From the NCBI GenBank assembly GCA_005878615.1, contig VBLT01000108.1, forward strand, positions 1 through 34,441: a stretch of 34,441 nt of DNA, read 5' to 3'. The notes beneath the pieces are model-generated. The model saw nothing but the letters and a program-made list of their open reading frames with translations. It was not told the origin of the DNA and did not search any database. Position 1 is the stretch's first letter. Each line of letters opens with the position of its first letter. A program made the position numbers and the translations under genes. This DNA is from Methanobacteriota archaeon. GTDB taxonomy: Archaea; Thermoplasmatota; Thermoplasmata; RBG-16-68-12. Below, piece after piece: positions 1 through 34,441 of the stretch.

Positions 1-144
1 GACGGGATCGATGAATTGGCGAAGGGAGGCATCGCGGTCGTCGCCCAGCCGGGCGGGTCCATCCGCGACCCCGAGGTCATCGAGGCGGCGAATGGGCACG
101 GCATGGCGATGGTCTTCACCGGGACCCGGCTCTTCAAGCACTGA
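1..144 (+). CDS. purH: C-terminal end of PurH (AICAR transformylase/IMP cyclohydrolase), truncated by window start
   Basis: Frame 1 reads [47 protein letters not shown], the typical PurH C-terminus; directly upstream of purN. Confidence 0.88.
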
Positions 145-152
145 GGGATCCG

Positions 153-794
153 ATGGGCCGCCTCCGCGTCGGGATCTTGGCCTCGGGACGCGGCACGGAC
201 TTCCAGAGCCTCGTCGACGCGAGGGATCGCGGCGATCTCGCGGCGGACCTCGTCGTGCTCGTCTGCAACGTCCCGGGGGCACCCGTGATCGAGCGCGCAA
301 AGAAGGCGGGCGTTCCGACCGCCGTCATCGACCATCGGACGTTCGGGAAGAATCGAGAGGCCTTCGAGCGAGAGGTCGTGAAAACCCTCCGAGAAAAGCA
401 GGCTGACCTCGTCGTCTTCGCCGGTTTCATGCGCCTCGTGACGACCTATTTCTTGGGACAGTTCCCGATGCGCATCATGAACATCCATCCTTCCCTGCTC
501 CCGGCGTTCCCCGGCGCCCATGCCCCGCGCGACGCCCTCGCCGCGGGGGTGAAGGTCACCGGATGCACGATCCACTTCATCGACGCCTCGGTCGATGGCG
601 GGCCGATCATCCTGCAAAAGGCCGTGGCGGTCCGGGACGACGACACGGAGGAAACGCTCGCGGCACGGATCCTGGAACAGGAGCACATCTTCCTTCCCCT
701 CGCGGTGCGCCTGTTCGCGGAAGGACGTCTCAAGGTGGAGGGACGCCGCGTGAGGGTCGACGCCCGCGGGATTCCGCTCCCTCCGATGGCCTAG
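153..794 (+). CDS. purN: Phosphoribosylglycinamide formyltransferase
   Basis: VGILASGRGTDFQSLVDA, MNIHPSLLPAFPG.HA and VTGCTIHFID..VDGGPII motifs of GART. Confidence 0.95.
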   Translation: MGRLRVGILASGRGTDFQSLVDARDRGDLAADLVVLVCNVPGAPVIERAKKAGVPTAVIDHRTFGKNREAFEREVVKTLREKQADLVVFAGFMRLVTTYFLGQFPMRIMNIHPSLLPAFPGAHAPRDALAAGVKVTGCTIHFIDASVDGGPIILQKAVAVRDDDTEETLAARILEQEHIFLPLAVRLFAEGRLKVEGRRVRVDARGIPLPPMA

Positions 795-822
795 GCCCCG
801 GCCCAGGAAACCCAAAATAAAG

Positions 823-868
823 GGCCGTCCAGGAATCCTGAACGGCCTCGTTGTGGAGGGATGCTTGT
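823..868 (+). repeat. Intergenic hairpin element copy A (stem GGCCGT..ACGGCC plus conserved tail)
   Basis: GGCCGTCCAGGAATCCTGAACGGCC hairpin followed by TCGTTGTGGAGGGATGCTTGT; 29-nt block 840-868 recurs at 1009-1037 with one difference. Confidence 0.7.
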
Positions 869-982
869 TTAAGCGACTCCCACAATAATCTCGAATCTAT
901 AAAACGTTTTTCGAATCCCGCTCAATCAATCGACATGCTTTTCGAAATCGAAGCCGATCGCCCGCGCAAACCGAAAAAGGTG

Positions 983-1037
983 GGCCGTTCGCCCTGAGGA
1001 AAGTCGGGGAACGGCCTCGTTATGGAGGGATGCTTGT
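983..1037 (+). repeat. Intergenic hairpin element copy B
   Basis: GGCCGTTC...GAACGGCC stem followed by TCGTTATGGAGGGATGCTTGT; 28/29 nt identical to copy A. Confidence 0.7.
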
Positions 1038-1212
1038 GATCGTTTCTACCGCCTCGAGGTATATCAACCTTTTAGAGAATTTGTTCGGACCCGTCCGCCG
1101 GGGCCCGCGAATCCTCGAACGGATGTTTCGAGATGTCGGCTGGCGTCCCTCATTGCGGGCCATGCCGCAAGGCTTATGGTAAATCCGGCCCTTCGACGCG
1201 CCGGCGGTCGCC

Positions 1213-1710
1213 GTGAAAGGCGTCGGGAAGTTCGGCGAGGTCATGGCCGGCGAGAAGGGGAAGGTGAGTTACGACGACGTCGCCGCCCGCCTTCAGAAGA
1301 TCATCCACTCCGGGAGTCAGCGGAAGGCGATCACGGATTTCGTCTGCCGCGAACTGCGAAAGATCCCTCACTACACATGGGTCGGCATCTATTCGGTCGA
1401 AGGGCCTGAACTCGTCCTCGCTTCGTGGTCCGGCCCGAGCGCGACGCAACACACGCGCATTCCGATTGGGCAGGGCATCTGCGGCGCCGCGGTCGCCGAG
1501 AAAGCGACGGTCGTCGTCCAAGATGTGAACGAGGACCCGCGGTACCTCCAATGCTTCATCAACACGCGGGCCGAGATCGTCGTGCCGATCCTTCGGGACG
1601 GGGCGCCGATCGCGGAGATCGACATCGACTCCGATCAGGTGAATGCGTTCGGGCCGACGGACCGAGAATTCCTCGAGTGGGTCGCTTCGGACCTCGCCGC
1701 CATCTTGTAG
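1213..1710 (+). CDS. GAF-domain protein, free methionine-(R)-sulfoxide reductase-like
   Basis: GQGICGAAVAEKATVVVQDVNEDPRYLQC...AEIVVPI...EIDIDSDQVNAFGPTDREFLE resembles the fRMsr GAF core; GTG start. Confidence 0.75.
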   Translation: MKGVGKFGEVMAGEKGKVSYDDVAARLQKIIHSGSQRKAITDFVCRELRKIPHYTWVGIYSVEGPELVLASWSGPSATQHTRIPIGQGICGAAVAEKATVVVQDVNEDPRYLQCFINTRAEIVVPILRDGAPIAEIDIDSDQVNAFGPTDREFLEWVASDLAAIL

Positions 1711-1743
1711 GTTCGGTCCCCCCGCGGTGTGGCACGATCCGAA

Positions 1744-2298
1744 TCAGATGCGGAATTCGCCCCACACGCGGATGAACGTGTCGATCTGGTCGGCCGTCGC
1801 GAGTTCGTAGGTCGCCATGAGGCGAGCGACGGTCTTCGGCTGCAGGATCCGGTAGCCGCGCTCTTTCCCCTCGGCCCGGTCGATCACCCCCGAGGCCTGC
1901 ATCTTCTTCAGGTGATGGGACAGCGTCGAAGGCGAGACCGGCACCTGCTCGAGGATCAGTTTGTGCGTCGCCTCCTCGTGCTCCATGAGGAACGCGATCA
2001 CGCGGAGCGGGACGGGTTGCCGGAGGTACGCGAGGATCTGGCGGTCCGTCTCGGACAACGCCGCGGGGACGTCCGCGAGGCCGGGCGTAGACCTCGGATA
2101 GAAACGCTTGTACTCTCCGTCCATCGACGAGGTGACCAGATCGTGCCTCTCGAGGAAGCGAAGGTGGTAATCCGCCAGGGTGATCGAGAGATTCAGGGCC
2201 CGCGACAGCTCCCTCAAATGGAACCCGGGATTCCGACGGACGAAATCGTAGAGGTTCTTGCGGGTCGCCACCGCCAGGATGTCCTCGTCCTTGGCCAT
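1744..2298 (-). CDS. Winged-helix (ArsR/MarR-like) transcriptional regulator with two HTH domains
   Basis: Two wHTH segments: NPGFHLRELSRALNLSITLADYHLRFLERHDLV and ATHKLILEQVPVSPSTLSHHLKKMQASGVI. Confidence 0.8.
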   Translation of the reverse strand: MAKDEDILAVATRKNLYDFVRRNPGFHLRELSRALNLSITLADYHLRFLERHDLVTSSMDGEYKRFYPRSTPGLADVPAALSETDRQILAYLRQPVPLRVIAFLMEHEEATHKLILEQVPVSPSTLSHHLKKMQASGVIDRAEGKERGYRILQPKTVARLMATYELATADQIDTFIRVWGEFRI

Positions 2299-2305
2299 GC
2301 ACTGC

Positions 2306-2596
2306 TCAACGCCGGAGCGTGAACCCGTAGAACAGGGCGAGGATCGCGAGATCGAGGGAGCCGGACAGGACGAAGAACTGGCCCAGTCCCAAATTCCCGG
2401 CGAAGAGGAAGATCGTCAGGAGCAGGCCCTTCACGAAGAACGCGCCGAAGGCGGAGGCGAGGAACACCAGGTGCGAGTCCCGCGTCCGTCGGTACGCGAG
2501 GATCGCGATGACGGTCAGTGCGAGGGCGAAAACGGAGACCGCGGCGAGCAGGACGTTCGCGAGGAGGACGATATCGAGGACCGCCAAGCCAACCAC
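2306..2596 (-). CDS. Small three-TM membrane protein upstream of the wHTH regulator
   Basis: Three hydrophobic segments; ends 7 nt before the wHTH gene. Confidence 0.65.
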   Translation of the reverse strand: MVGLAVLDIVLLANVLLAAVSVFALALTVIAILAYRRTRDSHLVFLASAFGAFFVKGLLLTIFLFAGNLGLGQFFVLSGSLDLAILALFYGFTLRR

Positions 2597-2620
2597 CGCG
2601 CCCTGTAAAGGAGCGCGGCG

Positions 2621-3685
2621 TTAAGGTTTCCGGCCCGTCTCCTCCCGGTGTTTCGCGCGGCGGCTCGCGAGGACGATCGTGGCACCGACGAGGGTCGCCA
2701 CCGCCGCGAAGGTCCCGGCGAACAACGGAAGATCGCCTCGGACCTCGGGCGACGCGGTTCGGCGGATCTCGTACACCGCGCTGCGGACTCCGAGCGTCGT
2801 GTGTTGCACGACCGTCGAGGCTGGCGCCGAAGTCCCCAGGGAATAGGAGAGCGTCAGCCCGTACGGATTCGAAGCCGAGGGACCGGTGAACGCCACCGGG
2901 ATGGAAGTCCCGCCCGCGACGGCCTTGTTGGACCAGGAGAAGAAGACGGTCGAGGCGCTTCCTTCGCCGCTCGCGGTGATGTTGATCTCGTGTTCGTCCG
3001 CGGCGAAGCAGGAACAGGCCTCGTGCCAACTGTGATCCTCGAGATGAGGCGTCTCGTATGTGCCCATCCGGAAACCGAGGGCGAGGTTTTCCCCGGAGGT
3101 CGCCAACCCTTGCCTCACGGAGAGGTCCAACCGTGCCTCCATCGGGCTGAGGATCGCACCGTCGATGCGCTCGAATCGTTGCGCCAAGGTGACATTCAAA
3201 GAGACGTTGCCGTCGTTGCTCCGGACGAGGAACGTGTACACGACGCCGCCGTCCGCGTCGGTGCGGTTGGAGGCGACGACTCGGGCGTTCGTGAAAGCGG
3301 GACCGAGCGTGGTGGTCCGGGACACCTCTCCCGGGTCCATCCGACCGTTCCCGTTCAGGTCCTGCCACGTCTGCAGGTTCGCCACTTGAAGTTCGTACGA
3401 GCTGTCGACCCCACCGCTCTGGGTGTACCACAGGGAGAACGTCCCGGCGTGGTAGGACAAGTCGAACTCGTCCTCGACCGCCCCGCTGCCGAGGTGGCTC
3501 GACACGCTGAACTGATCGCCCGCCACGCTCGCCGCGACGGTGCGTTGCGTCGCATCTTCCAGCTGGTCGGGGACGCCGTCTCCGTCCGAGTCGGTCCCGT
3601 CCGCCACGGCGACGGACGAAGCGAGCACGACCGCAAGGGCGGCGGAGGAGGCGATCGCTATCGCGGCTGCGCGGGTGAGAACCAT
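2621..3685 (-). CDS. Secreted membrane-anchored protein with thrombospondin-type-3-like Ca motif
   Basis: Signal-like MVLTRAAAIAIASSAALAVVLASSVAVADG, DSDGDGVPDQLED motif, C-terminal TM helix plus basic tail. The ORF track starts at 3733, but a TATA-like CATATATGG overlaps that start, so 3685 is preferred. Confidence 0.65.
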   Translation of the reverse strand: MVLTRAAAIAIASSAALAVVLASSVAVADGTDSDGDGVPDQLEDATQRTVAASVAGDQFSVSSHLGSGAVEDEFDLSYHAGTFSLWYTQSGGVDSSYELQVANLQTWQDLNGNGRMDPGEVSRTTTLGPAFTNARVVASNRTDADGGVVYTFLVRSNDGNVSLNVTLAQRFERIDGAILSPMEARLDLSVRQGLATSGENLALGFRMGTYETPHLEDHSWHEACSCFAADEHEINITASGEGSASTVFFSWSNKAVAGGTSIPVAFTGPSASNPYGLTLSYSLGTSAPASTVVQHTTLGVRSAVYEIRRTASPEVRGDLPLFAGTFAAVATLVGATIVLASRRAKHREETGRKP

Positions 3686-3767
3686 GGCTGTGGGCCTCGC
3701 GAGTCGAATGGGGCGGGGGGCATATATGGACATTATTCGACGGTTCTCGAAAGCCCCCGGACGGGAC

Positions 3768-5957
3768 CTAGACCGCGGTCGACGCCCCCGGACGCCGCCG
3801 TCGGACCACGAACAGGGCCGCGAGGGAGAGGGCGCTCAGGGCCATCCCGAAGGTCGTGGGATAGAGCGACAGGCCCCGGAAGTCGTCCGGGAAGACCCCG
3901 ACGAGCTCGTTCCCGACCTCCAGCACCCGGACGTAGGTCCCCTGGAATCGGGTGACCGCGGTCGTCGGATCGATCTGTTGGTATTCCGGAGAGCCCGCAA
4001 AGACCGTACGGTCGAGTTCGTCGTCCGCGATGAGGGGGTTCGACAGGTCCTGCCGCAGCGCGTCCGCCTTCCTGCCCTCGATTTCGAGCGGCGAGAAGAC
4101 GCCGATCGGCCCCCCACGTCCCGAGGACGCGGGAGCGGCAAACAGGCCTCCAGCGATGCCGGCAAAGGCCCTGTCGGCGGCCGCCGGGGACGCCTCGGTC
4201 GTTCCCGAATCCGTCCGCGGGATCACCACGAGGAGCGATGTGTACGGCGTGACCACGCGGTTCTCGGTCGCCAGGGCTTTCAGCGCATCCAGAGTCGGGG
4301 GGTCTTCATGGGCCCGCAAGGCGGCGAGCATCCCATGGATCTTCATGAGGACCCATTGCCGTCCGAGGAGCGACTGGAGGGGGACGCCGGTCCCCGAGGC
4401 AGTCCGCTCGAGGGCTTGTGCGGAACCGGCACCGGTCCATGTGAGCTGCACGTCGATCGGATCGGCCGACCCGCCGGAGAGCTTCGCGAGCACGATCGCC
4501 TCGCCTCCCTGGACGACGGTCTGCGGATTCGGGTTCGCGAAGACCGCCTCGGTGGCCATCGGGAGGTCGGACTGGATGCCGACGAGCATCGGGACCCGGA
4601 TGGAGCCGAGCAGCGAACCGACCTGGGCCGCGGTGTCGTCGCCGTGGAGCGTGAATAGGTCTCCGCCTTGGAAGTGTGACAAGTTGCGAAGGAGCGACTC
4701 GTCCGCATGGGTGGCGGGCTTCGTCGCCAGCGCAAAGATCGGCATCGTCCGGTCGTACGCGACCTCCGAAAAGGCCCTCTCCAGTTCGAACCCCTCGAGA
4801 CCGCGCGAAGGCCGGCCGTCGGAGATCAGGACGAAGATCGGCTGCTGACCGAGCCCGGTCGCCGTCCGCGCCCAGCCGTCGACCACGGCCAGGGGATCGG
4901 CGAAGCTCGTACTCCCGTGGGGCGTGATGGAGTTGAGGAATCGATCGAGTTCCGCGCTCCGTCCGGGCGTCCACTCCTGAGGAACCGGATCGAGGGTGCG
5001 GACGGACGGGCCTCCGAAGGCGACGACGTTGAAGGTTTCGCCGGGCCGCAGGTCGGCCGTCAGCCGCGACACGGACTCCTTCGCGGCGGCCCATCGATCG
5101 TCGAGGCCCATGCTCCCGGAAGCGTCGACCGCGACCATGAGGGAGCGGGGCATCGGGGCCATGAAATTCCTCCAGGCAGGATCCCCCGCGTCGATGGAAT
5201 ATCGAACGTATCGATCGCCTTGCGGGTCGACCCACTGCGCGAGGGCCGAGCTGGCGGCCCCGAAGTGGACGTCCAGGTCGCGCCCCTGGACGGTTCCGGT
5301 GTCGTTGATGTAGGCCTCCGCCGCGCGGTCTCCGATCCGGAGGACCGGGACGTCCGGGTGGCTGAGGAGGTGCACATGGACCAGGGGCGTCGCGGTCTCG
5401 ACTCGGAGATGGACGCGCAGATAGGCCACGCTGTCCCGGGCGTCGACGGAGAGCCGGTAGTGGTATTCGTAGGAACCGTCGCGCTTGGTGAGGGGCATCT
5501 CCAACGTCGTGATCGTCGTCCGAGTCTCCCTCGGAGGGATCGTGACCGCTATCCAGTAGACGTCCCGCGGCGGATCGTACTGGACCAGGGCCGCATCTTG
5601 GCCTTGGGCGATCGCCGTGAGGAACTCATCGAGGGCACCCCCGCGGTCTCCCGCGGAGGAATTGTACACGACGTTCCCGATCTTGAGCCGAAGGTCCGTG
5701 ATGAGCTCGTGGCCCTTTTCCAGGGGGAAGAATATCTGACCCTGCTTCGCCTCGCTGCTCGGGTTGTAGAACTCCTTGATGATGACGACCCGGGCGAAGC
5801 CTTCCGTCAAACGGATCTCCACCTGCGTGCCGTTCACCTGGGTCGGGAACGAGGAGGGCGGCTCGAGGATCTCGCAGAACGCGACGACATGATTCGGGAT
5901 CAACAGGAGCGCCGGAAGCACGAGAGAAATGACCAGGGCACATCGCGCAATCCTCAT
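3768..5957 (-). CDS. VIT + VWA domain membrane-anchored protein (inter-alpha-trypsin inhibitor heavy chain-like)
   Basis: VIT-like N-terminus, VWA MIDAS DASGSMG, C-terminal TM plus RRRR; start MRIARCALVISLVLP chosen as signal peptide. Confidence 0.82.
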   Translation of the reverse strand: MRIARCALVISLVLPALLLIPNHVVAFCEILEPPSSFPTQVNGTQVEIRLTEGFARVVIIKEFYNPSSEAKQGQIFFPLEKGHELITDLRLKIGNVVYNSSAGDRGGALDEFLTAIAQGQDAALVQYDPPRDVYWIAVTIPPRETRTTITTLEMPLTKRDGSYEYHYRLSVDARDSVAYLRVHLRVETATPLVHVHLLSHPDVPVLRIGDRAAEAYINDTGTVQGRDLDVHFGAASSALAQWVDPQGDRYVRYSIDAGDPAWRNFMAPMPRSLMVAVDASGSMGLDDRWAAAKESVSRLTADLRPGETFNVVAFGGPSVRTLDPVPQEWTPGRSAELDRFLNSITPHGSTSFADPLAVVDGWARTATGLGQQPIFVLISDGRPSRGLEGFELERAFSEVAYDRTMPIFALATKPATHADESLLRNLSHFQGGDLFTLHGDDTAAQVGSLLGSIRVPMLVGIQSDLPMATEAVFANPNPQTVVQGGEAIVLAKLSGGSADPIDVQLTWTGAGSAQALERTASGTGVPLQSLLGRQWVLMKIHGMLAALRAHEDPPTLDALKALATENRVVTPYTSLLVVIPRTDSGTTEASPAAADRAFAGIAGGLFAAPASSGRGGPIGVFSPLEIEGRKADALRQDLSNPLIADDELDRTVFAGSPEYQQIDPTTAVTRFQGTYVRVLEVGNELVGVFPDDFRGLSLYPTTFGMALSALSLAALFVVRRRRPGASTAV

Positions 5958-6373
5958 GCGCCCGCCTCCGTCGAGGGGTCCCGGGCGGCGACGCGAGCCC
6001 GATGCGCGGACCAGGCGAGCAGCCCGAAAAGGAGGACGATCGGCCAGGTCACGGCCAGAAGAATCCAGAGGCCGGAGTAATATACGACGAACAGAAGGGA
6101 TACGGTCGACAGGATTCGCCCGACCTGCGCGTCCGTCCGAACGCGGCTCCGGGTTTTTGCCAGGTGGAGGACGCGGTCGTCCCATCGCCAGCCCAGGAGG
6201 GCAATCGCGCCCGCGGCGGCCATCAGGACGTAAGCCAGGGAGAGGAAGAAGAACGGCCCGAAGGTCGCAAGGGTGATCCCAATCAAGCCGATGGCAAGGA
6301 GTCCCGCTTGAAGGCCGTACGATGCCTCCCTGTCCACGCCGCTGCCCGCCCGAACTCGTTCCAGGATGCGCAC
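5954..6373 (-). CDS. Small multi-TM membrane protein
   Basis: Four hydrophobic segments; ATGA overlap with the VIT-VWA gene. Confidence 0.6.
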   Translation of the reverse strand: MRILERVRAGSGVDREASYGLQAGLLAIGLIGITLATFGPFFFLSLAYVLMAAAGAIALLGWRWDDRVLHLAKTRSRVRTDAQVGRILSTVSLLFVVYYSGLWILLAVTWPIVLLFGLLAWSAHRARVAARDPSTEAGA

Positions 6374-6506
6374 GAATGTCGCCCTCCGGCGCCCAGAAGG
6401 TGTCCCGGTGTCATCAGACCGCGGAATTCGTTAGGAACGGACCGAATCGAGCGCGGGTACGGCGCGGCTACCGCTGACCGCACCGCGTCCCTCCCCGTCC
6501 GCGACG

Positions 6507-6740
6507 CTATTCCTTGAGGACTTCACCGAAAGCCATGCGGCGGTGGACCTTCGTGATCCGGATCTTCACCTCGTCCCCGACCTTCGTCCCGGGAACGAAC
6601 ACGACGAAGTTCTGGATGCGCGCGAGTCCGTCGCCCTCGCGTCCGATATCCTCGATCTTGGCCTCGTAGACCTTCCCTTCCTCGACCGGCACGTTGGAAG
6701 GTCGGAAACTAGATCCTGAATACGCCATTCCCCACTCCAT
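6507..6740 (-). CDS. TRAM domain protein
   Basis: EGKVYEAKIEDIGREGDGLARIQNFVVFVPGTKVGDEVKIRITKVHRRMAFGEV is a canonical TRAM domain. Confidence 0.88.
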   Translation of the reverse strand: MEWGMAYSGSSFRPSNVPVEEGKVYEAKIEDIGREGDGLARIQNFVVFVPGTKVGDEVKIRITKVHRRMAFGEVLKE

Positions 6741-6827
6741 ACGGCGACGCGGTCGCCGCCTCCTTTCGCATCGCGTTGCGCGGTATATAACGATATAGTC
6801 GGCGACCGGAGAGGAGACCTCGCCCGA

Positions 6828-7295
6828 CTACGATTCGCGGAGCGCTTCCAAGTCTTTCTCGACGTCGGAAGGTCGGGAGAAGCGGAGGCTCAGGATGAGG
6901 AACACGATCCCGACGATGAGGACGATGAGTCCGATCGCCGTGACGAGGCGGTTCCAAGGTCCGAACACGTCGAAGGCCCGAAACTCGCCGACGCCGATTT
7001 GCAACTCGTCGTGCAACCAGGACCCGAGCGCGATCCCCGGACCGCCGAGCAGGATCAGGAAGATTCCCGTGTAGAAGAGGAACTTCTCGCGGAAGCCGGT
7101 CTTGCGCTCGTCGGTCGAACCCTCGTCCGCGGGACGACTCGTTTCCGGGCGGTCGATCGCGACCGGGGTTTCTCCTGTCCCGTCATCGTCGAACAGCTCC
7201 CCGCATTGCGGGCACTCCGTCGCGTCGAGAGGCACGATCGCCTTGCACGTCGGGCATTCCGCGACGATGTCCTGGGATTGGACCATAGAGGACAA
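6828..7295 (-). CDS. Zinc-ribbon membrane protein
   Basis: CPTCKAIVPLDATECPQCG N-terminal ribbon plus two TM segments. Confidence 0.7.
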   Translation of the reverse strand: MSSMVQSQDIVAECPTCKAIVPLDATECPQCGELFDDDGTGETPVAIDRPETSRPADEGSTDERKTGFREKFLFYTGIFLILLGGPGIALGSWLHDELQIGVGEFRAFDVFGPWNRLVTAIGLIVLIVGIVFLILSLRFSRPSDVEKDLEALRES

Positions 7296-7413
7296 CCCGC
7301 TCCTGCGGTCCGAAGGTATAGTCGTTTCTTCCCCCCTATCCGATTTGATAGGACCCTGCCGTCAGGCCGGTCCACGCCGACCACGGTGGGTGTCGGCTCG
7401 AGGACGTCGCGAT

Positions 7414-7704
7414 TCAGACGGCCGCTTTGGGTTTCGCGAGCCACGGGACGTGGATCTGGCCGACCAGGTCGCGCCATTCCGCGGGCATCGGCTTGCCGGT
7501 CTCGTCCCGGCGGTACCAATCCAAGATCTGGTCCACTTTCGCATCGCGGCCGGAGATCGTCACCAGGAGGGCGTTGCGGACATTCGCAGCCGCTTCCGCC
7601 GCCACCTCGTTCTCGAAAATCGCTGCATACGGAGTCTGGGACATCCACCAGAGGACGAGATAGTACGTCTTCCGGTGCGAGATGCGAGGGCGTTTCGGTT
7701 TCAT
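7414..7704 (-). CDS. Hypothetical protein
   Basis: ORF with start MKPKRPRISHRKTYYLVLWW; no family recognised. Confidence 0.5.
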   Translation of the reverse strand: MKPKRPRISHRKTYYLVLWWMSQTPYAAIFENEVAAEAAANVRNALLVTISGRDAKVDQILDWYRRDETGKPMPAEWRDLVGQIHVPWLAKPKAAV

Positions 7705-7814
7705 CGCGGCTTGGGGTTCCTTTCGACGGCGGCGGGTCCGTCGACGGAGGAACCCACGAAGTGGGACGATAAGGAAGTTCTCCAACGGTTCTCAACCCTG
7801 ATACTCGGAACGTA

Positions 7815-8495
7815 TCAATCTTCGAACCAGGCGCCGCAGGAGCAGCGGATCGCATCGGATTCGACGTGGGTCCCGCAGCGGGGACACGCGTACACCGGAT
7901 CGTTCCGGAAGGTCGCCGCACGGAATTCGACGCCGCACACCGGGCACTCGTCGCCGGGGGAGACGCGCGAGGCGCATTCCGGGCACTGGAACGTCATCTC
8001 CGACGGCGGCGCGAATCGCACGCCGCACGCACACGCCTGGGCCGCCTGCGAGACGAACCGTCCGCAGCTCGGACACTGGTACAATAGGAGGGAGACCTCC
8101 TCATCTCGGGGAGGCTCCCTGGGGGAATCGGCTAAATCGCGAACGCGCTGGAGGTCCTCGACGATCTCGCGGAGGGATCGCCGACCCAACGACGATCCGT
8201 TCTCGGCCCGCCCTCGCACCCGCGGCTCGGACGTGCGGGCCGGTCCGGACCTGTAGGCCCCTCCGGTGCTCCCGGCAAACGCGGAGTCGCAGTGCTGACA
8301 ATGATCCAGTTCGAACGACGTAAGTCGCCGACAATTCCAACACAGAATCTGCGGGAGGGACCCTGCCGATCGCATCGTGCGGGCCAAGTCGCGCTGGGAC
8401 CGCTGAGCGCCGGTCGGTTTCCGCTGTAGGATCATCGAACCGTTATCCATAGAGCAGCATGGCATCGCGCTTTTCGACCAATAGCTCTCGCTCAA
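7815..8495 (-). CDS. Multi-zinc-ribbon protein
   Basis: Repeated CxxC pairs: CWNC..CQHC, CPSC..CAC, CPEC..CPVC, CPRC..CSC; exact start uncertain. Confidence 0.6.
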   Translation of the reverse strand: MSESYWSKSAMPCCSMDNGSMILQRKPTGAQRSQRDLARTMRSAGSLPQILCWNCRRLTSFELDHCQHCDSAFAGSTGGAYRSGPARTSEPRVRGRAENGSSLGRRSLREIVEDLQRVRDLADSPREPPRDEEVSLLLYQCPSCGRFVSQAAQACACGVRFAPPSEMTFQCPECASRVSPGDECPVCGVEFRAATFRNDPVYACPRCGTHVESDAIRCSCGAWFED

Positions 8496-8598
8496 AACCT
8501 GTAGGATATGATAATCAAGACCGAGTCCGCGGTCCTCCGCGGATCGGAGGCCTCCCTCACGAATGCTTTAAGAGAACCTCCCATCTTGGACGGACGAA

Positions 8599-10731
8599 AT
8601 GCGAATCCTCGTCTGCGTCGCATGGCCGTACGCCGCGGGCCCGCGACACCTTGGGCACGCCGTCTCGACGTTCATCCCCGCGGACATCGTCGCGCGTTAC
8701 CACCGCATGATCGGGGATGAGGTCCTGATGGTCGGCGGCACCGACATGCACGGCACCCCGACGATGGTCCTCGCGGACGAAGAGGGAGTCGCGCCGAGCG
8801 TCATCGCGGAGCGGTACCACGCCCTCCACGCGAAGAACATCGAACAGCTCGGCGTCCAATACGACCTCTACTGGAACACCGCGGACCCGCACCACAAGGA
8901 GTGGGTCCAGGAAATCTTCCTCGCCCTCAAGGAAAAAGGCCACATCTACGAAGGGACGATGGTCTCTCCCTTCTGCGTCACGGACCAGCGGTTCCTCCCG
9001 GACCGCTACGTCGAGGGCATCTGTCCTCACTGTGGATTCCCGCGGGCCCGAGGGGACCAGTGCGAGAACTGCGGGCGGATCCTCGATCCGTTCGAACTGA
9101 AGGAACCGAGATGCCGGATCCACGGCACGACCCCCATCCCGAAGGAGACGAAGCACTTCTTCTTCCGGCTCAGCGCCTTCGAGAAGCCGCTGGCGGCATG
9201 GGCGGAGGATGACAAGGAGCACTGGCGGCACCACGTCCTCACGTTCATGCGCAGCTGGCTCCGGGAGGGGCTGAAGGACCGACCGATCACGAGGGACCTG
9301 GACTGGGGCATCGAGGTGCCCGTCCCCGGCTATGAATCGAAGCGCATCTACGTCTGGTTCGAGGCCGTGATGGGATACCTCACCGCGACGAAGGAGTGGT
9401 ATCGCCGCCGCAATCGGCCGGAGGGATGGCGGGACTTCTGGTACGATCCGAAGGCGCGGCATTACTACTTCATCGGGAAAGACAACATCGTCTTCCACAC
9501 GATCATTTGGCCCGCGATCCTGATGGGGTACGACCGCAAGATGGACCTTCCGTACGATGTGCCGGCCACCCAATACCTGAACATCTCCGGCGAAAAGATG
9601 AGCGCCGGGAGGGGCAAGGGCGCCTGGTTGCCGGACCTCCTCGAGCGATTCGACCCGGACCAAATCCGGTACTACGGGATCGCGACGATGCCGGAGACGA
9701 AGGACACGGACTTCGAATGGGAGGACTTCGAGCGACGGAACAACAACGAGCTCCTCGCGATCTACGGGAACTTCGTCCACCGGGCCCTCACATTCGCCGA
9801 CAAGAACTTCGCCCATGAGGTCCCGCCGGCGACGTTCCTCGACGCGACCGACAAGGCGATGGTCCGTGCGATCGAGCAGCAGGTCGGGAAAGTCGCCCAG
9901 AACCTCGAGTACGTCCACATCAAGGACGCGATGAAGGAGGCGATTCAGCTCGCTCGGCTCGGCAATCAGTATGTCGACCAGAAGGCTCCCTGGAACCTGC
10001 TGAAGACGGACCGCGCGGCGTGCGCAACGGCGATCCATGTCGCGCTCCGCGTGAGCCGAGCCCTCGCGATCATCATGGCCCCGTTCCTTCCTCGGAGCTC
10101 GTCCCGCCTGTGGCACGCCCTCGGACACGACTCCGACGTCCACGCGGAACGCTGGAACCAGGCCCTCGACGATCTCCCCGCCGGTCAGAAGCTGCGGGTC
10201 GGCAAACCCCTCTTCGCCAAGATCGATCTGCGCGAGCCGTCCGAGGACCCAACCGCGCGGTTCGACGTGCGCGTCGCCCGCATCGTCGATGTCAAGGAGC
10301 ACCCGAACGCGGACAAGTTGTACGTCTTGCAGATCGACATGGGGGACGAACGACGGCAGGTCGTCGCGGGGATCCGGAAGGATTACCCGATCGACCGGCT
10401 TCGCGGGAGGAACGTCGTCGTCCTGGCGAACCTCGAGCCCGCGAAACTCCGCGGCATCGAGAGCCGCGGCATGCTCCTCGCGGGAGAGGACGAAACCGCG
10501 GTAGGGCTCCTGATCCCTCCCGAGGACGCCCCTCTCGGCTCGCAGATCCTCGGCGCGAAGGGCGCCCCAACCTTGCCCTTCTCCGAGTTTCAGAAGTACA
10601 AGTTTCAGGTGGGTCCGGACGGGACGGTCGTCTTTCGAGGACTCGGAGGGGAAGCCCAAGTCACCCTCTCCGTCGACGGGAAGCCGGTGCGCGTCGACAA
10701 AGGGCTGAAGGAAGGGACGTGGGTCCACTGA
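8599..10731 (+). CDS. metG: Methionyl-tRNA synthetase with C-terminal tRNA-binding (EMAPII/Trbp111-like) domain
   Basis: HLGH signature, zinc knuckle CPHCGFPRARGDQCENCG, KMSAG at the KMSKS position, C-terminal FDVRVARIVDVKEHPNADKLYVLQIDMG. Confidence 0.95.
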   Translation: MRILVCVAWPYAAGPRHLGHAVSTFIPADIVARYHRMIGDEVLMVGGTDMHGTPTMVLADEEGVAPSVIAERYHALHAKNIEQLGVQYDLYWNTADPHHKEWVQEIFLALKEKGHIYEGTMVSPFCVTDQRFLPDRYVEGICPHCGFPRARGDQCENCGRILDPFELKEPRCRIHGTTPIPKETKHFFFRLSAFEKPLAAWAEDDKEHWRHHVLTFMRSWLREGLKDRPITRDLDWGIEVPVPGYESKRIYVWFEAVMGYLTATKEWYRRRNRPEGWRDFWYDPKARHYYFIGKDNIVFHTIIWPAILMGYDRKMDLPYDVPATQYLNISGEKMSAGRGKGAWLPDLLERFDPDQIRYYGIATMPETKDTDFEWEDFERRNNNELLAIYGNFVHRALTFADKNFAHEVPPATFLDATDKAMVRAIEQQVGKVAQNLEYVHIKDAMKEAIQLARLGNQYVDQKAPWNLLKTDRAACATAIHVALRVSRALAIIMAPFLPRSSSRLWHALGHDSDVHAERWNQALDDLPAGQKLRVGKPLFAKIDLREPSEDPTARFDVRVARIVDVKEHPNADKLYVLQIDMGDERRQVVAGIRKDYPIDRLRGRNVVVLANLEPAKLRGIESRGMLLAGEDETAVGLLIPPEDAPLGSQILGAKGAPTLPFSEFQKYKFQVGPDGTVVFRGLGGEAQVTLSVDGKPVRVDKGLKEGTWVH

Positions 10732-10735
10732 CGAC

Positions 10736-11170
10736 TCAACCGATCGGCGCGATCGCCATCGCCCATGCGAGCGATCGTTGGGCCAGGCCGATGGCGAGCT
10801 CCCTCTCGATCGGGCGGAACGCAGCGTCGAGGGACTCGAGCCGAATCCCGCTCAACGTGAGTCGAGCCTCGACGACCGGTCGACGTTGCTGGTCCACGAC
10901 CGTCACGCGGCTCCATCCTATCGGTGTGACCGAGTAGGTGCGCCCTCGCCAGCTGAACGTCGTGTGGCGCCATCGAAATCGAATCTGGAGAGACCCGTCG
11001 GGACATTCGATGTCGATCCGGTCGCGCCAGCTGTCGTACCGAACGCGGCCGCCGCGGCCCCCACGGTCGACCACGTGGCGCCAACCGTCGCGGCCGCGCA
11101 GGATCTCGTATTCATGCCGATCGACGAGGACTCGGTCCCGTAGGATGCCCATCCGGACCTCGACGGTCAC
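10736..11170 (-). CDS. Hypothetical protein
   Basis: 144-aa ORF filling the gap between metG and the PHP gene; no recognised family. Confidence 0.45.
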   Translation of the reverse strand: MTVEVRMGILRDRVLVDRHEYEILRGRDGWRHVVDRGGRGGRVRYDSWRDRIDIECPDGSLQIRFRWRHTTFSWRGRTYSVTPIGWSRVTVVDQQRRPVVEARLTLSGIRLESLDAAFRPIERELAIGLAQRSLAWAMAIAPIG

Positions 11171-11262
11171 GGTTCCAACAAGGGCTCTCCCGCCGATAAG
11201 CGCTCCTGCGGAATCCCCGTCCCAAGTCTTTAAGCGAGCCGTCCCGTTCTGCGCCCTCCTCC

Positions 11263-11922
11263 ATGCGCCTGGACCTCCACAACCATACCCGTTACTCGCC
11301 CGACTCCCGTGTGTCGCCCACGGACCTCGTCGCCCGTGCGCGCCAACTGAGGCTCGACGGGATCGCGATCACGGACCACAATTCGGTCGCGGGAATCCGC
11401 GAGGCGGAGGCCGTTGCGGGGGACCTGATCATCCTCCCGGGCATCGAGATCTCCACACGCTCGGGACACGTGATCGCGTACGGAGTGAGGGAGCCCATCC
11501 CCCGGGACCTTTCTGTTGGGGAGACCGTCGAACGAATCACCGCGTTGGGCGGGGTGGCCGTCGCGGCGCATCCCTACCGCTTCTGGTCCGGAGTCGGCGA
11601 GGCCGCCCTGTCGGAAGCGCGCTTCGCCGCCTACGAGACCTGCAACGCGCGGACCCTGCGCCGTGGCAACGAGCGAGCGCACGCCCGCGCCGCGGCGCGA
11701 TCGGTCGGACAGACCGGCGGAAGCGACAGCCATTTCCTCGATGAGGTCGGGAGGGCGGTGACGGTCCTGGAGGCCGGCCGCCTCCGCGCGGAGGACGTGG
11801 TCCAGTGGATCGGCGCCGGCAAGACCGGGTCGCAGGGGACGGATCGCGGCGCCCGGGCGACGGTCCGGTACGTGTCGAAAGCGGTCGGAGAATGGGTTTT
11901 CCGCGGGATGCGCAGGATCTAG
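11263..11922 (+). CDS. PHP-domain metal-dependent phosphoesterase
   Basis: LDLHNHTRYSPDS, ITDHNSVAG, PGIEIST, AAHPYRF, GGSDSHF motifs. Confidence 0.85.
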   Translation: MRLDLHNHTRYSPDSRVSPTDLVARARQLRLDGIAITDHNSVAGIREAEAVAGDLIILPGIEISTRSGHVIAYGVREPIPRDLSVGETVERITALGGVAVAAHPYRFWSGVGEAALSEARFAAYETCNARTLRRGNERAHARAAARSVGQTGGSDSHFLDEVGRAVTVLEAGRLRAEDVVQWIGAGKTGSQGTDRGARATVRYVSKAVGEWVFRGMRRI

Positions 11923-11923
11923 C

Positions 11924-12283
11924 TTACAGATGTTGCTCGATCCGCGGGACGTATTTCTCGACCGCGAGCTTCGTCTTCTGCGGGTCCGCGGTCGGCGAGA
12001 TGCGCAGGACGAGCAACGCCTTGCGTCCTCCATGGACGATCAGGTACAGGCTCGTTTTGGAACGGATGATCACGCTATCCAAAACGTCCTTCGTCTGCTC
12101 CGTCACCGTTTCCGCGGAACCGACGAGGACCGCGAACATCGATCCGAAGGTGTCCACATGCACGCCCTTCGGGACGGTACCCGCGAGATAGGTCCCTGCG
12201 AGCCCCACCAGCATCGCTTCGTGGACCCCTTCGTTGTGCTCGATCTCCTTGAGGATCGATTCGAGCGCGGGCGCATCCACCAT
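11924..12283 (-). CDS. Roadblock/LC7-like domain protein
   Basis: LESILKEIEHNEGVHEAMLVGLAGTYLAG...KTSLYLIVHGGRKALLVLRI pattern. Confidence 0.65.
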   Translation of the reverse strand: MVDAPALESILKEIEHNEGVHEAMLVGLAGTYLAGTVPKGVHVDTFGSMFAVLVGSAETVTEQTKDVLDSVIIRSKTSLYLIVHGGRKALLVLRISPTADPQKTKLAVEKYVPRIEQHL

Positions 12284-12360
12284 GCCAGGGTCCCTCGGAG
12301 TCGCCCCGATGGAGGCGTCTCGGGATTAAACCTTTCCGCCGTGAATCTCAGCGTCCCATG

Positions 12361-12768
12361 TCACAGCTTCCGCAGGAGATCGTGCATCGCCACCGCGACA
12401 TCGACGGCCTCGGCGCCCTTCCCCACGCGGGCGAGGGCTTGCTCGTCCGTCATCCCCGGACCGGTGATGCCGAGGCCGATCGGCTTGCCCGAACGGAGTT
12501 CGACCTCAAGGAGGGCCTTCGGCACGGCGTTCATGAGCGCCTCGTCGTGCAGCGTCTCGCCTTTGATCACCGCGCCGATGGCTACGGCCGCGTCGACGTC
12601 CGGTCGATCAAGCAGCCGCTGAATCGTTAGCGGGATCTCGAACGTCCCCGGCACGCGGACGAGGGAGGTCACGCGGACGCCTCGCTCCTTCGCCCGCGCG
12701 AGTGCTTCCTCGACCATCAGGTCCGTCACCTCGTGATTGAACTGCGCCGCGACGATCGCGAGGTTCAT
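12361..12768 (-). CDS. ribH: 6,7-dimethyl-8-ribityllumazine synthase
   Basis: NLAIVAAQFNHEVTDLMVEEAL, VPGTFEIPL, AVIKGETLHDE, GLGITGPGMTDEQA; ATGA overlap with upstream ribC. Confidence 0.93.
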   Translation of the reverse strand: MNLAIVAAQFNHEVTDLMVEEALARAKERGVRVTSLVRVPGTFEIPLTIQRLLDRPDVDAAVAIGAVIKGETLHDEALMNAVPKALLEVELRSGKPIGLGITGPGMTDEQALARVGKGAEAVDVAVAMHDLLRKL

Positions 12769-13235
12769 CGAGCCACCTTGATCGGCCCCGCGTCCGCGAA
12801 CCCTTCCCTCTGGCCCGTCCCCGCGCGAGCCCGAATCGCTTCGGGTCGGAACAGTAGATCGTAGGCGTTCACCGCATGCTCCCGCGTGCGGCGGTCGAAG
12901 AGGGCCGCCAGGTCGGCCTCCGTCGACGCCTCCTCCTCGTGGACCATCACGCCGAGGATGTGCTTGCCGAGTTCGGCCTGGACGAATTGAAGCCCGAAGT
13001 CCGCCGCGAGGGCGCAATCCTTGTCTACCGGTTGGCGGCCGACCATGCCGAGCGCGAGGACCAGGTCGGAGCCGCGGTCGAAGAGGATCCGCGCGCCCGC
13101 CGCGAGATCCTTGATGCCGGGAACCGTGTAGCGATCGATGACGAACCCTCCTCCTTGCTTGCGGAGTTCATCGATGGCGGCGGAGGCCATATCGTACCGG
13201 GCGAAGGACGTGTCGACGATCCCGATGCTCTTCAG
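12765..13235 (-). CDS. ribC: Riboflavin synthase, archaeal type
   Basis: IGIVDTSFARYDMASAAIDEL, RYTVPGIKDL, LALGMVGR, HILGVMVHEEEA, LLFRPEAI.ARAGTGQREGFADAG; start inferred as CTG. Confidence 0.88.
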   Translation of the reverse strand: MKSIGIVDTSFARYDMASAAIDELRKQGGGFVIDRYTVPGIKDLAAGARILFDRGSDLVLALGMVGRQPVDKDCALAADFGLQFVQAELGKHILGVMVHEEEASTEADLAALFDRRTREHAVNAYDLLFRPEAIRARAGTGQREGFADAGPIKVAR

Positions 13236-13726
13236 GCCTTTCCTCTTCGGCGCCGCGGAGCGGCGACCTCGGCGGGCGGATTGGCTTTGGAGCCTTCGAC
13301 CTCCGCGAGCCGTTCCTGCAGGGCGAGCCATTCCGCTACCTTCCGCACGATCTTCCGGGTCCCGTCGAGATCCCCCTCGAATTTCGGGAGGCGGACGACC
13401 TTGGTCGCGAGGCCGCGGCGGGCACACTCCGCGCGGATCCGATCTTCATCGTGGATCTGATCGAAGCCGATCGCGATGACGTCGGGGCGGATCTCGTCGA
13501 GGATCGCGTAGATGTCCCCCTCGTGCCCGAGGAGCGCACGATCCACCGGTTTGAGGCCCTCGACCATCTGGACGCGGGCTGCCTCGGGCATGATCGGTTC
13601 GTGTTTGAACCGGCGGGCGGTCGTGTCCCGGGCGACGACGACCCACAGCTCGTCCCCGAGCTTCTTCGCCTCGCGGAGGAAATAGAGGTGACCGGGATGG
13701 AGGAGATCGAAGACCCCCGTCGCCAT
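13232..13726 (-). CDS. ribL: FAD synthase (archaeal cytidylyltransferase family)
   Basis: MATGVFDLLHPGHLYFLREAKKLGDELWVVVARD nucleotidyltransferase core with HxGH; TAATG overlap with ribB. Confidence 0.9.
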   Translation of the reverse strand: MATGVFDLLHPGHLYFLREAKKLGDELWVVVARDTTARRFKHEPIMPEAARVQMVEGLKPVDRALLGHEGDIYAILDEIRPDVIAIGFDQIHDEDRIRAECARRGLATKVVRLPKFEGDLDGTRKIVRKVAEWLALQERLAEVEGSKANPPAEVAAPRRRRGKA

Positions 13727-14451
13727 TACACGGACCACAAACGCCACGCTCGGACGATGTCCTGGCCTTCCAGGAACACGAGATTCCTCGCCCGAGCATA
13801 TGCCTTTGCATCTTCCTTCGAGAGGGCTCGTCCGTCGTCGGCCATCATCTCGCAAATCGTCGCGGTCGGCGCGAGGCCGGCCATGATCATCAGCGCCGTC
13901 GTGAGCTCCGTGTGACCTCGGCGCCCCTCGAGGAGCGGCTCCGCGGCATTGAGGAGCGGAACGTGACCGGGAGATCGAAACTCGTCCGCGAAGGCGTGGG
14001 CGGCCCATCCGTTTTCGCGTTTGAGGGCCTCCTTCGCGATCGCCGCGAGTCGGGCGATCGTCGTGGCCCGATCTTTGTCCGTGACCCCGGTGAAGGTGTC
14101 CCGGTGGTTCACGGAAATGGAGAAGGCGCTGTGCCGATCGTACTTGATGTCCTCGGCCGACACGGCGTCGAGGACCGGATAGGTCGACGCGGCATGCCGT
14201 AGGACATCCGTCATGAAGGGCAGCCCGATCCGTTCCCGGACCTCCCCCGAGAGGGTCATGCAGATCAGGCCCCCGGCCTCCTTCCGCAGCGTTCGGATCG
14301 CGGCCGGCGAGACGAACTCGCTCGCGACGGTGAGGTCCGTCTCGGCCTCTCGGCCATCGGCGTCGTAGACGAGGACGAACTCGCCGCGACCGAGGGCCGA
14401 AATCGCGCGATCGAAGTCCACGATTCGAAGGACTCCCGCGGCGTATATCAA
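13726..14451 (-). CDS. ribB: 3,4-dihydroxy-2-butanone-4-phosphate synthase
   Basis: LVYDADGREAETDLTVASEFV, AGGLICMTLS, GHTELTTALMIMAGL, CEMMADDGRALS; TTG start at 14451 or GTG about 10 codons in. Confidence 0.92.
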   Translation of the reverse strand: MIYAAGVLRIVDFDRAISALGRGEFVLVYDADGREAETDLTVASEFVSPAAIRTLRKEAGGLICMTLSGEVRERIGLPFMTDVLRHAASTYPVLDAVSAEDIKYDRHSAFSISVNHRDTFTGVTDKDRATTIARLAAIAKEALKRENGWAAHAFADEFRSPGHVPLLNAAEPLLEGRRGHTELTTALMIMAGLAPTATICEMMADDGRALSKEDAKAYARARNLVFLEGQDIVRAWRLWSV

Positions 14452-14477
14452 GATTATTGTAGGAACGACTTTTCTGG

Positions 14478-14506
14478 TAATGACTCCAGGCGAGACGGAG
14501 TCCTTA
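14478..14506. promoter_or_regulatory. Operator-like inverted repeat between divergent ribB and pgi/pmi
   Basis: TAATGACTCC-aggcgagac-GGAGTCCTTA, 9 of 10 positions complementary. Confidence 0.5.
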
Positions 14507-14531
14507 TTTCGTCCCGCCGGATGCGGCGTCG

Positions 14532-15581
14532 ATGCTCGACGCGCGCGCCGTCGCGGCGGTGGACCCGGGAGGGATGCGGGAAATCATCGCGTCGCTTCCC
14601 GATCAGCTGTCGGCGGGCATGAAGGTCGGCGAATCGACTCGAGTCCCGATTGAAGAGGCCCAAAGGATCTTCATCGTCGGCATGGGCGGTTCCGCAATCG
14701 GCGGCGACGTGTTCGCCTCATGGATTGCGGACCGCGCGAAGGTCCCGATCCAAGTCGTCCGGGATTATCGGATTCCGGCATATGGCCGTCCCGAGGACCT
14801 CTTGATCGCCGTGTCGTACTCCGGCAACACCGAGGAGACGCTCGCGGCGACGACCCAGGGCCTCAAGCTTGGGTGCCGCGTCGTTGCAATCACCTCCGGA
14901 GGCACGCTCCGCGATCTCGTGCGCGCGAACGACATGCGCGTGCTGCCGGTCCCGACCGGACTTCCTCCTCGCGGGGCCTTCGGCCACCTCTTCGGAATCC
15001 TCTCGGGGATCGGCGGCGAGTGGGCCATCGGAAATCTCACGGACGAACTCGGACAAGCCATCAATCACCTCCGTTCGCTCCGGAAGGCGCTTCGTCCCGA
15101 GAGCGGGGTGCGGTCGAACCGAGCGAAGTCCCTCGCCCTCCGAATCCGGTCGACGGTCCCGGTGACCTACGGGGCCGGTCCCTTCGTCGCGATCGCCCGC
15201 CGCTGGCAGACGCAGCTCAATGAGAACGCGAAGGTCCTCGCGTTTTCGTCGACCTTCCCGGAGGCCGACCACAACGAGCTCGTCGGATGGGTCGAGGACG
15301 CCCGCGCCCGGACGCACCGCGCGATCCTCCTCCGAGACCGCGACGAAGCGCCGGACCTCCGACGCCAGCTCGACATCACGGTCTCCCTCATGTCCCGCAA
15401 GGCGAAAGTGGAGCAGGTCCACGATGAGGGACCGACGCTCGTGAGTCGGATGCTCGGGACGCTGTACCTCGGCGACTACGTGAGCTTGTACCTCGCGGTC
15501 CTTCGGCGGGTGGACCCGCTCGTCCTGAAGCCGATCCAGACCTTGAAGGCGAAACTCGCGGAGAGCCATCGAAAGGGCTGA
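14532..15581 (+). CDS. Bifunctional phosphoglucose/phosphomannose isomerase
   Basis: IFIVGMGGSAIGGDV, VSYSGNTEETLAA, EADHNELVGW SIS-domain motifs of archaeal PGI/PMI. Confidence 0.9.
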   Translation: MLDARAVAAVDPGGMREIIASLPDQLSAGMKVGESTRVPIEEAQRIFIVGMGGSAIGGDVFASWIADRAKVPIQVVRDYRIPAYGRPEDLLIAVSYSGNTEETLAATTQGLKLGCRVVAITSGGTLRDLVRANDMRVLPVPTGLPPRGAFGHLFGILSGIGGEWAIGNLTDELGQAINHLRSLRKALRPESGVRSNRAKSLALRIRSTVPVTYGAGPFVAIARRWQTQLNENAKVLAFSSTFPEADHNELVGWVEDARARTHRAILLRDRDEAPDLRRQLDITVSLMSRKAKVEQVHDEGPTLVSRMLGTLYLGDYVSLYLAVLRRVDPLVLKPIQTLKAKLAESHRKG

Positions 15582-15582
15582 A

Positions 15583-15701
15583 CGCCGAGGGGGAGAGTTT
15601 CAGGCAGCCGTCATCAGAGCGGCGGGAGCCATTTGAACTCCCGAGGGCTTACGCCCACCAGCTCTCCAGGCTGGCGCCCTACCGGACTAGGCGACCTCGG
15701 C
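15583..15701 (-). tRNA. tRNA-Ser(GGA) with a T-loop (59/60) intron
   Basis: Minus strand: GCCGAGG acceptor, D-arm, CCAGC-CTGGAGA-GCTGG anticodon arm, variable arm TGGGCGTAAGCCCTC, GGGAG-TTCAAA[35-nt intron]T-CTCCC, CCTCGGC-G; mature length 84 nt. Confidence 0.9.
15597..15631 (-). other. tRNA-Ser intron in T-loop, position 59/60
   Basis: BHB: GGGAG-TTCA-(AAT)-GGC...GCC-TGAA-(ACT)-CTCCC, a 4-bp central helix with two 3-nt bulges. Confidence 0.88.
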
Positions 15702-15730
15702 ACCCAGCGTCGCGACCATTGGGTCTATCG

Positions 15731-15738
15731 GTATAAAG
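15731..15738 (-). promoter_or_regulatory. TATA box for tRNA-Ser
   Basis: CTTTATAC on the minus strand about 35 nt upstream of the tRNA 5' end. Confidence 0.55.
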
Positions 15739-15747
15739 ATTGCCCGC

Positions 15748-16890
15748 TCAACGCGCCGCGGCCGCCTGAAACGCGCGGGCCATCTCGACGCGGTCGCGGC
15801 CGGTGGGGTGGCTATAAAACAGCCATCTTTCCCAGCGGCGGGGATCGGCGACTCCGAGGTTGAGGTCGTGGAGCTTGACCATCGCGGCGGCGAAACTCGC
15901 CGGATCATCCGTGAGTTGCAGGGAGAAGCGGTCCGCACGACCCTCGCGGGACCGCGAGGCGAACAACTCGGCGGGACGAAACGGGATCGCGAAAAGACTG
16001 AATAGGGTGACGAGGAGCGGGAGGCCCGCGATGTCTCCGGGCGAGCGGACTCCGAAGGAAGGGTATACGGCGGCATAGGTCCAAGCGGCGGCGGCGAGGA
16101 TTGCCAAGGAGACGAGGGATCCTCCGACGAATCCGCGAATCGGATCTCGATTCCTCTGATGGGCTAACTCGTGGGCGAGGACCGTCTCGATTTCCTCCGG
16201 CGAGAAGGCCTGGAGGAGGGTGTCCGTCACGAGGACCCTCCGGGTCCGACCGAACCCCATCACCGCCGCATTCGATCGGCGCGTCTTGGCCGACGCTCGG
16301 AGTTCGAACACTCCGACGATTGGCACATGTGCCTTCGCCGCAAGCGCTTCGAACCGGGTCCGCAGACCCGGATCGCTCAGCGGTCGAAATCGGTAGAAGA
16401 GGGGCACGAGGACGACGGGAGCGAGGAACCCGAGGAGTGCAGACACCGCGACTCCGAGGAGCCAAGCCGCGACCCACCACCATGGTGAGGCGGCCAGCAA
16501 CCATAGGAGGGCGCCGCCCACGGCGATGGACGCTGCCAGGCCAAGCGCCGCCGCCTTGCCGAAGTCCTTCGACCAGCTACCGAGCGTCTGCGAGGACATC
16601 CCCGCGGCCTTCTCCAACCGGTATCCGCCGAGGAAGGCGAAAGGGAGTTCGATCGCGAGGAAGAGCGCGTAGAGGAGGGCGAGGAACAGGACGGAGGAGG
16701 CCCAGGAAGGCCAATGGAACGAGAGGACGGAATCTCGGAGCCGGAACGACCCCCCTAGGATGAGGGCGATGACCGCTACGCCGGAGACGAGGGTCCGCCC
16801 CGCCGAGAGCCGCAGCCGTCGTCGACGGAGGTCTCGCGCCCTCGCCTGTCGATCGGAATCGAAGCCCCACTCATCCACGGCCATGGTCAC
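15748..16890 (-). CDS. M48-family (Ste24/HtpX-like) zinc metalloprotease
   Basis: ETVLAHELAHQRNRDP HExxH motif plus multiple TM helices; ATGA overlap with cbf5. Confidence 0.88.
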   Translation of the reverse strand: MTMAVDEWGFDSDRQARARDLRRRRLRLSAGRTLVSGVAVIALILGGSFRLRDSVLSFHWPSWASSVLFLALLYALFLAIELPFAFLGGYRLEKAAGMSSQTLGSWSKDFGKAAALGLAASIAVGGALLWLLAASPWWWVAAWLLGVAVSALLGFLAPVVLVPLFYRFRPLSDPGLRTRFEALAAKAHVPIVGVFELRASAKTRRSNAAVMGFGRTRRVLVTDTLLQAFSPEEIETVLAHELAHQRNRDPIRGFVGGSLVSLAILAAAAWTYAAVYPSFGVRSPGDIAGLPLLVTLFSLFAIPFRPAELFASRSREGRADRFSLQLTDDPASFAAAMVKLHDLNLGVADPRRWERWLFYSHPTGRDRVEMARAFQAAAAR

Positions 16891-17840
16891 TTCCAGAGTT
16901 TCGGGTAGGTCCCAGGCTCCATCAAGACCCGGCCGGTGTCGGCGGCCGCACCCGATTTCGCGATTACGATTTCGTCCGTCGTCATCAAGGCCTTGGACAG
17001 GGCGACCGCCTCCCCTTTTCCTGTGAAGACGCCGACGGATGCGCCGCGATGGATATGCGGCGAGAGCTTGGCGACCCCGGGGACCGCGAGGTTGGCTCCG
17101 TGGCAGATGGAGTCGACGGCGGTGTCCTTCACCACGATCCGAGGCAGGTGGCGCAACAGGTCCTCCATCGGCCGGAGGATGGTCCGGACCGCGGTTTCGT
17201 CACCCTCCTTCGCGAAGGCCAGCGCGTCCCGGAACGCGTTCAACGGCCGCGCGTCCGACTCCGTGAAGCCGGCCGTCCGTGTGCGGCGGAGGTCGACCAG
17301 GTTCGCGCCGACCCCGAGGGCTTCCCCGAGGTCCACGGCGAGCGTGCGGATGTACGTCCCGGACTCGCAGCGCACGCGGAAGAGGACGTCTCGTCCATCG
17401 ACCTCGAGCGGTTCGAGTTCGTAGACGTGCCGGGTCCTCTGCTCCCGCTTCACCGCCGATCGGACCGGAGGAACCTGGTAGATCTCTCCGACGAAACGCT
17501 GCATCATCGATCGGACGCGTCGGGGGTCCACATCCTGATGGAGCTGGAGGACGCCGACGTATTCCTTGTCTCCCGCGAGGAGGGCTTCGACGGCGCGGGT
17601 CGCATCCGCGAGGGCGACCGGGAGGACGCCCGTCACGCGCGGATCCAAGGTGCCGGAGTGCCCCGCTTTGCGCACCTCGAACATGTCCCGGACCCAGGCG
17701 CTCACCTGATGCGACGTCGGGCCCGCGGGCTTGTCCACAATCGCCACGCCGAGACGGATCCGCTCTGAGAGGGACCGGTCTTCCGGGCGGGTTCCGTGCT
17801 TCGAATCCGGGGTTTCATGGAGGACGACGAGGTCGCTCAT
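16887..17840 (-). CDS. cbf5: tRNA/rRNA pseudouridine synthase Cbf5 (archaeal TruB) with PUA domain
   Basis: VDKPAGPTSHQVSAWV, KAGHSGTLDPRVTGVLPVALA, CESGTYIRTLAVDLGE, C-terminal PUA. Confidence 0.93.
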   Translation of the reverse strand: MSDLVVLHETPDSKHGTRPEDRSLSERIRLGVAIVDKPAGPTSHQVSAWVRDMFEVRKAGHSGTLDPRVTGVLPVALADATRAVEALLAGDKEYVGVLQLHQDVDPRRVRSMMQRFVGEIYQVPPVRSAVKREQRTRHVYELEPLEVDGRDVLFRVRCESGTYIRTLAVDLGEALGVGANLVDLRRTRTAGFTESDARPLNAFRDALAFAKEGDETAVRTILRPMEDLLRHLPRIVVKDTAVDSICHGANLAVPGVAKLSPHIHRGASVGVFTGKGEAVALSKALMTTDEIVIAKSGAAADTGRVLMEPGTYPKLWK

Positions 17841-18376
17841 CCCCGCACCCGCGCGGCGACCGTCACGACGATCTCGTCCGGCGTCTTGTCGGCAGAGTCG
17901 ATCACGAAATCGAAGACGCTCGTGTCCCGCAAGTCGATGCCGTAGATCTGTTTGTACCGGATCCGTTCGGATTCTTCCCGCGCCACGATTTCCCGCCGGG
18001 CTTCGGCCACCGGTTTCTTTTCCCGTTGCGCGATCCGCTGGGCCCGCACCTCGAGCGGGGCGTCGATCAGCGCCTTCAGGCACGGGATCCCCTCCCTCGT
18101 CAAGAGGTGCGCCTGGATCCGCCCGTCGACCACCACGTTCGTTCGTGCGGCTTCCTTCGCGCGGATTTCCTCGAGGATCGCGCGATCGAGGGCGCGGTCG
18201 ATTGATGGATCCTTTTCCGCGGCACGACCGAGGGCCTCCAGCGTCAGGCCGCGAGCCTTCGCCATGGCTCGGAACTTCGTCCCCGCGGAGATGAGAGAGT
18301 ACGCATGGGCCTTCGCCCACCGCTCGGCGACCGTCGTCTTGCCGCTGCCCGGCGGCCCGCCGATCACCAAGATCAT
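17837..18376 (-). CDS. cmk: Cytidylate kinase
   Basis: MILVIGGPPGSGKTTVAE P-loop, VVDGRIQAHLL, archaeal Cmk length. Confidence 0.9.
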   Translation of the reverse strand: MILVIGGPPGSGKTTVAERWAKAHAYSLISAGTKFRAMAKARGLTLEALGRAAEKDPSIDRALDRAILEEIRAKEAARTNVVVDGRIQAHLLTREGIPCLKALIDAPLEVRAQRIAQREKKPVAEARREIVAREESERIRYKQIYGIDLRDTSVFDFVIDSADKTPDEIVVTVAARVRG

Positions 18377-18386
18377 CCGCGTCCCC

Positions 18387-19196
18387 TCACGCGGTCTCGG
18401 TCGGCCCGATTTGGTGTGAGACCCCCATCTCCTCGAGGCGCCGTCGGAAGCGGACGTACTTCAGGACTCGGGTGACGATCTGGCCGAAGGGGATCGCGAG
18501 GAGGGAGTAGAGGAGGACCCAGGAAGGGAAGAGGTAGGCGGAGTTCAGGAACACGTGGTCGGACCAGGGGACTGCGATCCATTGGTTGCCCAGGTTCGAC
18601 AAGGTCACGTCCACGAAGAGCCGTAGCCAGGTGAAGATCACGATGAACAGGAAGAGCGTCCAGGCCATCGACTTGAGCGGCGTGGTCTGCATCTCCATCG
18701 TGTCCTTCAGGAAACCTTGCTGGGCCTCCTTGAGCTTCGCGAGTTTCGTCGTCTGACCTTTGCGCATGGCCTCCATCTGCTCCCGCCGCCACGAGGCCAT
18801 GACCTTCTGCGTCCGCGCCATCTTCACCCAGTTCGTGTAGTGGTCGCGGATGACGGAGGAGATCGTCGTCGTCAGGATGCCGGCGAGGAGGATCGTGAGG
18901 GTCGGGTAGGCGCCCCCGAACCCGATGGCCGGGGCAAGGGCCTTGTCCGCGATCGAGGCGAACCCGATCCCGACGTCGGGGCTGATGATCGCATAGATGG
19001 CGAGGAGCCCGAGGAAGATCATGATGAAACGACTGATACTCGGGGGCGGCCGTGGGAGCGCCGAGCCCGCGGTCCGCGACGGTTCCGGAGCGGAGGGCTC
19101 CTCCGTGGCCGACTCTTCGTCGGCCGATTCCTCGGAGTCGGATTCCTCTTCTTCCGGGGCCGAATCGTCCTCGGAGGTGCCGGAATCCTCGGTCAC
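18387..19196 (-). CDS. EMC3/TMCO1-type (DUF106) Oxa1-superfamily membrane protein
   Basis: GAYPTLTILLAGILTTTISSVIRDHYTNWVKMARTQKVMASWRREQMEAMRKG...; GTG start at 19196 preferred over 19286 because a TATA box lies about 26 nt upstream. Confidence 0.8.
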   Translation of the reverse strand: MTEDSGTSEDDSAPEEEESDSEESADEESATEEPSAPEPSRTAGSALPRPPPSISRFIMIFLGLLAIYAIISPDVGIGFASIADKALAPAIGFGGAYPTLTILLAGILTTTISSVIRDHYTNWVKMARTQKVMASWRREQMEAMRKGQTTKLAKLKEAQQGFLKDTMEMQTTPLKSMAWTLFLFIVIFTWLRLFVDVTLSNLGNQWIAVPWSDHVFLNSAYLFPSWVLLYSLLAIPFGQIVTRVLKYVRFRRRLEEMGVSHQIGPTETA

Positions 19197-19251
19197 GAAT
19201 TCGCCAATGGACCTGTTGATATAAGGATTTGCAGCGAGCGCCTTCAGGCGC

Positions 19252-19620
19252 TCAATTACTCTCGGCGGCCGCGGGGGATTGCCCAAGCGCCGCCTGGATT
19301 TTCCCCCCGAGGTCTTCGTAGCGCCCGGAGAGGGCCTTCTCCTGCTTCTGGAGGGACTTGACTCGGATCGTCAGCGTCTCCTTGTGCTCCTCGAGCTCCT
19401 TCTTGAGCGCCTCGCGGTCGTCCTGACGGACGAGGAGCATGCCGATGCTCTTGTAGATCGGCGTGTCCCCGGAGACCTTGTTCAGTTCTTCCAGCGTGCC
19501 TTCAATCTCCCGAAGCTTGGCCTCGAGTTGCACGCGCTGGCTCGCGAGGACCTGGAGTTGGTTCTGCAGCTGCTGATATTGGGCGATTTGATTCTGCAGT
19601 TGGGGCGAGATCTCCTTCAC
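19252..19620 (-). CDS. pfdB: Prefoldin subunit beta
   Basis: Coiled-coil QLQNQIAQYQQLQNQLQVLASQRVQLEAKLREIEGTLEELNKV...IYKSIGMLLV; GTG start in GTGA overlap with pcc1. Confidence 0.93.
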   Translation of the reverse strand: MKEISPQLQNQIAQYQQLQNQLQVLASQRVQLEAKLREIEGTLEELNKVSGDTPIYKSIGMLLVRQDDREALKKELEEHKETLTIRVKSLQKQEKALSGRYEDLGGKIQAALGQSPAAAESN

Positions 19621-19856
19621 GACGTCACCTCGCGCCGCACGCGCGCCGCAACGTCCGCCCACCGCAGGTACGAGTTCACCGCCGCCCGTAGCGCGCCCGT
19701 GTCGTCCGCGACGATCGTAAGGGCGACGCGACCTCGGGACGCGCGCAAGGAGACGCGTGCCTTCGGCACATCTCGACCGGCTTCCGGACGGAGCGACTCG
19801 TATACGACCCGCGCATCCGGGCCCGCGAACGTGATCGTCGCGCGACGCATGGTCAT
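19617..19856 (-). CDS. pcc1: KEOPS complex subunit Pcc1
   Basis: Small Pcc1 fold pattern: VYESLRPEAGRDVPKARVSLRASRGRVALTIVADDTGALRAAVNSYLRW. Confidence 0.82.
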   Translation of the reverse strand: MTMRRATITFAGPDARVVYESLRPEAGRDVPKARVSLRASRGRVALTIVADDTGALRAAVNSYLRWADVAARVRREVTS

Positions 19857-19987
19857 CGCGCCTTGACGACCTTCTTCACATTCGGCCGCTCTTTGTAGAA
19901 CATCTTCGAGCCGCAGCGTTCGCACTGGATCCCGACCGTGTTGATGTTGGCCCGGATCGGTTCGAGACACTTGGCGCACTTGTACAT
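19853..19987 (-). CDS. rpoP: DNA-directed RNA polymerase subunit P
   Basis: MYKCAKCLEPIRANINTVGIQCERCGSKMFYKERPNVKKVVKAR, translated by hand; absent from the ORF track because of its size. Confidence 0.92.
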   Translation of the reverse strand: MYKCAKCLEPIRANINTVGIQCERCGSKMFYKERPNVKKVVKAR

Positions 19988-19988
19988 C

Positions 19989-20276
19989 TCAGGCGGCCTC
20001 CGGTTTCGACTCGGCCTCTTTGCCCGCTTCTTCGACTTCCCGTTTGAACGACGTCGTCACGATGGGGCGATACGCGCCGCCGGCGAACACGTACCCGCAT
20101 CGACGGCATTCCCAAACGCCCGTCGACGCGCGGCGCACCGCGATTGCGGCGCACCGAGGACAGGTGTGGCGATGCTTGCGGCCCTCCTCGATCTCTTGGA
20201 CCCGGCGGCGGATCCGGACTCCGTAGCGCGGCCCGAACCGGGCGACACTGCCCGCCTTCCGCGTGCGACGTGCCAT
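19989..20276 (-). CDS. rpl37ae: 50S ribosomal protein L37Ae (eL43)
   Basis: [25 protein letters not shown]...[33 protein letters not shown]. Confidence 0.95.
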
Positions 20277-20284
20277 GGAGGACC

Positions 20285-21064
20285 TCAAGAGGAGCGTAGC
20301 AACGGACGGATCCCGCGGCCAACGCGCTGGGCCGTCTCGATAATCCGCTTCACTTCGTCGTAAGTAAAGCTTCCACTTAAGCCTTTTTGCATCGCCCGGA
20401 TGTCGCCGTTCTCATCCGTCGTCACGGTGATCCGCGCATCGGACATCCGCTCCTCGTCGAGGGCGGGATCGACGAACAGGACGTCCTTGATTTTCGCGGT
20501 CGTGACGCTGACGGGCCAATGCTCGACCGGGAGGGCGAAGTCGTCCCCGAGGCCCTGGTTCTTTGCCGGGACGACCGTCGACCCGAGGGCCGCGGTGGCG
20601 CCGTAGGAGCACGCGTCGAAGAGGTTCCCGTCGTAGTCGAGCACGTGGATGTCGATGAACATGACCCAGACCTTCTCCTTCGGGGTGATGCACAGCTTCT
20701 CCATGTTCACCATCTTCGATTCGCGGATTCCGCGGTCGACCACGCGGGCGAGCTCGATCGCGTCCGGCCGCGGCGGGCCCGCTTCGAACGTCGGGCTCGC
20801 CAAGGGGACCATCTCGACGCTCGTCGACAGCACGCCCGTGTTCGGGGTGTCGGGGTACGGCTCGCCGACGGACATCTTGATGCCGACGAGGACGTCCGTG
20901 TTCCCCAGTTTCGCGCGGGCGCTCCCTTCCGCGGTCTTGACGTAGGTGCGCTCGAGGGAGAGTTTTCTCGGCTCGTCGAGCGCGCGGCCGTCCACCCGTT
21001 GGCCGGTCGAGGCGAGCCGATACACGTGGGCCCGCATCAGGTCCGAAACGATCTCCTCGCTCAT
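20285..21064 (-). CDS. rrp42: Exosome complex subunit Rrp42
   Basis: RNase PH-like fold motifs; adjacent to rrp41. Confidence 0.94.
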
Positions 21065-21903
21065 CAGATCCCCTCCGGTCCGAAGTCGTCTTCCGGCGGG
21101 GGCGGTGGAGGCTCGAACTCGGGCGCCGGTGGCGCCGGTAGGGGCGGGGACTCCTTCAGGATGTCCTCCAACGTGGTGGAGTACCGTCGGCGCAGGGCAT
21201 CTCGCTGCATCTCGTAGAGGCGGTGCGTGGCGCCAATCGAAAGCTCCATGGCCTTCTGGAACTCGTCCAACGTGAGATGGCCATCCATCTGGAGGAGCAC
21301 GATCTCGCCGGTCCGCGGGACGATCGCGAGGGGGCAGTCCGCGTCCCCGAAGTTGTCCTCCTCCTTGTTCAGGTCGAGGCACACGACGCCGTCGATCTTG
21401 CCGGACGCGCAGGAGGCCACCAGATCCCGCATCGGCACGCCTGCGTCCGCGAGGGCCACGCTCGCCGCCGTCAGACCGGCACACCGCGTGCCCGCATCGG
21501 CCTGCAACACTTCGATGAAGATGTCGACCGATGTCCTCGGGAACTGCTCGCGGAAGACGACCGCCGAGAACGCCTCCGAGATGACCTTGGAAATCTCGAC
21601 GGACCGCCGATCCGGCCCCGGCCGCTTCCGGTCGGACACGCTGAACGGGGCCATGTTGTACCGGCATTGGACGAGCGCCCGCGCCGGGTCCTGCAGGTGC
21701 CTCGGATGGGCCTCCCTCGGACCGTAGACGGCGGCGAGCACCTTGTTGCCGCCCCATTCGATGTACGCGGACCCGTCCGCCCGCCGGAGGATTCCCGCTT
21801 CGATCCGGACCGGCCTCAGCTCGTCCGGTTTCCGACCGTCCAGCCGTCGGCCATCCGCCCTGATCAATTTCATCTCCTTCTCGATGTGCTCGATGTCTTC
21901 CAT
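21064..21903 (-). CDS. rrp41: Exosome complex exonuclease Rrp41, with proline-rich acidic C-terminal tail
   Basis: [63 protein letters not shown]. Confidence 0.95.
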
Positions 21904-21915
21904 ACGAATTACTCC

Positions 21916-22614
21916 TCAGGCGGGCCTCCCGCCCGTCGTGGACCGTCGCTCTCGTTCGATGAGTTCCCGGACCGCCTCCGTGAGCCCGTAGGATTGGGCG
22001 CGCTCCTCGATCAGGCGGATCGCGCTCGCGGCGACGGCGGTGTCCCGGTCCTCTCCGTCCAGCCAGATCCGCCCGTTCTGTCCCACGTAGATGCGGCATC
22101 CCGTGAGTTCCGTGATGAGGGAGATCATGCTCCCCTGTTTCCCGATGACCCGGGGGACCTTTGTCGGGGAGATCTCCATCACGATGCCGCCGTTGAGGCG
22201 GCGGGCCTCCCTCTCCTGCATCGTCAGCTGGACCCGCTTGATTTCGTCCACGCTGAGCACGTGGCCCATGATGACGTCGCCGACCTTCAGATAGCGAGAC
22301 GTGTCGCCGAACTCCACCCGCCACGGGGACTCCGTCGCGTGGAGAGGGGCAGGATAAGGCGAGTTGATGTCGACGAGCCAGTGGGACGGTCCGAGGTCGA
22401 CGACCTCGCCGATGACCGCGTCCCCTCGTTGAGGGATGTACCGGCCGTTGAGGGGGGTCACGCTCACGAGGCCGTCATGCTCGTTCCGAATGCCCAATTG
22501 CGCCGCGAAAACTTGCCCGCCCTCGCTGTAGGTTCCCGGTCCAGGCTTCAGCCCGGGGCCGCCGACGGCTTCGCCCGGAATGACAATCGGGCGGAGCGAC
22601 CCGCTACTTTCCAT
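21916..22614 (-). CDS. rrp4: Exosome complex RNA-binding subunit Rrp4 (S1 + KH)
   Basis: VIPGEAVGGPGLKPGPGTY, S1 domain, KH VPRVIGKQGSMISLI. Confidence 0.94.
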   Translation of the reverse strand: MESSGSLRPIVIPGEAVGGPGLKPGPGTYSEGGQVFAAQLGIRNEHDGLVSVTPLNGRYIPQRGDAVIGEVVDLGPSHWLVDINSPYPAPLHATESPWRVEFGDTSRYLKVGDVIMGHVLSVDEIKRVQLTMQEREARRLNGGIVMEISPTKVPRVIGKQGSMISLITELTGCRIYVGQNGRIWLDGEDRDTAVAASAIRLIEERAQSYGLTEAVRELIERERRSTTGGRPA

Positions 22615-22730
22615 TGGTGTCTCGCTCTCACGCAACGCGTCGAAATGGAGGCGGCTACTTGAGCCTTTGGGTGCTCGGCTCGGAAATCCGTCGACGCCTC
22701 GGCAACAGGGGCGCGGGTCCACCGTCGAGT

Positions 22731-22958
22731 TCAGTGAATTGGACGGTTGGGACCCTGCGCGGGATGCTTCCAATCCCACCAGGCGTAAACCGCACCTCCG
22801 CCCACGATGACGGAGAGGCTGCCGAACCCGATGACGAACGATTCGAGGTTCGTGGAAAGCGCGAAGAAGAGGGTCGCGGCGACGCAGAAGCCGGTCAGAG
22901 CGACGGACGCGTAGAACCCCGCGGCCGGAGAGATCCAACGGAGGGCGTAGCCCGGCAT
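22731..22958 (-). CDS. Small two-TM membrane protein within the exosome operon
   Basis: GFYASVALTGFCVAATLFFALSTN...FVIGFGSLSVIVGGGAVYAWWDW. Confidence 0.55.
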   Translation of the reverse strand: MPGYALRWISPAAGFYASVALTGFCVAATLFFALSTNLESFVIGFGSLSVIVGGGAVYAWWDWKHPAQGPNRPIH

Positions 22959-22988
22959 GCGAGTCCGATCTCCTGGTCGAGGGATTCC

Positions 22989-23729
22989 CTAGATTCGCTG
23001 GTCGGCCTTCAACACGCGCGTCTCGACGTTCCCTTTCGTCTTCGCGTTGAGCCGCTCGAGGAAGTCCGTCTGCAGGCCGGCGGGCATCTCGACGACGCCA
23101 AGCCAGGCCCCGGTCGGAGACCATTCCTCCTTCAGGATCGTCCCGAAGCCTTTGATGTCCCCGTACGTCTTCGCGCTGTCCTCCGCGCTCAGCTTCACCG
23201 CGATCCGCACCTTCTCGAACCGGATGGGGATCAACGGACGCAACGCGTCGAGGACCTCCTTGACCTGCTCTTCAACCGGCTTGAACGGATCGATGTGGAC
23301 CTTGGCCTCTTCCATCGCATTCTCGATCCGCTGCGGGGGATGCGGGGCGGCGGTCTGCGGATTGATCGCGTTCGCGGCGATGTATTGGACGATCTGCTTG
23401 CGCTTCGCTTCGAGCATCTGGCGGCGCTGTTCCGTCGTCAGCTGGATCTCGCCGCGTTGGATGATCTGCTTCGCGACCGCGAGGGGATCCGTCGTCCCGA
23501 AGAACTCCGCCATCTTCTCCTCGGAGGCCTTGGACCCCTTGTGGGCGTCCTTGAAGACCTCGTCGATCGCGAGCTCCTTCAGGAGGTCCACCTCCTTCCC
23601 GTCGCGGACCTTCGCGACGGCCTCGGGCTTGACGAGGACCTCGAACTTCTCGCCTGATTTCTCGACCCGGGCGATGACGTATTCCTTGAAAATGTCGTCC
23701 CGCCGGTCGCTTCGAAGCTCTTTGGGCAT
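22989..23729 (-). CDS. Ribosome maturation protein SBDS/SDO1
   Basis: [34 protein letters not shown]...[12 protein letters not shown]. Confidence 0.95.
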
Positions 23730-23737
23730 GACTTCGC

Positions 23738-24463
23738 CTAGGAGGCGTGGGGGACCCGCGTGAGGTACTGGCCCACTTCCGCCTCCGACAGGCGCCGGAA
23801 CTTCTCGCCTTCGACGATGAGCCCGACCTCGATCGCGCGGGCGTCGAGTTTCTCGCCCTCGGAGGCCTTCTGCAAGGCCTCGAGGCCCAGGACCATCGAG
23901 TCGTCCTGGGACATGCCCTCTTTGTACTTCTCTTCGAGGAGCTCCATGACGGCCTGGCGGCCTTGCCCGATGCTGCCGGCCTTGTACGACACGAGGGCGC
24001 CGCTCGGGTCCGTCTCGAACAGATGGGTGCCGAGGTCGTCGACCCCCGCGACGAGCAGCGCGGTCCCGAACGGCCGCACCCCGCCGTACTGCGTGTAGTT
24101 CTGCTTGTAGTCGCAGATGCGCTTCACGAGGAGGTCCACGCCGATCCGTTCGCTGTAGGTGACCTTGTTAATCTGGGCGACGAGCCGCGCATAGTCGACG
24201 AGGACCCGGGCGTCGGCGACGAGGCCGGACGTGGCCGCGCCAACATGCTCGTCGATCTGGAAAATCTTCTCGATCGAGGAGGTCTCGACGAGCCGGGAGC
24301 CGATCTTCTTGTCGGCCATGAGGATGATCCCGTTCTTGAACTTCAGGCCGACCGTGGTATTGCCGCGGGTCACCGCGACCCGTGCGTACTCGACCTGGAA
24401 CAGGCGGCCGTCGGGGCTGAAGACCGTGATCGCTCGGTCATAGGCCATCTGGCCCGGCTGCAT
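23738..24463 (-). CDS. psmA: Proteasome subunit alpha
   Basis: [34 protein letters not shown]. Confidence 0.96.
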
Positions 24464-24497
24464 CTGATAAACCTCGGGCCGCTAATAAAGCGGTCAC

Positions 24498-24824
24498 TTA
24501 TAAGGGTTCTTTTGCCAGTCCTCGTCGCGCCCGGTCTTTCGACGTCAGATAGTTCCGCGTCGCGGCGCGAATCGTCCCCGATGTGCCGACGGTCGTCACT
24601 TGCACGCGCTCTCCGGCGACCCGATCGAGGCCGTTCAGCGCGCGGATGGCGGCGTCCTTCTCGAGGTTCGTCGTCCGGACGAGCCCCGAGCCGCCGTTGA
24701 ATTGGACGAGCCAGAGCCGGGGCGACAACGCTCGCAGGGCCGCGGCGACCTCCTCCCGTTGGAAGGGCCGCGCGCCGCCCAAGCGAAAGGCGACGTATCG
24801 ATAGCGAGGACGATGGGTGCTCAC
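24498..24824 (-). CDS. rnp2: Ribonuclease P protein component 2 (Pop5)
   Basis: HRPRYRYVAFRLGG...LVQFNGGSGLVRTTNLEKDAAIRALN; GTG start. Confidence 0.85.
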   Translation of the reverse strand: MSTHRPRYRYVAFRLGGARPFQREEVAAALRALSPRLWLVQFNGGSGLVRTTNLEKDAAIRALNGLDRVAGERVQVTTVGTSGTIRAATRNYLTSKDRARRGLAKEPL

Positions 24825-24877
24825 GCTCGGGCGGATTGGAAGGAAACGGAAAAAGGTTGGGGAAAAAGAGGAGGAGG

Positions 24878-26017
24878 TCAGCGTACTTCGTCCACTTCGG
24901 CGGAGGTCTTCACCGGACCGGTGTACACCTCTTTGCCGAGGAGGGACTTCGACTTGACGCCCGTGATGACCAGGAGGACGCGGACCGTGTGCTCCAATTC
25001 GTCGTCGACGGAGCAGCCCCAGATGATCCGGGCCTGCGGGTTGATCTTCTGCCCGACGATTTCCGCGGCGCGCTCCGCCTCGGAGACGGTCAGGTCCCCG
25101 CCGCCGACGACGCGCACGAGCGCACCCCGCGCGTGGGTCAGGTCGACCTCGCCGAGCAGGGGAGACTCGAGCGCCTCGTTGATCGCGTATTCGATCCGGT
25201 CCCGTTCTTCCTCGCTCTCGCCGATCCCGATCATCGCGACGCCGCCGCCCTTCATGATCGTCATGAGGTCCGCGTAATCGAGGTTGACCAAGCCCGGCTT
25301 CGTGATGATCTCGGTCATGCCTTTGATCGACTGCATGAGGATTTCGTCCGCGACCTTGAACGCCGCATTGATGGGCAGGCGCGGCACGAGCTCCAGGAGC
25401 TTGTCGTTGTAGATCACGATCGCGGTATCCGTGAAACGCCGGAGCTTCTCCAGGCCGGCCTCCGCGTTCTCCATCCGGATGCGGCCCTCGGACTTGAAAG
25501 GCATCGTGACGACGCCCATCGTGAGGGCGCCTTCCTCTTTCGCGACGCGCGCCACGTACTGGGCGGACCCCGTGCCCGTGCCGCCGCCCATGCCGGCGGT
25601 GATGAAGACGACGTGGGAGCCTCGGAGGAACCCGCGGATCTCCTCTTCGTTCTCGTGGGCCGCCTGTTCCCCGACCTCCGGCAGGGCTCCTGCGCCAAGG
25701 CCCTTCGTCAGCCGCTTGCCGATCAGGATCTTCTTCGGCGCGTGGACGGACAACAGGTGCTTCGCGTCCGTGTTCACCGCACAAAGCTGCGCGCCGGTGA
25801 TGCCGGCCTCGCTGCACCGGTTGACGGTGTTCGAACCGCCACCGCCGCACCCGACGATCTTGATCGAGACGTTGATCGACTCGACGATCTTCTCGATCTC
25901 TTGGTCGTCGCCGTTCTTCGCCTTTTCCTGCGACTTCGCGGCCTTGGCGGCCTCGCGCTCTTCCTTTGCCTCGGCTTCCTGGTGTCGGGCCAAAGCTTCG
26001 TTGAGAAGCGATTTCAT
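24878..26017 (-). CDS. ftsZ: Cell division protein FtsZ
   Basis: [56 protein letters not shown]. Confidence 0.97.
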
Positions 26018-26145
26018 TGTGCCATCCCATCCCGATGGAGACTGACGCCCGGCCGCATCCCCATATGGCTATTTAAAAGTAGTCATACATTCGTCAGACA
26101 AAACACGCTTTGACATCCGCCACGGGGCTGCCAGGCATTCGAGGC

Positions 26146-26928
26146 TCACGAAGCCACGGGAGCCCGTGGGGTCATGTTGATCACGATGCCCGCGTTCGTG
26201 ATGTCGAATGCATAGACGGCGTCGTCGTGCGACGAGCCCTTGTACTTCTCGACGGAGACGAACCGCTTGATCCCGGTCTCATCGCGGAGCTTGTGCAGGC
26301 GGACCTCACCGCGAGCCAGGAACGACTCCGCGAGGACCTCGGCTTCGTCCGGCAGCTCGACCGTGAGGAGGGAGGTCACCTTCGATTCGGCGAGGTAGCG
26401 CATGAACGATTGCGTCGTCACGGCCTCCTCGAATTCCCGCATGCAGAAGTACCGTAGCGCCGTGATCGAGTCGATCACGACGCGTTCGTAGTGCTTCTTC
26501 ACGAGGAGGGTCTTGAGGAGCTGCTGTAACGAGTGGACCGAGACCTCCTTGCTTTCGAAATCCGGCGTCTTCCGAATCCGCTCCCCGATCGATCGCATCT
26601 TCGCGGGCTCTTCTTCCGTGGAGATCTCAAGGAGGGGCGTGGGCTCGAAGCGCCGGATGTCGGAGTTCGCGTCGAGCACGTCCAGATCGTCCAGGTTCCA
26701 TCGAAAGGCGCGCATGTTGATCTTCAGCTCGTTCGGCGGCTCCTCGAGGCAGACGAACAGACAACGTTCCCCGCCCTCGAGGCCCTCCCGCAGGAACTGC
26801 ATCGCAAGGATCGTCTTGCCCGCGCCGGGTGGCCCGGAGACGATGTAGGGCCGACCGGGGACGAATCCGCCGTGGAGCATCTTGTCGAGGCCGGCGATGC
26901 CCGTGCGCATCCTCGTGGCGGGGATCAC
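26146..26928 (-). CDS. KaiC-like RecA-superfamily ATPase, copy 2
   Basis: MRTGIAGLDKMLHGGFVPGRPYIVSGPPGAGKTILAMQF Walker A; GTG start in GTGA overlap with the upstream paralog. Confidence 0.88.
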   Translation of the reverse strand: MIPATRMRTGIAGLDKMLHGGFVPGRPYIVSGPPGAGKTILAMQFLREGLEGGERCLFVCLEEPPNELKINMRAFRWNLDDLDVLDANSDIRRFEPTPLLEISTEEEPAKMRSIGERIRKTPDFESKEVSVHSLQQLLKTLLVKKHYERVVIDSITALRYFCMREFEEAVTTQSFMRYLAESKVTSLLTVELPDEAEVLAESFLARGEVRLHKLRDETGIKRFVSVEKYKGSSHDDAVYAFDITNAGIVINMTPRAPVAS

Positions 26929-28007
26929 CGGATCACCGGCGGCCGGGGCGGCATCGCGACGGGCGGCGGAGGAGGGGCCTCCATGATTCGTTCCTTCAAT
27001 TGGGAATCGCAAGCGAGGGCGATCTTCATCGCCTTCTGGTAGTTGCGCCGCTGGAACGCCAGCATGGCGCGGGAGAGCGCCACCTCGACGTCTCGAATCG
27101 GGATCTGCCGCCGGTGCGCCTCTTCAATCTGGCGCATGACGGATTCGATCACGTTCGACACTTCGTCAATCAGGCGCGTCTCGAGCAGGGATTCCTCCGG
27201 CTTCCCCTCTGGCGACGTGCCGCGAATCTGGGAGGGGGCGTCGAGGGCGACCACCATCCCCTTCGCGCCGATCGTCACGGGATGCATCTTGTCGTCGAAC
27301 GAAGAACCGCGGAACTTCTCGATTGAGATCGCGCGGCGGATCATGCTGCCGTCGATCCACTTGTGCATCCGGATCTCCCCGCGCCCGAGGAAGAACTCGG
27401 TCTCGAGCTTCTTCCGGTCCAGCCGTTCGGAGACGATGAGGGTCGTCGCCTCGAGTTCCGCGAGGAACCGGAGGAAGGATTGGATCAAGATTCGACTGTC
27501 CTGCCCCTCCATGGAAAACATCTTCAGGGCGGTCATCGAATCCACCGCGATCCGCTTGTATCGCTGCTTCGTCCGCTCCAGATGTTGCGAGAATTCCTGC
27601 TTGATCATCTTCTGCACGCTGTGCACGGTGACCTCGAGGGCCCGGACCTGGGACGACTGCCGGATGTCCGTCACGTCTTCCATGTCCCGGACATCGAGGG
27701 ACGTCCCGACGTCGATCACCGACCGTTGGCGCTTGTGCGCGCGCACGTCCGGGGTCGCGTCGAGGATCTTAAGCCGGTCCATGTTCCACCCAAAGGTGGC
27801 CATGTTCGCCTTCACCTCGATCGGTGGCTCGTCGAGGGTCACGAGCAGGCAAGGTTCCTGTTGTCGGAGGCCCTCGAGGAGGAAGTGCGCCGCAAGCACG
27901 GTCTTGCCGCTTCCCGTCGGGCCGGAGACCACATAGGGTCGCGCGGGCAGGAATCCGCCGTTCAGCATCGTGTCCAAGCCGATGATGCCGGTTTTCACTC
28001 GATCCAT
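26925..28007 (-). CDS. KaiC-like RecA-superfamily ATPase, copy 1, with C-terminal extension
   Basis: MDRVKTGIIGLDTMLNGGFLPARPYVVSGPTGSGKTVLAAHFLLEGL plus about 100-aa helical C-terminus. Confidence 0.88.
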   Translation of the reverse strand: MDRVKTGIIGLDTMLNGGFLPARPYVVSGPTGSGKTVLAAHFLLEGLRQQEPCLLVTLDEPPIEVKANMATFGWNMDRLKILDATPDVRAHKRQRSVIDVGTSLDVRDMEDVTDIRQSSQVRALEVTVHSVQKMIKQEFSQHLERTKQRYKRIAVDSMTALKMFSMEGQDSRILIQSFLRFLAELEATTLIVSERLDRKKLETEFFLGRGEIRMHKWIDGSMIRRAISIEKFRGSSFDDKMHPVTIGAKGMVVALDAPSQIRGTSPEGKPEESLLETRLIDEVSNVIESVMRQIEEAHRRQIPIRDVEVALSRAMLAFQRRNYQKAMKIALACDSQLKERIMEAPPPPPVAMPPRPPVIR

Positions 28008-28106
28008 TGAAAGCCTGCCGAGCGTCGGACCACCCGGCCCATCGACGATAAAAGTTGCGACCTGAGAATCAGAGTCCAACCAACCGGGGATAGAGAGGAA
28101 GATTTT

Positions 28107-28130
28107 GGTTACCCTTATGCAAGGGTAACC
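28107..28130. promoter_or_regulatory. Perfect inverted repeat GGTTACCCTT-ATGC-AAGGGTAACC
   Basis: 10-bp perfect arms with 4-nt spacer, upstream of the KaiC operon and downstream of tRNA-iMet. Confidence 0.65.
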
Positions 28131-28209
28131 TCTCAGGTGGCGAAACGAGAAGCCCAGGCCCCATCGAAAGGCCGCCGCGCGGGGTCCACGGTCGATAGCG
28201 GGGGATGGA

Positions 28210-28242
28210 CGTTCCGGGCCGGAGGCGCATCCTGCCGGCCCT
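28210..28242 (-). other. tRNA-iMet T-loop intron (59/60)
   Basis: BHB-like: GATGG-TTCA-(AAA)-GGGCCGG...CCGGCCC-GGAA-(CGT)-CCATC; one A-G mismatch in the central helix. Confidence 0.87.
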
Positions 28243-28264
28243 TTTGAACCATCGATCTCCGGGT

Positions 28265-28293
28265 GTCTCACCGGGGACCTGGGAGTCCCGGGG
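28265..28293 (-). other. tRNA-iMet canonical anticodon-loop intron (37/38)
   Basis: BHB: TCGGG-CTCA-(TAC)-CCCGGGAC...GTCCCCGG-TGAG-(ACA)-CCCGG. Confidence 0.9.
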
Positions 28294-28416
28294 TATGAGC
28301 CCGACGGGATATCCTGGCTACCCCACCCCGCTACCTTGCGCATCGATCCGCAGGCTCGCGACGGCGGTCCTTCGTCCGGATTGGACGGCGCAGGATAAAC
28401 CTATCGCGCGTCGGCG

Positions 28417-28746
28417 TCAGAAGAATTTCCGGATCCGAGAAATGTCTTCGAGACTTCCCTTCAGCCGGAGTTTGCCGGTCGCATACGCCTTGAACGGCCC
28501 GATCTCCCGCAGGATCAAGCCGCGCAACGTCTCCTGATCGGTCGAAATCGTGATGTCCGCGCGGTCCACGGCTCCCTCGATCAGGCCGTCGACGTGTTGA
28601 TCCTTCAACGTGAAATGGTATTTCGTTCCGTCTTTCAGCTCAATGAGGACCGTCTTCCGGAGGTCGCCTAACTCGGCCCGGAGCGCGGGATCCGACGCCG
28701 CCTTCGCGTTGAACTTCCGGATCGCCTCTTCGAGGAGCTCCTTCAT
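28417..28746 (-). CDS. SCP2 sterol-carrier domain protein
   Basis: DGTKYHFTLKDQHVDGLIEGAVDRADITISTDQETLRGLILREIGPFKAYATGKLRLKG. Confidence 0.85.
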   Translation of the reverse strand: MKELLEEAIRKFNAKAASDPALRAELGDLRKTVLIELKDGTKYHFTLKDQHVDGLIEGAVDRADITISTDQETLRGLILREIGPFKAYATGKLRLKGSLEDISRIRKFF

Positions 28747-29399
28747 GGCTTTCGCGACCCGAAGTCGTCCAGCTTCCGGTTCTTGGACTCGGCCAGCAGC
28801 CGCCTCGCGGTGTCCCAGGACGCCCGGGTGTGCGGCGGCAGGGAACCCTTCTCTCGGATCCATTTCTCCAGGAACGCGATCGTGTCGGGATCCGAGGGGT
28901 AGCCGGAACCGATCGTCATCCCGATCGACTCCTCGATCGACCGCATCTCGCGGTCGCGGCACACCTTGGCGAGGATCGACGCCGCGCTGACGACCGGGAA
29001 GAGTTCGTCCGCGTTGTGATGGGAAACGATCTCGACGTCGAAGGCCAGCTCCCGACGGACGGAGCGTTTGAATTCGATCTCGTCCACGTCCGCCGCGTCC
29101 ACGTACGCGGTCTCCGGCCGCAGCTTCGCGATGACCTCGGCGAACAGTTTCGCCTCGAAGTCGTTGAGGGACATCTCGGCGCGCATGACGTCGATCTGCT
29201 CCGCCGGGATCACGACGACCTCGAACCGAGACACCTTCTCGATCTCGGGGGCGAGGGCCTCCCGCTTCTCCGGCGAGAGTTTCTTCGAGTCGCGGCAGTT
29301 CATCTGTCGTAGCGGGACGTCCGACTCCACGGCGACGCCCGCGACGACGAGGGGACCGATGACGGGCCCTCGGCCGGCCTCGTCCACGCCCACGATCAC
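28743..29399 (-). CDS. rnhB: Ribonuclease HII
   Basis: VGVDEAGRGPVIGPLVVAG, SAASILAKVCRDREM, GSGYPSDPDTIAFL. Confidence 0.96.
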   Translation of the reverse strand: MIVGVDEAGRGPVIGPLVVAGVAVESDVPLRQMNCRDSKKLSPEKREALAPEIEKVSRFEVVVIPAEQIDVMRAEMSLNDFEAKLFAEVIAKLRPETAYVDAADVDEIEFKRSVRRELAFDVEIVSHHNADELFPVVSAASILAKVCRDREMRSIEESIGMTIGSGYPSDPDTIAFLEKWIREKGSLPPHTRASWDTARRLLAESKNRKLDDFGSRKP

Positions 29400-29402
29400 G
29401 GC

Positions 29403-30677
29403 TCACGCCTCAAAGAGTTCGCGGGCCGTCTCCTGGGCCCGAGAGACGACGTCCGCCTCGTCGACGGTCCGAACGACCCGGTCTGCCATGAGGACTTGTC
29501 CATCGACAATCGTTGCCTGCACATCGCTCCCCCGGCAACTGTAGACGAGGTGGCTGATGACGCTTTCCGGATAAAAAGGAGTCGTGTGGGCTCCGCGCAA
29601 CGAGACGACCACGAGATCCGCTCGCTTTCCGACCTCCACGGAGCCGATCTCCGCCTCCATGCGGAGGGCTCGTGCGCCTCCGATCGTGGCCAAGTCGAGC
29701 ACCGTTTGCGCCGGCATCGCGCGCGCGTCCCACCGGCTCGCCTTATGGAGCAGCGCCGCGATCTTCATGTCCCCGAAGACGTCCATCGCGTTGTTGGAAA
29801 TCGGGGAGTCGGTCCCCAGACCGACGACGACTCCCTCCTGGAGCATCTCCGGGACGGGGGCGACGCCGCCGCTCGCGAGTTTCATGTTCGACACGGGGCA
29901 GTGGGCCACGCTGACGCCATGGCGTGCGAGGGAGCGCACCTCGTTCATCGTCGTCCAGACGCAGTGGGCCGCCGTCACGCGCGGATCGAGGAGTCCGATC
30001 TTCTCCAGCCACTCGATCGGCCGGAGGCCCGTCGCGGCCCGGTGGCCTTCGACTTCCCCGCGGGTCTCGGAGAGATGCATGTGCATCCGGACGTCGTGGC
30101 GGTCCGCGATCTCCTTCGCCTTCCGGAAGGTCTCTTCCGACGCCGCGTAGACGCCTTGCACTCCGACGGAGGGCGTCACCAGAGGATCGCCTTTCTGCTT
30201 GGCGACGAACGCGTCCGCGTTCTTGAGCGGACTCCCCTGTTGGGTCGTCTTCGACTCGTCGAGGGTGACCCATGACAGGAAGCCGCGCATCCCGGATTCC
30301 CGCACGGCGCGCGCCACCTCGTCCTCCCAGTAGAATAGGTCATGGAAGCTCGTCGTGCCGGACCGGATCATCTCGACGCATCCGAGGAGCGCGCCGATCT
30401 GCACGTCGCGTCGCGTGAGCTTCGCGTCGATCGAGGCGGCTCTAGGAAGCATCTCCTCAAGGGGCACGTCGTCGGCGACCCCGCGCAGCAGGGTGTTCGC
30501 CACGTGGTTGTGCAGGTTGATGAACCCCGGGAGGACGGCGCAGCCGGTGCAATCGACCACGTCGTCCGCGGAACGATCGGTCGTTCCAACGGCAGCGATC
30601 CGCCCGCCTTCGACGAGGACGTCCCCGGACAGCCGGCGACGCTCGGCGTCCTGGGTTACAATGATTCCGCCGCGCAA
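29403..30677 (-). CDS. Amidohydrolase, 5-methylthioadenosine/S-adenosylhomocysteine deaminase-like
   Basis: FINLHNHVANTLLRGVADDVPLEEML, HMHLSET, GLGTDSPISNNAMDVFGDMK; TTG start likely. Confidence 0.88.
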   Translation of the reverse strand: MRGGIIVTQDAERRRLSGDVLVEGGRIAAVGTTDRSADDVVDCTGCAVLPGFINLHNHVANTLLRGVADDVPLEEMLPRAASIDAKLTRRDVQIGALLGCVEMIRSGTTSFHDLFYWEDEVARAVRESGMRGFLSWVTLDESKTTQQGSPLKNADAFVAKQKGDPLVTPSVGVQGVYAASEETFRKAKEIADRHDVRMHMHLSETRGEVEGHRAATGLRPIEWLEKIGLLDPRVTAAHCVWTTMNEVRSLARHGVSVAHCPVSNMKLASGGVAPVPEMLQEGVVVGLGTDSPISNNAMDVFGDMKIAALLHKASRWDARAMPAQTVLDLATIGGARALRMEAEIGSVEVGKRADLVVVSLRGAHTTPFYPESVISHLVYSCRGSDVQATIVDGQVLMADRVVRTVDEADVVSRAQETARELFEA

Positions 30678-30750
30678 CAGGAGGGATTTCGTGAGGCGTC
30701 GATGCGGCGTTCCGTAGAAAGGTTTTGCGGGCGTCGCCCTTTACTGGATC

Positions 30751-31668
30751 GTGGACGCGACCTTCGCGGAGGCCCTCGCCCGTTCCTTGAACGGAATCCC
30801 GCGCGGCCGCGTGGCGACCTGCTCGACGATCGCCCGCGCCCTCGGCGACGTCCGAGCCGCGCGGGCCGTGGCGACGTGGCTCCGAGAACATCCGGAAACG
30901 CTCGAGGCGCATCGTGTCGTCCGTCTGGATGGCCGTCCCGTCCTCGATGCCTCAACCGCACGGCTCAAGAAGGAAGGCGTTCCGATCGCCGCCGGTCGCG
31001 TCGAACATTCGAGGTTCGTCGATACCCTTCCGGATGTTCCCTTCCTCGGCCGGCTGCGGGAGGAGCAACGGAGGCACGCGTCCCAGGTGATCGAAGAGGA
31101 TGCCGGGCCGATCCGATCCGTGACCGGCATCGACATCGCCTATCGAGGGGATGCGGCCTATGCGGCCGCGGCAACCCTCGAGGTCGAGACCCTCCGGACG
31201 GTCGCAGTCGCTTCGGTCCGGACGAGGGTTGCATTTCCGTACATCCCGGGCTATCTGGCCTTCCGGGAGATGCCCGGGATTGAAGCGGCGGTGCGGCAGC
31301 TCCCGAAACGGCCCGAGGCGATCATGATCGATGGGCATGGCCGACTCCACCCGGCCCTCTTCGGGGTCGCGTGCCACGCCGGCGTCCGACTCGATATCCC
31401 GACCGTCGGAGTCGCGAAGCATCCGCTGGCGGGGCGCGTGGACTCGACGCAGGACAAGGGGACCGGAGCCCACCCGATTCGAATTGAGGGCAAAACCCGA
31501 GGATACGCGTGGATCCCTCCGAACCGCGAACGCCCGATCTACGTCTCGGTCGGACATCGCGTCTCCCTCGGCACCGCGCTCGCGCTCGTTCAACGAACAA
31601 CGCGCGTCGGTTATCCCGAGCCCCTGCGAATCGCAGATCGGCTCGCCGGAGAAATGAAAGGGGAATGA
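30751..31668 (+). CDS. Fusion protein: N-terminal alkyltransferase-like (AGT fold lacking active-site Cys) + endonuclease V
   Basis: N-term IPRGRVATCSTIARALGDVRAARAVATWLREHPETLEAHRVVRLDG; C-term GIDIAYRGD, PYIPGYLAFREMP, DGHGRLHPALFGVACHAG. Confidence 0.88.
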   Translation: MDATFAEALARSLNGIPRGRVATCSTIARALGDVRAARAVATWLREHPETLEAHRVVRLDGRPVLDASTARLKKEGVPIAAGRVEHSRFVDTLPDVPFLGRLREEQRRHASQVIEEDAGPIRSVTGIDIAYRGDAAYAAAATLEVETLRTVAVASVRTRVAFPYIPGYLAFREMPGIEAAVRQLPKRPEAIMIDGHGRLHPALFGVACHAGVRLDIPTVGVAKHPLAGRVDSTQDKGTGAHPIRIEGKTRGYAWIPPNRERPIYVSVGHRVSLGTALALVQRTTRVGYPEPLRIADRLAGEMKGE

Positions 31669-31805
31669 AAAACGGGAAAAGGGTGCTTCGCGGTGACCCG
31701 CAAAACTGGCGGATCATCGCCAGGGTTGTAGGGGCAAGCGGCCTATCTCTTCTTTTTCTTGCCCTTTTTCTTCTTGGCCGTTTTGTTTCCTCCCTAGATA
31801 TGTAA
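31665..31805 (+). CDS. Small single-TM protein overlapping the endonuclease V stop
   Basis: MKNGKRVLRGDPQNWRIIARVVGASGLSLLFLALFLLGRFVSSLDM; ATGA overlap with the endonuclease V stop. Confidence 0.4.
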   Translation: MKNGKRVLRGDPQNWRIIARVVGASGLSLLFLALFLLGRFVSSLDM

Positions 31806-31932
31806 TGGATTGAGGGGTTTTAAAAGTAGCGAAGCGAAGAAATTTCGAACATTCTTCGATTTTTATAAAAAGCGAGCGATTCGGATAACGACACCGAAAC
31901 CGTTTTTTGCACCGCGAGAATTCGCGGGGCTC

Positions 31933-32829
31933 GTGGAGATCCTCGTTTTCGGCGCCGGCGCGATGGGGAGTTTCATCGGCGGATTGCTGTCTCGCCGACA
32001 CAAAGTGCTGCTGATCGGGAGGGCGGAGCACGTCGATGCGATCCGCGAACAGGGGCTCCGGATCACCGGGAAGACGGCGATGATTGCCAAACCCGAGGTA
32101 GCGACGACGGTGCCCCAACGCGCACGGCCGGATTTCGTGTTCGTCACGACGAAGGCGTACGACACCGCGACCGCGATGGGCTCGCTCGAACGTTTCGCGG
32201 ACCGATCCGTGTTCGTCACGCTGCAAAACGGACTGGGGAATGCCGAGACGATCGCGAAGGCCGCGCGACGAGTGATCGCCGGGACCACCGCGATCGGCGT
32301 CACGTTCGTGGGACCCGGCGAGGTCCGCCATGCCGGCGTCGGAGACACCGTCTTCGGGGCCTGGGCGAACGTCGGAGAGGCGGAGCTCGTCCGCCTGCGC
32401 GATGTGCTCGCAGAGGCCGGGATCAACGCCGAGCTGACGAGCGACATTCGGTCCGAGCTTTGGTCGAAGCTCGTCGTGAATGCATCGATCAATCCGGTCG
32501 CCGCGGTCGCGGGCGTACCGAACGGACGCCTGGTCCGCGACAAACGGCTACTGACGATCCTCGAAACGATCTCCCGCGAAGCGGCGGCCGTGGCGAAGGC
32601 GGAGGGCGCGGCAGTCGACGCGGAAGAGCTTCTTCATCGGACCGTCCTCGTCGCGAAGAGGACCGCGGCGAATCGAGGCAGCATGCTCCAGGACCTGGAC
32701 CGCCACCGCCGGACCGAGATCGACGCCATCGCGGGGCCGATCATCCGCGGCGCCGCGCGACATCGGTTGCCGGTCCCGCTCACCCAGGCCTTCTACGCGG
32801 TCGTCCGGGCCCGGGAGGCCACCCCGTGA
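31933..32829 (+). CDS. Ketopantoate reductase (2-dehydropantoate 2-reductase)-like
   Basis: VEILVFGAGAMGSFIGGLLSRRHKVLLIGR, TTKAYDT, VTLQNGLGN, LWSKLVVNASINPVAA; GTG start. Confidence 0.9.
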   Translation: MEILVFGAGAMGSFIGGLLSRRHKVLLIGRAEHVDAIREQGLRITGKTAMIAKPEVATTVPQRARPDFVFVTTKAYDTATAMGSLERFADRSVFVTLQNGLGNAETIAKAARRVIAGTTAIGVTFVGPGEVRHAGVGDTVFGAWANVGEAELVRLRDVLAEAGINAELTSDIRSELWSKLVVNASINPVAAVAGVPNGRLVRDKRLLTILETISREAAAVAKAEGAAVDAEELLHRTVLVAKRTAANRGSMLQDLDRHRRTEIDAIAGPIIRGAARHRLPVPLTQAFYAVVRAREATP

Positions 32830-32940
32830 ACCGCCCATAACGACCGTTTTGCGACTAAACCTTATAAACCCCCTTTTAACTCTCTTAAAGGCCGGCCTCC
32901 CGCGGACCCCTCGGGACCGCGGGTCGTCGGAGGTGTCATC

Positions 32941-33489
32941 ATGGCTAAAATCAAGATTGAGAACGTGGTCGCATCGACCTCCTTAGGCGAGGAACTGGAC
33001 CTCCAAGCCATCGCCCTCGCCCTCGGCGGCGCGGAGTATGAGCCGGAGCAGTTCCCCGGATTGATCTACCGCCTGAAAGAGCCGAAGACCGCGACCCTCC
33101 TCTTCCGCAGCGGCAAGGTCGTCTGCACCGGGGCGAAGAGCCTCGAGCATGTGAAGCAGGCGATCGAAATCGTGGCGAAGCAGATCGAGGCCGCCGGAAT
33201 CCCGATCAAAAAGAACCCGGAGATCGAGGTCCAGAACATCGTCGCGTCGTCGGACCTCGGGACGGAGATCAACCTGAACGCGATCGCGATTTCCCTCGGA
33301 CTCGAGAAGGTGGAATACGAGCCGGAGCAGTTCCCGGGCCTCGTCTACCGGATCGACGTCCCGAAGGTGGTCGTGCTCCTGTTCGGTAGCGGGAAACTCG
33401 TATGCACGGGAGCCCGCAAGCCCCAGGACGTCGAGCAAGCGGTCGAGAAAATCACGGAAGAGCTGAAGGCGGCGGGTCTGCTCCGATAG
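32941..33489 (+). CDS. tbp: TATA-box-binding protein
   Basis: Two direct repeats IENVVAST.../VQNIVASSDLG with YEPEQFPGLIYRL...YEPEQFPGLVYRI. Confidence 0.97.
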   Translation: MAKIKIENVVASTSLGEELDLQAIALALGGAEYEPEQFPGLIYRLKEPKTATLLFRSGKVVCTGAKSLEHVKQAIEIVAKQIEAAGIPIKKNPEIEVQNIVASSDLGTEINLNAIAISLGLEKVEYEPEQFPGLVYRIDVPKVVVLLFGSGKLVCTGARKPQDVEQAVEKITEELKAAGLLR

Positions 33490-33493
33490 CGCG

Positions 33494-33946
33494 ATGCTCG
33501 AATTGCGCACGGAGACGGAGATCGACGGCCCGGTCGAGCGCGTGTGGCAGGTGCTGACCGACTTCGAGTCATTTCCGGACTGGAACCCGTTCATCCGGAG
33601 CATCCGCGGGAAGGCGGTCGAGGGCTCCCGACTGGACGTCCTCCTCGGCGCCTCCGGCACGCGACCGATGCGGTTCCGCCCGAAGGTCCTCAAGGTCGTC
33701 CCCAACCGCGAGCTCCGATGGCTCGGGCGGCTTGTCCTTCCCCGATTGTTCGATGGGGAACACATCTTCGAGCTGGAGGCCGTCGGACCGAGGCGGACGA
33801 AGTTCGTCCAAAGCGAGCGGTTCCGCGGGATCTTCGTTCCCTTCCTCCGAGGCAGCCTCGAACGGGATGTCCGGCGGGGATTCGAGGAGATGAATCAGGC
33901 GTTGCGAGCGAGAGTCTCGGCGGGAACCGCGACCGCGAAGGCCTAA
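33494..33946 (+). CDS. SRPBCC (START-like/polyketide cyclase) family protein
   Basis: TEIDGPVERVWQVLTDFESFPDWNPFIRSIRG. Confidence 0.85.
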   Translation: MLELRTETEIDGPVERVWQVLTDFESFPDWNPFIRSIRGKAVEGSRLDVLLGASGTRPMRFRPKVLKVVPNRELRWLGRLVLPRLFDGEHIFELEAVGPRRTKFVQSERFRGIFVPFLRGSLERDVRRGFEEMNQALRARVSAGTATAKA

Positions 33947-33970
33947 GGCCGTCCGGACGTTTCGCGTCCC

Positions 33971-34441
33971 GTGCCGATCTTCGACAACCACATCCACTTG
34001 CGGCCGGAATTCCTAGGCGTCCAGGCGGCGAAAGAGTTCGAACGCGTGGGCGGGACGGCGATCATGTTGACCCACTCTCCCTACGAGGATGTGCCCATCC
34101 ACCGCGGGGAGGATTTCGACCGAGCCTTCGCGAAGACGCTCGCCATGGCCTCCGCGGTCCGGGAAACGACGCGCCTGCAGGTCTTCGTGGCCCTCGGACC
34201 TTATCCGGTGGAATTCATCGGACTTCGGCAAGCGCTCGGCCATGAGGCCGCGATTCAAGCGATGCGCAGTGGGATTGATCGGGCCGCCCGCCTGATCGCG
34301 GATGGAAAAGCGGTTGCGTTCGGAGAGGTCGGCCGGCCGCACTTCCCGGTGCCCGCGGAGGTCCTCGCGGCATGTAACGACCTTCTCGGGTACACGATGG
34401 AGCGGGCGAAAGAGCTCGGCTGCGCGGTCATCCTTCACACG
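33971..34441 (+). CDS. TatD-like metal-dependent hydrolase, truncated by window end
   Basis: PIFDNHIHL, ALGPYPVE, AFGEVGRPHFPV, GCAVILHT; GTG start. Confidence 0.8.
   Translation, partial: MPIFDNHIHLRPEFLGVQAAKEFERVGGTAIMLTHSPYEDVPIHRGEDFDRAFAKTLAMASAVRETTRLQVFVALGPYPVEFIGLRQALGHEAAIQAMRSGIDRAARLIADGKAVAFGEVGRPHFPVPAEVLAACNDLLGYTMERAKELGCAVILHT

Follow-up and report, generated by a model that had tools for sequence, protein, structure and literature searches.

A serine tRNA gene interrupted in the T-loop

The 34,441-nt stretch of DNA analyzed here (hereafter the window) contains a tRNA-Ser(GGA) gene that is interrupted by a 35-nt intron at position 59/60, within the T-loop. Read along the minus strand from 15701 to 15583, the gene begins GCCGAGG TC GCCTAGTCCGGTAGGGC G CCAGC CTGGAGA GCTGG T and continues GGGC GTAA GCCC TC GGGAG TTCAAA, followed by 35 nt and then by T CTCCC CCTCGGC G. 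The elements of the gene, its predicted splice motif and its surroundings are as follows.

15583..15701, minus strand: tRNA-Ser(GGA) gene, exons plus intron, 119 nt (sequence, in silico splicing)
15632..15701, minus strand: exon 1, positions 1-59 including the long variable arm (sequence, in silico splicing)
15597..15631, minus strand: intron, 35 nt, at T-loop position 59/60 (folding, relatives, intronless orthologues)
15583..15596, minus strand: exon 2, comprising T60, T-stem strand CTCCC, acceptor strand CCTCGGC and discriminator G73 (in silico splicing)
15665..15667, minus strand: anticodon GGA (ARAGORN, spliced form)
15638..15642, minus strand: 5' strand of the T-stem, GGGAG, which is also the outer helix of the bulge-helix-bulge (BHB) motif (fold)
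15634..15637, minus strand: BHB central helix, exon strand TTCA, pairing with TGAA at 15602-15599 (fold, intron comparison)
15631..15633, minus strand: 5' bulge AAT, with the predicted cut at 15632^15631 (geometry)
15628..15630, minus strand: BHB inner helix, 5' strand GGC (fold)
15603..15605, minus strand: BHB inner helix, 3' strand GCC (fold)
15599..15602, minus strand: BHB central helix, intron strand TGAA (fold, intron comparison)
15596..15598, minus strand: 3' bulge ACT, with the predicted cut at 15597^15596 (geometry)
15624..15630, minus strand: intron segment GGCTCCC, resembling the 3' T-stem strand and able to form an alternative hairpin with GGGAGTT (fold)
15732..15737, minus strand: TATA-box-like TTTATA, about 31 nt upstream of the tRNA gene (sequence, relatives)
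14532..15581, plus strand: bifunctional phosphoglucose/phosphomannose isomerase (SIS domain), convergent neighbour

Once 15631-15597 is removed, the remaining 84 nt form a tRNA whose acceptor, anticodon and T stems are all perfect, and ARAGORN recognizes it as a normal tRNA-Ser(gga). The junctions fold as a strict BHB, GGGAG-TTCA-(AAT)-GGC...GCC-TGAA-(ACT)-CTCCC, with the 4-bp central helix, two 3-nt bulges and flanking helices of the hBHBh' form. When this structure was imposed, all 24 of its 24 pairs were Watson-Crick (seven in the acceptor stem, five each in the anticodon stem and T-stem, four in the central helix and three in the inner helix). An earlier sequence-only reading of the locus had proposed these intron boundaries and this geometry, together with a 7-nt loop TTCAAAT, an 84-nt product, a euryarchaeal, Thermoplasmata-type host and the lack of an anticodon-loop intron in the same tRNA, and the imposed fold, the in silico splicing and the genome data agree with it on each of these points. 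Dinucleotide shuffles of the intron reproduced four of four central pairs together with at least three inner pairs in 0.1-0.2% of cases, a figure that stands before conservation of the motif in ten species is counted.

Two structural features count against functional splicing. The precursor folded as a BHB-bearing cloverleaf has a predicted energy of -56.3 kcal/mol, as compared with -57.3 kcal/mol for the unconstrained optimum, so that free folding slightly favours a hairpin in which GGGAGUU pairs with GGCUCCC of the intron; the inner helix, moreover, has just 3 bp and gives way to an internal loop.

Two further readings of the intron itself were rejected: a box C/D RNA (TGATGA...CTGA), as the boxes vary (TGACGA, TAATGA, GGGCGA) and their spacing is too short, and an unspliced tRNA with a 9-nt T-loop closed on the intron's GGCTCCC, as the 3' strand of the acceptor stem lies beyond the intron.

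Detection and copy number

Run on genomic DNA, ARAGORN places the gene at 15698-15615, with a wrong 3' end at 15615, and the match to Rfam family RF00005 (31.8 bits) ends at 15639; no Rfam family besides tRNA matched at the locus. The expectation that tRNA finders might overlook the gene thus did not hold here, where both programs detect it and misread its T-arm and acceptor stem, but it did hold for copies in relatives (e.g. G024 and Lutacidiplasma), which ARAGORN misses. For annotation, this means that ARAGORN mis-bounds or misses such genes, and the genomes then appear to be without a serine tRNA.

A second, intact tRNA-Ser(GGA) had been named as an observation that would overturn the splicing interpretation. 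RF00005 identified 32 tRNA genes in the assembly, none of the others having a GGA anticodon, and a GGA tRNA-Ser pattern and a whole-gene search each matched in a single place; the assembly is 85% complete, which leaves some room for a second GGA gene. Other serine tRNAs, checked in G001, G003, G007, G012, G015 and G018, carry UGA or CGA anticodons. The interrupted tRNA-Ser(GGA) gene is conserved and apparently indispensable.

Conservation and covariation of the splice motif

We performed a whole-gene search over 80 related genomes. The same gene with an intron in the same place was found in eight further genomes of the genus (G001, G002, G003, G005, G007, G009, G012 and G018) and in G024, from another family of the order, which brings the intron to ten species, nine of them, including that of the window, in the genus. 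Intron length in these relatives ranges from 32 to 37 nt, and every one of them preserves the central and inner helices; the third inner pair, C-G within the genus, is replaced by A-T in G024. The first 60 nt of the gene are 91-100% identical between the window and eight further species, and relatives are likewise T/A-rich at the position of the TATA-like element. The comparison with tRNA-Ser(GGA) genes of related genomes that the earlier reading had called for also located the exon junction: intronless orthologues from other families of the class (L041-L059) read through it as an uninterrupted TTCAAATCTCCCCCTCGGCG, exactly as predicted.

Among the collected T-loop introns, position 57 and its intron partner form an A-T pair in 15 cases and a G-C pair in nine; mismatches at this position (98 A.G and three A.A) are confined to G156 and the Lutacidiplasmatales-type group. 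The related genomes G031 and G035 differ by A/G at position 57, with a matching change in the intron. These substitutions point to maintenance of the exon-intron pairing by covariation.

Two intron forms at one locus

In ten genomes of the genus, the tRNA-Ser(GGA) gene instead has an uninterrupted T-loop and an intron at the canonical position 37/38. The T-loop-intron form and the anticodon-intron form never occur together in a genome of the genus, every one of which has one or the other. Whichever form is present, the same isomerase gene is next to it or close by; this gene adjoins tRNA-Ser(GGA) in most members of the genus and, within the order, in some further families. In a tree of the isomerase gene, a neighbour that may itself recombine, the two intron forms are interspersed, implying at least five changes, and monophyly of the T-loop-intron form is rejected (p-AU 4e-6). 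In two genomes of family f3, G028 (L274) and G023 (L275), the isomerase gene contains a single in-frame TGA, which may reflect decay, frameshift or recoding.

Remnants of one form accompany the other in several genomes. In G015 (L077), 47 nt of the T-loop-intron form remain behind the anticodon-intron form, and in G006, G011 and G014 a 5' stump of the T-loop-intron form precedes it, so that the direction of change in these lineages was from the T-loop form to the anticodon form. Overall, relics beside a complete anticodon-intron tRNA-Ser(GGA) were observed at L077, L078, L079 and L080. A split or permuted tRNA, which the 3' fragment in G015 might suggest, was rejected, because a full anticodon-intron tRNA-Ser(GGA) lies about 250 nt upstream and identifies the fragment as a relic. 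These relics show that one tRNA-Ser(GGA) gene was replaced by another in place.

Distribution across the order and class

To survey tRNA-Ser, we used a serine-specific T-loop-insertion pattern that requires GGGAG/CTCCC and fixed acceptor letters, so that its counts are lower bounds for tRNA-Ser. Interrupted genes were found in 17 of 37 genomes of the order and in 105 of 400 genomes drawn from the class, and a reversed control pattern gave zero matches among those listed. Interruption of tRNA-Ser genes in the T-loop is thus widespread in the class, and the description of the intron as unusual owes more to published accounts than to the genomes. Nearly all sampled members of family f15 (Lutacidiplasmatales by record names) have T-loop insertions, most of them in two tRNA-Ser genes. 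The position 57 pair in f15-type introns is nearly always an A.G mismatch, and the EndA endonuclease is again a loop-less alpha'2 enzyme. A scan of named genomes matched f15-type genes to 'Thermoplasmata archaeon' and Candidatus Lutacidiplasma records, the genus of the window to the soil 'Euryarchaeota archaeon' EA_24 and EA_5 (G002 and G009), and a few further genes to Woesearchaeota.

Several variants were observed during this survey. In nearly all sampled Lutacidiplasmatales-type genomes, tRNA-Ser(GGA) and tRNA-Ser(CGA) each carry a T-loop insertion of about 33 nt (e.g. L127, L128, L184 and L199); many of these insertions have strong inner helices but a conserved A57.G mismatch in the central helix. 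The tRNA-Ser of G031 (L091/L112) has two introns, in the anticodon loop and in the T-loop, and that of S2_100 (L152) combines a T-loop intron with an apparent D-loop insertion of about 30 nt. Very short T-loop insertions, of 13-14 nt, in G030 (L098) and G026 (L099) keep the central helix with almost no inner helix, and the Woesearchaeota-labelled L130, L144 and L191, a separate lineage, have T-loop insertions with a perfect central helix.

Splicing enzymes encoded in the genome

The EndA of the genome is a single chain of 350 residues with two N-terminal and two C-terminal endonuclease domains. Its closest structures in the PDB are those of Methanopyrus (5x89) and A. fulgidus (2gjw/1r0v); it aligns end to end with A. 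fulgidus EndA, and the catalytic Tyr/His/Lys lie in the second N+C repeat. Aligned members of the class conserve the active-site Tyr, His and Lys of A. fulgidus EndA as well as the Arg with which it binds the bulge, residues whose roles have been described (PMC12397907). At the loop preceding LSLLE the alignment with 1r0v is gap-free, and chain 3p1y is ten residues longer there; a CSL insertion has been described (PMC6379350), and 3p1y is, from its length and that description, presumably the CSL-insert form of the A. fulgidus enzyme. No CSL or ASL insertion is present by the active site of the window's EndA, and the loop has the same length in aligned class members. The sequence thus classifies EndA as a fused, alpha'2-type enzyme without a crenarchaeal specificity loop, the architecture of which suggests a homodimer in solution; a Thermoproteales-type (alpha beta)2 EndA with CSL was not found in the genome. 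RtcB is also encoded (567.7 bits). Archaeal EndA recognizes the BHB whether or not a tRNA body is attached, and a minimal BHB lacking that body is cut by the homodimeric EndA of Ferroplasma, also a member of the Thermoplasmata (PMC8707768), findings that count against an enzymatic obstacle to cleavage in the T-loop.

Proposed splicing pathway and alternative explanations

We consider it highly probable that the insertion is a functional archaeal tRNA intron at a non-canonical position, which EndA would excise before RtcB ligates the exons, a splicing route that we infer from the motif, its conservation and the encoded enzymes. The transcript of the tRNA-Ser(GGA) gene would carry one non-canonical BHB intron at 59/60, with the T-stem as outer helix and a central helix formed by T-loop bases 54-57 and the intron's 3' end. 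The fused alpha'2-type EndA would cleave after the second nucleotide of each 3-nt bulge, and RtcB would join the exons, closing the T-loop as TTCAAAT. The predicted product would be the cell's tRNA for UCC and UCU serine codons, and transcription, cleavage, ligation and charging of tRNA-Ser(GGA) would all be expected to take place.

The intron may alternatively be the scar left by an integrative element, or by duplication of part of the tRNA 3' end, and be tolerated through splicing, with any role lying in the destruction of an integrase attachment site. We regard this as unlikely, although several observations are in its favour: at its start the intron has GGCTCCC, which looks like a copy of the T-stem strand; a repeat of the tRNA 3' end lies within 400 nt downstream in four of 33 intronless loci and in none of 127 T-loop-intron loci, a contrast that is not independent, since the four repeats fall in about two families; and in Caldiarchaeum tRNA introns have been proposed to derive from mobile elements (PMC3293823). 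The T-stem mimic is nonetheless changed in G024 (AGGACTCC), and the explanation concerns origin or benefit, which makes it compatible with a functional intron. The repeats themselves, located 50-220 nt downstream of the intronless genes L041, L047, L048 and L050, resemble remnants of attachment sites.

Regulated splicing, in which the GGGAGUU/GGCUCCC hairpin would delay EndA and make the supply of tRNA-Ser(GGA) conditional, appears very improbable: the free-folding preference for the hairpin (1.0 kcal/mol) is within model error, and the retention of GGCTCCC in nine of nine genus members has another cause in the need of GGC for the inner helix. Least probable of all is a decaying pseudogene whose T-loop was broken by a small insertion while another tRNA reads its codons, a fate illustrated by G015-like relatives, where the copy was reduced to a 3' relic after replacement by the anticodon-intron tRNA, but at odds here with the near-identity of the first 60 nt, with the retention of the intron pairs and the failure to find a replacement gene, and with the fact that a random insertion would neither preserve a BHB nor covary with it.

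Relation to known archaeal tRNA introns

Position 59/60 is already on record in archaea as one of the non-canonical positions, for which Crenarchaeota and Nanoarchaeota are the main hosts (PMC4090602); the new elements are the lineage and the enzyme type. The published 59/60 introns share with ours their position, BHB motif, short length and splicing by protein, but here the host belongs to the Thermoplasmata, the intron is the only one in its gene, the BHB is strict, and an alpha'2-type EndA without CSL takes the place of the (alpha beta)2 enzyme of the published host groups. Euryarchaeota with alpha4 or alpha2 enzymes have been described as having a single intron, in the canonical position only (PMC4090602), and PMC4033280 agrees on the position; these statements count against the splicing proposed here. 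The 37/38 introns of such Euryarchaeota (alpha4/alpha'2 EndA) have the same strict hBHBh' form, 4-bp central helix, 3-nt bulges and enzyme class, with the difference that the BHB described here lies in the T-arm and not in the anticodon arm.

Non-canonical introns outside the Thermoproteales are likewise known from Asgard archaea (PMC11291895) and from Korarchaeum, which has been named as the sole alpha2 archaeon with such introns (PMC4033280). Asgard genomes have multiple introns, in most of their tRNAs (PMC11291895), whereas our survey covered tRNA-Ser, and the alpha2 EndA of Korarchaeum bears a CSL (PMC4033280) that is absent here. At the Caldiarchaeum tRNA-Thr locus, close relatives likewise differ in intron-bearing forms and tRNA fragments (PMC3293823), while the exchange reported here is of two tRNA-Ser(GGA) forms with different introns across the species of a genus. 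Full-text literature searches, which covered few subscription papers, returned no report of T-loop introns in Thermoplasmatota, and the Lutacidiplasmatales paper does not report them.

The interpretation first put forward for the tRNA-Ser(GGA) intron is thus supported: the T-loop intron is real and conserved and, from comparative sequence evidence, very probably functional. Two broader propositions are, taken together, plausible but tentative: that several orders of Thermoplasmatota splice tRNA-Ser T-loop introns with CSL-less alpha'2 endonucleases, and that splicing in the Lutacidiplasmatales-type group proceeds even with a three-pair central helix and the conserved A57.G mismatch. If both are true, the accepted dependence of intron position and motif breadth on endonuclease type would break down, and T-loop introns may persist by destroying the tRNA-Ser attachment site favoured by integrases. 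Switching between intron forms at one locus provides recent examples of the gain and loss of tRNA introns. In reviews, intron position is linked to endonuclease type; here a T-loop intron occurs beside a CSL-less alpha'2 enzyme, and more than 100 further T-loop-interrupted genes were collected from the class, which opens this co-evolution rule to a direct test that would need a single purified enzyme and a few RNAs.
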